Source of the DNA: Oscillospiraceae bacterium
Lineage (GTDB): Bacteria > Bacillota > Clostridia > Oscillospirales > CAG-272
Length of the DNA: 64,000 bases
Assembly: GCA_015063745.1 (NCBI GenBank)
Contig: SVTO01000002.1
Location: 20,882-84,881, forward strand
Direction of reading: 5' to 3'
Part shown: positions 1 to 64,000 of the stretch, in pieces
Position numbering within the stretch: the stretch's first letter is position 1
Layout of the letters: every line of letters starts with the position of its first letter
Notes under the pieces: generated by a model
Database searches by the model: none
The model's input: only the letters and a program-made list of their open reading frames with translations
What the model was told of the DNA's origin: nothing
Program-made: the position numbers and the translations under genes

Positions 1-6
1 ATTAAC

Positions 7-2841
7 ATGAAAATTCACGTAAAGAAGATGTTTGCCGCTCTGTTTGCCGGTATTCTTCTGTTGTCCGGCTGTAATACGCAGCCCACAGTGCCTGAAACCG
101 ATGCAGTGATCACGGAAACCGAAGCTGCCACCGAGGCTGCCCCGGAAACACCCGATCTGACCCCGGCGAAGCATCAGATCACAGTGGATGAGATCAACAG
201 TCTTCTCGCCGCCAACAATCTGCAGACGAATATCCACTCCAAATTACCTTACCCTGCTGTGCATGCCGGTCAGCAGATGCGTGTCTGCCATACGGAAAGA
301 GGCACATACATTGCCTTCTCACGGGATTTCGGTTATGAAACGGACATAGCACAGTTCATCGTTGCAAAAATCGATAATGACAACAATGTTACCCTGTTGT
401 ATTTCGGAGAATATGCTGCCGATGGCAGTACCGTTCCTGTCAATGTCGGTCAGGATATCAACGGGAATATTGTTGTAACCTCCGCAACCGTGCCTGTATG
501 GGGGCAGCCCTGCAAATGTACCGCACCGGATCTGAATGTTTATATTTTTGATGCGGAAACAGATGAAATGTCCCGGTATTCGGCAGACGCTGTTCTGGAC
601 GAAGATGTGGATGGTGTTCTGGCCAGCGGCGAAGCATGGTTGGGCTATCCGCAGGCTATGTTCGATTTCGAGAACCGCAAGGTTTACATGTTTTTCAACG
701 GTACCAGTACCTATGATTTTGTATTGGAATGGTTTACCTTTGATCTGGAAAGCAGAGAATGGGAAAAACACAGCAACTATCAGCGCTTTGAAGGTATTGG
801 ACGTCACGGTTACTTCTTCCCCTTCCCGGACGGCAATGGCGGTGCTTACATCGTTGCCAACCGTAATGCGGAGAACAGTGTGGTAGCCGATCAGCTCGTT
901 TTGGCTGAAGGTAATGGCGTCCTGTATACCTATGTATTTGACGAAATGCGTCTTTTCCATATTCCCGACCTGACTTCTTCCGAAAATATTACATGGACCA
1001 TTATCCATGAAGCCTATTCCGAAAGGGGACATGAGGGCATCTGGTCCTGCATCAGTAACACCTCGTACGGCGGTGCATTCATGGATGCTGACGGATATCT
1101 GCATGTTACCTACCAGTATTATATTTCGGATATGATTAACAATCCGGGCGGTGTGGACTACAGCAAACTGGATCCGGATATGCAGTACCGTCATGCCATT
1201 TTTGACGGTATGGAATGTATCTACAATGAAAAAATGGACATTGAAGATACGGACTGGCTGTACCTGAAGCCCCAGATCACACAGGCTGCGGACGGAACAC
1301 TGTATATGATCGTTGCCAAAAATCAGTCATCCCCTCTGATGATAAAGGTGTATAAAGCCAAGGATGCGCTTGGCAAAGCCTGGGAACAGGTAAGTGTAAA
1401 TACTGTGGATGAAAACAAATCTCTGCGTTGTTTTTCCATGAGCCAGGCACGTGACGGTTCTGTACAGGACAATATTGTCAGCTGTTTTGCCTATACACCA
1501 TATACCGACCCGGAACTTGGATACAGACGTACAATTACCACATTCAATCTTTCCCTGGAGGATTACAGTACAACGGAACCTGTCGATGTGCTGGCCGGAT
1601 ACGATATTCAGTATGATGAAAGAGTAGACGAGCGCGTTCCTGCCATGGCGCATCAGACAAAGGTAATTCATACGGAAAACGGTACCTATGCGGCGTTCGT
1701 ATACGATCACAACTTTGATATGAGGAAGGATTATTTCCACATTGTCAAGATCGACAACGAGAAAAATGTACAAATTCTCTATTCCGGTGAATATACTTCT
1801 CGTCAGGATAAGGTTTTGACCATACAGATGCTGCCCGATGGCAAGATTTACATTTGTCCGCCGACAGGCTGCACGTTGTACACTTTGGATACCTCCACCG
1901 ATACCGTAACGCTTGTGGAAACCGCACAGTATTCCGATCGGTATTCTGCGATCCGACAGTCTGATCTGCTCCCCCATCCCGAAGCAGGAAAAGCTTATCT
2001 GGTCTGCGATATGAGCAGTGTCTTCCGTATCAGCGTCTACACAATCGATACAGAAGCAATGACCATATCCAAGTCCCCCAAGAATGCTTCCTTTGATACC
2101 AAGCTGATGGGCGATTATTCGCACTACTACGTAATTTCCGACGGCGGTACCGGTGCATATCTCGTAGCTACAAGAGAACTGAACAAACAGGAATTTGTAA
2201 AGAATCAGCTGGAGATTGGCGAAAAGCTTACCATTCACGGACACACCAATTATATAGACGATTCGATCATGCTATTCTATATCCCGGACCTTTCTACCGG
2301 TAAAACCACGTGCATTGAAATCGAGGCACCTTATGAAGCAGAAGGCAGTGCAGGTATCTGGTCTGCGGTGAACATGAAGGACAACGGTGATGTTTATCTG
2401 GATTCTGAAGGAAAACTTCACGTATTTTACACATATTATCACCATGATTTCGACGAAATCGACGCTCTGTCCAATACAGAACGCCACGCAGCTACCCTGA
2501 AACATTACCACGCGATTTATGAAGGTAGTGCGCTGGTTTCCAAGGAAGAACTTTCCATTGACGATCTTACCATGGATTCCTCCATCCGCATGGCCGAAAC
2601 CACCGACGGTACGGATTATCTGCTCGTCTGCAACATTGGCGAAGAAAAAGCAAAGATTGATGTATACTTCGAAACCGAAGAGGGCTGGGCACTTACCCAG
2701 ACAAAGGAACTGGGCGATTTTACTGCAGAATCCTTCAGTGTCAGCGCTCCCCGTGGCGGTTCCGTACAGGACAATGCAATCGACTGCATCATATACGGTG
2801 CGGACAACGATGTGTATTTCACCACGGTGACTTTCGAATAA
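7..2841 (+). CDS. large two-lobed lipoprotein, putative beta-propeller (BNR-like)
   Basis: The protein of 944 aa begins with a lipoprotein signal peptide (basic start, hydrophobic core, lipobox LLSGC with Cys22), so it should be anchored on the outer face of the membrane. A Thr/Glu/Pro-rich linker follows to about residue 50. The rest is an internal duplication: HTERGTYIAF near residue 95 recurs as HTENGTYAAF near 555, DADGYLHVTY recurs as DSEGKLHVFY, and DGSVQDN recurs as GGSVQDN. The DxxGxLHVxY pattern resembles BNR/sialidase-type propellers (for example the BNR_4 family), but no Asp-box or catalytic set is clear, so it may bind rather than cut glycans. A paralogue of 937 aa lies at 36084-38897 on the other strand. 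The ribosome binding site falls outside the window. The fold is inferred. Confidence 0.85.
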   Translation: MKIHVKKMFAALFAGILLLSGCNTQPTVPETDAVITETEAATEAAPETPDLTPAKHQITVDEINSLLAANNLQTNIHSKLPYPAVHAGQQMRVCHTERGTYIAFSRDFGYETDIAQFIVAKIDNDNNVTLLYFGEYAADGSTVPVNVGQDINGNIVVTSATVPVWGQPCKCTAPDLNVYIFDAETDEMSRYSADAVLDEDVDGVLASGEAWLGYPQAMFDFENRKVYMFFNGTSTYDFVLEWFTFDLESREWEKHSNYQRFEGIGRHGYFFPFPDGNGGAYIVANRNAENSVVADQLVLAEGNGVLYTYVFDEMRLFHIPDLTSSENITWTIIHEAYSERGHEGIWSCISNTSYGGAFMDADGYLHVTYQYYISDMINNPGGVDYSKLDPDMQYRHAIFDGMECIYNEKMDIEDTDWLYLKPQITQAADGTLYMIVAKNQSSPLMIKVYKAKDALGKAWEQVSVNTVDENKSLRCFSMSQARDGSVQDNIVSCFAYTPYTDPELGYRRTITTFNLSLEDYSTTEPVDVLAGYDIQYDERVDERVPAMAHQTKVIHTENGTYAAFVYDHNFDMRKDYFHIVKIDNEKNVQILYSGEYTSRQDKVLTIQMLPDGKIYICPPTGCTLYTLDTSTDTVTLVETAQYSDRYSAIRQSDLLPHPEAGKAYLVCDMSSVFRISVYTIDTEAMTISKSPKNASFDTKLMGDYSHYYVISDGGTGAYLVATRELNKQEFVKNQLEIGEKLTIHGHTNYIDDSIMLFYIPDLSTGKTTCIEIEAPYEAEGSAGIWSAVNMKDNGDVYLDSEGKLHVFYTYYHHDFDEIDALSNTERHAATLKHYHAIYEGSALVSKEELSIDDLTMDSSIRMAETTDGTDYLLVCNIGEEKAKIDVYFETEEGWALTQTKELGDFTAESFSVSAPRGGSVQDNAIDCIIYGADNDVYFTTVTFE

Positions 2842-2875
2842 AGGGTATCGCAAGCTGTATGAATAGGTTCTAAAA

Positions 2876-2926
2876 CCAAAAACAGCGGCAGGATACGGTT
2901 TTTCCGTACATCCTGCCGCTGTTTTG
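2876..2926. terminator. bidirectional Rho-independent terminator
   Basis: A long stem pairs AAAACAGCGGCAGGAT with ATCCTGCCGCTGTTTT around a short loop. A-rich and T-rich flanks let it serve the lipoprotein gene on the left and the converging YbaK gene on the right. Confidence 0.85.
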
Positions 2927-2971
2927 TGTATTGGCCGAAAATCCGACAAAAAAATGTTCAAAAAGGTGATT

Positions 2972-3448
2972 TTACATCTCCTGCCAGGCCTTGCACACAT
3001 CTGCCCATTCAGTATATCCGGAATACTTTTCCAGTTCGGGAATGGTCAGCTCAATGGCGCTGTTGGCACTTCCGCAGGCAGGGAATACCGTTTCGAATCG
3101 CTTCAGGGATTCATCCAGATATACTGCAACACCTTCGTTCACCGCAAAGGGGCAAACGCCGCCTACCGCATGACCGATCAGGGTTTCCGCTTCCTCCGGG
3201 GTGAGCATTTTTGCTTTTGTACCGAAGCGTGCTTTATATTTTGCATTATCGATCTTGGCATCTCCCGCCGCTACGATCAGGATGGGGTTTTCGCCGACCA
3301 TGAAGGACAGGGTTTTGGCGATACGGCAGGGTTCGCAGTTCAGCGCCTGTGCCGCCAGTTCCACCGTCGCGCTGGACACCGGAAATTCCAGAATTTTTTC
3401 TTCCATGCCGTACTGTCTGAAATATACTTTTACTTTTTCGATAGCCAT
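2972..3448 (-). CDS. YbaK/EbsC family aminoacyl-tRNA deacylase
   Basis: The 158-aa product is a complete YbaK/EbsC-type editing domain (compare Cys-tRNA(Pro) deacylases). It shows the family pattern of an N-terminal helix, VELAAQALNCEP, then RIAKTLSFMV, the ILIVAAGDAKID segment and the glycine-rich GHAVGGVCPFAV loop that forms the substrate pocket. The role is hydrolysis of mischarged tRNA in the cytosol. I chose the ATG at 3448 because it has a GAGGGG ribosome binding site. An in-frame GTG at 3490 lies between the -10 and -35 boxes of the visible promoter and so cannot be used from it. The gene is monocistronic and converges on the lipoprotein gene. Confidence 0.9.
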   Translation of the reverse strand: MAIEKVKVYFRQYGMEEKILEFPVSSATVELAAQALNCEPCRIAKTLSFMVGENPILIVAAGDAKIDNAKYKARFGTKAKMLTPEEAETLIGHAVGGVCPFAVNEGVAVYLDESLKRFETVFPACGSANSAIELTIPELEKYSGYTEWADVCKAWQEM

Positions 3449-3478
3449 AGTTTTCCCCTCTGCAGATTGTTTTTCTAT

Positions 3479-3507
3479 ATTATGGCACACTTATGCCGAA
3501 ATTGCAA
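3479..3507 (-). promoter_or_regulatory. sigma-A promoter of the YbaK gene
   Basis: On the minus strand TTGCAA is followed after 17 bp by CATAAT, about 30 bp before the ATG at 3448. Confidence 0.6.
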
Positions 3508-3662
3508 GTACATTAAAAAAATTTTCCCACTTCTTATTTTTCGCGCGGAATGGTGCACACGAATCCCTGTCCATGCCAAATTCCCTGTTCGGCAGAGGGG
3601 AATATGGAACACATGAATAATCGAAAAATGCGAAGAACACTCCATTCTATTCATTCTGATAA

Positions 3663-3691
3663 TTGACATTTGGCGGAATGTGTGGTATAAT
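3663..3691 (+). promoter_or_regulatory. consensus sigma-A promoter for the CofE-like gene
   Basis: Perfect TTGACA and TATAAT boxes are separated by 17 bp. The leader to the ATG at 3790 is about 90 nt long, with no recognised riboswitch. Confidence 0.85.
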
Positions 3692-3789
3692 AATACGGTT
3701 GAAAAGGCAGGTGTGTGATTTTCAGATCCGCTGTCGCCTTTATCAATTCGTTTTCCAAAAATTTATTTCAAGAAATGAGATGATCCAAC

Positions 3790-4983
3790 ATGGAAAGAAG
3801 AACAGGTACGATATCCAGAGGCATCCGCTGCCCCATCATTCGTGAAGGCGATGATCTCGTTCAGATCGTCACTGACAGCGTACTGGAAGCAGCCGCCTGT
3901 GAAGAATTTGCACTCCGTGACCGTGATGTAATCTGCATGACCGAATCCATCGTGGCAAGAGCACAGGGTAACTATGCCTCCGTGGATGATATTGCCGCAG
4001 ATGTAAAGGCAAAGTTCGGCGACAATACCGTTGGTGTTATTTTCCCCATTCTGTCCAGAAACCGCTTCTCCATCTGTCTGAAGGGTATTGCCAGAGGTGC
4101 AAAAAAGATCGTTCTGATGTTAAGCTATCCCTCCGATGAGGTTGGTAACGAACTGGTTTCCCTGGACAAGCTGGACGAAGCCGGTGTGAATCCCTACAGC
4201 GATGTGCTTTCTCTGGAAAGATACAGAGAGCTGTTCGGCGAGAATCTCCATCCCTTCACCGGTGTTGACTATGTTGCCTACTATCAGGAACTGGTCAAAG
4301 CGGAAGGTGCCGATGTAGAGGTCATCTTTGCCAATGATTGCAGAGCCGTACTGAACTACACCAAATGTGTACTGAACTGCGACATTCATACAAGAGCAAG
4401 AACCAAGAGACTGCTGAAGGCTGCCGGTGCGGAAATCGTATTCGGTATGGACGAAATTCTGCGTGAACCCGTCAACGGAAGCGGCTGCAACGAAAATTAC
4501 GGTCTGCTGGGTTCCAACAAGGCTACCGAAGACTCCATCAAGCTCTTCCCCAGGGAATGTGGAGATCTGGTATTTGCCATCCAGAATCTGATTATGGAAA
4601 AGACCGGCAAGCACGTGGAAGTAATGGTATACGGTGACGGCGCATTCAAGGATCCCGTCGGCAAGATCTGGGAACTGGCTGACCCCTGTGTTTCCCCCGC
4701 ATACACACCCGGTCTGGAAGGTACACCCAATGAAGTCAAGCTGAAGTATCTGGCTGACAACGATTTCAAGGCACTGAGCGGCAAGGCTCTGCAGGATGCG
4801 ATCGCACAGACCATCCGTGCCAAGAAGGCGGATCTGGTAGGTGACATGGCATCCCAGGGTACCACTCCCAGAAGACTGACCGACCTGATCGGATCCCTCT
4901 GCGACCTGACCAGCGGTTCCGGTGACAAGGGTACGCCCGTTGTTCTGGTACAGGGTTACTTCGATAATCTGACTGCTGAATAA
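3790..4983 (+). CDS. CofE/FbiB-type F420-0:L-glutamate ligase family protein
   Basis: The 397-aa product belongs to the family of coenzyme F420-0:gamma-glutamyl ligases. The signs are the start GTISRGIRCPIIREGDD, the DRDVICMTESIVARAQG segment (family pattern GDVxxVxxxxVSxAxG) and the nucleotide/metal region from about residue 200 to 330 (VYGDGAFKDPVGKIWELADP). Members are common in Clostridia that are not known to make F420, so the real acceptor is uncertain; glutamylation of another cofactor or peptide is possible. The gene stands alone, with its own consensus promoter at 3663 and a strong terminator. The ribosome binding site is weak. No F420 biosynthesis gene is seen nearby. Confidence 0.8.
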   Translation: MERRTGTISRGIRCPIIREGDDLVQIVTDSVLEAAACEEFALRDRDVICMTESIVARAQGNYASVDDIAADVKAKFGDNTVGVIFPILSRNRFSICLKGIARGAKKIVLMLSYPSDEVGNELVSLDKLDEAGVNPYSDVLSLERYRELFGENLHPFTGVDYVAYYQELVKAEGADVEVIFANDCRAVLNYTKCVLNCDIHTRARTKRLLKAAGAEIVFGMDEILREPVNGSGCNENYGLLGSNKATEDSIKLFPRECGDLVFAIQNLIMEKTGKHVEVMVYGDGAFKDPVGKIWELADPCVSPAYTPGLEGTPNEVKLKYLADNDFKALSGKALQDAIAQTIRAKKADLVGDMASQGTTPRRLTDLIGSLCDLTSGSGDKGTPVVLVQGYFDNLTAE

Positions 4984-4993
4984 ACAGAATAAC

Positions 4994-5045
4994 AAAACGG
5001 CTTTCGGCGGATGATAATATTCCGACCGGAAGCCGTTTTTTTTAC
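4994..5045 (+). terminator. Rho-independent terminator
   Basis: AAAACGGCTTTCGG pairs with CCGGAAGCCGTTTT, followed by a T run, 11 bp after the CofE-like stop codon. Confidence 0.85.
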
Positions 5046-5083
5046 TGCTTTCCCCGGCCATACTTCTTTTATCTAAAAAATCA

Positions 5084-5112
5084 TTGCACTTTTCCCCGTC
5101 CTGTGGTATCAT
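5084..5112 (+). promoter_or_regulatory. sigma-A promoter of the MFS-GDPD pair
   Basis: TTGCAC and TATCAT boxes are separated by 17 bp, 49 bp before the GTG start at 5161. Confidence 0.6.
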
Positions 5113-5160
5113 ATAAACAGTACACCCAATTTCTGCACTGCAGATTCATCGGAGGTCCAT

Positions 5161-6468
5161 GTGAAACTGAATTACAAACGCACAATTCTCATCGGTTTTG
5201 CCTTTATGTCCATTCTGGCATTCTGGCAGTTCTACGATCAGGTGATTCCCTATCTGCTGGAGAATGTCTTCGGCCTTTCCACCTTCGCCGCAAATGCGAT
5301 TATGTCCGTGGATAATATCCTCGCAATTTTCATGCTTCCTTTGTTCGGCGCCATTTCCGACCGGACCAGTACCCGTCTCGGAAAACGTACGCCCTATATC
5401 CTCTTCGGTACCATCGCCGCTGTGATCCTTATGGTCATTCTGGCCTTCACCGAAGAAGCACGTCATTTCCCCGGCTTCCTGATCACTCTTTTCCTGCTCC
5501 TGTTTGTTATGTCCACCTACCGTACTCCGGCTGTGGCGTATATGCCCGATGTGACGGAAAAGCCTCTGCGCAGTAAGGCCAATGCGATCATCAATCTGGT
5601 GGGGTACATCGGTGGGATTTTCTCTACGGTGGTTATGATGTTCATGCTGTCCAGCGACAAAAATGATGCCGGTGAAACGGTTTATGCCGCGGATCAGTCC
5701 TTCCTGCCCGTTTTTCTCGTCATTGCGGCCTTCATGCTGGTATCCGTGCTCATTCTCGTACTCACCATCCGGGAAAACAAGCTGGCGGCGGAAGTGCATA
5801 TCGAAGACGATACGCCGGCTGACAAGGCGGACAAGCCTGCGAGGAAGCTCTCCGGTCCGGTCAAGCGGAGTCTGGTGCTGATTCTGGCATCTGTGTTCCT
5901 GTGGTTCATGTCCTACAACGCCGTTACCACCGCTTTCTCCCGGTACTGCGTGAATATCTGGCATACGGATCTGGGTACATCCTCCGGTTATCTGATGACC
6001 GCCACCATTGCCGCCATTGCCGCTTTTGTTCCCCTTGGATTTGTTTCCGGTGCGCTGGGCAGAAAGAAAACCGTTCTGCTGGGTGTGGCGCTGATGACAA
6101 TCTGCTTCGGTGCCGCCGGATTCATCACGGAACAGACACCGGTGATGTATGTGGTACTGGCGCTGGTCGGTGTGGCCTGGGCGGCGATCAATGTCAACTC
6201 CTATCCCATGGTTGTGGAAATGAGCTCCGGTTCCGATGTGGGCAAGTATACCGGCTTCTACTACACCTTCTCCATGGCGGCACAGATCACAACTCCTCTG
6301 CTGTCCGGTTTCCTCATTGACCGGCTGGGCTGGGGCTACAGTATTCTCTTCCCCTATGCGGTGATCTTCGCGGCGGCTTCCTTTGTAACCATGTGCTTTG
6401 TGAAGCATGGGGATGTAAAGGTCAGCGCCAGAGACGTAATCGAAACCGCGGCAGGTATGGAGGACTGA
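5161..6468 (+). CDS. MFS sugar carrier (GPH / SLC45-like)
   Basis: The 435-aa integral membrane protein has about 12 predicted membrane segments. The cytoplasmic loop after helix 2 reads DRTSTRLGKRTPYI, the signature region of glycoside-pentoside-hexuronide and SLC45-type cation:sugar symporters; the second half has its counterpart near GALGRKKTV. It probably imports a glycoside or oligosaccharide with a cation. The substrate cannot be read from the sequence. The start is GTG with a GGAGG ribosome binding site 6-7 bp upstream. The following GDPD gene starts 2 bp after the stop codon, so the two are co-transcribed. Confidence 0.85.
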   Translation: MKLNYKRTILIGFAFMSILAFWQFYDQVIPYLLENVFGLSTFAANAIMSVDNILAIFMLPLFGAISDRTSTRLGKRTPYILFGTIAAVILMVILAFTEEARHFPGFLITLFLLLFVMSTYRTPAVAYMPDVTEKPLRSKANAIINLVGYIGGIFSTVVMMFMLSSDKNDAGETVYAADQSFLPVFLVIAAFMLVSVLILVLTIRENKLAAEVHIEDDTPADKADKPARKLSGPVKRSLVLILASVFLWFMSYNAVTTAFSRYCVNIWHTDLGTSSGYLMTATIAAIAAFVPLGFVSGALGRKKTVLLGVALMTICFGAAGFITEQTPVMYVVLALVGVAWAAINVNSYPMVVEMSSGSDVGKYTGFYYTFSMAAQITTPLLSGFLIDRLGWGYSILFPYAVIFAAASFVTMCFVKHGDVKVSARDVIETAAGMED

Positions 6469-6470
6469 GC

Positions 6471-7280
6471 ATGGTCTGGATCGTTTCGGCACTTTCCGTT
6501 ATCCTGTTTTTTGTTCTGCTGTGGCTGTTCTGCATCTGCCCTTCCCTGCGCCGGCATCCACATCTGCTTCTGTTCCGGAATGCGCGGATCGCACACCGGG
6601 GACTGCACGATGATACCGTTCCCGAAAACTCCCTGACTGCATTCCGTCGGGCGGCTGAGGCGGGCTTTGCCATCGAAAACGATATCCACATCACTGCCGA
6701 CGGAGAAATTGTGGTATTCCACGACGACACGCTGGATCGGATGTGCGGTGTTTCCGGCCGGCCGGAAGAATTCACGCTGGCGGAACTCAAAGCTCTTCGT
6801 CTTGCGGGGAGGGATGAACAGATTCCCACCCTTGCGGAATGTCTTGCTGTAATTGACGGCCGGGTACCCCTGCTGATTGAGTTCAAATGCCGGACGGGGG
6901 ATGTGTGTGCCAGACTTTGTCCTGCGGCGGATGCGGTTCTGGCGGAGTACAAGGGTGTGTATTGGATCCAGTCCTTCTATCCTTTCGTGCTGTCCTGGTA
7001 CCGGAAGCATCGGCCGGACGTCTGCAGAGGACAGCTTGCCACGGCTTTCGTAGGGGACAAGCTCCATATGCGGATGCTGGGTATGCTTCTCTTCAACGTG
7101 TTCGCACGACCGGACTTTGTTTCCTATGAGTGGAAATACCGGCACAAGTGGAACCGGCGGATATGTACCGCACTTGGTGCCGCGCCCGTTGGCTGGACTT
7201 TCCGGGCGGAAGAGGAGATCAAAGCCTGCAAAGAAGATTTTGCGGGGTTCATTTTCGAAGGATTCTTACCTAAAAAATAA
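6471..7280 (+). CDS. membrane-anchored glycerophosphodiester phosphodiesterase
   Basis: The 269-aa protein starts with one transmembrane segment (residues about 3-24) and continues as a GDPD domain. The catalytic signature is intact: AHRGLHDDTVPENS, then ENDIHITADGEIVVFHDDTLDR and later LLIEFK. The family hydrolyses glycerophosphodiesters to glycerol-3-phosphate and an alcohol with Ca2+ or Mg2+. The ATG at 6471 is chosen because it follows the carrier stop codon directly and gives the usual family length. It forms an operon with the MFS carrier, suggesting scavenging of a phosphodiester or glycoside. Confidence 0.85.
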   Translation: MVWIVSALSVILFFVLLWLFCICPSLRRHPHLLLFRNARIAHRGLHDDTVPENSLTAFRRAAEAGFAIENDIHITADGEIVVFHDDTLDRMCGVSGRPEEFTLAELKALRLAGRDEQIPTLAECLAVIDGRVPLLIEFKCRTGDVCARLCPAADAVLAEYKGVYWIQSFYPFVLSWYRKHRPDVCRGQLATAFVGDKLHMRMLGMLLFNVFARPDFVSYEWKYRHKWNRRICTALGAAPVGWTFRAEEEIKACKEDFAGFIFEGFLPKK

Positions 7281-7282
7281 AC

Positions 7283-7343
7283 AAAAAACGTCATCACGGG
7301 ACCGGCGAGCTTTTCGCTACGGTTTGCCGCAGATGACGTTTTT
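7283..7343. terminator. bidirectional terminator between converging genes
   Basis: AAAAAACGTCAT pairs with ATGACGTTTTTT across a long loop that itself contains a smaller stem. It separates the GDPD gene from the MATE gene on the opposite strand. Confidence 0.75.
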
Positions 7344-7367
7344 TATGTTTGACCGGTGTACGGCGGC

Positions 7368-8753
7368 TTATTTTCTCACCGCTTCTCCGGCTTTATGTAT
7401 TTTCTTCAGCCACTTCCCGCTGCGCAGACGGAAATAACACCACACACATTTGATGATCTGGTCGATCTTCAGCATGGTGTAGATCCAGAAGGAGGACCAA
7501 TGGAACACCAGCCCCGCCAGAGCACCGAGCGGTACGGATGCGACCCACAGGAACAGAATATCCCCGAGCATCAGGAATTTCGTATCCCCGCCGGCACGCA
7601 GTACGCCTTTGGTCAGGATGGAGTTCATGGACTGGAAGATTACGATGATGATGATCGCGTTCATCAGGTCGTAGGCGATCTTCTTGGCTTCGGGAGATAC
7701 GTCGTAATAGTTGATAATGGGGGAACGCAGGATCAGAATGACCAGTGCGGCCACACAGCCGATCAGAAAGCCGAGGAACAAAAAGGTATACCCCTGCTTC
7801 TGGGCTTTTTCGTAATCGCCCTCTCCCATGGTATGACCTGTGATAATGCCGCTGGCGTTGGAGATACCCTGGGTCAGAACGGAGCTGAGCTGCTGTACTA
7901 CGGTGGTGACGGAATTGGCTGCCACGAAGGCCTGACCGATTCTGCCCATGATCATGGCTACGGCATTGTTGCCCAGAGCCAGCAGGGAGTCGCTGATCAG
8001 AACGGGGATGCTGACACGGAAATATTCCTGCACCAGATCCCGGCAGTTCATGGCAAGATCCTTCAGCCGATAGCCGATCCGCTTATCCCGCAGGAAAAAG
8101 AATCCGCAGATGAAAAGCAGTTCGAAAATACGGGCGATCAGAGTACCCAGCGCCGCGCCTGCGATTTCCATCCGGGGTGCACCGAGTTTACCGAAAATGA
8201 ATACCCAGTTGAAGAATACATTCACAAAGAAAGCGATGATCGAACAGGTCAGCGGAATCCGTACCTGTCCCACACTGCGCAGTACAATGGTGCAGGTCAG
8301 CGCCAGTCCCATGCAGAAATAGGTCGGGATCATCCAGCGCAGGTAGATCACGCCGTAGGAAATGATCTCCGCATCGGGTGTATACAGCTTCATAATCAGC
8401 GCCGGAACCGCGAGTGTGGCCACCGTAAATGCCGTGGCGAACACAAGGCAGAAGCGCAGCATGATAGTGATGGCTTTTTTCAGAGAAACGGCATCCTTCA
8501 TCCCCCAGAAGCGGGAGGTCAGAACGGATGCGCCCATGCCGATACCCATACAGCAGATCTGGAACAGCGTAATAAACTGTCCGGCAAGGGAAGATGCGGA
8601 AAGCTGGGCGTCCCCCATACTGCTGAGCATAATGGTATCCATCAGGTTGATCCCCACAGTAATCAGCTGCTGGAGGGAAATGGGAATGGCGATCTTGGCC
8701 ATTTTCAGGTACAGATCCTTTGTACCGAGAAATTCTTTCAGTCTGGTTTGCAT
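7368..8753 (-). CDS. MATE family efflux transporter
   Basis: The 461-aa protein has about 12 membrane segments and the MATE layout of two homologous halves. The first half opens with AIPISLQQLITVGINLMDTIMLSSMGDAQLSA, and the inter-half loop is followed by IPVLISDSLLALGNNAVAMIMGRIG. The family exports drugs or metabolites in exchange for Na+ or H+. Length is normal. The gene has its own promoter and a converging terminator. The substrate is unknown. Confidence 0.9.
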   Translation of the reverse strand: MQTRLKEFLGTKDLYLKMAKIAIPISLQQLITVGINLMDTIMLSSMGDAQLSASSLAGQFITLFQICCMGIGMGASVLTSRFWGMKDAVSLKKAITIMLRFCLVFATAFTVATLAVPALIMKLYTPDAEIISYGVIYLRWMIPTYFCMGLALTCTIVLRSVGQVRIPLTCSIIAFFVNVFFNWVFIFGKLGAPRMEIAGAALGTLIARIFELLFICGFFFLRDKRIGYRLKDLAMNCRDLVQEYFRVSIPVLISDSLLALGNNAVAMIMGRIGQAFVAANSVTTVVQQLSSVLTQGISNASGIITGHTMGEGDYEKAQKQGYTFLFLGFLIGCVAALVILILRSPIINYYDVSPEAKKIAYDLMNAIIIIVIFQSMNSILTKGVLRAGGDTKFLMLGDILFLWVASVPLGALAGLVFHWSSFWIYTMLKIDQIIKCVWCYFRLRSGKWLKKIHKAGEAVRK

Positions 8754-8786
8754 AACATTGTCCTTTGATTCTGTAGCACTCTTCTA

Positions 8787-8815
8787 ATTATACTCCATTT
8801 TCAGAAAAAATACAA
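8787..8815 (-). promoter_or_regulatory. sigma-A promoter of the MATE gene
   Basis: Minus-strand TTGTAT and TATAAT boxes are separated by 17 bp, about 34 bp before the start codon. Confidence 0.65.
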
Positions 8816-9100
8816 TTGTTTTCCCGCAAATATCCCTTTTCTGATATTTGTTGCTGAAAAAATCTTCGTCGATTTCACCAAAGAACGTTCACATACTAAC
8901 AAAATACCCTCCAGAATCCAAAGGATACTTTCGCCAAGAAGGTATCCTTTTTGCATATAAAGATTCTTCTTGTAATTTGGCATTCAGATACAGAATCGCA
9001 AATTACCACTTGATACAAAAGGATTATTACCAGATCGTGTTTGATACAGAACAAAGCCGAAAACTCACTCGGCTTTGTTCCTATACCTTGAATTATTCAT

Positions 9101-9122
9101 AAATATATAGTATACTGTATTT
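9101..9122. promoter_or_regulatory. imperfect palindrome, possible operator (island A)
   Basis: This 22-bp near-palindrome is centred on AGTATACT, with outer arms AAATA/TATTT. It occupies the same place as the perfect palindrome at 27912-27933 in island B, just upstream of the first island gene. Conservation in both islands suggests a regulator binding site or a promoter core. Confidence 0.4.
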
Positions 9123-9175
9123 AGATGAAACTTTTTGAGAAAATTTACGTCTAAACAAACAAAGGAGGTAATTAC

Positions 9176-9417
9176 ATGAAGAGATTCCTAGTGGTATCGT
9201 GACAAAAGACGGTTTCTTTATCTTGCGCGATGAAACCACCCTCAAGAATGTTGTCGAAAATACATATGGGTTAATTGTAACTGAATCATAAGAATATACA
9301 TTCGAAACCAGAGGTATTTCTTTTCATTACCCAATCGATATAGGTCTGCTGTCGACTGAATTATATCTCATTGATTTATCAATTTCACAGTTGTATAATG
9401 AAGGTGACCTAAAATAA
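9176..9417 (+). pseudogene. broken small gene in island A
   Basis: A strong ribosome binding site (AAAGGAGGT) precedes the ATG at 9176, but this frame stops after eight codons. A neighbouring frame then reads on as a protein-like chain beginning VTKDGFFILRDETTLKNVV, interrupted by one TAA at 9289-9291, and continues in the same frame through RGISFHYPIDIGLLSTELYL to the stop at 9415-9417. One frameshift and one nonsense mutation would explain it. The intact product would be about 80 aa. I do not recognise the family. Confidence 0.45.
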
Positions 9418-9437
9418 TACTGATGGAGGTAGTTTTT

Positions 9438-9764
9438 ATGTTATTTGAAGCCGAAGTAATTCCCCTTTTTATTAGCGGAGTATGTATTATTAGCGTTTTG
9501 GAGCTCATTTTCGGATGCATCATACTGAAGAAAAGAAAAAAGGCTTGTATTCTCTTGATCGGTAATGTTGTAAGCATGGCTATAGCACAGTTTTTCTTAA
9601 TCCGCTGTGTTTTTTCAGATCGTCTGGATTTTGCAATTATACCTGCTCTTGCGTCAAACTCCAACTCGGTCAGTATTGGACTTTTTGGAGTGTTTTGGGC
9701 AATTAGTGTGTTTATCCTTCTGCTTTTAGTTTTGGTTTGTACAAAAAATAGTGAGAAACAATAA
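9438..9764 (+). CDS. small membrane protein in island A
   Basis: The 108-aa product has three hydrophobic stretches (residues about 8-28, 38-60 and 80-104), with KKRKK between the first two, and ends in a short polar tail. It should sit in the cytoplasmic membrane. GGAGGT lies 7 bp before the ATG. Codon use is AT-rich compared with neighbouring chromosomal genes. It follows the broken gene by 20 bp and was probably co-transcribed with it. I do not recognise the family. Small membrane proteins beside a degenerate partner can be immunity or transport accessory proteins, but nothing here proves that. Confidence 0.65.
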   Translation: MLFEAEVIPLFISGVCIISVLELIFGCIILKKRKKACILLIGNVVSMAIAQFFLIRCVFSDRLDFAIIPALASNSNSVSIGLFGVFWAISVFILLLLVLVCTKNSEKQ

Positions 9765-10276
9765 AGCAAAAAGGAATATAAATCATCCGACAGTTGATGT
9801 ACATTAAAAAGGTTTTGATTGAATTAAGTCTTACCGATTGAGATTTATCATATCGGCTATTATCCACCTTGCAAAAATGGATAGGCATTCACTCAATATG
9901 AACGAAATCCTATTTTCCAGTATGGCACATCGCCATTTGAATGCCACACTTTTGTTCTCGATGGAGTAATGAATGAGTTAAGCAAAATTATTTCTCCTTC
10001 ACCCTCTTGACTATTTATGATCTGTGCGTGAACAGGGATTCCTATACAATCTGCCATTAGATCGTGACTGTACCGTAAGCAAACAGTTCTGTATTTTACT
10101 CATAATTCAGAATCTCCTATAAATATTGGATTGTTATACGTTATGTAATATACCGCAATATTTATTAGGCATACTGTAACGATAGAACGCTGAAAAAAGA
10201 TATAAGGACAATGCAAAGGCTCCATCCGACAAGGGTGGAGCTTTATGCATAGAGTTCCGTCAAATCGACGAAGGGT

Positions 10277-10459
10277 TTGACGGATAAGCCTATATCAGCA
10301 CAAAAGGTAAAAGGAGTGTTTTGCTATGTAATTGCCCTGTGGTTCATTTTAGCACCAATGTGTATTGCTGTGGGGTTTGCCTTAAATCGCATTGTGGGCA
10401 TTCCCTTGTGCATTTCGATGATGGATAAGATTTATAGGCGTTCAGCAACAAAAATCTAA
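10277..10459 (+). CDS. doubtful small hydrophobic ORF at the right edge of island A
   Basis: This 60-codon frame begins with TTG inside the terminal hairpin and encodes one or two hydrophobic stretches (CYVIALWFILAPMCIAVGFA). No convincing ribosome binding site is present. The counterpart in island B is out of frame. A piece of the same sequence (TTGCCCTGTGGTTCATTT, here about 10330-10350) lies inside island B before its right end, at about 29745, so the two islands differ by a rearrangement here. It may be a remnant rather than a working gene. Confidence 0.25.
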   Translation: MTDKPISAQKVKGVFCYVIALWFILAPMCIAVGFALNRIVGIPLCISMMDKIYRRSATKI

Positions 10460-10544
10460 AAAGGGACCCGCAAATGCACAAAACAACCCATGTAATTTAG
10501 TAACGTAAGCAACCACAGCTCTGTAAAAATCTCCCAAAAAAAAC

Positions 10545-10660
10545 ATATCCCCCCTTTTTCCAAAGTTTTTTGAAAAGAGGGATAGGGGGTAAAGAATTGC
10601 TGCGCAAATCTTCGGGGGAGGTAGAAAAGCTTTTTCGCAAAAAGTTTTTCTACCTCCCCC
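10545..10660. repeat. palindromic hairpin repeat, copy 1
   Basis: Two adjacent stem-loops are seen. The first pairs a CCCCCCTTTTTC arm with GAAAAGAGGG. The second (10614-10660) is a 47-bp hairpin with arms GGGGGAGGTAGAAAA and TTTTCTACCTCCCCC and core CTTTTTCGCAAAAAG. The same two-part unit recurs at 42561-42622 (inverted), 42699-42791 and 57891-57966. The stretch 10460-10545 before it holds nothing I can identify. Confidence 0.75.
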
Positions 10661-10680
10661 TTAATATTCAACTATTCACC

Positions 10681-13296
10681 TCAATGCCGATGACGGATCA
10701 GGCCGAGGGCTTTGGAGAGTTCCATTACCACAAAAGGTACGAGGATGAGGCCGAAGCCGATGGCGTAGAGGTATGCGGGCAGGGACATGAGGCCGAAGAT
10801 GGTGCCGACGGGTGTGAAAAGCAGCAGGAGCACCAGCAGAGTGGAGGCAAGGGCTGCCAGGTTCAGGGTACGGTTTGTGAAGACACCGATTCTGAACAGG
10901 GAATGTTCGGAGCGCATATTGAACGCCTGAACGATCTGGGACAGGGCCAAGATCATGAATGCCATGGTCTGACCGCCTGCCAGTTCGCCGGTGATTGTTT
11001 CACCCAGCTTGAAGCCGATCAGGGTCAGGGCGGCAAACATGATACCCTGCAGTACAACGCGGATACCCAGACCGTGGGCGAAGATGCCTTCGTTCTTCGG
11101 CTTGGGCTTGCGGTCCATTACGTCGGATTCCACAGCTTCCATACCCAGCGCGATGGCCGGCAGACTGTCTGTTACCAGATTGATCCACAGCAGCTGCATG
11201 GACAGCAGAGGTGTCTTATGCCACAGAAGCATGGCGGCAAATACGGTAATCACTTCACCGATATTGGTACCCAGCAGGAAGCCGACTACCTTACGGATGT
11301 TGGCATAAATACCGCGGCCTTCTCTGACAGCATCCACGATGGTGGCAAAGTTGTCGTCGGTCAGGGTCATGTCAGCAGCACCCTTGGCTACGTCCGTACC
11401 GGTAATACCCATGGCACAGCCGATGTCAGCCGCTTTCAGTGCAGGGGCGTCGTTTACACCATCACCGGTCATGGATACAACCTGATCCTTGCGCTGCCAT
11501 GCCTTGACAATACGGATCTTGTTTTCGGGAGATACGCGGGCGTATACGGAAATGCTTTCAACCTGCTTATCCAGTTCGCTGTCGGTCATGGCATCCAGCT
11601 CGGCGCCGGTGATGGCGTTGTCGCCTTCTTCCAGAATACCCAGTTCCTTGGCGATGGCGGATGCGGTTACTACATGGTCACCCGTGATCATAACGGGCTT
11701 GATGCCGGCTCTGCGGCATACGGCAACGGCGGCTTTGGCTTCCGGTCTCGGCGGGTCGATCATACCTACCAGACCCATGAAGATCAGTCCGTTTTCCAGT
11801 TCTTCGGAGGTGGGATTTTCGGGAACGGTGTCGATTTCCTTATAAGCAACCGCCAGCACACGCAGAGCGTTCTTGCTCATTTCTTCGTTCATCCGCTTTG
11901 CCATTTCAAAATCGCCGGCAACACAGCGGGAGATCATCATATCCACCGCACCCTTGACGATAACGACCTTCTTGCCGTCGATCAGGTTGACCGTGGACAT
12001 GAGCTTACGGTCGGAATCAAAGGGAATCTCAGCCAGACGGGGGTATTTTCTGTTCAGATCTTCCTTGGGCATGCCGTTTCTGTGGGCGGCAAGGACGATG
12101 GCGGTTTCTGTGGGGTCACCGATGTGGGTCTCTTCGGCACCGTGGAATACAACGGAACCGTCACAGCACAGCGTACCGAAGGTCAAGAGGTTCTTTACAG
12201 CATCGCTGTTGCATGTGGTGATTTCTTCGGTTTCGGTCATGCCGTCCAGATATGCCTTGACTAAGGTCATGCGGTTCTGGGTCAGGGTACCGGTCTTGTC
12301 GGAACAGATGATGGATGCGCTGCCGAGGGTTTCCACTGCGGGCAGACGGCGGATCAGGGCGTTGCGCTTTACCATACGCTGTACGCCGATGGAAAGAACG
12401 ATGGTAACGATGGCGGGCAGACCTTCGGGAATGGCGGATACGGCCAGGGATACGGCGGTCATGAAAATTTCCATAACCGGAATGCCGTTGGCAAGACCGA
12501 CTACAAAGATGATACCACAGGCACCGAGAGCTACGATACCCAGATATTTACCGAGCTGCGCCAGTTTCTGCTGCAGGGGGGTCTGGGTTTCTTCTTCGTT
12601 GTCCAGCAGGTTGGCGATCTTACCCATTTCGGTATCCATACCGGTGGCAGTTACCACAGCGGTTGCTGTACCGTAAGTTACGCTGCAGCCGGAGAACACC
12701 ATATTGTTTCTGTCTCCGAGAGGTGCTTTTTCGCCCACTTCGGCAGCCGCATCCTTTTCGGAAGGAACGGATTCACCGGTGAGGGCGGATTCTTCGCTTT
12801 TCAGGCTGACGCTATGGAGCAGTCGGGCATCGGCGGGAATGAAGTCGCCGGCTTCCAGACGGATGATATCGCCGGGCACCAGTTCGGCCGCATCGATCAC
12901 CTTTTCTTCCCCGTCACGCAGGACTCTTGCATGGGGCGCCGAGAGACTCTTCAGAGCATCCAGCGCTTTTTCGGCTTTGCTTTCCTGCATTACACCCATT
13001 ACAGCGTTGAGTATAACGATCAGAAGGATGAGAACGGGTTCAAAGAATTCCTTCGGTTCGCCTTCCACGCAGGCAATCACAAAGGAAATGACAGCGGCAA
13101 CGATCAGAATCAGGATCATTACATCCTTGAACTGATCCAGAAAACGCTGTGCCATGGTTTTCTTCTTTTTCTCATTCAGCTTGTTGGGACCGTACTCTTT
13201 CAGAAGCTGTTCCGCTTTCTCGGCAGTCAGACCCTTTTCCATATTGGAACCGAGTGCTTCCAGTACGTCCGTACGGGATTCGTTATGTGGTAACAA
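10681..13296 (-). CDS. P-type Ca2+-translocating ATPase (PMCA/SERCA type)
   Basis: The 871-aa protein is a complete P2-type cation pump. In order it has the N-terminal cation-ATPase domain (residues 5-70), two membrane helices, the actuator domain with LTGES (about 172-176), the PEGLP helix break (about 290-294) that shapes the Ca2+ site, the phosphorylation motif DKTGTLT with Asp333, MITGDH, TGDGVNDAPALK, and a C-terminal six-helix bundle. It would export Ca2+ using ATP. The start appears to be TTG, placed about 8 bp after AGGAGGAT; the next Met is at residue 19. The gene is monocistronic with a clear promoter. Confidence 0.93.
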   Translation of the reverse strand: MLPHNESRTDVLEALGSNMEKGLTAEKAEQLLKEYGPNKLNEKKKKTMAQRFLDQFKDVMILILIVAAVISFVIACVEGEPKEFFEPVLILLIVILNAVMGVMQESKAEKALDALKSLSAPHARVLRDGEEKVIDAAELVPGDIIRLEAGDFIPADARLLHSVSLKSEESALTGESVPSEKDAAAEVGEKAPLGDRNNMVFSGCSVTYGTATAVVTATGMDTEMGKIANLLDNEEETQTPLQQKLAQLGKYLGIVALGACGIIFVVGLANGIPVMEIFMTAVSLAVSAIPEGLPAIVTIVLSIGVQRMVKRNALIRRLPAVETLGSASIICSDKTGTLTQNRMTLVKAYLDGMTETEEITTCNSDAVKNLLTFGTLCCDGSVVFHGAEETHIGDPTETAIVLAAHRNGMPKEDLNRKYPRLAEIPFDSDRKLMSTVNLIDGKKVVIVKGAVDMMISRCVAGDFEMAKRMNEEMSKNALRVLAVAYKEIDTVPENPTSEELENGLIFMGLVGMIDPPRPEAKAAVAVCRRAGIKPVMITGDHVVTASAIAKELGILEEGDNAITGAELDAMTDSELDKQVESISVYARVSPENKIRIVKAWQRKDQVVSMTGDGVNDAPALKAADIGCAMGITGTDVAKGAADMTLTDDNFATIVDAVREGRGIYANIRKVVGFLLGTNIGEVITVFAAMLLWHKTPLLSMQLLWINLVTDSLPAIALGMEAVESDVMDRKPKPKNEGIFAHGLGIRVVLQGIMFAALTLIGFKLGETITGELAGGQTMAFMILALSQIVQAFNMRSEHSLFRIGVFTNRTLNLAALASTLLVLLLLFTPVGTIFGLMSLPAYLYAIGFGLILVPFVVMELSKALGLIRHRH

Positions 13297-13360
13297 AATC
13301 GTATCCTCCTGTATGATTTATGTTTGTTTTATGCACACAGTCACTTGACCGCGTTTCATT

Positions 13361-13407
13361 GTTCATTTGAACGTATATATTATAGCAGAATTTCGCCGGA
13401 ATTACAA
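13361..13407 (-). promoter_or_regulatory. sigma-A promoter of the Ca2+ ATPase, with dyad at the start site
   Basis: Minus-strand TTGTAA (13402-13407) and TATAAT (13379-13384) are 17 bp apart. A small inverted repeat GTTCA-TT-TGAAC at 13361-13372 overlaps the expected transcription start and could be an operator. Confidence 0.65.
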
Positions 13408-13532
13408 GAGATATTTGTAAATATTTTCTATCCGGTTTTCTTTTTTTCGGGGGGAATTCCGGAACGGTGTATATATGTTCTGCCGCAGATGTACGGTTTA
13501 GTCAGAAACTGCAGTTTTTTTCATTAGGAAGG

Positions 13533-13567
13533 CAAAAAACAACGACCGGATCCCAAGAATCCGATCG
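13533..13567 (-). terminator. terminator of the AbrB-like gene
   Basis: On the minus strand CGATCGGAT pairs with ATCCGGTCG and is followed by a T-rich run. Confidence 0.75.
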
Positions 13568-13579
13568 CTGTATCCGGCA

Positions 13580-13855
13580 TTATTCAATATCTTCCAGCGG
13601 CACCGCGTTGTCCGCTTCGGTCTTCAGTTCCATCAGGCATTTCCGGCAGATGCGCTTGTCCTTGTACATCATCACATCGTCCGCATCACCGCAGAACAGG
13701 CAGGCGGGTTCGTACTTCTTCAGAATCACACGATCCTTTTCCACAAAAATTTCCACTCCGTCCCCGGCTTCCAGCTCCAGTCTTCTTCTAGTTTCGATCG
13801 GCAGGACGATTCTTCCCAATTCATCTACTTTACGTACCGTTCCCAAAGATTTCAT
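13580..13855 (-). CDS. AbrB/SpoVT-like regulator with C-terminal zinc-ribbon-like tail
   Basis: The 91-aa protein has an N-terminal swapped-hairpin AbrB domain (residues 1-47; GTVRKVDELGRIVLPIETRR is the typical SpoVT/AbrB opening), which binds DNA as a dimer. Residues 52-77 add two cysteine pairs (CLFC and CRKC), consistent with a bound Zn2+. An acidic tail ends the protein. Family members are transition-state or sporulation regulators, but the target genes are unknown. It is a single-gene unit with its own promoter and terminator. Confidence 0.88.
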   Translation of the reverse strand: MKSLGTVRKVDELGRIVLPIETRRRLELEAGDGVEIFVEKDRVILKKYEPACLFCGDADDVMMYKDKRICRKCLMELKTEADNAVPLEDIE

Positions 13856-13969
13856 TTTACCCTTCCTCCGTGTTTCTTACCGTTTTCCCGATACCTGCAT
13901 TTCCGACAAAACCCGCTTTTTTGGCCCATGGTTCTGTCCGTTTCTGCTTATTTCTGTATCGTTTACCTT

Positions 13970-13998
13970 ATTTTACCATATTTCCAAATCTCTGTCAA
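13970..13998 (-). promoter_or_regulatory. sigma-A promoter of the AbrB-like gene
   Basis: Minus-strand TTGACA and TAAAAT boxes are 17 bp apart. The leader is about 110 nt. The rest of 13999-14183 shows no gene or structure I can name. Confidence 0.7.
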
Positions 13999-14183
13999 GA
14001 AGAAAATACCATATTTTTAGAAAAATTATCAATTTTTACCAGAGAATGGAATAAAACCGGCGATTGCGGTTCCTTTTGGCGAATTCTGTCATGCGGGAAA
14101 TGCCCGGAAATTTCCGCTTTCTGCATAGACGGGCAGTTAAGGGGCAACAATACCGGAAAATCCCATGATAAAGGATCAAAATT

Positions 14184-14465
14184 ATGGTGCGCGGCTGTCA
14201 AAGAAGAATTTATGTGGTCAAAAATACCGACAGTGCTCTGTTCGAGGAAGCCTATTTTATTCTCAAACGGAATCCCTCTCCCCAGCCCGCCGTATCCGAA
14301 TCGGAAATGGCGGCGGAGGCGGATCGGATCGTGAAGGATGTCTACGGCTTTGCCCCCCTCTGCCGCAGAAGAAGCTTCGGCACGAAAATTTTAGCGTTTG
14401 TACTGGGTGCGGCGGCTTCTTCCGTTCTGTTCGGTATTACGGCACTGGTCATTTCCCTCTTCTGA
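14184..14465 (+). CDS. small conserved-looking protein with C-terminal membrane anchor
   Basis: The 93-aa product has a polar first half (RRIYVVKNTDSALFEEAYFILKR) and a hydrophobic segment at about residues 68-92 (LAFVLGAAASSVLFGITALVISLF) that would anchor it by its tail, leaving the N-terminus in the cytosol. A weak AAAGGAT ribosome binding site precedes the ATG. Similar small proteins occur in Clostridia without known function, from memory and not verified. It sits upstream of the RNase J promoter. Confidence 0.6.
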   Translation: MVRGCQRRIYVVKNTDSALFEEAYFILKRNPSPQPAVSESEMAAEADRIVKDVYGFAPLCRRRSFGTKILAFVLGAAASSVLFGITALVISLF

Positions 14466-14504
14466 TATATATAACCGAAAAAGAGAAATGTTTACAAAGT
14501 CCTG

Positions 14505-14533
14505 TTGAATCCCCGGACAAAATACGGTATAAT
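14505..14533 (+). promoter_or_regulatory. sigma-A promoter upstream of RNase J
   Basis: TTGAAT and TATAAT boxes are separated by 17 bp. The start codon of RNase J is about 320 nt further on. Confidence 0.75.
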
Positions 14534-14539
14534 ACTTTA

Positions 14540-14857
14540 TGGTTATATGTATGCTGTGGGAGTGCGCCGTCTGTGCTCCCGTTTACAATCCATCGGATGG
14601 TTCGCAATCACATCCGGCCGGCAAAGCAATACCGAATACTTTCCACCTGTGCCGCTGTCAGTCCGCCGCCTTCGGAATTTGCCTGCGGAAACCGGGTGTT
14701 CTTTTGGTGCGCGGAGATTCCCGTTGTCCCGTACCGGACCGACAGTATGAGTACGATCTGTAATACTGCCGGATTTCCCTTATACCCGTATTCGGATTTT
14801 TCATATATAACTGATTGATTCTATATACTATACTATTATGTTTGGAAAGGAATTTTT
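14540..14857 (+). ncRNA. long structured-looking leader or small RNA before RNase J
   Basis: About 320 nt separate a strong promoter from the RNase J start codon with no supported gene. Small local stems are visible (GGGAG/CTCCC near 14558-14582, CCATC/GATGG near 14589-14600), and the stretch is more GC-rich than the other intergenic DNA. It could be a regulatory leader (RNase J and RNase E mRNAs are often self-controlled) or a separate small RNA. I could not fit it to 6S, SRP, RNase P or tmRNA signatures. Confidence 0.3.
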
Positions 14858-16528
14858 ATGGCAAAGAAGCAAAACAGTAAAGTTCGTGTTATGATGCTGG
14901 GCGGCCTCAACGAGATCGGTAAGAATCTGGCCGTCATTGAATATGAAGACGATATGATCATCATCGACTGCGGTCTGGCGTTCCCCGACGAGGATATGCT
15001 GGGCGTGGATCTGGTGATTCCCGATTTTACGTATCTGGAAAAGAATATCGACCGTATCCGCGGTATTCTGCTGACCCACGGTCACGAGGACCACATCGGT
15101 GCCCTGCCCTATCTGCTCAGAGAAATGGACATCCCGGTGTACGGTACCCGCCTGACATTGGGGATTCTGGAAAGCAAGCTGGCGGAACACCGTCTGCTGG
15201 GCGAAAGACAGCTGGTCACCGTGGAAGCCGGTACCATTCTGCGGCTGGGTATTTTCAAGTGTGAATTCATCCGCGTGAACCACTCCATCGCCGACGCCTG
15301 CATGATCGCCGTCAGAACCCCCGAAGGAACGATTCTCCACACGGGTGACTTCAAGCTGGACACCTCCCCCATCGGCGGTGAAATGATGGACCTGACCCGC
15401 ATCGGTGAATACGGCAGAGAAGGTATTCTTCTGCTGATGTGCGAAAGTACCAATGTAGAAAAGCCCGGATTTACGCCTTCCGAAAGAAAGGTCGGTGCGT
15501 CTCTGGATCACATTTTCATGACCAACAGCGACCGCCGGGTGATCATCGCCACCTTCTCCTCCAATGTACACAGAGTACAGCAGATCATCAATTCCAGCGC
15601 CAAGTTCGGCCGCAAGGTTGCCATCACCGGCAGAAGCATGCTGAACGTAGTGGGCGCGGCTGTACGGCTGGGGTATATGGATGTGCCCGCCGGTGTGCTG
15701 ATCGATATTTCCGACATCAACCGCTATCCCAGAGAGCAGATCACTATCGTGACCACCGGCTCACAGGGTGAACCCATGTCCGCCCTGTACCGCATGGCCT
15801 TTGCGGATCACTCCCAGGTAGAACTTACTCCCAACGATCTGGTGGTTCTCTCCTCCCACGCCATCCCCGGCAACGAAAAGCTGGTGGGCAAGATCATCAA
15901 CGAAATGTACAAGAAGGGCGTCAACGTATACCACGACGAAGCGGTCGTACACGTATCCGGTCACGCCTGCCACGAGGAGCTCAAGCTGATCCACGCTCTG
16001 ACCAAGCCGAAATTCTTCATGCCCATTCACGGGGAATACCATCACCTGATGCAGCACAAGGAACTGGCAGAATACATGGGTATGAATCCGGCGGATATTT
16101 TCGTATGCGACATCGGTCAGGTGCTGGAACTGGACCGCGACTCCTGCAAGAGAGCCGGTACCGTTACCGCCGGACGGATTCTGGTGGACGGCTACGGCGT
16201 CGGTGATGTGGGCAATATTGTGCTCCGCGACCGCCGTCATCTGGCCCAGGACGGTCTGATCGTTGTGGTTGCTACCGTGGATACCGACGAAGGTGCCATC
16301 ATCTCCGGTCCCGACATCATCTCCCGCGGTTTCGTATATGTCAGAGAAAACGAAGAGCTGATGGACGAAGTACGGGAACTGGTACGCACCCAGCTGAACG
16401 ATACGCTGGAAGCCGGTGCTACCGAATGGAATCAGATGAAGACCAGCGTAAAGGATGCGCTGTCCAAGTATCTCTACAACAAAACCAAGCGCAAGCCCAT
16501 GATCCTGCCTGTGATCATGAATGTATAA
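14858..16528 (+). CDS. rnj: ribonuclease J
   Basis: The 556-aa protein is a full-length RNase J. It has the metallo-beta-lactamase core with the zinc motif THGHEDH (residues 73-79), GDFKLD, a beta-CASP domain (residues about 210-370, including FSSNVHRVQQI and TTGSQGEP), the HGEYHHL motif and a C-terminal domain. The enzyme acts as a 5'-3' exonuclease and an endonuclease in mRNA decay and rRNA maturation in the cytoplasm. The ribosome binding site is GGAAAGGA. It is followed closely by a Dabb protein and a U32 protein in the same direction. Confidence 0.95.
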   Translation: MAKKQNSKVRVMMLGGLNEIGKNLAVIEYEDDMIIIDCGLAFPDEDMLGVDLVIPDFTYLEKNIDRIRGILLTHGHEDHIGALPYLLREMDIPVYGTRLTLGILESKLAEHRLLGERQLVTVEAGTILRLGIFKCEFIRVNHSIADACMIAVRTPEGTILHTGDFKLDTSPIGGEMMDLTRIGEYGREGILLLMCESTNVEKPGFTPSERKVGASLDHIFMTNSDRRVIIATFSSNVHRVQQIINSSAKFGRKVAITGRSMLNVVGAAVRLGYMDVPAGVLIDISDINRYPREQITIVTTGSQGEPMSALYRMAFADHSQVELTPNDLVVLSSHAIPGNEKLVGKIINEMYKKGVNVYHDEAVVHVSGHACHEELKLIHALTKPKFFMPIHGEYHHLMQHKELAEYMGMNPADIFVCDIGQVLELDRDSCKRAGTVTAGRILVDGYGVGDVGNIVLRDRRHLAQDGLIVVVATVDTDEGAIISGPDIISRGFVYVRENEELMDEVRELVRTQLNDTLEAGATEWNQMKTSVKDALSKYLYNKTKRKPMILPVIMNV

Positions 16529-16555
16529 AACCGAAAAAACGAAAGGATTTTGGAT

Positions 16556-16855
16556 ATGATCAAGCATATTATTCTCTGGAAACTGAAGGAAAGCATGACC
16601 TGCGAGGAAAAATCAGCCGCCAAAGCGGAAGCCAAGCGCCGTCTGGAAAGCCTGAATGGCAATATTCCCGGCATGATCGCCCTGCAGGTGAACACAAACG
16701 GTCTGGATTCCTCCAATGCGGACATGATGCTGGACAGTTCTTTTGAAACCGCCGAAGCACTGGCCGGTTATCAGGTAAATCCCCTCCACGTGGAAGCGGC
16801 TACCTTTGTACGCAGTGTAGTGGAAAGCAGACTCTGTCTGGACTACGAAATCTGA
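16556..16855 (+). CDS. Dabb (dimeric alpha/beta barrel) stress-response family protein
   Basis: The 99-aa product has the opening IKHIILWKLKE and the pattern of a single ferredoxin-like alpha/beta barrel, completed by dimerisation. Families with this fold include stress-induced plant proteins and small enzymes acting on hydrophobic or phenolic ligands; the function here is unknown. The ATG at 16556 has a GAAAGGA ribosome binding site. It lies 27 bp after RNase J and 4 bp before the U32 gene, so it is probably part of one transcript. Confidence 0.8.
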   Translation: MIKHIILWKLKESMTCEEKSAAKAEAKRRLESLNGNIPGMIALQVNTNGLDSSNADMMLDSSFETAEALAGYQVNPLHVEAATFVRSVVESRLCLDYEI

Positions 16856-16859
16856 ACCT

Positions 16860-18140
16860 ATGATTATGAAAAAGAAGCCTGAACTGCTCTCTCCTGCGGG
16901 GAATATGGAAAAACTCCGTGCGGCAGTCCTGTACGGTGCCGATGCGGTGTATCTGGCCGGCAAACAGTTCGGTATGCGTGCGGCATCGGATAATTTCACC
17001 GAAGAGGAATTGGCGGAAGCGGTACAGTTCTGCCACAGCCGCGGCGTGAAGCTGTATGTGACCGTCAATGTGATGCCCCACACGGAAGAATACATTTCTC
17101 TGGACGACCATCTGCGTTTTCTGGAAGCCATCGGCGTGGATGCGGTGATCGTATCGGATATCGGCGTGGTCATGCGGCTGAAGGAAGTGGCGCCTTCTCT
17201 GGAACTGCATATTTCCACCCAGGCAAGTGCCGTCTCCGCCCAGGCGTGCAATGCGTGGCACAGTCTCGGTGCAAAGCGTGTGGTACTGGCGAGAGAACTG
17301 ACCCTGGCGGATATCCGCAAAATCCGTGCCGGGATTCCCGATTCCCTGGAGCTGGAAACCTTTGTACACGGTGCTATGTGCATTGCCTACAGCGGCAGAT
17401 GTCTGCTGTCCAATTACTTCACAGGGCGGGATGCCAACCACGGTACCTGCGCCCAGTCCTGCCGCTGGTGCTATGAGCCGTCTGAAAACCGGATGGAAAT
17501 CGAACTGGCAGAAGCCAACCGTCCCGACACCCCCGTTGCGCTGGCCGCTGTGGAGGAAAAAGGCGAAACATTCTTCCTGTCCTCCCGTGACACCTGCATG
17601 ATCGAGCATATTGCGGATCTGGAATCGGCGGGGATTTCCAGCTACAAGATCGAAGGTCGGGTAAAGAGTGCCTATTACACCGCTGTGGTAACGAACACCT
17701 ACCGTATGGCTCTGGATGCCTACCGTAAGGATCCCGCGGCGTACCGTACCGATCCCCTGTGGATCCGGGAGCTGAACAGCGTTTCCCACAGAGAATACAA
17801 CACCGGTTTCTACTATACCCCGCCCCATGAGGATGCCAACACGGTGACCATGCTGGGTTACATACGGGAAAAGGCATATCTGGCTACGGCGCTGGCCGAT
17901 GCGGATGTACCGGACGAAAACGGAATGTATACCGCACGGTTCATCCAGCGGAACAAGCTCACCGCCGACGAGCCTGTGGAACTGATCTCCCCCGGCAGAT
18001 GCGGACGTGCGTTCACTGCGCTGGATCTGCGGGATGAGGAAGGACAGAATATTCCCTCCGTACCCCATCCGGGCATGATCTTCACCCTGCAGGTTCCCTT
18101 TGCCGTACGGGAGGGGGATATTCTCCGTCAGGGCGAATGA
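16860..18140 (+). CDS. U32 family peptidase / TrhP-like tRNA hydroxylation protein
   Basis: The 426-aa protein starts with PELLSPAGNMEKLRAAVLYGADAVYLAG, the signature of the U32 family. It carries the conserved FVHGAMCIAYSGRCLLSNY and the cysteine set CAQSCRWCY near residues 165-205, which in related proteins holds an iron-sulfur cluster. The best-studied relatives (RlhA and TrhP types) use prephenate-dependent chemistry to hydroxylate RNA, with TrhP acting on tRNA uridine 34. Older annotation calls them collagenase-like proteases. Length fits the single-domain TrhP2/YrrO type. Starts at 16860 and 16866 are both possible. Confidence 0.85.
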   Translation: MIMKKKPELLSPAGNMEKLRAAVLYGADAVYLAGKQFGMRAASDNFTEEELAEAVQFCHSRGVKLYVTVNVMPHTEEYISLDDHLRFLEAIGVDAVIVSDIGVVMRLKEVAPSLELHISTQASAVSAQACNAWHSLGAKRVVLARELTLADIRKIRAGIPDSLELETFVHGAMCIAYSGRCLLSNYFTGRDANHGTCAQSCRWCYEPSENRMEIELAEANRPDTPVALAAVEEKGETFFLSSRDTCMIEHIADLESAGISSYKIEGRVKSAYYTAVVTNTYRMALDAYRKDPAAYRTDPLWIRELNSVSHREYNTGFYYTPPHEDANTVTMLGYIREKAYLATALADADVPDENGMYTARFIQRNKLTADEPVELISPGRCGRAFTALDLRDEEGQNIPSVPHPGMIFTLQVPFAVREGDILRQGE

Positions 18141-18213
18141 CACACGCATGATCTTTGAAAATGCGGGGATGGTGCAGAAATCCGGCACATCTCTGCGGAA
18201 TTGAGGTTAATTT

Positions 18214-19047
18214 ATGTGGATTGAAGCTGTAAAAGCGTTTTTTATCGGCATCATTCAGGGGATTACGGAATGGCTGCCGGTTTCCAGCACGGGGCATATG
18301 ATCCTGTTCGATCAGCTTTTCCCCATGCAGGTATCGGATGCCTTTATGTCCATGTTCCGGGTAGTGATTCAGCTCGGCTCCATTATGGCAGTGCTGACGA
18401 TCTATTTCGACAGACTGAATCCTTTTTCCGGACGTAAGGATGAGGCGGAGAAAAAGCGTACCCTCTCCCTGCTTGGCAAGGTGCTGATCGCCGCTGTGCC
18501 CGCCGCGATTGTGGGGCTTTTGTTCGACGATCTGCTGGACAAATATCTGTATACCTACATAGTGGTTGCCTGTACGCTGATTCTGTACGGTATTGCCTTT
18601 ATCATCATTGAGCACAAGAGAAAGAATTACGTCTATCCCGTGAAAACGGCGGAAAATATTTCCGTGAAGCAGGCGCTGGCCATCGGATGCTTCCAGATGC
18701 TTTCCCTGATCCCCGGCACATCCCGTTCCGGCAGTACCATCATCGGTGCCCTGTGTGTGGGTGTTTCCCGGACGGCGGCGGCGGAATTTTCCTTCTTCCT
18801 GGCCATTCCGGTTATGCTGGGTGCCAGCGGGCTGAAATTGATCAAGTATCTCTTTTCAGAAGGTTTTGCCTTCGGTGCTACAGAATGGATGGTACTGATT
18901 CTCGGTACAGCCGTGGCTTTTCTGGTATCCGTGGCGGTGATCCGTTTCCTGACGGACTTTGTCAGACGGCACAGCTTTGCGGTATTCGGATACTACCGTA
19001 TCGTACTGGGTATTCTGGTACTGCTCTATGCGCTGATCCGGGGCTGA
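18214..19047 (+). CDS. uppP: undecaprenyl-diphosphatase UppP (BacA)
   Basis: The 277-aa membrane protein has both family motifs: EWLPVSSTGH (residues 19-28) and PGTSRSG (167-173, with Arg171). It dephosphorylates undecaprenyl pyrophosphate at the outer leaflet so that the lipid carrier can be reused in cell-wall synthesis, and often raises bacitracin resistance. About eight membrane segments are visible. It follows the U32 gene by 73 bp and is closed by a terminator. Confidence 0.95.
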   Translation: MWIEAVKAFFIGIIQGITEWLPVSSTGHMILFDQLFPMQVSDAFMSMFRVVIQLGSIMAVLTIYFDRLNPFSGRKDEAEKKRTLSLLGKVLIAAVPAAIVGLLFDDLLDKYLYTYIVVACTLILYGIAFIIIEHKRKNYVYPVKTAENISVKQALAIGCFQMLSLIPGTSRSGSTIIGALCVGVSRTAAAEFSFFLAIPVMLGASGLKLIKYLFSEGFAFGATEWMVLILGTAVAFLVSVAVIRFLTDFVRRHSFAVFGYYRIVLGILVLLYALIRG

Positions 19048-19059
19048 TATAGGAAACGG

Positions 19060-19098
19060 AAGCGAACCTTGCAAAATTGCGGCAGGGTTCGCTTTTTT
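19060..19098 (+). terminator. Rho-independent terminator after uppP
   Basis: AAGCGAACCTTGC pairs with GGCAGGGTTCGCTT and runs into a T tract. Confidence 0.85.
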
Positions 19099-19099
19099 C

Positions 19100-19128
19100 T
19101 TGCAAATCCCCAGAATATATGGTATAAT
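19100..19128 (+). promoter_or_regulatory. sigma-A promoter of the CPBP-tadA-HAD-YwlG operon
   Basis: TTGCAA and TATAAT boxes are separated by 17 bp, directly after the previous terminator and about 29 bp before the ATG at 19157. Confidence 0.75.
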
Positions 19129-19156
19129 GAAACATCATCAATGTAAGGAGTCACCC

Positions 19157-19882
19157 ATGCGTATCGTTCCACTGATTCTGTCCTATGTACTGATTCTGTC
19201 CTATGTACTGTTCTTCGGCATCTACAGTCTGCTGTATACCGTGCTTCTGCCGGTTTTTTCCTATGGGCAGGCGGCGGCTATGGTCGCTTTTGTTTCTGCG
19301 GTTCTTGCGGCGGCTGTCGCATTGGTCACGACGGAAAAGGGACTGGGGATTTCGGTAAACCGGCAGTCGGTCGGTACCGGAAAAAGGGCTCGGGGGAAAT
19401 GTATCCTGCTCGGATTCTGGGGACTCTTTACCGGGAACTGTGTGCTTTCCCTGTTGTTTTCGCCCAGTGATGTAACGGATTATTCGATTGTCGGTTTTAT
19501 TCTGCAGATTCTCTCCGCTGTGATCATCCATCCGATAGGGGAGGAGATTCTGTTCCGGCGTCTGTTTCTGCCGCGGATCGGGGAATATCTGCCCGGTCCT
19601 GCCGCGTTGGCGGTACAGGCGATTCTGTTTGCCCTTACCCACTATTTCTCCGGTACCGGAAATATGCTGTATGCCCTGCTCGGCGGGTTCATTCTCGGTG
19701 CGGTATATCTGCATACGGGCAAGCTGATGTACACGATTTTTCTGCACGCTGCGGTCAATCTCATCGGGCTGTTCCTACCTGTCAGTATTCTGCCGGCGGT
19801 CTGCGCGGTTTCGGCCGGTGCGCTGATCGTTTCCTTTATACTTTATAAATCACTCACCAACCGAAAGGAGTCCGGGTCATGA
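19157..19882 (+). CDS. CPBP family intramembrane metalloprotease
   Basis: The 241-aa protein has about seven membrane segments and the CPBP (Abi/Rce1-type) motifs: EEILFRR near residue 136, the ALTHYFSG histidine near 170 and a third motif FLHAAVNLIG near 205. Members are glutamate intramembrane proteases that process prenylated or other peptides; some give bacteriocin immunity. The ATG at 19157 has AAGGAG upstream. The longer frame from 19100 begins inside the promoter and is rejected. The stop codon overlaps the tadA start (ATGA). Confidence 0.88.
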   Translation: MRIVPLILSYVLILSYVLFFGIYSLLYTVLLPVFSYGQAAAMVAFVSAVLAAAVALVTTEKGLGISVNRQSVGTGKRARGKCILLGFWGLFTGNCVLSLLFSPSDVTDYSIVGFILQILSAVIIHPIGEEILFRRLFLPRIGEYLPGPAALAVQAILFALTHYFSGTGNMLYALLGGFILGAVYLHTGKLMYTIFLHAAVNLIGLFLPVSILPAVCAVSAGALIVSFILYKSLTNRKESGS

Positions 19883-20400
19883 CCATGCTTCCCGTCTGTT
19901 TTCCCGCAAGAGAAAAAGCTGTTGCCGCTGTGCTGGCACGGTACGCCCATGCTATGACGGATGCGGATTTCATGCATTGTGCGCTGGAGCTGGCATCTCT
20001 CGGTGCGGAGGCGGGTGAGGTGCCGGTTGGTGCGGTTCTGGTGCGGGACGGTGTGATTCTCGCCGGGGACTACAACGGCCGGGAAGAAGCCAAAAACGCT
20101 TTGTACCATGCGGAGGTTTCCGTGATCGACAAAGGATGCTCCGTACTCGGCGGCTGGCGGCTGCCCGGATGCACCCTGTACGTCACGGTGGAGCCCTGCC
20201 CCATGTGTGCCGGTGCCGTCTGGAACGCACGGATTCCCCGGGTTGTGGTCGGTACGAAGGATGCGAAAGCCGGTGCTATGGGTTCTCTGATCAATCTCAA
20301 CAGCTATCCGCTGAACTGGAAGCCGGAAGTGGTTTTCGGGGTGTGTGAAGCCGAAGCACGTGCGCTGATGCAGGCGTTTTTCAAGGCAAGACGGAAGTGA
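19879..20400 (+). CDS. tadA: tRNA-specific adenosine deaminase TadA
   Basis: The 173-aa protein is a cytidine/deoxycytidylate deaminase-fold enzyme with the zinc site HAE (His77, catalytic Glu79) and PCPMC (Cys107, Cys110). TadA converts adenosine 34 of tRNA-Arg(ACG) to inosine and is normally essential. The N-terminus is about 25 residues longer than usual; Met26 (MTDADFMHCALELA) is where homology normally begins, but the upstream ATG overlaps the CPBP stop codon and has its own AAAGGAG site. Confidence 0.93.
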   Translation: MTMLPVCFPAREKAVAAVLARYAHAMTDADFMHCALELASLGAEAGEVPVGAVLVRDGVILAGDYNGREEAKNALYHAEVSVIDKGCSVLGGWRLPGCTLYVTVEPCPMCAGAVWNARIPRVVVGTKDAKAGAMGSLINLNSYPLNWKPEVVFGVCEAEARALMQAFFKARRK

Positions 20401-20407
20401 GGCGTTT

Positions 20408-21289
20408 ATGACAAAAATTCCTTTTACCGATACAATGCGGTTCGATCCCGACGACACGCTGTTCATCACCGATCTGGACGGTACTTTGCTGACACCGGAT
20501 GCGGTACTGCCCGATGGTGCTGTGGAGCTGGCGCGGGAACTGCACAAAATGGGTGTGCATCTGACCTATGCGACGGCACGCACCATTCGTTCTGCCGCTT
20601 TCATTCTCGCCGGTCTTCCTTTTTCCGAGCCGGTTTCCCTGATGAACGGGGTACTGATGCGGGATATGAACGAAGGACGGTACGTGGAAGGCAATCTTCT
20701 GCCGGCGGATGCGGTGGAGAAAATCCTCTCCGTGGGCGGTGATCCGTTTGTGTACACGCTGACGGAAGAAGATGAGCTGTTTACGGCGTACCGGCGGCTG
20801 GCCAATCCGTATATGGAAGATTTTGTACAAGAACGGGTGGACAAATACGGTAAGCCTTTCCGGCAGATGGAGGATTTCCGCCTTTTGCTGGAAGAAAAAC
20901 AGCGGATCATCTACTGCTGTTATCTGGACACGGATGACAGACTGCGGCCCGTGTACGAAGCCATCTGCGCGCTGCGGAATGACGCGGGTGAGCCGATAGT
21001 CAAGTGTGCCTACTACAGCGACCACTATCGCCCCGGATTATGGTATCTGGAGGTATTTTCCACCGGCGCGTCCAAGGGGAATGTATGCCGGAGGCTGCGG
21101 GAGTTGACCGGACGGCAGGTGATCGTATGCTTCGGGGACAACAACAACGATCTGCCCATGTTCGCCGAAAGTGATTATGCTTTTGCGGTGGAACGGGCGG
21201 TGGATGCGGTCAAAGAAGCGGCGGACGCTGTGATTCCGGGAGAGATCGGGGTATTGGAATTCATCAGAAATCATGTAATACAGGAGTAA
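20408..21289 (+). CDS. HAD-IIB (Cof-type) hydrolase
   Basis: The 293-aa protein shows the haloacid dehalogenase motifs: motif I DLDGTLL near residues 22-28, motif II in TYATAR, the lysine in GASKGNV and motif IV GDNNNDLPMF. The C2-type cap lies between. Such enzymes remove phosphate from sugar phosphates or flavin nucleotides; the substrate is not predictable. It lies 7 bp after tadA and 5 bp before the YwlG gene in one operon. Confidence 0.88.
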   Translation: MTKIPFTDTMRFDPDDTLFITDLDGTLLTPDAVLPDGAVELARELHKMGVHLTYATARTIRSAAFILAGLPFSEPVSLMNGVLMRDMNEGRYVEGNLLPADAVEKILSVGGDPFVYTLTEEDELFTAYRRLANPYMEDFVQERVDKYGKPFRQMEDFRLLLEEKQRIIYCCYLDTDDRLRPVYEAICALRNDAGEPIVKCAYYSDHYRPGLWYLEVFSTGASKGNVCRRLRELTGRQVIVCFGDNNNDLPMFAESDYAFAVERAVDAVKEAADAVIPGEIGVLEFIRNHVIQE

Positions 21290-21294
21290 CGACA

Positions 21295-21846
21295 ATGGAA
21301 ATTCTGGAACAGATCAAAATACAGGCAAAAGAAGCGGCGGAAGCTTTAGTGAAGGAAGCAAAGCTGACAGCGGGTCAGATCGTGGTGATCGGCTGTTCCT
21401 CCAGCGAGGTACTGGGAAACAAAATCGGCACGGCATCCTCTCCCGAAGCGGCGGAAGCCATTTATGCGGGACTGGACTCTGTATTCCGTCCTCTGGGGAT
21501 TTATATTGCCGGACAGTGCTGTGAGCATCTGAACCGTGCGATCGTTACGGAAGCGGCTGCTGTACCCGGTGCGTATCGGGTGAATGTGGTTCCCCAGCCC
21601 AAAGCAGGCGGATCCTTTGCCACGGCGGTATACCGTCATGCGGAACATCCGGTGGTACTGGAGGGGATTCAGGCCGATGCGGGTCTGGACATTGGCGGCA
21701 CGCTGATCGGGATGCATCTTCGTCCTGTAGCGGTGCCGGTACGTCTGCCGGTACGCCAGATCGGGGATGCGATTCTGCTGGCGGCACGGACAAGAGCCAA
21801 GTTCATCGGCGGATGCCGTGCGGTTTACGATGAAAACCTTCTGTAA
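21295..21846 (+). CDS. UPF0340 (YwlG) family protein
   Basis: The 183-aa product matches the YwlG/TIGR01440 family of Firmicutes: the start LVKEAKLTAGQIVVIGCSSSEVLG, the AGQCCEHLNRA segment and the ending with ARTRAKFIGGCRA. The biochemical function is not established. It is the last gene of the CPBP-tadA-HAD operon and is followed by a strong terminator. Confidence 0.85.
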   Translation: MEILEQIKIQAKEAAEALVKEAKLTAGQIVVIGCSSSEVLGNKIGTASSPEAAEAIYAGLDSVFRPLGIYIAGQCCEHLNRAIVTEAAAVPGAYRVNVVPQPKAGGSFATAVYRHAEHPVVLEGIQADAGLDIGGTLIGMHLRPVAVPVRLPVRQIGDAILLAARTRAKFIGGCRAVYDENLL

Positions 21847-21877
21847 TGCATATTTCATCAAGCTGCTGAAGCAATAA

Positions 21878-21920
21878 CAAACGGGCTATCGCAAATTCCG
21901 AAATGCGAAAGCCCGTTTTT
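21878..21920. terminator. bidirectional Rho-independent terminator
   Basis: AAACGGGCTATCGCA pairs with TGCGAAAGCCCGTTT, flanked by A and T runs. It separates the YwlG operon from the converging 558-aa gene. Confidence 0.85.
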
Positions 21921-21935
21921 CAGTTGTATATTCCT

Positions 21936-23612
21936 TTATTTCTTCACAAGCTCAATCTTCACGTCCAGCGCATCCCTGCCGGTCACGTAGAATTTCCGAT
22001 AATGTCCGTTACGGTTGACAGCGGTCTTGCCGGAATCTTCCAGTTTTCCGCTGAAGGTGTAACGGCATACCCAACCTTCATAGGTTACACGCAAACAATG
22101 CTCTTCCACAGAGATTTCCGTTTCCTTTTCCCCGTCGAAGGTAAAAGCAGGCAGTGCGTAGGCAATTTCACCCTTTCCGGAAACCGCAGCGGATACACCG
22201 TTTTCATCCACTTTGTAGTTTACGGTAACGGTTTCCTCATCCAGCCGGCTTTCCATGGTCAGGGATACATAATCCGCACCGGTTTCCTGGTCGGTCAATG
22301 TATGTACCCACTTGGGATCTGCCGAGAAATCCCATTCGCCGTCCTTTTGGATACCGGGACACAGGGCCAGGTATACCGGTTCTGCGCCGTTTATTTTGTA
22401 GCGCGGCTTTTTACCGCAGCAAGCCATGGACAGACAGAGCGTAGAGGGTGCACCGTATTTATGTACACGTCCCAATCCACTTGCATCGTAATGAGGATCT
22501 GCATCTTTGTCATATTCCAGAAAATATCCACCGGCACGGGCAAATACCTTATGGAAATGATCCGATGTGCACCAGATGGACGGAGAATCGTCGAATTCAC
22601 CTGTTTCGATGGAATCATCACAGAATAAATGAGCAGCGTAATAGTTGGATGCAGCGGTAATCATGTATTTATCAAAATACGCGTAAAGTTCACAGCCGAA
22701 ATGCATTCGGAACGGATAGCAGTTCTTCACATGACTAATAGGCGTTTTGCTTAGCCAGTATTCTGTGTTTTCCACCGCACGTTTTGCCGCAGCTTTGAAT
22801 TTTCCGGCAAGGACAAGGTCTCCTTCTTTCTTATAACGGGCAGCTTCATATTCGCAGACGGTAGCCAGCCATCCTTCATTTAACAAGAACTGGTTACTTC
22901 TGCCGCCATAAGGAAGCTCTCCTGTAACAGACTGCATTTTCAGAGTATACAAACCCGATTTCCGCAGATATTCGTCCACCTGCTTGTAATACTTGCCCCT
23001 GTAACCGCGGAACAGCAGAAGGGAGAACAAACCTCTGGGACAGATGTCATATACAATAGGCTGGTGATTATCGCTTTCCCCGTTGTCCATATACATCCCG
23101 TTTTCATCCAGCCACTGCAGCTGAGAAGCGATCTGAATATCGATGAATTCTGTACTATCACCCAGACCCATGGCGTTTCTGAAATATTCGCTGACACCGG
23201 TAAACAATGCCCAGTTGCGAACAGGATCCGTAGGCGTTTTTGCAATCACATCATAACAGGTATAGGGATCGATTTCCTTGAAATATTCCTTCCAGCGTGC
23301 CAGATTTGCCGGGTCAACTGCATTGTTTTTCTCCAGTTCCATCATGCAGCAAACCACTTCACGGATGGAAAAATCATTAGCCGCCTTTACATGGGGAATG
23401 GTTTTGCAGCAAAATTCCATCATTTCGCAGAACAGGTCGTACATATTCTTCAGTTTCCCGTTGGCAATCAGGATACCGATATTGGAAGTCAGTCTGGGAA
23501 ATCCGTGCTCCGTCAGTCCTTCCCGCTTGACTCTGTCAAAATATTCAACGATATGCTCTTCCGTATACGCTGAAAGGGTTTTCTCTATCAGTTGCAAATA
23601 CTTTGTACCCAT
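21936..23612 (-). CDS. unassigned cytoplasmic protein, likely alpha/alpha-toroid glycan-active enzyme
   Basis: The 558-aa protein has no signal peptide. The first 400 residues are helix-rich, with regularly spaced aromatic and acidic patches (YGGRSNQFLLNEGW near 238-251, HFGCELYAYFDKYMITAAS near 305, HYDASGLGRVHKYGAP near 395). The last 140 residues look like an antiparallel beta-sheet domain. This layout is typical of (alpha/alpha)6-barrel glycoside hydrolases and polysaccharide lyases, but I cannot name a family. The start has AAAGGAG upstream. It has its own promoter with a palindrome and lies next to six GH109-like genes, which supports a glycan role. Confidence 0.6.
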   Translation of the reverse strand: MGTKYLQLIEKTLSAYTEEHIVEYFDRVKREGLTEHGFPRLTSNIGILIANGKLKNMYDLFCEMMEFCCKTIPHVKAANDFSIREVVCCMMELEKNNAVDPANLARWKEYFKEIDPYTCYDVIAKTPTDPVRNWALFTGVSEYFRNAMGLGDSTEFIDIQIASQLQWLDENGMYMDNGESDNHQPIVYDICPRGLFSLLLFRGYRGKYYKQVDEYLRKSGLYTLKMQSVTGELPYGGRSNQFLLNEGWLATVCEYEAARYKKEGDLVLAGKFKAAAKRAVENTEYWLSKTPISHVKNCYPFRMHFGCELYAYFDKYMITAASNYYAAHLFCDDSIETGEFDDSPSIWCTSDHFHKVFARAGGYFLEYDKDADPHYDASGLGRVHKYGAPSTLCLSMACCGKKPRYKINGAEPVYLALCPGIQKDGEWDFSADPKWVHTLTDQETGADYVSLTMESRLDEETVTVNYKVDENGVSAAVSGKGEIAYALPAFTFDGEKETEISVEEHCLRVTYEGWVCRYTFSGKLEDSGKTAVNRNGHYRKFYVTGRDALDVKIELVKK

Positions 23613-23651
23613 TGTTTTCTCCTTTGGCTTTCACAAAGATGTACTACCATA

Positions 23652-23680
23652 AGTATATCACAAGTCTCCCGACTTGTAAA
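23652..23680 (-). promoter_or_regulatory. sigma-A promoter with internal palindromic operator
   Basis: Minus-strand TTTACA and TATACT boxes are 17 bp apart. The spacer holds ACAAGTC-GGGA-GACTTGT (23660-23677), an inverted repeat with perfect 7-bp arms that overlaps the -35 box and looks like a repressor site. Confidence 0.6.
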
Positions 23681-23686
23681 TATAAA

Positions 23687-23722
23687 AACAGAGCAATACG
23701 AACATTTATTACTCTGTTTTTA
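23687..23722 (-). terminator. terminator after the first GH109-like pair
   Basis: AAAAACAGAG pairs with CTCTGTTTTT, about 10 bp after the stop codon of the 23732-24955 gene. Confidence 0.75.
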
Positions 23723-23731
23723 TCTATTTCT

Positions 23732-24955
23732 TTATCTATCCAAGCTATAGAATCCGGTGTTCTTATCGGCACGGTGTGTCCACATACCTCTGGTGAAGTC
23801 CGGGAAATCCACGGGCATACTACCGTTAGCAATGGAAATTTCGGACAGAGGAGTAATTGCCATCCATGCTGCCGTATCGTAGGTGTCGATCGGCGGTACT
23901 TCATTGTCGTGCAGTGCAGTGAAGAAGGCATCAAAAATCAGCCAGTCAATACCGCCATGTCCGCCCTTCACACCATTTTCCTGGAAATATTTCCAGATGG
24001 GATGGTCAAATTCTTCATAGAATTCCCAGTACGGGCGAGCTCTTCTCTTACCGTCCTCATCCGGTTTCATATCGTCATAGTAAAGTACCTGGCGGCTTTC
24101 TTCCATATATCCCTTGGTACCGCGGATGGTGTAGTTACGTGAATAATAGTGCGGCAGGGAGGTATCCAGAATCAGGGAGATAGTTTCGCCGTGAGCGCAC
24201 AGGATGTTGGTTCTGACTATATCCCCCTGGCAGAAACGGTATGTCTGCAGTTCGGCAGGTATATTGTCGTGGTTCTTGGCATATTCATTCAGACCCCAGG
24301 CACCGGATGCCATGGAGGACAGCTTGATCATGCGGTTGCCGCGGTTGATGTTCATGGTCTTGGCCAGAGGACCGATGGCATGGGTGGGATAGGTATCGCA
24401 GTTGCGGTTCTGGTAGTTGCGCAGACGGTAGTGACGGCGTTCTTCGCCCTCGGTGATCTCGTCGCGCAGATCGTGCTGATAACCGCCTTCGCAGTGTACA
24501 ATCTTGCCGAACAGACCATCACGGACCATCTGCATTACCATCAGTTCCCGTCTGTCGTAACAGCAGTTTTCCAGCATCATGCAGTGGATACCGGTTTTTT
24601 CGTATGTATTGACCAGTTTCCAGCAGTCATCCACAGAATATGCGCCGCCTGCTTCGATACCCACAGGTTTGCCGCATTCCATAGCGTATACCGCTGCGGG
24701 AATATGGTTGTCCCAGGAAGAAGCGACAATCACCACATCTACCTCAGGAGACTCGATAACTTCTCTGTAATTCAATGTCCACTTAGGAGTATTGCCGGCA
24801 TAGAATTCCGTTTCATGTACACCCCAGCGTGCACGGTCTTCGTACAAGTCGCATACATAAGTAATGATCGCATCTTCTCGGGGACACAGGGAAGCAATTA
24901 CGTGACAGATCCCGCGCTGGCCGATCCCAATTACACCTACTCTGATTTTATCCAT
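23732..24955 (-). CDS. GH109-like NAD-dependent glycosidase, paralogue 1
   Basis: The 407-aa protein has an N-terminal Rossmann fold (GVIGIGQRG, residues 7-15) and a C-terminal Gfo/Idh/MocA-type domain. The dehydrogenase motif EKP is replaced by EAG (Glu101), while the segments LENCCYDRRELM, GGYQHDLR (Tyr159), YPTHAIGP (Tyr189, His192), NINRGNRM and the ending PVDFPDFTRGMW match the GH109 family. That family cleaves N-acetylgalactosaminides by NAD-assisted oxidation and elimination; its Tyr-x-x-His pair binds sugar. No signal peptide, so it acts in the cytosol. It starts 44 bp after the stop codon of paralogue 2 and shares its transcript. The substrate is inferred only. Confidence 0.85.
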   Translation of the reverse strand: MDKIRVGVIGIGQRGICHVIASLCPREDAIITYVCDLYEDRARWGVHETEFYAGNTPKWTLNYREVIESPEVDVVIVASSWDNHIPAAVYAMECGKPVGIEAGGAYSVDDCWKLVNTYEKTGIHCMMLENCCYDRRELMVMQMVRDGLFGKIVHCEGGYQHDLRDEITEGEERRHYRLRNYQNRNCDTYPTHAIGPLAKTMNINRGNRMIKLSSMASGAWGLNEYAKNHDNIPAELQTYRFCQGDIVRTNILCAHGETISLILDTSLPHYYSRNYTIRGTKGYMEESRQVLYYDDMKPDEDGKRRARPYWEFYEEFDHPIWKYFQENGVKGGHGGIDWLIFDAFFTALHDNEVPPIDTYDTAAWMAITPLSEISIANGSMPVDFPDFTRGMWTHRADKNTGFYSLDR

Positions 24956-24999
24956 TTTCTGTCTCCTTTAAATATTATTATTATGTATTATTATGTATT

Positions 25000-26214
25000 T
25001 TATCTGTCCAGGGAGTAGAAGCCGGTATTCTTGTCTGTACGGCAGGTCCACATACCTCTGGTGAAGTCCGGAATGTCTACAGCGGTGCAGCCGTTGGCAA
25101 TGGAGATTTCGGACAGGGGAGAAATTGCCATCCACGCTGCTGTATCGTATGTATCGATCGGCGGTACTACGTTATCTCTCAGAGAGGTGAAGTAAGCGTC
25201 AAATACCAGCCAGTCGATACCGCCGTGTCCGCCCTTTACGCCCTCCTGCTTGAAATAACGCCAGATAGGATGTTCCCATTCATCCATGAACATATGCAGG
25301 TTGTTATAGTTGGACTCCGATTCGGGTGTTACGCCGTCCACAAATGCCTTGATTTCCACTTCGCTGAAGAAGCCCTTGGTACCGCGCACGGTATAGTTAC
25401 GGGAATAATTGCGGGGAAGCGTGGTATCCAGAGTCAGGGTAATGGTTTCGCCATGGGCGCAGAGGATATTGGTCTTTACGATATCGCCCTGACGGAACTT
25501 ATAATCCTGCAGTTCCTTGCGCATACCGTGTTCTTTGGCGTATTCGTTCAGACCCCATGCGCCGGATGCCATGGAATGGAGCTTGACCATGCGGTTGCCG
25601 CGGTTGATATCCAGAGTCTTGGCAATCGGGCCGATGTCGTGGGTGGGGTAGTTGTCGCAATTGCGGTTCTGATAGTTGCGCAGACGGTAGTGGCGGTTTT
25701 CTTCGCCCCAGAGCACTTCGCCGCGCAGGTCATGCTGATAGCCGCCTTCGCAGTGTACGACCTTGCCGAACAGGCCGCCTCTGACCATGTTCAGTGCCGT
25801 CAGCTCATATTCGCCGTAACAGCAGTTTTCCAGCATCATGCAGTGGATACCGGATTTTTCGTGGGCGTTCACCAGACTCCAGCAGTCATCCAGAGAGTAC
25901 GCACCGCCGACTTCGATGGCCACCTGCTTGCCGCAGTTCATGGCATATACTGCTGCGGGTACATGGTTTTCCCATGCGGAGCAGACGATTACCACTTCCA
26001 CCTCGTCGGATTCGATCAGTTCCTTATAATTCTGCGTCCACTTGGGCTCGTAACCCTTTTTGTTATAAACGGTCTTTACCCCGTTCAGGCAGCGGTCTTC
26101 GTACAGATCACATACATATGTTACGTGTACATCATCTCTTTCACACAGGATGCCGTCCAGATGGAACATACCGCGTCCGCCCAGGCCGATAATACCTACT
26201 TTGTATTCTGCCAT
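25000..26214 (-). CDS. GH109-like NAD-dependent glycosidase, paralogue 2
   Basis: The 404-aa protein has GIIGLGGRG at the start, EVG in place of EKP, LENCCYGEYEL, GGYQHDLRGEV, YPTHDIGP and PDFTRGMW. The ATG at 26214 (GGAGGT upstream) is chosen over an in-frame start 51 bp further out because homology begins at MAEYKVG. It is the first gene of a two-gene unit with paralogue 1, behind a consensus promoter at 26294. Closest in the window to paralogues 3 and 4, all of which begin MAE[FY]KVG. Confidence 0.85.
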   Translation of the reverse strand: MAEYKVGIIGLGGRGMFHLDGILCERDDVHVTYVCDLYEDRCLNGVKTVYNKKGYEPKWTQNYKELIESDEVEVVIVCSAWENHVPAAVYAMNCGKQVAIEVGGAYSLDDCWSLVNAHEKSGIHCMMLENCCYGEYELTALNMVRGGLFGKVVHCEGGYQHDLRGEVLWGEENRHYRLRNYQNRNCDNYPTHDIGPIAKTLDINRGNRMVKLHSMASGAWGLNEYAKEHGMRKELQDYKFRQGDIVKTNILCAHGETITLTLDTTLPRNYSRNYTVRGTKGFFSEVEIKAFVDGVTPESESNYNNLHMFMDEWEHPIWRYFKQEGVKGGHGGIDWLVFDAYFTSLRDNVVPPIDTYDTAAWMAISPLSEISIANGCTAVDIPDFTRGMWTCRTDKNTGFYSLDR

Positions 26215-26293
26215 TTTTATACCTCCGTATCCATACTGTACACAACTTTTTGAGTCCTTGTACAATTCACCCGTTTTTGTCGGATGTACCTAT

Positions 26294-26322
26294 ATTATAT
26301 TCGCTCTGCCTACGGTTGTCAA
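26294..26322 (-). promoter_or_regulatory. consensus sigma-A promoter of GH109-like paralogues 2-1
   Basis: Minus-strand TTGACA and TATAAT are separated by 17 bp. Confidence 0.8.
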
Positions 26323-26398
26323 GAGATTACATTTATATATTTTTAATAATTTTTCCGTCTTTTCCGTACGGTTTTCTTAACCCTTCCCGCCCCGGAAC

Positions 26399-26438
26399 AC
26401 AAAAAACCGCAGCAGACCTCTCCGCCGCGGCTTTTGTT
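26399..26438 (-). terminator. terminator of GH109-like paralogue 3
   Basis: On the minus strand AAGCCGCGGC pairs with GCTGCGGTTT and is followed by a T run, 10 bp after the stop codon. Confidence 0.75.
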
Positions 26439-26447
26439 TGTATTCGG

Positions 26448-27665
26448 TTATCTGTCCAGAGAATAGTATCCGGTATTCTTGTCCGTACGGCAGGTCCACT
26501 TGCCTCTGGTGAAGTCCGGGATATCCACGGGCATATTGCCGTTGGCGATGGAGATTTCGGACAGGGGGGTAATGGCCAGCCATGCTGCTGTGTCGTATGT
26601 ATCGATCGGCGGAACCACATTGTCTCTCAGAGAGGAGAAATATGCGTCGAATACCAGCCAGTCGATACCGCCGTGTCCTCTTCTGACACCTGCTTTGCGG
26701 TAGTCTCTCCAGATATAGTGTTCCCATTCTTCCCGGAAATCTTCCACGTTATTGAAGAAGGAATGGTCTTCCGTACCCTTGCCTTCGATGAATACGGCGT
26801 TTTCCACTTCGCCGAAGAAGCCCTTGGTGCCGCGTACGGTGAATCCGCGGGCGTAGTAGCGGGGGAGCGTGGTATCCAGGGTCAGGCAGATGGTCTGTCC
26901 GTGGGCGCAGAGGATGTTGGTCTTGATCACGTCACCCTGACGGAACTTATAGTCCTGCAGTTCGCGGGTGATGTTTTCATGGGTTCTTGCGTATTCGTTC
27001 AGCCCCCAGGCACCGGATGCCATGGAAGTCAGCTTGACCATACGGTTGCCGCGGTTGATGTCCAGAATTTTACAGATCGGGCCCAGTGCGTGGGTGGGGT
27101 AATTGTCGCAGCAGCGGTTCTGGTAGTTGCGCAGACGGTAGTGACGGATCTGATCCCCCAGGGCGATTTCTTCACGCAGGTCATGCTGATAGCCGCCTTC
27201 GCAATGTACGATTTCGCCGAACAGGCCTTCACGGACCATGCGCATAACCATCAGTTCATTGGCGCTGTAGCAGCAGTTTTCGATCATCATGCAGTGGATG
27301 CCGGTTTTTTCATGGGCTTCCACCAGTTTCCAGCAGTCGTCGATGGAATAAGCACCGCCGACTTCGATGCCGACCTGCTTGCCGCATTCCATGGCATATA
27401 CCGCTGCGGGAACATGGTTTTCCCATGCGGAGCTTACGATGACCACTTCCACGTCGGGAGAGTCAATCAGTTCTTTATAATCCAGAGTCCACTTGGGCGT
27501 ATTACCCTTCTTACTCTTGACCAGATTTACACCTGCCTGACAGCGGTCTTCATACAGGTCACAGACATAGGTTACGCAGATGTCCTCTCTTTCCGTAAAA
27601 ATATTCTCCATCTGGTGCATTCCGCGTCCGCCCAGACCAATCAGACCTACCTTGAATTCAGCCAT
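26448..27665 (-). CDS. GH109-like NAD-dependent glycosidase, paralogue 3
   Basis: The 405-aa protein carries the same features as its neighbours: GLIGLGGRG, EVGGAYSIDDCW, IENCCYSANELM (Ile for the Leu seen in the others), GGYQHDLREE, YPTHALGP, ILDINRGNRM and PDFTRGKW. The ribosome binding site is GGAGG and the start is MAEFKVG. It has its own consensus promoter (27747) and its own terminator, so it can be regulated separately. Island B lies immediately upstream of this promoter. Confidence 0.85.
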   Translation of the reverse strand: MAEFKVGLIGLGGRGMHQMENIFTEREDICVTYVCDLYEDRCQAGVNLVKSKKGNTPKWTLDYKELIDSPDVEVVIVSSAWENHVPAAVYAMECGKQVGIEVGGAYSIDDCWKLVEAHEKTGIHCMMIENCCYSANELMVMRMVREGLFGEIVHCEGGYQHDLREEIALGDQIRHYRLRNYQNRCCDNYPTHALGPICKILDINRGNRMVKLTSMASGAWGLNEYARTHENITRELQDYKFRQGDVIKTNILCAHGQTICLTLDTTLPRYYARGFTVRGTKGFFGEVENAVFIEGKGTEDHSFFNNVEDFREEWEHYIWRDYRKAGVRRGHGGIDWLVFDAYFSSLRDNVVPPIDTYDTAAWLAITPLSEISIANGNMPVDIPDFTRGKWTCRTDKNTGYYSLDR

Positions 27666-27746
27666 TTTTTCCTCCGTTTATACTTATTGTCATTATCTTA
27701 TTCTGAATATTTGCAGCTGTGAAAACGTACATATATTATTTAATAT

Positions 27747-27775
27747 ATTATAAACCTTTTCCCTGTATTTGTCAA
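27747..27775 (-). promoter_or_regulatory. consensus sigma-A promoter of GH109-like paralogue 3
   Basis: Minus-strand TTGACA and TATAAT are separated by 17 bp. The -35 box is only about 8 bp from the left end of island B. Confidence 0.8.
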
Positions 27776-27911
27776 TGGTTCACCCGGGAGTTCCCTTTTA
27801 CCCTTTATGCTGATAGAAAAAACTTCGTCGATTTTACCAAAGAGCGTTCACATTTCGGCGGCCAAAGCTGTATCCACACTCGGCTTTGTTCCTATACCTT
27901 GAAATATTCAT

Positions 27912-27933
27912 AAATCTATTGTACAATAGATTT
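27912..27933. promoter_or_regulatory. perfect 22-bp palindrome, probable operator (island B)
   Basis: A perfect inverted repeat is centred on TTGTACAA, with outer arms AAATCT/AGATTT. It lies about 200 bp upstream of the small membrane protein and TetR genes and at the same position as the imperfect palindrome of island A, which makes it a candidate binding site for the island TetR protein. Confidence 0.5.
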
Positions 27934-28137
27934 AGATGGAACTTTATGGAGAATTTCACGTTCAAATATACAGGCACAATAGAAAACGGTATATTTATGG
28001 TATAATAGAACTGTGTAAGAGTTCTATAAAATTGAAGTTATCTTATTGAAACCAACAAATTCCAAATATTATGTTGTTCAATTCCTCTTTTTTGAGTGGT
28101 AAAATATAGCTGTAAAATCAAGAAGGAGGTTTTTCAT

Positions 28138-28479
28138 ATGAACACAGACAAAATTTTAGCAGAATCAATCGCAAAGGACTATGCACCGAAGGAAAATTCC
28201 AAGATCGCTGCTCTGAAAAAACTGGACAACCGTGCAAAACTCCCTGCCACTATTTTCACCTACTCTTGGGGGATTGTATTTGCACTTGTTTTTGGCACAG
28301 GGATGTCCTTGGCAATGCAAGTGATCGGAAACAGCATGGTGCTTGGTATCGCTGTCGGTATTGTGGGCCTTATTGGTTGCAGTGTGAATTATCCGATTTA
28401 TAAGAGATTGCTTGAAAAGGGCAAGTCAAAATATGCCTATGAAATCGTGCAGCTCGCCCGTGAAATCGCAGAAAAATAA
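28138..28479 (+). CDS. small two-helix membrane protein of island B
   Basis: The 113-aa product has a polar, Lys-rich N-terminal third (ILAESIAKDYAPKENSKIAALKKLD), two membrane helices (residues about 42-62 and 68-88) and a charged C-terminal helix. AAGGAGG lies about 9 bp before the ATG. Similar Clostridia proteins beside TetR regulators are sometimes labelled dihydropteridine reductase, a label I cannot support from the sequence. It is followed 24 bp later by the TetR gene and is probably controlled by it. Confidence 0.75.
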   Translation: MNTDKILAESIAKDYAPKENSKIAALKKLDNRAKLPATIFTYSWGIVFALVFGTGMSLAMQVIGNSMVLGIAVGIVGLIGCSVNYPIYKRLLEKGKSKYAYEIVQLAREIAEK

Positions 28480-28503
28480 TCAAAACCTCCAAGGAGTGGT
28501 AAT

Positions 28504-29100
28504 ATGAACAAATCCGAAAGCAAATATTTTAATACTGCCACGAAACTGGACCTTGCATTGATTTCCTTGCTGAAAAAGAAACCGTTGGAATATATTACGG
28601 TCCGCGAGATTTGCGAAACGGCAGGGGTAAATCGCTCCACCTTTTACTTGCATTATGAAACGATCGGCGATTTGCTAAATGAAACAACACGATACTTGTT
28701 AGATGGGTTTTTGTCATATTTTTCAACCGACACACAGTCAGTAGCTCTCAATCTTATGGACTGCGAACTGAATGAATTGGTGTTTATTTGCGATAAGTAT
28801 CTAACACCGTATCTCACCTATATCAAAGATCACAAAGAGGTATTTCAGGTTGCATTGGCACAAAATAAAATTTTGGGATTTGAAGATGTGTATAAGCGAA
28901 TGTTTGAAAACATATTCAATCCGATTCTGGCGAGATTTCACTATCCGGCAGACATCAGACAATATGTGATGATGTACTATCTCAATGGTATCAACGCCAT
29001 CATCGTTGAATGGTTGAAAAATAGTTGTGACAAGTCAACTGATGAAATATCCAAGATAATCGCCGTCTGTATTTACGGGAAAGATAATGCAAATGGATAG
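28504..29100 (+). CDS. TetR/AcrR family transcriptional regulator
   Basis: The 198-aa protein has an N-terminal helix-turn-helix (residues about 10-60; ITVREICETAGVNRSTFYLHYETIGDLL is the classic TetR core), followed by an all-helical ligand and dimer domain of the TetR_C_7/8 kind common in Firmicutes. It likely represses its own operon in island B through the palindrome at 27912. The coding sequence overlaps the next gene by 14 bp, implying translational coupling. Codon use is AT-rich. Confidence 0.88.
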   Translation: MNKSESKYFNTATKLDLALISLLKKKPLEYITVREICETAGVNRSTFYLHYETIGDLLNETTRYLLDGFLSYFSTDTQSVALNLMDCELNELVFICDKYLTPYLTYIKDHKEVFQVALAQNKILGFEDVYKRMFENIFNPILARFHYPADIRQYVMMYYLNGINAIIVEWLKNSCDKSTDEISKIIAVCIYGKDNANG

Positions 29101-29671
29101 GACACGAAAAATCCCCCTTGTCAGTTTGTTATTCAACATGGTATATAGCACCTATCACATTATTTTTGGCATAGCAACACGCTCGTGGTGGTTTTTTACA
29201 ATCGGTATTTACTATGCAATATTGAGTATTGTTCGCTTTGTGGTTCTTGGGCACAAAGGCAAGAAACACTTTGTCATTCGGTTTACCGGAATCATGTTGA
29301 TGGTGCTATCCATATCGCTCATTGGAACAGTAATCCTTGCTTTTGTAAAAGATAGAGGTACCGAATTTCCTTTGATTGTTATGCTTGCGATTGCGGTATA
29401 TGCCTTTACCAAAATCACCCTTGCAACAATAAAATGGATAAAGGCACAAAAAAGCAAATCGGCAAAATTGATAACATTACGAAACATATCATTTGCCGAT
29501 GCATTTGTTTCTATATTTTCTTTGCAAAGGTCAATGCTTGTGTCCTTTGAGGGAATGTCGGAAATAGAAATCCGGATTATGAATGTCGCAACCGGTTCTG
29601 CGGTGTGTATCATCGTTTTTTTGCTCGGACTGAATCTTATGCAGCAAAAAAGTCTAATAAAGAGAAAATAG
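29087..29671 (+). CDS. integral membrane protein of island B
   Basis: The 194-aa protein has four to five hydrophobic segments (residues about 10-33, 37-53, 66-88, 97-113 and 167-186). No catalytic motif is visible. The start overlaps the TetR gene; Met1 and Met3 are both possible. Its context (small membrane protein, TetR regulator, membrane protein) resembles a regulated export or stress cassette carried as cargo. I do not recognise the family. Confidence 0.7.
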   Translation: MQMDRTRKIPLVSLLFNMVYSTYHIIFGIATRSWWFFTIGIYYAILSIVRFVVLGHKGKKHFVIRFTGIMLMVLSISLIGTVILAFVKDRGTEFPLIVMLAIAVYAFTKITLATIKWIKAQKSKSAKLITLRNISFADAFVSIFSLQRSMLVSFEGMSEIEIRIMNVATGSAVCIIVFLLGLNLMQQKSLIKRK

Positions 29672-29701
29672 TAGAGAAAAATTCCAATACGTCGAATAGT
29701 T

Positions 29702-29735
29702 AAGGAGCAGAGGTTTTAGACCTTTGCTCCTGTTG
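29702..29735 (+). terminator. terminator of the island B cargo operon
   Basis: AGGAGCAGAGGT pairs with ACCTTTGCTCCT around TTTAG, followed by a short T-rich tract. Confidence 0.6.
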
Positions 29736-29885
29736 TTATGCTCTATAATCGCCCTGTGGATCATTTATGGGATTTTGGATTCATTCGTTTCCGTCAAATC
29801 GACGAAGGGTTTGATGGATAAGCCTATATCAGCACAAAAGTAAAAGGGAGCCCGGGGTACATATCTTTCACGGAAATCCGAGAAC

Positions 29886-29925
29886 AAAAAAGGACTGCCG
29901 CAGATCGGGTTTGCAGCAGTCCCTT
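29886..29925 (-). terminator. terminator of GH109-like paralogue 4
   Basis: On the minus strand GGGACTGCTGCA pairs with TGCGGCAGTCC and runs into TTTTTT. Confidence 0.8.
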
Positions 29926-29956
29926 CAGGTATATTTATTTCTGTGTTTGTTCCGGA

Positions 29957-31177
29957 TTACTTATCCAGCGCGTAGAAGCCGGTGTTCTTGTCGGTACGGT
30001 GTGTCCACATACCTCTGGTGAAGTCGGGAACATCTACAGGCATACTGCCGTTGGCGATGGAGATTTCGGACAGGGGTGCGATGGACATCCATGCAGCGGT
30101 ATCGTAGGTGTCGATCGGAGGTACCATGTTGTCGCGGAGGGAGGTGAAGTAAGCGTCGAATACGAGCCAGTCCATACCGCCGTGACCGCCATGTACGCCT
30201 TCTTCATAGAAGCGGCGCCAGATCGGATGCTGCCATTCGTCCCAGAACTTGTCGATGTTGTTGAAGTCGGAGTGATCCCATTCACTGCCCTTGCCGTCGA
30301 TGTATACCATGTTTTCCACTTCGCTGATGAAGCCCTTGGTACCGCGTACGGTAAAGCCGCGGGAGTAGTAACGGGGCAGAGTGGTGTCCAGCGTCAGAGT
30401 GATGGTCTGACCCTTGGCGCACTGGATGATGGTCTTTACGATATCACCCTGCTTAAATGGGTAGCTCTGCAGTGCTTCGGGTACATTGCTGTGGTTCTTG
30501 GCATATTCGTTCAGACCCATTGCGCAGGATGCCATGGAAACCAGCTTGGTCATACGGTTGCCGCGGTTGATGTCCAGAATCTTGGCGATCGGGCCGATTT
30601 CGTGGGTGGGGTAGTTTTCGCAGCAGCGGTTCTGATAATTGCGCAGACGGTAATGACGCTTTTCTTCACCGGTAGCGATTTCTTCGCGCAGGTCATGCTG
30701 ATAACCGCCTTCGCAGTGTACGATATCACCGAACAGACCGGCTCTTACCATCTGCAGAGCCATCAGTTCCTTGGTGTCGTAGCAGCAGTTTTCCAGCATC
30801 ATGCAATGGATACCGGTCTTTTCGTAGGTGCGAACCAGCTTCCAGCAGTCATCCAGGGAGTAAGCGCCGCCTACTTCGGTAGCAACCTGCTTGCCGCATT
30901 CCATAGCATGAACCACTGCAGGAACATGATTTTCCCATGCGGAGCTTACGATAACTACTTCTACTTCATCGGATTCGATCAGTTCCTTGTAGTTCTGAGT
31001 CCACTTGGGGGTGTTGCCCTTCTTTTTCTGTACGGTTTCCACACCGCGGAGACAACGATCTTCATACAGGTCACATACGTAGGTTACGCATACGTCATCT
31101 CTTTGACATAGAATACCGCTTAGATGTTCACGGCCACGTCCTCCGAGACCAATAATACCAACTTTGAATTCTGCCAT
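29957..31177 (-). CDS. GH109-like NAD-dependent glycosidase, paralogue 4
   Basis: The 406-aa protein has GIIGLGGRG, EVGGAYSLDDCW, LENCCYDTKEL, GGYQHDLREE, YPTHEIGP and PDFTRGMW, with the usual pattern but SMASCAMGLNEY where the others read SMASGAWGLNEY. The ATG at 31177 is chosen for its GGAGGA site and alignment with the paralogues; an outer in-frame start lies 36 bp upstream. It is a stand-alone unit with its own promoter and terminator, on the far side of island B from paralogue 3. Confidence 0.85.
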   Translation of the reverse strand: MAEFKVGIIGLGGRGREHLSGILCQRDDVCVTYVCDLYEDRCLRGVETVQKKKGNTPKWTQNYKELIESDEVEVVIVSSAWENHVPAVVHAMECGKQVATEVGGAYSLDDCWKLVRTYEKTGIHCMMLENCCYDTKELMALQMVRAGLFGDIVHCEGGYQHDLREEIATGEEKRHYRLRNYQNRCCENYPTHEIGPIAKILDINRGNRMTKLVSMASCAMGLNEYAKNHSNVPEALQSYPFKQGDIVKTIIQCAKGQTITLTLDTTLPRYYSRGFTVRGTKGFISEVENMVYIDGKGSEWDHSDFNNIDKFWDEWQHPIWRRFYEEGVHGGHGGMDWLVFDAYFTSLRDNMVPPIDTYDTAAWMSIAPLSEISIANGSMPVDVPDFTRGMWTHRTDKNTGFYALDK

Positions 31178-31246
31178 TTTATCCTCCAGATATGTAATGT
31201 TATATCGAATCATTGTTCAATTCAATCATGAACCAATCATATATAC

Positions 31247-31275
31247 ATTATAATATATATTTCATCTTCTGTCAA
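31247..31275 (-). promoter_or_regulatory. consensus sigma-A promoter of GH109-like paralogue 4
   Basis: Minus-strand TTGACA and TATAAT are separated by 17 bp. Confidence 0.8.
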
Positions 31276-31337
31276 GAAGCCAGCGACAATTTTGGCTTTT
31301 TCTGTATACGAATCCGCAAAAAAACAGCAGGACACAA

Positions 31338-31371
31338 AAAACCGTGATAGTTTCCCATCACGGTTTTTGTA
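31338..31371 (-). terminator. terminator of the MBL-fold lipoprotein gene
   Basis: AAAACCGTGAT pairs with ATCACGGTTTT with a short loop, about 80 bp after the stop codon. Confidence 0.75.
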
Positions 31372-31446
31372 AATTTGCAAAAGTTGTACCTGCATTTGAT
31401 AGATAACACGAGCAATAAGTCGGGCTGCCAATACACTGCTGTTACA

Positions 31447-33237
31447 TCAATCATAGACCGGTTTATAAACCACAGGACTGCGGTAGAAGACCTGCAGTTC
31501 GCCGTCAACAACCTGCACACCCACCGTTTCTTCTCCGGCATAATACAATTCTTCAAAATTCTCCGTTAAAGAATTATAGATAGATGTCAGCTGCGGCTGC
31601 GTTGTCATTCTGCTGTAAGCCTGAGGAACCAGACCGATTTTTGCATCGGCAGCTTCATATAAATTCCGGATTTGATTGTATCCGTGATGGGCAATCTGTA
31701 CGATATCGGATTTCAGAACCTCTGTCGGATAATATTTCAGCAATGTATCAGCACCGTATTTGTCCAGATCCCCAAGAACCAAAAAGGATTTGTCGTCAAA
31801 ATGGATTTTAATGACCGTACCGCTGTCGTTGACTTCTTCGCTGGCAGGGAGCATGGTGGAGGCATCATACCAGTCTTCCTGTGCATACAGTACTTCCATT
31901 TTCAGATTACCCAGCTGAATGGTTTCGCCGGTGTGAGGTTTGTGATACAGTGCATCCGGATGATATTTGTTAAAACCATCATTGCTTACATCTGTGCCCT
32001 CACCGTCGTAAAGATTATACATAACCCGCTCCAGTGTAAAGAGATCCGGATTTTCGTAGAAGTACGTGCGGAAAGAGGAATAGTGGTCGGCATGGCAATG
32101 GGTGATGAACCAACAGGCAATCCGGATCTTTTCGTTTTCCGGTGTGCCGGTTACTTCACGGGCAATACGAAGGAATTCATCGAAATCCACCTGTGAAGGG
32201 GTGGTGTCATTCTGTTTTCCGCGGGAACCGCCATCGATGAGAAGGAGACTGTTGTCGGCAAGTTTGATAAAGAGGAACTGACCGTTGTTTTTGTAGTTTT
32301 CCGTGTAATCCAGTTCAGCTTGGAGCATTCTTAAACCGAACAGGAACACATCCGTGGTTTCACCTTCCTTAGGTTCGTATGTATAACCGAATTTTTCAAT
32401 CGGTACACTCTTACCCTTTTCGCGAATGATACGTACCTCATTGGTTGCAGCAGTATAATAGGCATACAGGGAAATTTCTTCTTTGTCACACTGGTATGCG
32501 GTAATGCCGTTTGTATCGCTTCTCTGCAGAAGTGTATAACCATCGTCAGCCAGCATTTGGATATACGCAGCAAATTCCTCAGCATTGGTGTCGCTGATGC
32601 CAACAAACAAAGAGGGATTCTCCTTGGCCCATCCTAAGGATTGCGTTGCGGTAACTCCACAATAGGAACCGCCCTCGTAATAAGGAATATCCTCATGAGG
32701 CCATGCATCTTTTGCCGAGTAGATCAGATCAAGATCGGCAGGTATTGTAATTCTGCCGTTTTCATCCACGGTAACTACATGCAAAAAGGCTTCTGCGGCT
32801 GCTTGGAGCTGTGAATCTGCGCAAGCTGCGATAACAATACGATTCCCTTCACAAGTAATGCGGTAGAGATTCTCCCCAAGGGAAGCGGTAATCTCAGAAG
32901 ATGCGGTACGGTTGGTATTTCCAATCAGAATTTCAGTCGCATCCGCAGGAAGAGAAGACACATCTTCCGTCCAGTCATCGGTAAAAGGCAGTTCACAACC
33001 AAAGGAATTCGCAAACGTCTTCCACACCAAAGATGCCGCATCGGAGACAACATCACTCCCTTTTGCCGGCCTTACAAGGGTATAAAGCGGTTCGCCATTT
33101 TCGAACAAACAAATCTCCTGAGAATTTTGTACAAGCGTTTCCTGATTTTCGGTTTCAGGGGGAAGTTCTGTATTACTACAGCCACAAAGAATCAGTCCGG
33201 CAGCAAGAAACAATAATAAGAGTTGGTTTTTCATCAC
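31447..33237 (-). CDS. lipoprotein with metallo-beta-lactamase-fold domain
   Basis: The 596-aa protein has a lipoprotein signal (lipobox LCGC, Cys20). Residues about 40-175 form a small domain with ILIGNTNR, an element also found at the N-terminus of some secreted glycan-active proteins. From about residue 290 comes a metallo-beta-lactamase fold with THCHADH (His380, His382, Asp384, His385), LVLGDLD and IAHHGYNQ, closest in style to ComEC/competence-type MBL domains. It may hydrolyse a phosphodiester or phosphorylated glycan outside the membrane. It lies 58 bp downstream of GH109-like paralogue 5 with no terminator between, so the two are co-transcribed. Confidence 0.8.
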   Translation of the reverse strand: MMKNQLLLLFLAAGLILCGCSNTELPPETENQETLVQNSQEICLFENGEPLYTLVRPAKGSDVVSDAASLVWKTFANSFGCELPFTDDWTEDVSSLPADATEILIGNTNRTASSEITASLGENLYRITCEGNRIVIAACADSQLQAAAEAFLHVVTVDENGRITIPADLDLIYSAKDAWPHEDIPYYEGGSYCGVTATQSLGWAKENPSLFVGISDTNAEEFAAYIQMLADDGYTLLQRSDTNGITAYQCDKEEISLYAYYTAATNEVRIIREKGKSVPIEKFGYTYEPKEGETTDVFLFGLRMLQAELDYTENYKNNGQFLFIKLADNSLLLIDGGSRGKQNDTTPSQVDFDEFLRIAREVTGTPENEKIRIACWFITHCHADHYSSFRTYFYENPDLFTLERVMYNLYDGEGTDVSNDGFNKYHPDALYHKPHTGETIQLGNLKMEVLYAQEDWYDASTMLPASEEVNDSGTVIKIHFDDKSFLVLGDLDKYGADTLLKYYPTEVLKSDIVQIAHHGYNQIRNLYEAADAKIGLVPQAYSRMTTQPQLTSIYNSLTENFEELYYAGEETVGVQVVDGELQVFYRSPVVYKPVYD

Positions 33238-33294
33238 AATTTTCTCCTTAAAATCGTGCCATACTGTTACGCTGATATTGGCGTATTATTAAAA

Positions 33295-34539
33295 TTATTT
33301 ATCCAGACTGTAGAAACCGGTATTCTTGTCAGTACGGTGTGTCCACATACCTCTGGTAAAGTCCGGAATGTCCACGGGCATACTGCCGTTGGCGATGGAG
33401 ATTTCGGACAGAGGAGAAATAGACATCCATGCTGCTGTATCGTATGTATCGATCGGGGGAACATCGTTATCGTGCAGAGAGGTGAAGAAAGCATCCAGTA
33501 CCAGCCAGTCAATGCTCCAGTGCATATTGAACTGACATTCATCATCATAGCGGAATCCCGGTGCATTTTTATTAAGGAATGCATCAAAAATCGGGTGTCT
33601 CCATTCTTCACGGTATGCTTCAAAGGAATCGTATTTGCCGCCTCTGTTAGGTCTGTTGTCGAAACACAGTCTATTGGAATTTTCTTCAAACATACCATCG
33701 GTACCGCGGATAGTAAGATTACGGGTATAATGGCCGATCAGGGAGGTATCTAAGGTCAAACAAATGGTTTCTCCATGGGCACACTGGATCATGGTCTTGA
33801 CAATGTCTCCCTGTTTGAAAGGATAAGTCTGCAGTTCAGCAGGGATATTGTCATGCTTTTTTGCATAGTCGTTGAGACCCCATGCACCGGATGCCATGGA
33901 AGTCAGTTTCACCATACGGTTACCGCGGTTAATGTCCATCATCTTGGCAATCGGACCAAGGGCATGCGTGGGGTAATTGTCACAGTTGCGGTTCTGGTAG
34001 TTGCGCAGACGGTAATGACGGCGTTCTTCCCCTTCGCAGATCTCATCACGCAGATCGTGCTGATATCCGCCTTCGCAGTGTACAATCTTACCAAACATAC
34101 CTTCTCTAACCATACGCAGCAGTGCCAGCTCTCTGTCCTCATAACAGCAGTTTTCCAGCATCATGCAGTGGATACCGGTCTTTTCGTAGGTATTGACCAG
34201 CTTCCAACAATCGTCCAGACTATATGCACCGCCTACTTCAAAAGCAACAGGCTTGCCACATTCCATGGAATAAACAGCTGCGGGAACATGATTATCCCAC
34301 GAAGAAGCGATAATAACTACTTCTACATCGGGCGATTCAATCAGCTCTCTGTAATCCTTTGTCCACTTGGGAGTATTACCGTTCTTTCTCTGGATATCTT
34401 CCACAGCCCAAAGACAACGGTCTTCATAGAGGTCACATACATAGGTGACAACAGCATCATCTCTCCAACATAACGTACCGGCTGCGTAGCAAATACCGCG
34501 TGCGCCAACGCCGATTACACCAACTTTTATCTGATCCAT
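33295..34539 (-). CDS. GH109-like NAD-dependent glycosidase, paralogue 5
   Basis: The 414-aa protein has GVIGVGARG, FEVGGAYSLDDCW, LENCCYEDRELA, GGYQHDLRDE, YPTHALGP, MMDINRGNRM and PDFTRGMW. Together with paralogue 6 it forms a subgroup with the start MDQIKVGVIGVGARGICYAAG and an insertion near residues 285-340 with an altered loop (KNAPGFRYDDECQFNMHWSI). That loop lies where family members shape the sugar site, so the substrate may differ. It is the first gene of a unit with the MBL lipoprotein. Confidence 0.85.
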   Translation of the reverse strand: MDQIKVGVIGVGARGICYAAGTLCWRDDAVVTYVCDLYEDRCLWAVEDIQRKNGNTPKWTKDYRELIESPDVEVVIIASSWDNHVPAAVYSMECGKPVAFEVGGAYSLDDCWKLVNTYEKTGIHCMMLENCCYEDRELALLRMVREGMFGKIVHCEGGYQHDLRDEICEGEERRHYRLRNYQNRNCDNYPTHALGPIAKMMDINRGNRMVKLTSMASGAWGLNDYAKKHDNIPAELQTYPFKQGDIVKTMIQCAHGETICLTLDTSLIGHYTRNLTIRGTDGMFEENSNRLCFDNRPNRGGKYDSFEAYREEWRHPIFDAFLNKNAPGFRYDDECQFNMHWSIDWLVLDAFFTSLHDNDVPPIDTYDTAAWMSISPLSEISIANGSMPVDIPDFTRGMWTHRTDKNTGFYSLDK

Positions 34540-34600
34540 AATTTCCCTCCGAAATATTTTTTGTTTTCCGTCTATCAGATAACAGGACGAATTTATTTAT

Positions 34601-34629
34601 ATTATAGTACATCCCTCACACATTGTCAA
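34601..34629 (-). promoter_or_regulatory. consensus sigma-A promoter of paralogue 5 and the MBL lipoprotein
   Basis: Minus-strand TTGACA and TATAAT are separated by 17 bp. Confidence 0.8.
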
Positions 34630-34674
34630 GAAATAACGTCATAAAAACTTTTTGGAAGCAGATGTTGTCTGCAA

Positions 34675-34706
34675 AAAACGTGACGGTTTTTCCATCACGT
34701 TTTTTT
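34675..34706 (-). terminator. terminator of GH109-like paralogue 6
   Basis: AAACGTGATGG pairs with CCGTCACGTTT and is followed by T residues. Confidence 0.75.
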
Positions 34707-34715
34707 GAGATATCA

Positions 34716-35945
34716 TTATTTGTCCAACGCATAGAAACCGGTGTTCTTTTCAGTGCGGCAAGTCCACAGACCTCTGGTAAAATCCGGAATATCCACAGGC
34801 ATGCTGCCGTTGGCGATGGAGATTTCGGACAGGGGAGAGATGGCCATCCATGCGGCACTGTCGTAGGTATCGATCGGGGGAACATCGTTGTCGTGCAGGG
34901 AGGTGAAGAAGGCATCCAGCACCAGCCAGTCGATATCCCAGTGCATCTGATACTGGCAGGTATCGTCATAGCTGAAACCGGGCGCGCTCTTGTTTTCAAA
35001 TGCGTAACGAATGGGATGCAGGTACTGCTCACGGATTGCGTCATAGTTCAGACGGTCTCCGTCGTTGATTACTACAGAGTTCGTAAATCTGTCGAAGAAG
35101 CCTTTGGTACCGCGAATACCCAGATCACGGGGATAGGGACCCGGCAGGCTGGTATCCAGGGTCAGGCAGATGGTTTCGCCGTGAGCACACTGGATCATGG
35201 TCTTTACGATGTCACCCTGCTTGAAGGGGTAGGTCTGCAGTTCGGCAGGGATATTGTCGTGATTTCTGGCATATTCATTCAGACCCCACGCAGGAGATGC
35301 CATGGAGGTCAGTTTCACCATACGGTTGCCGCGGTTGACATCCAGAATCTTACAGATCGGACCGAGAGAATGGGTGGGATAGTTTTCGCAATTGCGGTTC
35401 TTGTAGTTGCGCAGACGGTAATGACGGCGTTCTTCACCTTCACAAATTTCGTCGCGGATGTCGTGATGGTAGCCGCCTTCACAGTGTACCACTTTACCGA
35501 ACAGGCCTTCTCTTACCATACGCAGAGCAGCCAGTTCATATTCGTCGTAGCAGCAGTTTTCCAGCATCATGCAGTGAACACCGGTCTTTTCATAGGTGTT
35601 GACCAGCTTCCAGCAGTCGTCGATGGAATAAGCGCCGCCAACTTCGAATGCGACGGGCTTGCCGCATTCCATAGCATATGCAACAGCAGGAACATGGTTT
35701 TCCCATGCGGAACCGACAATGACAACTTCTACATCGGGAGATTCAATCAGTTCCTTATAATTGAATGTCCACTTGGGCGTATTGCCGTTCTTTCTCTGCA
35801 CGTCCTCTACCGCCCACAGGCAGCGGTCTTCATACAGGTCGCATACATAAGTAACTACAGTATCGTGTCTCCAGCACAGAAGACCTGCCGCATAGCAGAT
35901 TCCGCGTGCACCGACACCGATTACACCAACTTTTATCTGATCCAT
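34716..35945 (-). CDS. GH109-like NAD-dependent glycosidase, paralogue 6
   Basis: The 409-aa protein has GVIGVGARG, FEVGGAYSIDDCW, LENCCYDEYEL, GGYHHDIRDE (His for the Gln seen in the others), YPTHSLGP, ILDVNRGNRM and PDFTRGLW. It pairs with paralogue 5 in start sequence and in the loop insertion. The ATG at 35945 has GGAGGA upstream; an outer in-frame start is rejected because the paralogues align from MDQIKVG. It is a single-gene unit. Confidence 0.85.
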   Translation of the reverse strand: MDQIKVGVIGVGARGICYAAGLLCWRHDTVVTYVCDLYEDRCLWAVEDVQRKNGNTPKWTFNYKELIESPDVEVVIVGSAWENHVPAVAYAMECGKPVAFEVGGAYSIDDCWKLVNTYEKTGVHCMMLENCCYDEYELAALRMVREGLFGKVVHCEGGYHHDIRDEICEGEERRHYRLRNYKNRNCENYPTHSLGPICKILDVNRGNRMVKLTSMASPAWGLNEYARNHDNIPAELQTYPFKQGDIVKTMIQCAHGETICLTLDTSLPGPYPRDLGIRGTKGFFDRFTNSVVINDGDRLNYDAIREQYLHPIRYAFENKSAPGFSYDDTCQYQMHWDIDWLVLDAFFTSLHDNDVPPIDTYDSAAWMAISPLSEISIANGSMPVDIPDFTRGLWTCRTEKNTGFYALDK

Positions 35946-36016
35946 AATTATCCTCCGTTTTATGGCATATTCTGAATGATTTATCATATATTTTTTACTT
36001 TATAGTTGTCAAACAA

Positions 36017-36045
36017 AGTATATCATATCTGACATTTGTTGTCAA
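36017..36045 (-). promoter_or_regulatory. sigma-A promoter of GH109-like paralogue 6
   Basis: Minus-strand TTGACA and TATACT are separated by 17 bp. Confidence 0.75.
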
Positions 36046-36083
36046 GCATTTCCGTCTCGGACAACTTTTGTTGTACGGCCGTT

Positions 36084-38897
36084 TTACTCAAATGCTACAC
36101 TCGTGAAGTATACATCCGTATCGTCCGCATAAACGATGCAGTCGATCACATTATCCTGTACGGAACCGCCTCTGGGCGCACTGATACTGAAGGATTCGGC
36201 CGCAAATTCACCCAGTTCCTTGGTCTGGGACAGTGCCCAGCCCTCTTCCGTTTCGCTGTATACATCAATTCTCGCTTTTTCTTCGCCGATATTACATACC
36301 AGCAGATACGGTGTGCCGTCCGTGGTTTCCGCCATTCTTACGGCAGCGGTACGGGAAAGGTCGATGGCCAGTTCTTCCGTGGAGATCACCTCACCGTCTT
36401 TATAGATCGCGTGATATCTCTTGAAAGTTTTATCCATCAATTCAGCATTACCCGGTCTGTCAGTATCGTCGAAATCGAACAGATAATACGTATAGAAAAT
36501 ATGCAGCTGTCCTTCGGAGTCGAGATATACATCCCCTGCGGATTCCACATTCACAACGGACCAGATACCCTCATCTCCCTGTTCGACATAAGGGAGACAA
36601 ATATCAACAAACGTATTGTTCTTCATTCGTGTAAGATCGGGGATGTGGAACAGAGCAATGGAATCGTCAATCTTGTTTGTGTAGCCGCTGTAGGACAGTC
36701 CCGCATCCTCTGTGTCTTCGGGGGTGATGTATCTCGTACCCACATAGTATACACCGCCGTTTCCGTCTTCTACAGTGTAGAAATTAGAATAGGCACCGGC
36801 AGCGGGCACAGTGGTTTTTGTGTCGAAACTGATACCGTTATAAGCGCGGCTGATGTTTCCGTATTTCCATGCTGTTGTATCCAAAACCATTGTCTGGCGC
36901 AGGAAACCCGGTATGTTTGCGAGAATCACACGGGTGTCTCCATTACCGTCTACGAAGAAATCCGATTGCTTTGTATAGTTCCATACTTCGGTAGGCTGTT
37001 GTACTGTCACCTCATCCGTGGAAGGATCAATTACATACAGGAAGAATCCGCTCGGAGGAGAAACGTAAATCAAGCCATCCGGCATCTGCTTGATGTTCAT
37101 GTACATACTCTGTGCAACCAGGTCTGTACTGCATGAGTAGGTATCGGTGTAAAGAATCTTTGCGGTATTGTCGTCTTCGACCTTTATGATCCGGAAGGTT
37201 TCGTAATCCTGCCAGCTGCTGTAGCTCATAGTATCCGGATGCTCATATTCCGTGGATAATACGGCATAAGTACCGTTTTCTGTGTGTACGACTTTGTTTT
37301 GGTGAGATTTGCCGTGTGCATTGGCACGGAACGGAGTATCCACCTGCAGATCAAATTCCGCCAGAATATCTTTCGGCTCTGAAATGCTATGATCCTTCAG
37401 AGAAATGGTGAATTCATAAGCAGAATGCCAGGGATGTTCCGGGGTTCTGTAGCTGTAAAAGAAACAGCTTAAAATATCATCCTGTATGGAACCGTCACGT
37501 ACGGCACCGATAGAAGTTGATGTATTATGTATACCGTTGAAGGAGCATCTGTTTACAAAGGTCCAGGATTTGCCCAGTGCATCGTCAGCTTTATAGAGTA
37601 AGATTTCTGAGGGAATATCCTGTCTGGCAACGATCATATACAGTGTCCCGTCACTGCTTTGGGTAATCAATAATTTTTGGGAACCTTCATATTGGTGATA
37701 CTGGGTATATTGGTATAAATCATATTCAGGCAGTTCGATTTTTTCATTGTAAATACATTCCATTCCGTCAAAAACAGCATGACGGTACTGGGGATTGAGA
37801 ACCTCTCTTGTACTTTGTGCGGAAATATCATACAGCCAGAACACATATGTAATATGGAGATATTCGTCCTTGTCCATGAATACACCGCCGGAGTTGGCAT
37901 TGTTCACGTCTGACCAGATCCCTTCAGCGGCTCTTGTACGATCCGGTTCATGTACGGGGATATATTCAATATTCTCCGTGGATGTAAGATCCGGAATGTG
38001 GAAAAGATACATTGTATCGTGGGCATAGGTTGTAAAGAAATCTCCTTCATAACCGACATGTTCTGCGAGCGCAGCTACCGGTATTCCATTCCGGCCGACC
38101 ACATAAGCTCCACCGTCGCCATCGGGGAAAGGGAAGAGATAATTGACCCGTCCTAAAATCGGAAAACGCTGGAAAAGACTGGTGGTACTCCACTCCCCGG
38201 TTTCCAAATCGAATACAAACCACTCCAGAACATAGTCCCCGGATTTATAATCTGCTGTATAAAACTGATAAACCCTCCGGTTGGCAAAATCAAACATGGT
38301 CTGAGAATAGCTGGGACGAAATCTATAGGACTCTTCTTCAGAATCGGAGGAAAATGTATAATCATCCGGCCGGAATATGGATAATTCATCGGTTTGGGCA
38401 TCAAAAATATAGGCGCACAAATCTTCACCGCCGGTTATAACCACAATATTTCCGTTGCTGTCCTGGCCGATATTGAGCTCAACCGTTCCGCCGCTGTCAG
38501 GATATTCACCATAATGCAGAATGGTGGTATTGTTGTCAAAATCGGTTTTGGTGACGTAAAACTGGGAATTGCCGCCGGAATTGACGTTAAAATATTTCAG
38601 AAAGGCAGCATATGTGCCCCTCTCTGTACGAACGACACGCTTCTGCTGGCCGTAGTGATAAGCAAGATAAGGATATGTTTCGGCATTCACTACGCTCAAT
38701 TCGTTGGCAGCAAGGATGCTTGATGCATCATCTACCGTAATCGCATGCTTTGCGGGAGTAAGCTCCGGTTCTTCCGGTTCGGTTTCCGCAGGGACGGTTT
38801 CATCGGTATTTGCTGTATCGGTTTCACCCACGGACGGATTTCCGCAGGCGGACAGAAGCAATAATCCTGTCAGCAGCAATGCAAACAATTTTTTCAT
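36084..38897 (-). CDS. large two-lobed lipoprotein, putative beta-propeller, second copy
   Basis: The 937-aa protein is a paralogue of the product of 7-2841. It has a lipoprotein signal (LLSAC, Cys18), an acidic linker, and two homologous lobes: HTENGTYAV in the second matches RTERGTYAAF in the first, and DSEGQLHIFY matches DKDEYLHITY. The final 80 residues are nearly the same as in the first copy (for example YLLVCNIGEEKA.IDVY and SAPRGGSVQDN), whereas the N-terminal lobes differ widely. It should be surface-exposed beside the GH109-like genes, probably as a glycan-binding or trimming protein. Catalytic residues are not evident. Confidence 0.83.
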   Translation of the reverse strand: MKKLFALLLTGLLLLSACGNPSVGETDTANTDETVPAETEPEEPELTPAKHAITVDDASSILAANELSVVNAETYPYLAYHYGQQKRVVRTERGTYAAFLKYFNVNSGGNSQFYVTKTDFDNNTTILHYGEYPDSGGTVELNIGQDSNGNIVVITGGEDLCAYIFDAQTDELSIFRPDDYTFSSDSEEESYRFRPSYSQTMFDFANRRVYQFYTADYKSGDYVLEWFVFDLETGEWSTTSLFQRFPILGRVNYLFPFPDGDGGAYVVGRNGIPVAALAEHVGYEGDFFTTYAHDTMYLFHIPDLTSTENIEYIPVHEPDRTRAAEGIWSDVNNANSGGVFMDKDEYLHITYVFWLYDISAQSTREVLNPQYRHAVFDGMECIYNEKIELPEYDLYQYTQYHQYEGSQKLLITQSSDGTLYMIVARQDIPSEILLYKADDALGKSWTFVNRCSFNGIHNTSTSIGAVRDGSIQDDILSCFFYSYRTPEHPWHSAYEFTISLKDHSISEPKDILAEFDLQVDTPFRANAHGKSHQNKVVHTENGTYAVLSTEYEHPDTMSYSSWQDYETFRIIKVEDDNTAKILYTDTYSCSTDLVAQSMYMNIKQMPDGLIYVSPPSGFFLYVIDPSTDEVTVQQPTEVWNYTKQSDFFVDGNGDTRVILANIPGFLRQTMVLDTTAWKYGNISRAYNGISFDTKTTVPAAGAYSNFYTVEDGNGGVYYVGTRYITPEDTEDAGLSYSGYTNKIDDSIALFHIPDLTRMKNNTFVDICLPYVEQGDEGIWSVVNVESAGDVYLDSEGQLHIFYTYYLFDFDDTDRPGNAELMDKTFKRYHAIYKDGEVISTEELAIDLSRTAAVRMAETTDGTPYLLVCNIGEEKARIDVYSETEEGWALSQTKELGEFAAESFSISAPRGGSVQDNVIDCIVYADDTDVYFTSVAFE

Positions 38898-38961
38898 GGC
38901 AATTCTCCCTCCATCTGTCTTTCTTATTGTATGGCAGAAGCAAACTTATTCGGATGAGTTT

Positions 38962-38990
38962 ATTATAACATACACCGTAACCGTTGTCAA
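38962..38990 (-). promoter_or_regulatory. consensus sigma-A promoter of the 937-aa lipoprotein
   Basis: Minus-strand TTGACA and TATAAT are separated by 17 bp. It is divergent from the promoter at 39043. Confidence 0.8.
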
Positions 38991-39042
38991 TAGAGAGCAC
39001 ACATTTTCTCCTCAATCCGCCGGTCAGGTACGGTGCAGACCA

Positions 39043-39071
39043 TTGCAATCCTCCGGAAAATATGGTATACT
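39043..39071 (+). promoter_or_regulatory. sigma-A promoter of the 39107-42551 operon
   Basis: TTGCAA and TATACT are separated by 17 bp, 35 bp before the ATG at 39107. Confidence 0.7.
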
Positions 39072-39106
39072 TATTATTGTATATAAAGTATATACAGGAG
39101 GTAATT

Positions 39107-40729
39107 ATGAAAATCAAAATCAAGAAATTCCCGGTTGTGCTGATCCTGTGCATCCTGGCCGTACTGGTGATCGGCATCGCATACTACGTGACCCTGCCCC
39201 CGATCAATCCCTGTTCTCCCGATTTCTGGGCGTTCTTCTTCCTGGTGCTGGTCGTACTCGGTGTCGCTTCCCTGCTGATCAGTGCGGTTTGCGGCAAGAT
39301 CATCATCGTCAACCAGAAGCTGAAATTCCCTGTCTTTACGAAAATACTGCTCGGTATCGCGGCGCTGGCCGTTGTCTTCATTGTGATTTTCTCTCTGATC
39401 TCCTCCCAGATCTTCCGGGCAAAGACCTATTCCGACATGATCGACCTGCGGGACGGCGACTTCGCTTCCGAAATTCCTCTGACGGAATATGTTACCGACA
39501 TTGCGCTCATGGACTCCGAATCCGCCAGAATCATCGGTGCGCGTACCCTCGGCACTCTGTCCGATCTGGTATCCCAGTACACCGTTTCCGATTCCTATAC
39601 CCAGATCGCCATGCAGGGTGTACCCTACAAGGTATCTCCTCTGGAATATGCCTCCTTCTTCAAATGGCTCCAGAACAGCCCTTCCGGTATTCCCGGTTAC
39701 GTTAAGGTGGACCCGGTCAACTTTGAAGCGGAATTCATCCGTCTGGAAGAATTCATCACCGTTTCTCCCTCCGCATTTCTGGGCAAGGACCTGATGCGTG
39801 CGCTCCGTTTTGCCGCACCTACCGATATGTTCGGCACCGTATTTTTCGAAATCGACGACGAGGGCCATCCGTACTGGATCGCATCCATCATGAAGCCTAA
39901 CGCCGGCTGGTTCGGTGCGTATGACGTTTCCGGCGTGCTGGTAATGGATGCCTGCACCGGTGAGGCGGTTCGCTATGCGCTGGGTGAAATCCCCGCGTGG
40001 ATCGATATTGTTTACAACGGCAATCTGATCTGCCAGAAATACGACTGGTACGGTATGCTGAAAAATGGATACTTCAACTCTGTTCTGTCCCAGACCGGCT
40101 GTACCGTCACCACGGATGACTTCGGCTACAAGATCATCGGTGACGACGTTTATGTTTACACCGGTGTCACTTCCGTTTCCAACGATGAAGCAAACGTAGG
40201 CTTCATTATGGTCAACAGCCGTACGGGCGAATACACCTATTATACCGTACCCGGTGCGGAGGAATATTCCGCCATGGCCGCTGCCGAAGGTTCCGTTCAG
40301 CAGTACCGTTACACCGCATCCTTCCCGTCCCTGATCAACGTGGACGGAGAGGCGACCTACATCATGGTACTGAAGGACGCCAACGGCATTGTGAAGATGT
40401 ACTCTATGGTAAACGTGACCAATTACAACATTGTTGTCACCTCCGAAACCCAGAGCGAAGTATTCCAGAAATACAAGGCTCGTCTGGCAGCGGCCGGTAT
40501 TGAAGATACTGCCGATCCGGACAGCATCATTGAAGAAACCATCATCGTGGATGAAATTCTCTACATCCCCACCGACGGAAACACCACGGCTTACATCCGT
40601 TCCGCTTCCGGGGATGTATACAAGACCGCCTTTGACGAAGCGCTGCTATTGGTGGGTCACGGAGACTCTCTGACAGTTACCTACACCGTCAAGGGTGAGA
40701 TCACCGCGCTGCGGAGTTTTGTAAAATAA
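39107..40729 (+). CDS. membrane protein with large C-terminal extracytoplasmic domain, unknown function
   Basis: The 540-aa protein begins with KIKIKK and three membrane helices (residues about 8-27, 37-60 and 75-98). A soluble domain of about 440 residues follows, which the odd number of helices would place outside the cell. That part has repeated beta-rich segments such as VFFEIDDEGHPYWIASIM and GYKIIGDDVYVYTGVTS, in the manner of a binding or structural domain. No catalytic motif is visible. AGGAGG lies 6 bp before the ATG. It is followed by an RHH protein and a ComM-like ATPase in one transcript. Confidence 0.75.
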   Translation: MKIKIKKFPVVLILCILAVLVIGIAYYVTLPPINPCSPDFWAFFFLVLVVLGVASLLISAVCGKIIIVNQKLKFPVFTKILLGIAALAVVFIVIFSLISSQIFRAKTYSDMIDLRDGDFASEIPLTEYVTDIALMDSESARIIGARTLGTLSDLVSQYTVSDSYTQIAMQGVPYKVSPLEYASFFKWLQNSPSGIPGYVKVDPVNFEAEFIRLEEFITVSPSAFLGKDLMRALRFAAPTDMFGTVFFEIDDEGHPYWIASIMKPNAGWFGAYDVSGVLVMDACTGEAVRYALGEIPAWIDIVYNGNLICQKYDWYGMLKNGYFNSVLSQTGCTVTTDDFGYKIIGDDVYVYTGVTSVSNDEANVGFIMVNSRTGEYTYYTVPGAEEYSAMAAAEGSVQQYRYTASFPSLINVDGEATYIMVLKDANGIVKMYSMVNVTNYNIVVTSETQSEVFQKYKARLAAAGIEDTADPDSIIEETIIVDEILYIPTDGNTTAYIRSASGDVYKTAFDEALLLVGHGDSLTVTYTVKGEITALRSFVK

Positions 40730-40746
40730 GAAAAGGACGAACTGTT

Positions 40747-40956
40747 ATGGCTCAGAAAAACAAGGCATCCTTCACGGCACGTATTGATGAGGAAATGTAC
40801 AAAAAGTTCCTCGCCGTTGCCGCAGCCGAAGGACGTACGCCCAACAACCATTTTCTCCATCTTCTGCGTACCAACATTGCGTATTACGAACGGATTCACG
40901 GAAAGATTGATGTGTCCGGGGTGGTTCTGCCCGAGGACAGCAAAAATGAGGAATAA
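40747..40956 (+). CDS. small Arc/RHH-like protein
   Basis: The 69-aa product reads FTARIDEEMYKKFLAVAAAEGRTPNNHFLHLL, a beta strand followed by two helices as in ribbon-helix-helix DNA-binding proteins of the Arc type. It is 17 bp after the membrane protein gene and 2 bp before the ComM-like gene. It could regulate this operon or act elsewhere; no toxin partner is adjacent. Confidence 0.7.
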   Translation: MAQKNKASFTARIDEEMYKKFLAVAAAEGRTPNNHFLHLLRTNIAYYERIHGKIDVSGVVLPEDSKNEE

Positions 40957-40958
40957 GA

Positions 40959-42551
40959 ATGTTAGCCATTACATATGCGGCGGCATTATACGGCATTGAC
41001 GGATTTTTGGTGACGGTGGAATGTACCGCCGAGCGGAATCTGCCGGAGTTTGAGATCGTCGGTCTGCCGGATGCCGCTGTCAGAGAATCGGAAAAACGGA
41101 TATACACCGGTGCGGCCAACTGCGGATTTCCCATTCCGGAAATGGCGGCGGCGGTGAATCTTGCCCCGGCGGACCGCAAAAAGGAAGGTACTGCCCTGGA
41201 GCTTGCCATCCTCTGTGCCCTGTACAAAACCTGCGGCATTATCCCCGGCAGCTGCGATATGGAAAACAAGTGCTTCATCGGGGAAATCTCCTTCTCCGGC
41301 GATGTACGCAGTGTCCGCGGCGTACTGGGTATGACCCTTGCGGCGATTTCTGCGGGGAAAACCGAGATTTTTGTCCCCAGCGCCAACATCCGGGAAGCCT
41401 CCGTGGCGGAAACGGAAGGGGTCAGGATCTACGGCGTGCCGGATATTCCCACGCTGCTGGCCCATCTGAACGGGGAAAAGCCGATGGAGCCCAGCTGTGA
41501 GGATCCTTTTGCCAATGTGGCGTCTCCCTTGTTCGGTGAAGATTTCTCCCAGGTCAAAGGGCAGTATACGGCCAAGCGTGCCATGGAAACTGCCGCGGCC
41601 GGGGGACACAATATCCTGCTGATCGGCCCGCCCGGTTCGGGTAAATCCATGCTGGCCAAGCGGATGTCCACAATTCTGCCGTCCATGACCCGAGAGGAAG
41701 CGCTGGAATCCACCAAGATCCATTCCTGCGCCGGTATGCTGAACGAGGAAACCCCGTACATCACCACAAGAGTATTCCGTTCGCCCCATCATTCCCTGAG
41801 TATAGCGGCATTGGTGGGCGGCGGGAAGGTTCCCTCTCCGGGGGAAATTTCTCTGGCACATAACGGTGTGCTGTTTCTCGACGAATTCCCGGAATTCCAG
41901 AAAAACGCCATGGAAGCCCTGCGCCAGCCCATCGAAGACCGTCAGGTAACGATCACCAGGGCCGCGGGGCGTGTGACCTATCCGGCATCATTTATCCTGG
42001 TCTGCGCCATGAATCCCTGCCCTTGCGGATACTACGGCAGTAAGAACGAACAGCATCCCTGTACCTGCAAGTCCAAGCAGATTCATGACTATCTCTCCAA
42101 AATCAGCGGACCCATGCTCGACCGTATCGATATCCAGATCGAAATGCCCGCACTCAATTTTGCCGAATTGTCCACCGTCAAGCCCGCAGAACCCTCTGCC
42201 GAAATACGCGAACGTGTCACCGCCGCACGGAATCTGGCACGCCGCCGTTTCCGCGAAGCCGGTTACAAAAACGCCGATACCCTCTCCAACGGCATGATGC
42301 AGACGGAAGCCCTTCGTACCTTCTGCACCCTCGACGAAACCTGTACCAAAATCATGGAAGACGTCTTCGGTAAACTCAACCTCTCCGCCCGGGCCTACGA
42401 CCGTATCCTCCGCGTCGCCCGTACCCTCGCCGACCTGGAATTCTGTAAAGGCGGCATCCCCGAAGAATCCATCATCGGCGGCCCCATCCGCAAGCACCAC
42501 CTCCTCGAAGCCGTCCAGATGCGGGCTTTGGATAAGAAGTATTTTGTTTGA
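40959..42551 (+). CDS. comM: YifB/ComM family Mg-chelatase-like AAA+ ATPase
   Basis: The 530-aa protein has the N-terminal Lon-like ChlI domain (residues 1-170, GLPDAAVRESEKRI), the Walker A motif GPPGSGKS near residue 225, Walker B VLFLDEFPEF near 305, a CxCG zinc-finger-like segment (NPCPCGYYGS) and a C-terminal Mg_chelatase_C domain. ComM is a hexameric helicase that extends branch migration when foreign DNA recombines into the chromosome during natural transformation. Length is normal. The last third is strikingly rich in C-ending codons compared with the start. Confidence 0.92.
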   Translation: MLAITYAAALYGIDGFLVTVECTAERNLPEFEIVGLPDAAVRESEKRIYTGAANCGFPIPEMAAAVNLAPADRKKEGTALELAILCALYKTCGIIPGSCDMENKCFIGEISFSGDVRSVRGVLGMTLAAISAGKTEIFVPSANIREASVAETEGVRIYGVPDIPTLLAHLNGEKPMEPSCEDPFANVASPLFGEDFSQVKGQYTAKRAMETAAAGGHNILLIGPPGSGKSMLAKRMSTILPSMTREEALESTKIHSCAGMLNEETPYITTRVFRSPHHSLSIAALVGGGKVPSPGEISLAHNGVLFLDEFPEFQKNAMEALRQPIEDRQVTITRAAGRVTYPASFILVCAMNPCPCGYYGSKNEQHPCTCKSKQIHDYLSKISGPMLDRIDIQIEMPALNFAELSTVKPAEPSAEIRERVTAARNLARRRFREAGYKNADTLSNGMMQTEALRTFCTLDETCTKIMEDVFGKLNLSARAYDRILRVARTLADLEFCKGGIPEESIIGGPIRKHHLLEAVQMRALDKKYFV

Positions 42552-42560
42552 GGTTTTTTC

Positions 42561-42622
42561 GCAGGGGAGAAACTTTTTGGGAAAAAGTTTCTCCCCTGCA
42601 CCCCTCTTCAAAAAGCTTCGGA
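42561..42622. repeat. palindromic hairpin repeat, copy 2 (inverted)
   Basis: A perfect 39-bp hairpin (42561-42599) has 18-bp arms, GCAGGGGAGAAACTTTTT and its complement, around GGG. It is followed by a remnant of the companion hairpin arm, ACCCCTCTTCAAAAAGCTT, in the opposite orientation to the other copies. It starts 10 bp after the comM stop codon and probably serves as its terminator. Confidence 0.75.
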
Positions 42623-42698
42623 AAATGTATCGGACAGAGTTGGGTATAAATCATTGCTTACTTTTTGTTTTCGCCCCTCCACATCCACAAAACCAACT

Positions 42699-42791
42699 GC
42701 ATCCCCCCTTTTTCAAAGTTTTTTGTGAAGAGGGTGGGGTGCAGGGGAGGGAGAAACGCTTTTTCGCAAAAAGTGTTTCTCCCTCCCCTGC
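42699..42791. repeat. palindromic hairpin repeat, copy 3
   Basis: A first stem pairs GCATCCCCCC with GGGTGGGGTGC (42699-42742). A second, 51-bp hairpin (42741-42791) has arms GCAGGGGAGGGAGAAAC and its complement around CTTTTTCGCAAAAAG. It is a direct relative of copy 1 and an inverted relative of copy 2, which lies 76 bp away. Confidence 0.75.
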
Positions 42792-42820
42792 AAAAAACCA
42801 CAAAAAAGGACTGAAAAAAC

Positions 42821-43798
42821 ATGAACACACCTGCTTATTCCGGAATTATTTCGAATTATGTTTGCACGGCGGCTTGTCGGCACTGTATGTTTGGGTCGGC
42901 GCCGGACTGTCCGAAGGAGTTTATTTCGGCGGAGATGGCGGAGAAGACGGCGGTGATACTGGAGAAGGCCGGGACGCGGTCGGTGCATATTGGCGGCGGG
43001 GAGCCGTTTATGCATTTTCCTGCACTGTGTGATCTGATCGAAGCTTTGGGACGGCATAGGATCGGGATTGATTATATCGAGACCAATGCGTTCTGGGCGA
43101 AGGATGAAGAGATCATTATGGAGCGGCTTCTGAAGCTGCGGTATCTGGGTGTGGACACGGTGATGGTTTCCGTTGACCCGTTCCATATTGAGTTTGTGCC
43201 GCTGGAAAGGCCCGTTCTGCTCTGCCGGATGCTTGACAAGGCCGGATTTGACTATTTCATCTGGAAGGATCGGTATCTGCGTCCTCTGATGAAGCTGGAC
43301 ACGGGAAAGGTACACACAAAGGAAGAACTGATGGAAGTGCTCGGCAAGCATTACATCACCGACACGGCGGCGGAATACGGGGTTGGTATGAACGGACGTG
43401 CTCTGGCCATTGCGAAGGAGCTGTTCTCTGCCCGACCCGCGGAAAAGTGGATCACGAAGAATCCCTGTTCTTCCCTGCTGGACACCTGCCACTGCCATTT
43501 TGACTTATACGGCAACGCGGTTCCCTCGGGCTGTCCCGGTATTTCTGCGGAAACGGAAGATTATCTGACTGAAAACATTCCGGCGGAAAAGTATCCGGTT
43601 CTGTACCGTTTGTACAATGGCGGCACGGCGGCTTTGTATGAATACGCCAAAGAAAAAGGCTTTGTACCGGATGAAGCGGGGTATCCGTCCAAGTGTGCCT
43701 TCTGTTACGCCATGCGGTCCTATCTGGTATCCTCCGGGAACAAATCGGCGGATCTTTCTCCCGTTTGTTTCTATGAGCAGATTGATAAAATTGTATAA
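42821..43798 (+). CDS. radical SAM protein with C-terminal SPASM-like cysteines
   Basis: The 325-aa protein has the radical SAM cluster motif CTAACRHC (Cys15, Cys19, Cys22) and GGGEP (58-62). C-terminal cysteines at 216, 223, 225, 238, 292 and 295 look like sites for extra iron-sulfur clusters, as in SPASM or twitch-domain enzymes. Such enzymes modify peptides, sugars or act as anaerobic sulfatase-type activators. It is not a typical glycyl radical activase, which is shorter and, outside the PFL type, has an inserted ferredoxin domain after the first motif. No precursor peptide is seen next to it. It converges on the GRE operon. Confidence 0.8.
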   Translation: MNTPAYSGIISNYVCTAACRHCMFGSAPDCPKEFISAEMAEKTAVILEKAGTRSVHIGGGEPFMHFPALCDLIEALGRHRIGIDYIETNAFWAKDEEIIMERLLKLRYLGVDTVMVSVDPFHIEFVPLERPVLLCRMLDKAGFDYFIWKDRYLRPLMKLDTGKVHTKEELMEVLGKHYITDTAAEYGVGMNGRALAIAKELFSARPAEKWITKNPCSSLLDTCHCHFDLYGNAVPSGCPGISAETEDYLTENIPAEKYPVLYRLYNGGTAALYEYAKEKGFVPDEAGYPSKCAFCYAMRSYLVSSGNKSADLSPVCFYEQIDKIV

Positions 43799-43810
43799 TT
43801 CCGAAACAAG

Positions 43811-43859
43811 AAAAAGGCTGTCGGCATCCGGATCATTTCCGGAATGTGACAGCCTTTTT
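43811..43859. terminator. bidirectional terminator between radical SAM gene and GRE operon
   Basis: AAAAAGGCTGTC pairs with GACAGCCTTTTT, with an inner CATCCGG/CCGGAATG extension. It ends both converging units. Confidence 0.85.
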
Positions 43860-43892
43860 GGTGTCTTTGAAAGTAAAACTTTTATGAGCTCT

Positions 43893-46076
43893 TCAGTTTG
43901 CGTAGCCTGTGCGGGCGATGACATTGTCCTGCAGGTCGGCGGAGAGTTTCACGAAATGGTCGCTGTAGCCGCCTACACGTACGATCAGGTTCCGGTGATT
44001 TTCCGGATGTACCTTGGCATCCAGCAGATCCTCGGCCGATACGACCGTTACGGAAAGCTGCTGACCGCCGTTTTCGAAAAAGGTCTTCCATAACGCCAGA
44101 AAATTGTTGATACCTTCTTCCGTATTGAAAAGGGTCCTGTCAAATTTGATATTCAGTACAAAACCGCTTCCCGCCAGATGATGGGGCAGAGCAAGTACGG
44201 AATTCAATAGTGCCGTGGGGCCGTTTTCATCCCGTCCGGGTGTGGCGCCGATACTGTCTGCGATCAGCGGATCCCCCCTGTGTCTGCCGTTTGCGCCGGC
44301 GCCGGTGTGTATGCCGTAACCCGGTGCACGGACGAATGTGGAGCATCCGCCGGTGTATCTGCCGCCGCGGTAGGTGGGAATGGTCAGCAGATACCGGAAG
44401 AAATGATCCGTAATGTCCTTGGCCAGTGCGTCGGAGGAGGGGTCGTTGTTGCCGAAGCGGGCAGGTTTTTCCGCCAGCATCTGCCGCATGACTTCATCCT
44501 CTGCAAAGTCCGTTTCCAGCGCGTGGATCAGCTGTGCCATCGTGAAGTTTTTCTGTTCGTATACATGATAGCGGATGGCGGCGAGAGAATCCACCGTATC
44601 TGCCAGGCCTTCGATCAGGATCTGGCCGTGGTTGTACAGAGGGCCGCCGCATTTGAAATCCCGGCCTTTCTCGATGCATCCCTGATGCATAATGGAACGC
44701 CAGGGGTTCTGGGCGGTTTCGCCATGCCCCTGCTGTGTCACATTCGCCATACGGCAGATCACATTCGTTACATACTCCACTTCCTTCTTATAGGCAGCAA
44801 GCAACTCTTCGAATGTAGCAAAGCTGCAGGGATCGCCGCAGTCCATTGTCAGTTTTTCGCCGGAGATCTGGCATTTGCCCCGGTGCAGCATGAATTCCAG
44901 ACATTTATACAGGTTGACTTCCCCGTCCTCCAGACCCATGTGGCTCTTGCCCTGAATGTCGATCTGGTTGCAGCCGTTCATAGCGTAGTCGTGGGCATCC
45001 TTCGGAGGAATACCCAGTTCGTCAATGAACATTCTGCATACGGCCTTGTCGTTGTACAGTGCCGGCAGTCCGCAGCCCATGCCGATGGCTTCCGCCGCAC
45101 TTCTCATCAGTGCCGGGTCGGTGTTTTCGTGCCAGCGCATGGTCAGGTTCGGGGTGGAATAACGGTATTTCTTTACCAGCTCCAGCATGGCAAAGGAAAT
45201 CTCGTTGGTCATGTCGTTCCCCTTTTCGTCGGAACCGGAAATACACATATTCCATGCCCTGAACTTCCGGAAGCCCTGCCACATACCGTCCAGGATAGCG
45301 AACGCTTCGTCGTAGGGGGTCTTCTTCCAGTACGGCAGGAAGATCTGGTCCAGTCTGCCGGGGGAATCGAATCCGTCGTAGGAGAAGTACAGCCAGAAGA
45401 ACTGTGCCGCGGAAAGAAAATCATAGGGGGTATTCCGGGGGCAGGTCTCCATGGCGCGGGCGATGTCAAGAAGATGCTTTTTCTCCCCTTCGTCCTCCGT
45501 TTCTGCGGCCATGGTTTCCGCCATTGCCTTGATCCGGTCGCCGATAACTTCAAAGCCGTCCAGCATTTTTTCAAGGCCGTTATAGAAATCTTCGGCGTGG
45601 GGATTTACCTTCCGGTAGCGGTTGATTTTCGCACGGAGACCGGATGTACCGAGGGCCAGAAGTCCGCCGTAGTCCGGAATCGTATGTCCGCCGCCGGCAC
45701 CGCCTCCCCAGCCTGCTCCGGCATCGCTGACCTTGAGATCCATCGGATCCATCAGATCGCGTACCCGGAATTCCGTGGACAGGGGTTCTGTGTACTGTTT
45801 CAGCATATCCAGAAATTCCGAATATTCCGGATATTTTTCTTTTTTCTGTACGATCAGCTCTTCGCTGTAATACGTACCGATATCATAATGAATTCCGACG
45901 GCACAGAACACTCTGCCGCATCGGAACAGGCCGACTTCCTTATCGTATGCGATCGGCAGAACCTTACATTCTTCATACAGTCCGGCGCCTCTGGCACAGT
46001 ACGGTCCTTCTTCCATATGGGAAAGATAGCCGTAACCAAAGGGTTCGCTGAGAATCGGGTCATAATTTATGTGCAT
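43893..46076 (-). CDS. glycyl radical enzyme of unknown function, paralogue 1
   Basis: The 727-aa protein is a complete PFL-like GRE. It has the PGRLDQIFLPYW segment (239-250), the thiyl-radical cysteine in MNGCNQ (Cys369) and the C-terminal glycyl motif RVGGYSDHF (Gly703). Known lyases and dehydratases of this superfamily carry GCxE at the cysteine, with the Glu acting as base; here the second residue after Cys is Gln371, so the reaction is probably different. A Gly-rich loop AGWGGGAGGGHT lies at 121-132. It is the last gene of a six-gene operon, 42 bp after paralogue 2. An activase would be needed in trans. The function is unknown. Confidence 0.9.
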   Translation of the reverse strand: MHINYDPILSEPFGYGYLSHMEEGPYCARGAGLYEECKVLPIAYDKEVGLFRCGRVFCAVGIHYDIGTYYSEELIVQKKEKYPEYSEFLDMLKQYTEPLSTEFRVRDLMDPMDLKVSDAGAGWGGGAGGGHTIPDYGGLLALGTSGLRAKINRYRKVNPHAEDFYNGLEKMLDGFEVIGDRIKAMAETMAAETEDEGEKKHLLDIARAMETCPRNTPYDFLSAAQFFWLYFSYDGFDSPGRLDQIFLPYWKKTPYDEAFAILDGMWQGFRKFRAWNMCISGSDEKGNDMTNEISFAMLELVKKYRYSTPNLTMRWHENTDPALMRSAAEAIGMGCGLPALYNDKAVCRMFIDELGIPPKDAHDYAMNGCNQIDIQGKSHMGLEDGEVNLYKCLEFMLHRGKCQISGEKLTMDCGDPCSFATFEELLAAYKKEVEYVTNVICRMANVTQQGHGETAQNPWRSIMHQGCIEKGRDFKCGGPLYNHGQILIEGLADTVDSLAAIRYHVYEQKNFTMAQLIHALETDFAEDEVMRQMLAEKPARFGNNDPSSDALAKDITDHFFRYLLTIPTYRGGRYTGGCSTFVRAPGYGIHTGAGANGRHRGDPLIADSIGATPGRDENGPTALLNSVLALPHHLAGSGFVLNIKFDRTLFNTEEGINNFLALWKTFFENGGQQLSVTVVSAEDLLDAKVHPENHRNLIVRVGGYSDHFVKLSADLQDNVIARTGYAN

Positions 46077-46118
46077 AGGATAACCTCCAAGAGGATGCTC
46101 TGCTTATAGCCTGCGGGA

Positions 46119-48305
46119 TTACCGTCCGTATCCCGTACGGGCAATGACATTATCCTGCAGATCGGCACTGATATTCACGAAATAGTCGCTGTATCCGCCG
46201 ACACGTACAATCAGATTCCGGTGGTTTTCGGGGTGTACTTTTGCGTCCAGCAGTTCTTCCTGGGATACAACTGTGACAGACAGCTGCTGACCGCCTTGTT
46301 CAAAGTACGTTTTCCACAGGGCCATAAAATTATCCATACCTTCCTTTGTGTTGAATACCTCTTTATCAAACTTGATGTTCAGTATGAATCCGCTTCCTGC
46401 CATATGGTGGGGCAGTTCCAATACAGAGTGCAGCAGAGCCGTAGGACCTTCTTCATCTCTTCCGGGTGTTGCTCCGATACTGTCTGCCGTCAGCGGATCG
46501 GCTTTATGACGTCCGTTGGGAGCGGCACCGGTACATTCACCGGCTTCTGCGGCTTCTTTAAAAGGAGAACAGCCACCGGTATACCAACCGCCACGGAAAG
46601 TGGGAATCGTTAACAGATAACCAAAATAATGTTCCACAACCTCTTTGGCCAGGGCATCCGTATCCGCATCCCCGTTACCAAAGCGGGCCGGTTTTTCGGA
46701 TAACATCTGCCGCATTACCTCATTATCGGCAAAATCTGTCTCCAAAGCATGGATCAGCTGCTCCATGGTAAAGTTTTTCTTTTCAAATACATGATAACGA
46801 ATGGCTGCCAGAGAATCCACCGCATCCGCAAGAGCAAGTGTTAACATTTGACCATGGTTGTAAATCGGACCACCGTTTTTAAAATCCCGGCCTTTTTCAA
46901 TACAACCGTCAAAGACAAGGGAACACCAAAGGTTCGGTGCATACTGTGCATGGATACGCTGACAAGCATTGGCATGCCGACAGGCCGTTTCGGTAACATA
47001 TTCAACTTCTTTTTTAAATCCCTCCAACACTTCTTCGAATGTTGTACACTGTGTGGGATCTCCGAAATCTCTGCCAAGCATTTCACCGGTAATCGTACAC
47101 ATACCCCGGTGAAGATATAACTCCATACACTTACACAAATTTACGTTACCGTCTTCCAGACCCATATGGCTTTTGCCCGGAATATCGATCTGGTTACAGC
47201 CGTTCATGGCATAGTTGTAGGCATCCTTTGCCGGGATTCCCAATTTCTCCATGAACATCTTACAAACCACACGGTCATTATACAGTGCCGGTATACCGCA
47301 TCCGGTTGCCAGAGCCTCTGTTGCCTTCTGCATCAGCGCAGGATCTGTATTTTCATGGCATCGCATAGTCAAATTCGGTGTCTGGAAACGATGTTTTCCT
47401 ACCAGTTCCAAAAAAGCAAAGGAAAGTTCATTGGTCATATCGTTCCCATGTTCATCGGAACCGGAGATACACACGTTCCATGTACGATGCTTATGGAACC
47501 CGATCCAGATACCGTCTAAAATAGCAAACGCTTCATCGTACGGTGTCTTTTTCCAATAAGGCAGGAATATCTGGTCCAGTCGGCCGGGAGAATCGTAGGT
47601 ATCATAGGAGAAATACATCCAGAAGAACTGTGCTGCCGACAGAAAATCATAGGGTTCTCCTTTTAAGAAATGGGACATCGCACGGGAAAGAGCGAGAAAA
47701 TGTTCCTTCTCTTTTTCGCTTTCGGTTTCTGCTGCCATCTTTGCTGCCAGTTCAGCGGTTCTTCTGCCAACTGCCTCCATGCCTTCCAGGACACGTTCCA
47801 GCCCATCGTAAAAATCGGAAACATAGGGGTGGATCTTTCTGTATTTATTGATTTTTTCCCGCAGACCATCCCCCGTCATTTTCAGCATCTTTCCATAATC
47901 AGGCTGCGTATGACCGCCCCATGTGCCGCCCATAAAACCATGCTGTATGGATAACTGGATCTCATCCGGTTTTCTGTATTCCGAAAATTCGATCATTTTT
48001 TCTGTATTCAGAGGAACCAAAATATCTTCGATGGCACGGAAAAAGTCGGCATATTCCGGGAACTTTGCTTTTTTGCGTTCGATGATTCCCTCTTCTGTAA
48101 ATATACCCCAACAGGGTCTGTAGCCGGCACAATACAAAGGACGAACACATTCAAACAAACCTACATCTTTATCGTATTGAATGGGCATAACCAAGCATTC
48201 CTGGTATAAGCCTTCCGCCATAGCAATGTATCTGCCTTGTTCTACTTTGGACAAATAACCGTAAGCAAACGGGTCATCTATCTTTTGATGGTAAGAAAAT
48301 TCCAT
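46119..48305 (-). CDS. glycyl radical enzyme of unknown function, paralogue 2
   Basis: The 728-aa protein aligns end to end with paralogue 1: start MEFSYHQ, PGRLDQIFLPYW, MNGCNQ (Cys370) and RVGGYSDYF (Gly704). The Gln replacing the usual Glu is kept. It differs in the region before the barrel (FMGGTWGGHTQPDYG), in IDIPGKSHMG after the active-site loop, and in its Thr- and Lys-rich codon choice (more AT-ending codons than paralogue 1). GGAGGG precedes the ATG. A relic of another GRE gene lies just upstream. Confidence 0.9.
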   Translation of the reverse strand: MEFSYHQKIDDPFAYGYLSKVEQGRYIAMAEGLYQECLVMPIQYDKDVGLFECVRPLYCAGYRPCWGIFTEEGIIERKKAKFPEYADFFRAIEDILVPLNTEKMIEFSEYRKPDEIQLSIQHGFMGGTWGGHTQPDYGKMLKMTGDGLREKINKYRKIHPYVSDFYDGLERVLEGMEAVGRRTAELAAKMAAETESEKEKEHFLALSRAMSHFLKGEPYDFLSAAQFFWMYFSYDTYDSPGRLDQIFLPYWKKTPYDEAFAILDGIWIGFHKHRTWNVCISGSDEHGNDMTNELSFAFLELVGKHRFQTPNLTMRCHENTDPALMQKATEALATGCGIPALYNDRVVCKMFMEKLGIPAKDAYNYAMNGCNQIDIPGKSHMGLEDGNVNLCKCMELYLHRGMCTITGEMLGRDFGDPTQCTTFEEVLEGFKKEVEYVTETACRHANACQRIHAQYAPNLWCSLVFDGCIEKGRDFKNGGPIYNHGQMLTLALADAVDSLAAIRYHVFEKKNFTMEQLIHALETDFADNEVMRQMLSEKPARFGNGDADTDALAKEVVEHYFGYLLTIPTFRGGWYTGGCSPFKEAAEAGECTGAAPNGRHKADPLTADSIGATPGRDEEGPTALLHSVLELPHHMAGSGFILNIKFDKEVFNTKEGMDNFMALWKTYFEQGGQQLSVTVVSQEELLDAKVHPENHRNLIVRVGGYSDYFVNISADLQDNVIARTGYGR

Positions 48306-48327
48306 ATTTCCCTCCGATATTGTTTTA

Positions 48328-48369
48328 TTATTTCTCGTATCCCGTACGGGCGATCACATTGTCCTGCAG
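48328..48369 (-). pseudogene. 42-bp relic of the 3' end of a GRE gene
   Basis: Reading on the minus strand, this stretch encodes LQDNVIARTGYEK and a stop codon, the exact C-terminal sequence type of paralogues 1, 2 and 4 (LQDNVIARTGY plus two residues). It stands alone, 9 bp after the stop codon of paralogue 3, whose own tail is divergent (LQQNVLNRTSNRT). It is the remnant of a deleted or replaced fifth GRE gene, or of the original 3' end of paralogue 3. Confidence 0.8.
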
Positions 48370-48378
48370 GTATGGTGG

Positions 48379-50580
48379 TTATGTCCGATTTGATGTCCGG
48401 TTCAATACATTTTGCTGCAGTTCAGGAGCAAGATTGACAAAGTAATCACAATATCCGCCAATACGCACGATCAGATTCCGGTGATTTTCCGGGTGTACCA
48501 GTGCATCACGCAGTTCTTCCTCGGAGACGACCGTCACCGCCATTTGCTGACCACCGTTTTCAAAATAGGTCTTCCACAGAGCAATAAAGTTGTTTAGTCC
48601 TTCTTCCGTATTGAAAAGAGTCTTGTCGAATTTGATATTCAGAATAAATCCGCTTCCCGCCAGATGATGGGGAAGTTTCAAAACGGAATTCAACAATGCG
48701 GTAGGACCGGTTTCGTCCCGGCCGGGGGTAGCACCGATACTGTCTGCGATCAGCGGATCCCCTTTATGCCGTCCGTTGGCTCCTGCGCCCGTACCGGAAC
48801 CGCATTTCGCTGCTTCGCTGAAAGGAGAACAGCCGCCGGAGAACCTGCCGCCTCTGTAAGTGGGAATGGTCAGTAAAAACCGGAAGAAATGTTCCATAAT
48901 GTCCTTACCGATAGCATCTGTATAGGCGTCTCCATTGCCGAAGCGGGTTGGTTTCTCGGACAGCATCTGCCGCATGACCTCTTCCCCCTCGAAATCCTTT
49001 TCCAGAGCGGCGATAAGCTGTTCCATGGTAAAGTTTTTCTGTTCAAATACGTGATACCGGATGGCGGCAAGGGAATCCACGGTATCCGCCAAACCTTGTG
49101 TCAAAATCTGACCGTGGTTGTAGATAGGGCCACCGTTCTTGAAGTCCCTGCCTTTTTCTATACAGCCTTGATGCATGAGGGAACGCCACAGGTTCGGTGC
49201 ATATTCCGCATGGATCTTCTGGGAAATATTGCTGAATCGGCAGCAGATTTCGGTGACATATTCCATCTCCTTCTTAAACAGAAGAAGAAATTCTTCAAAT
49301 GTTTTACATTCCGCAGGATCACCGCAGTCAAGGCCCAATTTCCGGTTTGTCATCATACATTTGCCCCGGTGCAAACACAACTCAAGACATTTGTACAGAT
49401 TGACTTGTCCATCTTCCAGACCCATGTGGCTTTTGCCCTGAATATCGATCTGGTTACAGCCGTTCATGGCGTAATTATGGGCATCCTTCGGGGGAATTCC
49501 CAGATTCTCCTGCAAAGATTTGCATACGACTCTATCATTATACAAGGCAGGTACACCGCATCCCACAGCCAATGTTTCTGCCGCAGCTCGGATGAGCGCA
49601 GGATCGGTATTTTCGTGACAGCGCATGGTCAGGTTCGGCGTTTCAAAGCGGTGCTTCTTCACAAGATCCAGCATAGCGAAGGAAATTTCGTTTGTCGTAT
49701 CATTGCCGAATTCATCTGAGCCGGAAATACACACATTCCAGGACCGATGTTTATGGAAGCCGATCCAGATTCCCTCAAGAATCGCAAACGCCTCATTATA
49801 GGGGGTCTTGTTCCAGTACGGCAGGAAAATCTGATCCAGACGTCCGGGAGAGTCATAGCCGTCGTAGGAGAAGAACATCCAGAAAAACTGTGCAGCAGCG
49901 AGAAAGTTCTCCGGTGTATTCTGCGGACACGTTTGCATGGCACGGGCAATCGCAAGGAGATGGTTTTTTTCTTCCTCAGACGAGGCACTTTCCGCCATAT
50001 GTAAAGCTTTTTCCCGAATACGCTGTCCGATCAATTCAAAACCGTCCAGTACTCTTTCCAATCCGTCGTAAAAATCCGCAGAAGCAGGATTGACATTTCT
50101 GTACTTGAGGATCTTTGCACGCAGACCGTTCGTACCGCCATCCAGCAGTCCGCCGTAATCCGGCACGGTATGTCCCGCCCAGAAACCGCCCCAGAACCCA
50201 AACATATCGGACAGAATATTTTCTTCTTCCGTCTTATAAGGAGAATTACAGATCATACTGTTGGTATCCAACGGTGCCAGTACTTCTTCTGCTGCTTCAA
50301 AAAACTCCTTATAATCGGGGAATTTTTCTTTTTTCTCCCTGAACAAGGCTGCATTAAAGAAAATACCCGCAAAAGAGACGAAGCCCGCAAATGTTCCGCC
50401 CCAGGGATAGCCGCACCGTCCGCATTGAAACAGTTTTACGTCTTCATCATAGTAAATCGGCAGAATGGCACATTCTTCATACAAACCTTCCCCCATAGCG
50501 GAATACTTCCCTTTTTCCAAAGCAGACAGGTACCCGTATGCAAAGGGTTCGTATATATCTTCGTGGTAAGAAAACTTCAT
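48379..50580 (-). CDS. glycyl radical enzyme of unknown function, paralogue 3
   Basis: The 733-aa protein has PGRLDQIFLPYW (245-256), MNGCNQ (Cys375) and RIGGYCDYF (Gly709), in which Cys replaces the Ser found in the other three. The ATG at 50580 is chosen because MKFSYHEDIYEPFAYGYLS aligns with the starts of the paralogues and GGAGGT precedes it. A longer in-frame start at 50703 would run into the 3' end of paralogue 4. The last 12 residues diverge from the others and a relic of the standard tail follows. Confidence 0.9.
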   Translation of the reverse strand: MKFSYHEDIYEPFAYGYLSALEKGKYSAMGEGLYEECAILPIYYDEDVKLFQCGRCGYPWGGTFAGFVSFAGIFFNAALFREKKEKFPDYKEFFEAAEEVLAPLDTNSMICNSPYKTEEENILSDMFGFWGGFWAGHTVPDYGGLLDGGTNGLRAKILKYRNVNPASADFYDGLERVLDGFELIGQRIREKALHMAESASSEEEKNHLLAIARAMQTCPQNTPENFLAAAQFFWMFFSYDGYDSPGRLDQIFLPYWNKTPYNEAFAILEGIWIGFHKHRSWNVCISGSDEFGNDTTNEISFAMLDLVKKHRFETPNLTMRCHENTDPALIRAAAETLAVGCGVPALYNDRVVCKSLQENLGIPPKDAHNYAMNGCNQIDIQGKSHMGLEDGQVNLYKCLELCLHRGKCMMTNRKLGLDCGDPAECKTFEEFLLLFKKEMEYVTEICCRFSNISQKIHAEYAPNLWRSLMHQGCIEKGRDFKNGGPIYNHGQILTQGLADTVDSLAAIRYHVFEQKNFTMEQLIAALEKDFEGEEVMRQMLSEKPTRFGNGDAYTDAIGKDIMEHFFRFLLTIPTYRGGRFSGGCSPFSEAAKCGSGTGAGANGRHKGDPLIADSIGATPGRDETGPTALLNSVLKLPHHLAGSGFILNIKFDKTLFNTEEGLNNFIALWKTYFENGGQQMAVTVVSEEELRDALVHPENHRNLIVRIGGYCDYFVNLAPELQQNVLNRTSNRT

Positions 50581-50611
50581 AATCCACCTCCGAGTAGCCA
50601 AAGAAAATTCG

Positions 50612-52810
50612 TTAACTTCTGTATCCTGTACGGGCAATAACATTGTCCTGCAAATCGGCACTGATATTGACAAAATAGTCACTGTAGCCACCAACACGTA
50701 CAATCAGATCCCGGTGGTTTTCGGGGTGTACTTTGGCATCCAGCAGTTCTTCCTGGGACACAACCGTGACGGACAGCTGCTGACCGCCGTTTTCAAAATA
50801 GGTCTTCCAGATGGCAAGGAAGTTTTCCATACCTTCTTCCGTATTGAAAACATCTTTATCGAATTTGATATTCAGAATAAATCCGCTTCCCGCCAGTTCG
50901 TGGGGCAGCTGCAGGGCGGAGTTCAGAAGTGCGGTGGGGCCTTCTTCGTCTCTGCCGGGAGTTGCGCCGATACTGTCTGCGAACATAGGCTCGAATTTAT
51001 GCCGTCCGTTGGGACAGGCACCGGTGTTTCTGCCGTATCCCGCCGCACGGATGAAAGGAGAACAGCCGCCCGTGTACCAGCCGCCGCGGTAAGTGGGGAT
51101 GGTCAGCAGGTGTCTGAAATAATGTTCCACAACTTCTCTTGCCAGCGCGTCCGTATCCGGGTCACCGTTGCCGAAGCGTACGGGCTTTTCGGACAGCATA
51201 CGGCGCATGACTTCATTGTCTTCAAAGTCCTTATCCATACCGTCAAGCAACTCGGCCATGGTAAAGTTCTTCTGCTCGAACACATGGTAACGCATTGCCG
51301 CCAGGGAGTCCACGGCATCCGCAAGACCTTCCGCCAGGATCTGACCGTGGTTGTATATCGGTCCTCCGGCCTTGAAGTCCCTTCCCTTTTCGATACAGCC
51401 CTGAATCATCAGGGAACGCCACAGATTCGGGGAATTGTCCGCATGTACCTTCTGGCTCTTGTTGGACATACGGCAGGCCATATCGGTGATGTATTCCACT
51501 TCCTTCTTGAATGCCGCCAGTACTTCATCAAAGGTGGTGAAGGTCAGCGGGTCGCCGCAATCGAAACCGATTTTTTCGCCGGTATAGGTACATACACCCC
51601 GGTTCAGCATCAGTTCCACGCATTTGCACAGGTTCACTTCCCCGTCTTCCAGACCCATGTGGCTTCTGCCCTGAATGTCGATCTGGTTACAGCCGTTCAT
51701 GGCGTAATTGTGGGCATCCTTCGGAGGGATTCCCAGTTCATCCATGAACATTCTGCAGACTGCGCGGTCGTTGTACAGGGTGGGCAGGCCGCATCCCGCA
51801 CCGATGGCTTCCGCAGCACTTCTCATCAGCGCCGGATCGGTGTTTTCGTGGCAGCGCATGGTCAGGTTGGGCGTCTGGAAACGGTGCTTCTTCACCAGTT
51901 CCAGGAATGCGAAAGAAATTTCATTGGTAGTATCGTTTCCGTTTTCGTCGGAACCGGAAATGCACACGTTCCAGGTACGGTGCTGGTGGAAACCGATCCA
52001 CATACCGTCCAGAATAGCAAAGGCTTCATCATAGGGGGTCTTCTTCCAGTAGGGCAGGAAGATCTGGTCCAGACGTCCGGGAGAATCGTATCCGTCGTAG
52101 GAGAAGAAAATCCAGAAGAACTGTGACGCGGAGAGGAAATCGTAGGGAGTGTTCTGAGGGCAGGTTTCCATGGCGCGGGCGATGGCGAGAAAATGATTCT
52201 TTTCCCCTTCGTCTGCAGCTTCTGCGGCTCTCTTTTCCGCTTCCGCCTTCACTCTCTCACCGATCAGGTCAAAGCCGTCCAGTACTCTCTCAAGCGCATC
52301 GTAAAATTCGGCGGAGTAGGGATTGGTGCTTCTGTATCGGTTGATCTTGGCGCGCAGGCCGGATGTACCCAGCTCCAGCAGGCCGCCGAAATCCGGTACC
52401 GTATGACCCGCCCAGGTTCCGCCCCAGCAGGTTCCGTTTTCGCTGGCTACATGCTCCTCATGGGTAAACGCATTGCACAGCAGATGATCCATATCCTTGG
52501 GACCGAGCACCTTTTCCACAGCATCAAAGAAATCAGCGTATTCCGGGAATGCTTTTCTCTTTTTTGCCATTGCTTCGGCATTACAGTACAGACCGGGCGC
52601 AGAAACAAATCCGGCCACGCTGTCGTCGTTCCAGCCCCGGCATATTCTGCCGCACTGGAACAGCTTTACTTCTTCGTCATATTCAATATCCATAGCCGCA
52701 CATTCGGCATACATACCTTCGGCCAGAGCAATATACTCCCCTTTTTCCACATTGGAAAGATACGCATAGGCAAAGGGTTCGTTAAGTACGGCGTCGTAAT
52801 GCAGTTTCAT
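50612..52810 (-). CDS. glycyl radical enzyme of unknown function, paralogue 4
   Basis: The 732-aa protein is the first GRE of the operon. It has the start MKLHYDAVLNEPFAYAYLS, PGRLDQIFLPYW, MNGCNQIDIQGRSHMG (Cys374) and RVGGYSDYF (Gly708). It shares with paralogue 3 an insertion near residues 60-80 (VAGFVSAPGLYCNA) absent from paralogues 1 and 2. It starts 40 bp after the GH4 gene, with GAGG upstream, and ends 31 bp before paralogue 3. Function unknown; requires an anaerobic environment and an activase. Confidence 0.9.
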   Translation of the reverse strand: MKLHYDAVLNEPFAYAYLSNVEKGEYIALAEGMYAECAAMDIEYDEEVKLFQCGRICRGWNDDSVAGFVSAPGLYCNAEAMAKKRKAFPEYADFFDAVEKVLGPKDMDHLLCNAFTHEEHVASENGTCWGGTWAGHTVPDFGGLLELGTSGLRAKINRYRSTNPYSAEFYDALERVLDGFDLIGERVKAEAEKRAAEAADEGEKNHFLAIARAMETCPQNTPYDFLSASQFFWIFFSYDGYDSPGRLDQIFLPYWKKTPYDEAFAILDGMWIGFHQHRTWNVCISGSDENGNDTTNEISFAFLELVKKHRFQTPNLTMRCHENTDPALMRSAAEAIGAGCGLPTLYNDRAVCRMFMDELGIPPKDAHNYAMNGCNQIDIQGRSHMGLEDGEVNLCKCVELMLNRGVCTYTGEKIGFDCGDPLTFTTFDEVLAAFKKEVEYITDMACRMSNKSQKVHADNSPNLWRSLMIQGCIEKGRDFKAGGPIYNHGQILAEGLADAVDSLAAMRYHVFEQKNFTMAELLDGMDKDFEDNEVMRRMLSEKPVRFGNGDPDTDALAREVVEHYFRHLLTIPTYRGGWYTGGCSPFIRAAGYGRNTGACPNGRHKFEPMFADSIGATPGRDEEGPTALLNSALQLPHELAGSGFILNIKFDKDVFNTEEGMENFLAIWKTYFENGGQQLSVTVVSQEELLDAKVHPENHRDLIVRVGGYSDYFVNISADLQDNVIARTGYRS

Positions 52811-52850
52811 TGGGGGGACCTCACTTTCTTAACTAAAACAATATATGGAA

Positions 52851-54191
52851 TCAGTTGTACTCCGGCAGCCAGCCTGCATGGGCTTCGATCAGGTCGTCAC
52901 ACATACGCACGATGTCGTCAATGGACAACTCGGAGGCGCAGTGGGGATCCATCATGGCTGCCTGATAGATTTTTTCTTTCTTACGGGTCACAGCCGCCTC
53001 GATGGTCAGCAGCTGTACATTGATGTTACTCATATTCATAGCCGCCAGCTGGGTGGGAAGCTTACCCTGTGCGCAGGGCACGATGCCGTTCACATCCACC
53101 ATACAGTTGACTTCCACACATGCTTCTCTGGGCAGGTTTGCAATCACGCCTTCGGTATTGACCACATTGGCGCAGATCTTCGTGGGCACGTCTGTAACCA
53201 TGGCTTCCATGATATAGGACGCAAACTCATGGGTACGTTCGTGGGATACTTCATTGCTGAGATACTTTTCTCTGTCGTTTTCCCATGCGGCGATCTGGTT
53301 CACACAGCGGCGGGGATATTCGTCCAGCGGGATGTGATAACGATCGATCAACTCGGGATACTTGGACTTGATGAAGAAATTGTTGTATTCCGCATTGTGT
53401 TCGCTGGATTCGGTGCAGTAGTAACCCAGACGGCGGATGTATTCCAGACGAACCAGGTCATGGAAAGGCGTTTCTTCCGTTCCGTTATCGGCAGCGGCCA
53501 GCTTGGCAAGGGCTTTTTCCCGTACGATGGGGTACAGATCGGTACCGTCACCGTCCGCCAGTTCCAGCAGCCATGCCATATGGTTGATGCCGGCGATGCG
53601 TTCTCTGATCGGTTCGGTATAGGGAATCTCCAGCTCGGACAGCAGGCCTCTGGAGCAAACCTGCGTGGAATGACACAGACCGATGGTCTTTACCGGTGTG
53701 AATCTCTGCATGAAGCCGGTCAGCATGGCCATGGGGTTGGTGTAGTTTAAGAACCATGCATCGGGGCATACTTCTGCCATATCCTTTGCGAAATCGTCCA
53801 GAACGGGAATGGTACGCAGGGCACGGAAGATACCGCCGATGCCGAGGGTATCCGCAATGGTCTGCTGCAGGCCGTACTTCTTGGGAATCTCAAAATCCGT
53901 GATGGTGCAGGGGTCATAACCGCCTACCTGAATGGCGTTTACCACAAAACGGGCGCCGCGCAGGGCATCCTTGCGGTTTTCCACACCCAGATACTTGCTG
54001 ATCTTTGCTCTGCCGGCGTTGATATTGCGGTTCAGAGAATCGATCATGATATAGGATTCTTCCAGACGCTTGGCGTCGATATCGTAAAGGGCAATTTCAA
54101 AGTCCTGCAGGGCGGGGGTGAGCATGGTATCCCCCAGGACGTTCTTGGCAAATACGGTGCTGCCTGCACCCATAAATGTAATCTTATCCAT
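52851..54191 (-). CDS. GH4 family glycosidase, alpha-galactosidase (MelA)-like
   Basis: The 446-aa protein is a GH4 enzyme. It has an NAD-binding start (KITFMGAGSTVFAKNVLGD), NYTNPMAM (Asn152, Pro153), the metal and specificity motif GLCHS (Cys173, His174) and AGINHMAW (His204). GLCHS is the form typical of alpha-galactosidases and some alpha-glucuronidases and glucosidases of this family. GH4 enzymes use NAD+ and Mn2+ to oxidise C3 and eliminate the aglycone, in the cytosol. It lies between the GH109-like gene (30 bp upstream) and the first GRE (40 bp downstream), so it shares their operon. Confidence 0.9.
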   Translation of the reverse strand: MDKITFMGAGSTVFAKNVLGDTMLTPALQDFEIALYDIDAKRLEESYIMIDSLNRNINAGRAKISKYLGVENRKDALRGARFVVNAIQVGGYDPCTITDFEIPKKYGLQQTIADTLGIGGIFRALRTIPVLDDFAKDMAEVCPDAWFLNYTNPMAMLTGFMQRFTPVKTIGLCHSTQVCSRGLLSELEIPYTEPIRERIAGINHMAWLLELADGDGTDLYPIVREKALAKLAAADNGTEETPFHDLVRLEYIRRLGYYCTESSEHNAEYNNFFIKSKYPELIDRYHIPLDEYPRRCVNQIAAWENDREKYLSNEVSHERTHEFASYIMEAMVTDVPTKICANVVNTEGVIANLPREACVEVNCMVDVNGIVPCAQGKLPTQLAAMNMSNINVQLLTIEAAVTRKKEKIYQAAMMDPHCASELSIDDIVRMCDDLIEAHAGWLPEYN

Positions 54192-54221
54192 ACTGTACCT
54201 CCTTTTTTACTAATTTTGTTC

Positions 54222-55421
54222 TCAGTTTTCCTTTTCGCGTGCCATGACCCACTTGCCTCTGGTGAAGTCGGGGAAGCATACGGGTGCGGAACCCATGATG
54301 ATGGACTGTTCCGCCAGTACGGTAACTGCCATCCAGCTGGCTGCATCGTATACGTCGATGGGCATGGGCTTGCCGGCTTTGACACATTCAAAGAAGTCAC
54401 GGAATTCCAGCCAGTCTATACCGCCGTGCCCGCCCGTGATGCCGCTGGCAAAGAAGTCCTTCCACATCGGATGGTCGTACTTTTCCATGTATTCCTCGAA
54501 ATTGTTGAAATTTCTGTTGTATCCGTTGTCTTCGCAGCAGACACATCTGTACTGTTCATCCACAAGACCTCTGGTACCGCGTACGGTAAAGCTGCGGCCG
54601 CCCAGATTTACGATGGAGGTGTCCAGTGTCAGGGTGATGGTTTCACCGCCTGCACACTTGATTACGGTAGTAATGATATCGCCCTGGGCAAAATGGGTTT
54701 CCTTCAGACCGGGGTCCACTTTGTCTTCACCGACTCTGGCGATATAGTCATGCATACCGGCTTCCTTGGATGCGGTTGCGGTCAGGGACAGCATACGGTT
54801 GCCGTGGTTGATCTTCAACAGCTTGGCAATGGGGCCGAGATCGTGGGTGGGATAGTTTTCGGTGTTCCGGAGAATGTAGTTGCGCTGACGGTAGTGTCTT
54901 TCCTTACGGCCCGTGCAAATCTGGCTGCTGAGGTCGTGGTGGTAGGCGCCCGCACAGTGTACGACTTCACCGAACAGTCCCTGTCTTGCCATGTTCAGCG
55001 CCATCAGCTCCAGACGGCCGTAGCAGCAGTTTTCCAGGAACATAAAGGGGGTGCCGGTTTCTTCATATGTGCGTACCAGACGCCAGCAGTCTTCCAGATC
55101 GTAGGCACCGCCCACTTCCATACCGGTGATCTTGCCGGCCTTCATGGCATAAACCGCAACATCCACGTGCATTTCCCAGTCCGTGGTGATCAGAACCACA
55201 TCCACTTCGGGATCGTCAATGGCTTTCTTATAATCGGGTTCACACTTCGGCGCGGGTCTGTTCTTATCCAGAATATAGCCTACGCTGGCTTCCATTCTGT
55301 CTTCATATATATCGCAGATCACCTTGATTTCCACGTCATCCATATGACAGAGCAGTTCGTCATACAGATACTGCTGTCCTCTCTGGCCCAGTCCGATCAG
55401 TGCCACTCTAACTTTTTCCAT
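54222..55421 (-). CDS. GH109-like NAD-dependent glycosidase, paralogue 7 (first gene of GRE operon)
   Basis: The 399-aa protein has ALIGLGQRG, MEVGGAYDLEDCW, LENCCYGRLELM, GAYHHDLSSQ, YPTHDLGP, LLKINHGNRM and PDFTRGKW. It is the most divergent of the seven paralogues (INHGNRM for INRGNRM, and a shorter C-terminus), which suggests a separate substrate. AGGAGG lies before the ATG. It opens the operon GH109-like, GH4, four GREs from the promoter at 55495. Confidence 0.85.
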   Translation of the reverse strand: MEKVRVALIGLGQRGQQYLYDELLCHMDDVEIKVICDIYEDRMEASVGYILDKNRPAPKCEPDYKKAIDDPEVDVVLITTDWEMHVDVAVYAMKAGKITGMEVGGAYDLEDCWRLVRTYEETGTPFMFLENCCYGRLELMALNMARQGLFGEVVHCAGAYHHDLSSQICTGRKERHYRQRNYILRNTENYPTHDLGPIAKLLKINHGNRMLSLTATASKEAGMHDYIARVGEDKVDPGLKETHFAQGDIITTVIKCAGGETITLTLDTSIVNLGGRSFTVRGTRGLVDEQYRCVCCEDNGYNRNFNNFEEYMEKYDHPMWKDFFASGITGGHGGIDWLEFRDFFECVKAGKPMPIDVYDAASWMAVTVLAEQSIIMGSAPVCFPDFTRGKWVMAREKEN

Positions 55422-55494
55422 TTATGTACCCTCCTGTATTCTATGATGATTTTTCAGTTTGTTAACCTGGCATTTAAACACCCGTATCAAGTTC

Positions 55495-55523
55495 AGTATA
55501 TCATATTTTTTTCACCATTGCAA
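55495..55523 (-). promoter_or_regulatory. sigma-A promoter of the GH109-GH4-GRE operon
   Basis: Minus-strand TTGCAA and TATACT are separated by 17 bp. No further promoter of comparable quality was found between the six genes downstream. Confidence 0.7.
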
Positions 55524-55595
55524 TACCCTTTTGCGAATTATTTCCAATGAAAAATACCCGAAATTTTTTCATTTTTTCTTTTTTGCAAAAACCCC

Positions 55596-55644
55596 TTGAC
55601 AAATCACTCTTACAGGTGTAAGATATATATGTCTCACAGCTGTA
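55596..55644 (+). promoter_or_regulatory. BlaI-type autoregulated promoter with two operators
   Basis: TTGACA (55596) and TAAGAT (55619) are 17 bp apart. A dyad TACAGGTGTA (55611-55620) overlaps the -10 box, and a second, CACAGCTGTA (55635-55644), lies 24 bp further on. Both fit the TACAnnTGTA operator of BlaI/MecI repressors, the second with one mismatch. Confidence 0.8.
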
Positions 55645-55704
55645 AGAGTACCTTGGCGGAGGAAAATCCGTCATGCAACAATCCATAAAACGGAGGAAAA
55701 AGAT

Positions 55705-56070
55705 ATGTCCGGACAAATTGCCATCACGTCGGCGGAGCTTGCGGTTATGCAGGTTTTATGGGAAGCCGGCGGACCGCTGAAAATTCAGGAAGTATGGGAG
55801 GGACTGCCGGAAGCCGGGTGGAAGTACAACACCGTCGGCACACTGCTGCTGCGTCTGGAAGAAAAAGGCGCTGTCCGCTGTGAAAAAATCGGCAAAAACC
55901 GTACCTACACCTCCCTGCTGGACAAAGAGGAATATACCAAAGATCAGACCCGGGGCATCATCGACCGGTTCTACCACGGTTCCGCAAAGGAGCTGGCTGC
56001 CGCGCTGATGCGTACGGAAAGTCTGACGGCGGAGGATATTGACGAACTGCGGAAGGAATTCGGCTTATGA
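55705..56070 (+). CDS. BlaI/MecI/CopY family repressor
   Basis: The 121-aa protein has the winged-helix N-terminus of penicillinase repressors (ITSAELAVMQVLWEAGG, then WKYNTVGTLLLRLEEKGAV) and a C-terminal helical dimer region (residues about 78-121). It should repress its own promoter through the two TACAnnTGTA-type dyads. It overlaps the M56-M23 gene by 4 bp (ATGA), the usual arrangement in which the membrane protease inactivates the repressor on a cell-wall signal. Confidence 0.92.
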   Translation: MSGQIAITSAELAVMQVLWEAGGPLKIQEVWEGLPEAGWKYNTVGTLLLRLEEKGAVRCEKIGKNRTYTSLLDKEEYTKDQTRGIIDRFYHGSAKELAAALMRTESLTAEDIDELRKEFGL

Positions 56071-57767
56071 CCGGCGTTTTTCTGAATCTGACGGCCTGTG
56101 CGGCTCTCGGATCCCTGTGCGGTGCGGTGTTTTATCTGCTGCGCCCCGCAACAAGGCGGATTCTGGGACCGGAGAACCAGTACCGGCTTTGGATTCTGCT
56201 GTTGATTCTGTGGGTTCTGCCCCTGCGGTTTACGCTGCCCGAAACGGTGACGGAAACCTTTGCGGAGAATATACCCGGGGATATTTTTGCGGTATCCGAT
56301 ACATCGGGAATCATCCGGTCGGAGGATCTGTATTTCGATCTGCCGACTGACACGGACCGGGTTGAGCCGGCACGCACGGAAAACACCCATCCGGTGTTGT
56401 CTGACGGAGTGGTACTGTCCGTTCTGCGGTGGATCTGGGCGGCGGGGATACCCATTGCCTTTCTGATGCAGATCGTCCCCTACATACGCTTCCGCAAAGT
56501 GCTGAAACATACGTCCCTGCCCCTCGGTTATGCCGTATCCGACGGGATGAAAATACCTGTCTGCCGCAGTTTTGCGGTGGATTCACCCATGGTGGCAGGT
56601 ATTTTCCGACCCGTGCTGTATCTGCCGGAGCGGGACTGCAGCAAAGAAGAGTATACCTGCATCCTGCGGCATGAAATGACCCATGCGAAAAGAGGGGATA
56701 TCCCTCTGAAATGGTTTGCCGCGGCGGTGCGCTGTCTCCACTGGTGGAATCCTCTTGTCCATCTCACCGTATGCCGTTTTGCCGAGGAATGTGAGATTTC
56801 CTGCGACTTCCGGGCGGCGGCGGATATGGGTGAGAACCAGCGTAAGGTTTACATGAAGCTGCTTCTGGATCTTGCGGAAGCGAAATGCCGGAAACGGGAA
56901 TTTCTTTCCACGGGATTTTCAGACAGCAGAGCATTTCTGAAACGGAGACTTATGATGATTCAAAACGGAAAGAAACAAAAAATAATGACCACCGTCCTGT
57001 CATCCCTTCTGCTGGCAGGCCTGTCTGCCGGTCTGATCTATGCGGGCGGTGTGTTCAGGGATTCCCTTCTGCCCGAAGAAACGGACGCACAGGAGAATCT
57101 GCCCGTAGTGGAAACCCTGACGGAAGCAGACACCGCGGAAACCTGTGCCGTATCCGGTACATCTGCTGCGGAAACTCTGGAATCTCTCAAGGAAGAATTG
57201 ACAAAACTACAGCAGGAAATCGGTGAAATACAGGAAGAAACGGAAGCTGCGGTGGGAACGGATGAGGAATACGAAGCAATCGCTGATGACGTTGTTTATC
57301 AGCATGAAGAATTCGCAGAAATCGTTGATGACATTGTTTATCAGGACAGTGAACCCGTAATGCATGAGGAAATGTCCGTGGAAATTCCGGCTATTCTGAA
57401 ACCGGATCGGGATGTCAACCTCCCCTTTGGTATGTCAAACAATTACGGCAAGGAATACTTCCATAACGGTGTGGATTTCAAAGGTGAGGAAGGCGAGGAC
57501 ATCCCTTCCGCATCCGCCGGTGAGATTGTGTACATGGGTTACGAATACGACTACGGCAACCTGATCATTGTAAAAAGCGGTGCATTCGAAATCTTCTACG
57601 CCCACCTGTCCGGCTTCAACCCATCCCTGCAGGAAGGCGATATTGTGGAAATCGGCACCATTCTCGGTGAAATCGGCCATACCGGCGCCACCACCGGCCC
57701 GCACCTGCATTTTGAAATCCGCCTGAACAGCCAGCCGATCGATCCCGCATCCCTCTGGGCAAAATAA
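56067..57767 (+). CDS. M56 (BlaR1-type) membrane protease fused to an M23 peptidase domain
   Basis: The 566-aa protein begins with membrane helices (residues about 5-26, 41-56, 117-139) and the M56 zinc motif HEMTH (202-206) that faces the cytosol in BlaR1. A further helix at about 309-330 leads outside. In place of the beta-lactam sensor domain it has an acidic linker with the repeated unit E.A.ADDVVYQ/E.VDDIVYQ (about 405-440) and an M23 endopeptidase domain with HNGVD (His466, Asp470), YAH (His513) and HLH (546, 548). M23 domains cut or bind peptidoglycan. The fusion suggests sensing of the wall itself. Confidence 0.88.
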   Translation: MTGVFLNLTACAALGSLCGAVFYLLRPATRRILGPENQYRLWILLLILWVLPLRFTLPETVTETFAENIPGDIFAVSDTSGIIRSEDLYFDLPTDTDRVEPARTENTHPVLSDGVVLSVLRWIWAAGIPIAFLMQIVPYIRFRKVLKHTSLPLGYAVSDGMKIPVCRSFAVDSPMVAGIFRPVLYLPERDCSKEEYTCILRHEMTHAKRGDIPLKWFAAAVRCLHWWNPLVHLTVCRFAEECEISCDFRAAADMGENQRKVYMKLLLDLAEAKCRKREFLSTGFSDSRAFLKRRLMMIQNGKKQKIMTTVLSSLLLAGLSAGLIYAGGVFRDSLLPEETDAQENLPVVETLTEADTAETCAVSGTSAAETLESLKEELTKLQQEIGEIQEETEAAVGTDEEYEAIADDVVYQHEEFAEIVDDIVYQDSEPVMHEEMSVEIPAILKPDRDVNLPFGMSNNYGKEYFHNGVDFKGEEGEDIPSASAGEIVYMGYEYDYGNLIIVKSGAFEIFYAHLSGFNPSLQEGDIVEIGTILGEIGHTGATTGPHLHFEIRLNSQPIDPASLWAK

Positions 57768-57821
57768 AAAAAGATTCGGAACACTTCTAACAATTCCTGA
57801 TCCAATCACACCCAATCAAAC

Positions 57822-57859
57822 GCCCCCCTTTTCCAAGAGAGTATTGAAAAAGGGGGGGC
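57822..57859 (+). terminator. terminator-like hairpin after the M56-M23 gene
   Basis: GCCCCCCTTTT pairs with AAAAGGGGGGGC and is followed by a T run. It also looks like a worn copy of the hairpin repeat family. Confidence 0.7.
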
Positions 57860-57890
57860 ATTTTTTCACCTTTTCCGTTACCATATCATC

Positions 57891-57966
57891 CATCTTTTTT
57901 CAGTTTTTTGAAAAGATGGGGGTTCGGGGGAAGAAAAACTTTTTGCAAAAAGTTTTCCTTCCCCCG
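57891..57966. repeat. palindromic hairpin repeat, copy 4
   Basis: The first stem, CATCTTTTTTC with GAAAAGATG (57891-57918), is followed by a 42-bp hairpin (57925-57966) with arms CGGGGGAAG and CTTCCCCCG around CTTTTTGCAAAAAG. It has the same two-part layout as copies 1 and 3 and lies at the 3' end of cinA. Confidence 0.75.
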
Positions 57967-57976
57967 AGAACATTTC

Positions 57977-59248
57977 TCACAACACTCCCATCGCCCGACG
58001 AATCACCATCATCATGGCTCTTGCGATGGAGAGGCGGCGGACTTTGGAGCGGTCGGCTTTGCGGTTGAAGCGGACGGTTGCGGTTACGGTGCCGCAGTGG
58101 TCTGAGACGGCGAAGCACACGGTACCTACGGGTTTTTCTTCCGTTCCTCCGCCGGGGCCTGCGATACCGGTGATGGAGACTGCCATGTCTGCGCCTGTGA
58201 TTTTCCGGGCACCTTCGGCCATGGCGGCGGCACATTCTTCCGATACGGCGCCGTACTGTTCCAGGATTTCACGGGGAACGCCGAGCAGCTGTTCCTTGAC
58301 CCGGTTGTCATAGGCCACCACACCGCCGAGCAGGATGTCCGACACGCCGGGGATGTCGGCGATCCGGGAACCGAGCATACCGCCGGTACAGCTTTCCGCA
58401 AGGGCGAGGGTATATTTTTTCGCACGCAGGGCTTCGATCATTTTCAGCACGATGGCGTTCTTGGATTCCCATACGGTCACGCTTTCCGTGTAGCAGTAAG
58501 GGCCAACTTCCGTTGCCAGTACCTTTTCCGCCATTTCACGGCACATTCTGCGGCATTCCTCTTCCGTTTCTCCTCTGGCGGTGATGCGGATACGTACCTC
58601 ATGCTCGCAGGCATACGGCGCAACGGACGGGTTGGCCGAGGTTTCCATAATGGGCTTCAGAATGGATTCCGCACGGCTTTCTCCGATGTCGTACAGGTGC
58701 AGATTCAGGCTGAACAGAGTACATCCCGACCGCTTGGCCAGCCAGGGCTCCACTTCTTCTGCGAACATCGGCTCACATTCGGACGGAGGTCCGGGCAGAA
58801 GCACTGCGGTTTTCTCCCCTTTGGTGATGGCAATGCCGGGTGCGGAACCCCATCGGTTGGGGAACACGTGGGATCCTTCGGGTACCAGCGCCTGCAGGAG
58901 ATTGTTCTCCGTCATAACCCGGCCCGTTTCTCTGAAATAACTCTCGATATCCGCTCTGGCATCTTCATCCATCACCAGCGGTACACCGAAATATTCCGCT
59001 ACGGATTTTTTGGTGATGTCATCGCAGGTGGGACCGAGGCCGCCGGTCAGAATCAGAATATCCGCACGGGAAAACCCTTCCCGGATGGCCTCTGCCAGTC
59101 TGCCGTCGTTGTCGCCCACTACGGTCTGACGGTAGGACGGAAAACCCAGTGCGGCCAGCCGTCCGGCGATGAATGCGGTGTCAGTATTGACAATATCCCC
59201 CAGCAGAAGCTCCGTGCCCACGCTGAGGATTTCACAAATATTGGACAT
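57977..59248 (-). CDS. cinA: CinA family protein (competence/damage-inducible protein A)
   Basis: The 423-aa protein joins an N-terminal molybdopterin-binding-like domain (SVGTELLLGDIVNTD, LTGGLGPTCDD) to a C-terminal CinA amidase domain (LAESCTGGMLGSRIAD, SITGIAGPGGGTEEKPVGTV). The family includes ADP-ribose pyrophosphatase and nicotinamide mononucleotide deamidase activities used in NAD recycling, and in some Firmicutes the gene belongs to the competence regulon. Length is normal. GAGGGG precedes the ATG. A link to the many NAD-using glycosidases nearby is possible but not shown. Confidence 0.92.
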   Translation of the reverse strand: MSNICEILSVGTELLLGDIVNTDTAFIAGRLAALGFPSYRQTVVGDNDGRLAEAIREGFSRADILILTGGLGPTCDDITKKSVAEYFGVPLVMDEDARADIESYFRETGRVMTENNLLQALVPEGSHVFPNRWGSAPGIAITKGEKTAVLLPGPPSECEPMFAEEVEPWLAKRSGCTLFSLNLHLYDIGESRAESILKPIMETSANPSVAPYACEHEVRIRITARGETEEECRRMCREMAEKVLATEVGPYCYTESVTVWESKNAIVLKMIEALRAKKYTLALAESCTGGMLGSRIADIPGVSDILLGGVVAYDNRVKEQLLGVPREILEQYGAVSEECAAAMAEGARKITGADMAVSITGIAGPGGGTEEKPVGTVCFAVSDHCGTVTATVRFNRKADRSKVRRLSIARAMMMVIRRAMGVL

Positions 59249-59342
59249 AATTTTCCCCTCGCAGTTTCTCAGTCAAATAAAAGGGGAGAAGCTTCGTTCT
59301 CAAAAGCCTCTCCCCCGTTCATGCAGATCGGTATTGCCGTTT

Positions 59343-60389
59343 TTACCAGACGATCTTTTCGCCGCCCTTGTCTACGGATTCGAAGGCAGTCATAATGATC
59401 TTCAGCACGGTGCGCATCTGATCGTGGGTTACAAACTGTTCTTCCAGTCCGTCGATGGCTCTGGTAAAGTTGCGGTAGTAGTTGTGGACATCCGCGGTGG
59501 GACGTTCCAGTTCGTATGTATCGGTGGTTACTTCGTCACGGGGTGCCATGGTCTTGGTCAGGCCCGCTGCGGTCTGTACGGGAACAACATCGCTTTCGTG
59601 CCATGCCTTGCACTTGACAACCTTGCACTTTTCTCTCCAGTCGGTGATCAGCGCACTGCCGTTCTTGGCGCGCATATAGAAACGGGGCATGGGAATGAAG
59701 TTGTAGGTTCCTACTTCGATATATGCCTTCTGGCCGTTTACATAGTCGATCCACAGCTGGAAGCCGTCGTCTACTTCGTTGTTGGTGATGTGGTCAAAGG
59801 TGCAGCGAACTGCCGCTACATCAAAGCCCAGTACCATGCATGCCTGGTCGATCAGGTGGATCCCCCAGTCGTACAGCATACCGCCGCCGTACTGCTTGAT
59901 GCCTCTCCAGTCGGAGGGGATACCGCGGCTGCCGTGGATGCGGGATTCCAGATTGATCACTTCGCCGATTTCACCGCTGTCGTGGATCTGCTTCATAGCC
60001 AGATAGTCCACGTCGTAACGGCGGTTCTGGTGTACGGAAAATACTCTGCCGTACTTCTTGGAAGCGTCGATCATTCTTTCCAGGCTTTCCATGGACAGAG
60101 TTACCGGCTTTTCGGAAATTACGTGCTTGCCGGCAGCCATAGCTGCTACTGCGATTTCTTCGTGTACATCATTGGGAGTGGCGATGGTTACCATATCGAT
60201 GGTGGGATCGGCCAGCAGTTCTTCGCGGGTTTCGTATACCTTAACACCGCGGGAAGCAGCCAGTGCTCTCTTTTCGGGGTCAATATCATAAATACCGGCC
60301 AGGTTGCAAACATCACTTTCCAGCAGGTGCTTTACATGGAAGCCTGCGCCCATTCCGCCGTATCCGATTACTGCAGCATTTTTCTTCAT
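59343..60389 (-). CDS. Gfo/Idh/MocA family oxidoreductase (canonical EKP type)
   Basis: The 348-aa protein has a Rossmann start (AVIGYGGMGAGF), the intact dehydrogenase motif EKPVTLSMESLERM (Lys as catalytic base) and a C-terminal domain with WDYG-like GGGMLYDWGIHLIDQACMVLG. Unlike the seven GH109-like proteins it keeps EKP and lacks YPTH, so it should be a true NAD(P)-dependent sugar or inositol dehydrogenase. The ATG at 60389 aligns with the family start and has GGAG upstream; an outer in-frame start 30 bp upstream is rejected. The substrate is unknown. Confidence 0.88.
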   Translation of the reverse strand: MKKNAAVIGYGGMGAGFHVKHLLESDVCNLAGIYDIDPEKRALAASRGVKVYETREELLADPTIDMVTIATPNDVHEEIAVAAMAAGKHVISEKPVTLSMESLERMIDASKKYGRVFSVHQNRRYDVDYLAMKQIHDSGEIGEVINLESRIHGSRGIPSDWRGIKQYGGGMLYDWGIHLIDQACMVLGFDVAAVRCTFDHITNNEVDDGFQLWIDYVNGQKAYIEVGTYNFIPMPRFYMRAKNGSALITDWREKCKVVKCKAWHESDVVPVQTAAGLTKTMAPRDEVTTDTYELERPTADVHNYYRNFTRAIDGLEEQFVTHDQMRTVLKIIMTAFESVDKGGEKIVW

Positions 60390-60507
60390 AGTGTACTCCA
60401 TTTTCTGTCTCAATATCACAAATGAGACAATTGTGCAAATTTATTGTATAATATAAGATCTGTATCTCCAGAACAATCACAGAAATCATACGATCCTCAT
60501 ACATATA

Positions 60508-60535
60508 ATTATACTGATATTTTACAATATGTCAA
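60508..60535 (-). promoter_or_regulatory. sigma-A promoter of the Gfo/Idh/MocA dehydrogenase
   Basis: Minus-strand TTGACA and TATAAT are separated by 16 bp, giving a leader of about 110 nt. Confidence 0.7.
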
Positions 60536-60605
60536 GAGATTCCGTAACTTTTCGCATACTTTTCCGCTGCAGCCAAGTCCGCAGAATCCCCGTATTCCGG
60601 ACGGC

Positions 60606-63600
60606 TTACCACAAATCAATGAGATTGCCCTGAATGTATACACCGTTTCCGGGAATGGTATTGTAGAATGTAGTGTAACATAATTTGCCGTCAGAAATAT
60701 AATACCACTCACTCCGGGAGGATTCCGTAAATACCACCATCCCGCTGGGATCCTTTATCCACATATAATAAGAACCATCTTTTTCCGTTATATATGCTTT
60801 CACCAGATACCGTTTGCTCAATTCATTCCAGGTAACCTTGTTGTACAGGCTGTCATCGTTGATGTTTGCAGCTGTTCGGCTTTTCGCAACACGCAGATAC
60901 ATATCAGAGTAATCCATCTCCGTCCATGTATATCCGTTTTCTGAGAAAGTATTGTCCGAAAGCTTCAGATCGTTATAGAATTCCTCCGTCAGCGCATACA
61001 CAACACCACCGGCAGCATCTGTAAACACATACTGAATATCACGCCCGCCAAGAATGGATACATTGCATACATGGAAGACAAACGGATCGCTGGTTACTGT
61101 TTTGTCACCGTTCTTTGCGGTCAATGTACGTTCTCCGGTTGCCCATCCGCCGTCAGCATCACCGAAGCTGAAGGTGTTATCCAGCCACAGGAAGCAGCAT
61201 CCATCCACTTCTTTTACGTATCCGCGGATATCAAATGTTGTTCCTACCGGCCATTGTGTCAGAGGGTACGAGTTAATATACAAATTGTCGCCGTCCACCC
61301 ATGTCCAGCCTTCGGCATTCTGCTGCTCCGTTGTGAGAATGCCGTCATAAAAATCTCTGCCCACTGCATAAATACCGCCGGATTTGTCAGCGTCAGCACA
61401 CAGGAATGCCACCTGATTGCCCTGCACACCGCTTGCCTTGTGAAGTTCAACCAGTGCCGCTTCATTGTTGGTCTGTTTTTCAAATAAAGCTTCATCCGGA
61501 ATAGCATATTCTTCGGCAATGGATGCTTTGTCAAAAGGAGTCACTTCTTCATCGGTCATTTCATACCATACAACAACCGCAGACGTTCTACCTTCTCCAT
61601 ACGATACATAGAAGCCTTCTTCCATCAGAGCCTTACCGGTCATCACACGAACGGAATCATAAACATCCTGATCCCACACCTTATAGTTTGCCTCAGGATC
61701 CAGTGCTTTTGCTTTGAATTCGTATTCGCCGCCGTTTCTCAGATAACCGATCATCATGCCTTCACCGGCTTCGTGATCTGCAAACTGCATCGCAAGATTG
61801 GCATCATCGGCTATAGTATATTCGCTGAGCTGATAGTAGTCCTTCAGCATATACTTGTGCAGAGACTTCCATTCGGTCAGCATATGTTCCAATGTTTCCG
61901 TAGGAGGTGTCAGACCAATACCGACGGAAAGGGTAAGGGCAGAACGGACACCATAATCTGTTGTGGACAGAAAGGCTGTACCGGAAACCGGCAGCCAGGA
62001 CAGGAAACCGAAGTTTTCTCCCTGCTGACTGGAGGTATCCACAACATAGTCGGTTTTTGTATGCGCGAAGGAATAGCGAACAGTTTCCAGATCCAGTCTT
62101 CTGCCGCCGCCTGCGCAGGCATCGAATACCAGTCCCGGATTCTGTTCCGCAAGGGCACTCCATACATTGATATATCCCTCGCAGGCTTTCATTTCGGTAA
62201 TACCGGTTCGCGGCATGGAATGCTGGTCACGAATGTATCTGTCGTAGGCCGCCCAACTGTCCGCATTTACTACATTGAAATCCTGACGGTATACAGTTAT
62301 ACCATGTTCCTTGATCAATCTGTTGATCAGATCAATCACATATTGCTGCGCTTCTTCTCTGCTGTAATTGATAAGACCTACGCCCATCGGCCATCCCTTT
62401 GCAAGATGCTCGTTGTAAGACATATAATAGGGGACCTGTCTTTTTCTTTCAAATCCGTCCTCGTCCTTCTCGGCCTCCAGAACAGTCTTGGTATATATCA
62501 TATTTTCATCGCCCAGCTCAACTGCCTGCTGACTGTCGGTAACAGCACGTTCCGGTTCTACCCATATACTGAACGCAATACCGTTTTCACGGCACAAGTC
62601 GGATACTTTCTTCAGGCCACCATCCGCATAAATAGCTTTGGGTGTCCAGTTACCGGTATTCTCCCAGCCGCCGGCCCAAAAACTTGTGCCTTCCATAATG
62701 TACCAGCCGCCGTCGTACTCTACAGTACAGTTGAATCTTTCCGGAATATCGGTTGCTGCAAAGGCTTCAACAGCACTTAAATCATATTCCGTACCACTAC
62801 TCAAATCAGAACACAAGTATACGTTTTCAAAGAAATCTCTTTCTCCGGTTTCACGCATATAGTTATGTTCCAGGATCCATCTTCTCCAGATGTTCTGGCC
62901 GTACTGCCAGTCACCATCCTTGTAGAACAGCAGAACCATACCCGGCAGCTTCAGATTCTCTTCCGGCAGCATCGCAAAGTGCGTTTTCACCATACCGCTT
63001 TTCATCAGTATCTTGTTTTCCGCCACGCTGAATTCCGTTTTCCAGCCACCCTGCCAGTTCAGTACAGCGATCACACCGGTTTCATCCGCCGTATTTTCAA
63101 TATTGAAATACGGAATGACTGTATCCGACGGCAGACCGTAGTCCGTGTTCAGGGTCACAGGAGTCTCCGGTGTCAATGCCTGGGTATGCGGTGCCCATGC
63201 ATTGGCACTGTAATGGCCGCCTTCGTTGTAATGTGCAGTTACACTTCCGCTGTATGCAGCTACATCCGTGTTGATCGCCTGCACGTTCTTAATCTCAGGA
63301 GAATTCCCTTCTCCGATGTTGATCAGGCGGGTGTCGTATTCGATTACAGGATAGCCTTCGTAGGAGGTAAGCGTCACCTCCAGCTTCAGGCCTTTGTCTG
63401 CACATACATATTCGATTTTCTGGCAAATTCTTTCTGCAGGAGAATCCGTATCTTCATAGGACACTACTGTATATTCTTCCCCTACGGTCTTCGTCCAGTT
63501 CAGCTGGGTCGAGTCCGTGCCGTCGATTTCAAAGTATACCGGCGGTACGTCGGTATCTTCAATCTTTTCTTTCAGCCATTTGTCCGCTGCTCCGTAGTCT

Positions 63601-63761
63601 CCATATGTTTCCAGATAATCCAACGGGGTGTATCCTGCATTTTCCACAATTTCATCTGTTTCATCCGGATTCACTTCCGGTGGAGTTTTCGCACATCCTG
63701 CGTAGGATAACAGACAGCTTGCCGCCAGAAGTATCGGAAGCAGTTTTTTTGTTTTTTTCAT
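60606..63761 (-). CDS. GH36-type alpha-galactosidase lipoprotein with tandem C-terminal domains
   Basis: The protein of about 1051 aa has a lipoprotein signal (lipobox YAGC, Cys23). A beta-rich GH36 N-terminal domain is followed by a TIM barrel with SIWVEPERA (398-406), YRQDFN carrying the likely nucleophile Asp494, and DACAGGGRRLD then TKTDY with the likely acid/base Asp571. After the barrel and its C-terminal sheet come two related units of about 130 residues (GGIYAVGRDFYDGIL near 790 and GGVVYALTEEFYNDL near 920) of unknown type. It should release alpha-galactose or alpha-GalNAc outside the cell. The ATG at about 63761 has GGAGGG upstream; an in-frame ATG four codons further out is less likely. 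Confidence 0.87.
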   Translation of the reverse strand: MKKTKKLLPILLAASCLLSYAGCAKTPPEVNPDETDEIVENAGYTPLDYLETYGDYGAADKWLKEKIEDTDVPPVYFEIDGTDSTQLNWTKTVGEEYTVVSYEDTDSPAERICQKIEYVCADKGLKLEVTLTSYEGYPVIEYDTRLINIGEGNSPEIKNVQAINTDVAAYSGSVTAHYNEGGHYSANAWAPHTQALTPETPVTLNTDYGLPSDTVIPYFNIENTADETGVIAVLNWQGGWKTEFSVAENKILMKSGMVKTHFAMLPEENLKLPGMVLLFYKDGDWQYGQNIWRRWILEHNYMRETGERDFFENVYLCSDLSSGTEYDLSAVEAFAATDIPERFNCTVEYDGGWYIMEGTSFWAGGWENTGNWTPKAIYADGGLKKVSDLCRENGIAFSIWVEPERAVTDSQQAVELGDENMIYTKTVLEAEKDEDGFERKRQVPYYMSYNEHLAKGWPMGVGLINYSREEAQQYVIDLINRLIKEHGITVYRQDFNVVNADSWAAYDRYIRDQHSMPRTGITEMKACEGYINVWSALAEQNPGLVFDACAGGGRRLDLETVRYSFAHTKTDYVVDTSSQQGENFGFLSWLPVSGTAFLSTTDYGVRSALTLSVGIGLTPPTETLEHMLTEWKSLHKYMLKDYYQLSEYTIADDANLAMQFADHEAGEGMMIGYLRNGGEYEFKAKALDPEANYKVWDQDVYDSVRVMTGKALMEEGFYVSYGEGRTSAVVVWYEMTDEEVTPFDKASIAEEYAIPDEALFEKQTNNEAALVELHKASGVQGNQVAFLCADADKSGGIYAVGRDFYDGILTTEQQNAEGWTWVDGDNLYINSYPLTQWPVGTTFDIRGYVKEVDGCCFLWLDNTFSFGDADGGWATGERTLTAKNGDKTVTSDPFVFHVCNVSILGGRDIQYVFTDAAGGVVYALTEEFYNDLKLSDNTFSENGYTWTEMDYSDMYLRVAKSRTAANINDDSLYNKVTWNELSKRYLVKAYITEKDGSYYMWIKDPSGMVVFTESSRSEWYYISDGKLCYTTFYNTIPGNGVYIQGNLIDLW

Positions 63762-63804
63762 ATTTCCCTCCATAACTGGAATATTTGGGATTTAACTATG
63801 TTTT

Positions 63805-64000
63805 TTATTCTGCAGGAACAAACCATACTACAGACGCATAGGGAACATCTGCGGGATAGGATACAGAAAATCCTTCTTCCATCAGCGCTTTACCGCTCAT
63901 CACCTGTTCGGAATCCGGATTGTCTCCGTCCCATACCTTATAGTTTGCCTCAGGATCCAATGCCTTCGCCTTGAAGGTATATTCTCCGCCGGTACGCAGG
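63805..64000 (-). CDS. GH36-like paralogue, 3' end only (runs off the window)
   Basis: The last 64 codons are visible on the minus strand, ending with a TAA at 63805-63807. The sequence GGEYTFKAKALDPEANYKVW, then VMSGKALMEEGFSVSY and VVWFVPAE, matches residues about 685-755 of the GH36 protein downstream, where that protein goes on to its tandem domains. This copy therefore stops at the end of the GH36 C-terminal sheet and lacks the extra units. It probably precedes the GH36 lipoprotein in one transcript, as only about 40 bp separate them. Confidence 0.85.
   Translation of the reverse strand, partial: LRTGGEYTFKAKALDPEANYKVWDGDNPDSEQVMSGKALMEEGFSVSYPADVPYASVVWFVPAE

Follow-up and report, generated by a model that had tools for sequence, protein, structure and literature searches.

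What might a BlaR1-type membrane protease respond to when a peptidoglycan-peptidase domain stands where its penicillin-binding sensor would be? The question is raised by an open reading frame at 56067-57767 (+) of the window, by which is meant the whole stretch of 64,000 nucleotides analysed here. According to the ORF listing it encodes a single M56-M23 fusion protein of 566 aa. Pfam finds Peptidase_M56 at residues 16-298 (E 3.7e-41; 141.7 bits against a cut-off of 31) and Peptidase_M23 at residues 465-560 (E 5.4e-25, far over the curated cut-off), with no further domain. The fusion gene and the repressor gene that precedes it are laid out as follows.

55705-56070, + strand: BlaI/MecI/CopY-type repressor, 121 aa (Pfam PF03965, Penicillinase_R, E 1.4e-30)
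56067-57767, + strand: M56-M23 fusion protein, 566 aa, its start overlapping the blaI stop (ATGA)
56112-56960, + strand: M56 (BlaR1-type) integral-membrane metalloprotease domain, residues 16-298 (Pfam; alignment to BlaR1 structure 8exp)
56982-57038, + strand: last transmembrane helix, about residues 306-324 (hydropathy; AlphaFold helix 301-333; BlaR1 topology, PMC9834060)
57057-57401, + strand: acidic stalk, predicted extracellular, residues 331-445 (net charge -30; predicted helix 366-396)
57262-57344, + strand: two tandem 14-aa acidic repeats within the stalk (repeat search)
57459-57746, + strand: M23 (LytM/lysostaphin-type) peptidoglycan-peptidase domain, residues 465-560 (Pfam; PDB sequence matches; fold match)

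The blaI stop, TGA at 56068-56070, overlaps the fusion-gene ATG at 56067, which bears out the translational coupling to a BlaI repressor gene that the original prediction had proposed.

Anatomy of the fusion protein

By its Pfam match and its alignment to the BlaR1 structure 8exp, which spans residues 169-307, the protein is a member of the M56 (BlaR1-type) family of membrane metalloproteases. The cryo-EM study of BlaR1 names H201EXXH, E242XXXD, D210, Y261 and R294 as functionally important (PMC9834060), and every one of these has a counterpart in the fusion protein: H202, E203 and H206, E243...D247, D211, Y262 and R294. The HEMTH motif is where it had been claimed to be, at H202-H206. Eight relatives share the M56 catalytic residues without exception, and likewise D211, Y262 and R294. 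BlaR1 cleaves itself between S283 and F284 (PMC9834060), a position matched here by G283-F284. By analogy with BlaR1 the protease site is expected to face the cytoplasm and the C-terminal part to lie outside the cell, and hydropathy agrees. In an AlphaFold model (mean pLDDT 64) most of the M56 core and the M23 domain are confident, and the stalk is of low confidence except for a moderately scored helix at 366-396.

Judged by sequence, the protein is equally a member of the M23 family. The motifs H(x)nD and HxH are present, and the complete site that had been predicted (His466, Asp470, His513, His546 and His548) is located as described; by analogy H466, D470 and H548 would be the zinc ligands and H513 and H546 the catalytic residues. 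A PDB sequence search with this domain matches M23 peptidases, and a fold search returns the LytM domain of DipM, EnpA, lysostaphin and LytM, with TM-scores of up to 0.83 on the target. The fold search also matches EnvC and SpoIIQ. These two proteins act without M23 catalysis.

The domain does stand in the place of a penicillin-binding sensor. Pfam detects in the fusion protein no penicillin-binding domain of the kind in which a serine (SXXK) is acylated, and the match to the NCBIfam BlaR1 models is confined to residues 11-315, at 82 bits where the cut-off is 400. Lacking such a domain, the protein is not a BlaR1 beta-lactam sensor; direct sensing of beta-lactams was rejected on this ground and on the BlaR1 model scores.

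The repeated acidic linker said to join the two parts is visible as a stalk whose residues 331-445 have a net charge of -30 and which contains two 14-aa copies (DEEYEAIADDVVYQ / HEEFAEIVDDIVYQ). These are encoded by 41-nt copies at 57262-57302 and 57304-57344, 42 nt apart and 85% identical.

An orthologous fusion is found in a congener (genome G142, that of the window being G000; loci L012/L055). It is 56% identical overall and retains the whole design. Conservation is highest in M23 (64.5% identity, against 59.9% for M56), and the stalk is 35.2% identical. For the M23 part dN is 0.26 and dS 1.48, which indicates purifying selection, the estimate being rough with dS above 1. Because a same-genus orthologue retains the whole design and its M23 part is under purifying selection, the design is not a product of chance; a chance fusion or an assembly error is ruled out by this orthologue together with the independent occurrences described below. 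The stalk of the orthologue (residues about 320-440) has a charge of -38 and repeat-like stretches of its own, different from those in the window. That it is equally acidic with different repeats suggests that the length and charge of the stalk weigh more than its sequence.

Promoter, operators and the likely regulon

Upstream of blaI the following elements can be read.

55596-55624, + strand: sigma-A-type promoter TTGACA-17-TAAGAT of the blaI operon, a 10/12 consensus match, conserved in the congener
55610-55621, + strand: operator 1, perfect inverted repeat TTACAGGTGTAA, in the promoter spacer and overlapping the -10 box
55634-55645, + strand: operator 2, TCACAGCTGTAA, 24 bp downstream of operator 1
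55692-55696, + strand: ribosome-binding site GGAGG of blaI (sequence reading)

The repressor is also matched by the NCBIfam BlaI/CopY/MecI models, with scores under their cut-offs, and is 89% identical to its counterpart in the congener. There the 34-bp twin-operator block is identical and the promoter is kept, despite the divergence of the remaining intergenic DNA. An adjacent BlaI-family repressor with an inverted-repeat operator of its own, the mark of a BlaR1/BlaI-type switch, is found here.

Searching G000 and G142 for the twin operator gave one instance per genome, at the fusion operon. As it is seen nowhere else in either, the system probably regulates mainly itself, as far as this can be read from a genome (G000) about 82% complete and with single-site targets possible. 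A wider regulon was rejected: single-operator sites, allowing up to one mismatch, numbered 46 against 105 for a reversed control pattern, and so are not enriched. Two single BlaI-like operators are common to both genomes, one upstream of a sigma-70-like gene (L061:1501-1512, L080:1501-1512) and one upstream of an AraC-type regulator gene (L102:1550, L109:1579). Neither was accepted as an operator, since both lie in intergenic DNA conserved well beyond the site.

Among the other fusion-bearing genomes described below, a scan finds paired inverted repeats of altered sequence before blaI in G044, G333 and Subdoligranulum variabile; such pairs are seen by eye in G302, G108 and G191, and G055 and G039 are ambiguous. 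A small regulon of this kind has been described in Clostridium thermocellum where, in the available part of the report, two BlaI regulators are concluded to act only at two inverted repeats and one of them controls its own operon only (PMC8457756). The present system resembles this BlaI_1845/BlaI_0696 pair in having two inverted-repeat pairs at its own promoter and an apparently very small regulon. It differs in the sequence of the repeat and in that, as far as the same portion of that paper goes, the C. thermocellum operon holds other genes and its M56 partner is annotated as BlaR1, with an M23 domain not reported (PMC8457756).

Recurrence, origins and catalytic state of M56-M23 fusions

A survey of M56 plus M23 architecture in Clostridia, as the original prediction had suggested, finds the pairing to recur, with at least 14 distinct M56-M23 proteins among the matches listed. 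Fusions occur within the same family (genomes G000, G142, G044, G039, G055, G191, G108, G151, G658 and G630), in other families of the class (G302, G333), on a plasmid-labelled record of S. variabile (OY725877.1) and on a human faecal contig labelled phage (MT837794.1), the last with two M23 domains in tandem (L241, 1-1689). A blaI-type gene lies upstream of every fusion whose upstream sequence was read, MT837794.1 beginning inside the M56 gene. A class-wide profile search returned mostly M56-only proteins, with two loci being fusions, and 18 further regions that were examined held no M56-M23 fusion. Of 25 genomes sampled from the genus only 2 have the fusion gene, which is therefore dispensable or accessory; the upstream genes are shared by both carriers.

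A tree of the M56 domain was built from nine fusions and 50 other proteins. It takes five changes to place the fusions on it, four or more of these being forced by well-supported branches, and a single origin, with all fusions in one clade, is rejected (AU p 2.6e-65). The M23 tree has less power and agrees with several origins, a single clade being weakly rejected (p 0.02). On these phylogenies the M56-M23 fusions form at least four lineages and the pairing arose several times. Such repeated independent joining suggests a functional combination rather than an accident.

For one lineage a source of the M23 domain can be proposed. In S. variabile a secreted coiled-coil M23 protein is encoded immediately downstream of the fusion gene, and the M23 domain of the fusion is sister to that of this neighbour (100/99 support, M23 tree). 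The relationship suggests that the fused domain was recruited from the neighbouring hydrolase gene and, with the secreted hydrolase encoded 3' of the fusion, would tie the output of the operon to wall hydrolysis. A tandem duplication of ~115 bp interrupts the M56 part of the same S. variabile fusion (L140, OY725877.1, about 4811-5042) with an in-frame stop; it may reflect a mistake in assembly or a genuine allele that is broken or switchable.

The region outside the membrane varies elsewhere too. In the G302 and G333 proteins (L117 and L122, respectively) the protease and the M23 domain are separated by a copper-amine-oxidase-N-type domain (PF07833). Proteins closely related to these fusions match the PF07833-type region and not the M23 end, so that the outermost part of such proteins appears swappable.

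The genome of the window has four further BlaI-M56 pairs, on contigs C81, C32, C1 and C62 (loci L001, L002, L004 and L005). The C-terminal regions of these M56 proteins have no Pfam match beyond M56, three of the loci being cut or partial; they are possible sensor domains of unknown kind.

Of the 14 fusions among the matches listed, 10 have a complete M23 site, namely those of the window, G142, G191, G055, G658, G151, G630, G039 and S. variabile and the second domain of MT837794.1, whose first domain is without one catalytic His. In the other four the site is degenerate: G108 (N,N,H,N,G), G044 (H513Q), G302 (H546N) and G333 (H546F). The G108 fusion lies at a locus conserved in its genus, the same as that of the site-complete G191, G151 and G658 proteins, beside a gene that by eye is metA-like. 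As these four keep the domain without its full site, cutting cannot be required everywhere. The intact site thus appears to be usual and losable while the domain is retained, and the predicted activity to be usual, not universal. In a first sample dead M23 domains made up 4/10 of the fusions against 1/16 of standalone proteins (one-sided exact p about 0.055), and an excess of dead domains in fusions is not claimed.

A candidate wall-gated switch and its alternatives

The locus shares with Staphylococcus aureus BlaR1/BlaI (8exp-8ext; PMC9834060) an M56 domain with HEXXH, EXXXD and the D, Y and R residues, a Phe at the autocleavage position, a final membrane helix that runs on into an extracellular C-terminal domain, a paired BlaI and an operator at its own promoter. 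It differs in ending in an M23 peptidase, where BlaR1 ends in a class-D-beta-lactamase-like penicillin sensor, in its long acidic stalk, and in an operon without a beta-lactamase or PBP gene. LytM, lysostaphin, EnpA and the LytM domain of DipM have the same M23 fold with its H(x)nD and HxH motifs; unlike the fusion, these secreted or envelope proteins carry no signalling protease in their chain.

Whether this architecture was already well characterised had been left as a question, and the answer is divided. The pair has been catalogued: an M23 review, in its available part, lists M56 among the companion domains of M23, puts combinations with other catalytic domains at <1% of M23 proteins and states that a role of M56 in peptidoglycan cleavage is not shown (PMC9662197). 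A BlaI partner, operators and sensing are not discussed in that part of the survey (PMC9662197). As to function, no functional or experimental study of M56-M23 fusions was found in the open literature, most subscription journals lying outside the search.

We consider it somewhat more probable than its opposite that the locus is a self-contained switch of BlaR1/BlaI type in which the penicillin sensor has given way to an M23 peptidoglycan peptidase, the receptor itself probably being the induced wall hydrolase. On its anatomy the system would work like BlaR1/BlaI. BlaI dimers on the twin operator would shut the bicistronic operon, and the M56 protein would cross the membrane, its protease site on the cytoplasmic side and its M23 domain held in the wall by the long acidic stalk. 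From its family it is plausible that the M23 domain senses or cuts peptidoglycan; it would bind or cut accessible stem peptides, or lose contact with the wall during stress. That event would shift the membrane helices and trigger the protease, and M56, by analogy with its family, would then cleave BlaI and derepress the operon. The main product induced would be more receptor, a positive feedback in which the receptor would double as wall hydrolase. It is the likeliest induced product because the twin operator is unique in the genome, and may combine the roles of sensor and effector, within the limits set by the 82% completeness of that genome and by possible single-site targets. A further-reaching version, which we advance tentatively and hold to be somewhat doubtful, is that the sensor reads peptidoglycan by cutting it and induces the transcription of nothing substantial besides itself. 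It would then be a hydrolase switch, wall-gated and self-amplifying, that arose repeatedly when M23 domains were attached to BlaR1-type proteases, in one case apparently from a hydrolase gene next door.

The M23 domain could instead be an effector only, the protein being a regulated, membrane-anchored wall hydrolase whose M56-BlaI part controls its own dose; the signal would be perceived outside this domain, whether by the extracytoplasmic loop that joins helices 2 and 3, by the membrane or by a different protein. A twin operator at its own operon alone, a complete site in 10/14 fusions, the secreted hydrolase directly downstream in S. variabile and the better conservation of M23 than of M56 between orthologues would all fit such a protein. 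Still, we think it unlikely: M23 occupies the sensor-domain position of BlaR1, where the other M56 proteins of G000 have unrelated C-terminal regions, and the four fusions lacking the full catalytic set have kept the domain. Those same degenerate sites (G108, G044, G302, G333), with the fold matches to EnvC and SpoIIQ, are what a receptor that merely binds peptidoglycan or a partner protein would lead one to expect, its remaining site residues being relics or serving in binding. This reading appears quite improbable, given that all five residues are present in 10/14 fusions, including that of the congener, whose M23 domain has diverged by 35%. An ordinary beta-lactam resistance sensor, acting indirectly and answering only to wall damage from beta-lactams, would make use of the classic beta-lactam module of M56 and BlaI and of an M23 substrate that changes with such damage, but is very improbable for a protein with no penicillin-binding or transpeptidase domain, a match to the NCBIfam BlaR1 models far under cut-off and in the N-terminal part only, and no beta-lactamase recognised by eye among the ORFs near the operon.

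Many M56-BlaI pairs occur in bacteria outside the beta-lactam paradigm; the genome of the window alone has five. If the fusion is indeed a BlaR1/BlaI-type switch with an M23 peptidase as its sensor, it would link wall turnover directly to transcription through proteolysis of a repressor, and what orphan BlaR1 homologues sense would become a question with a defined class of ligand.
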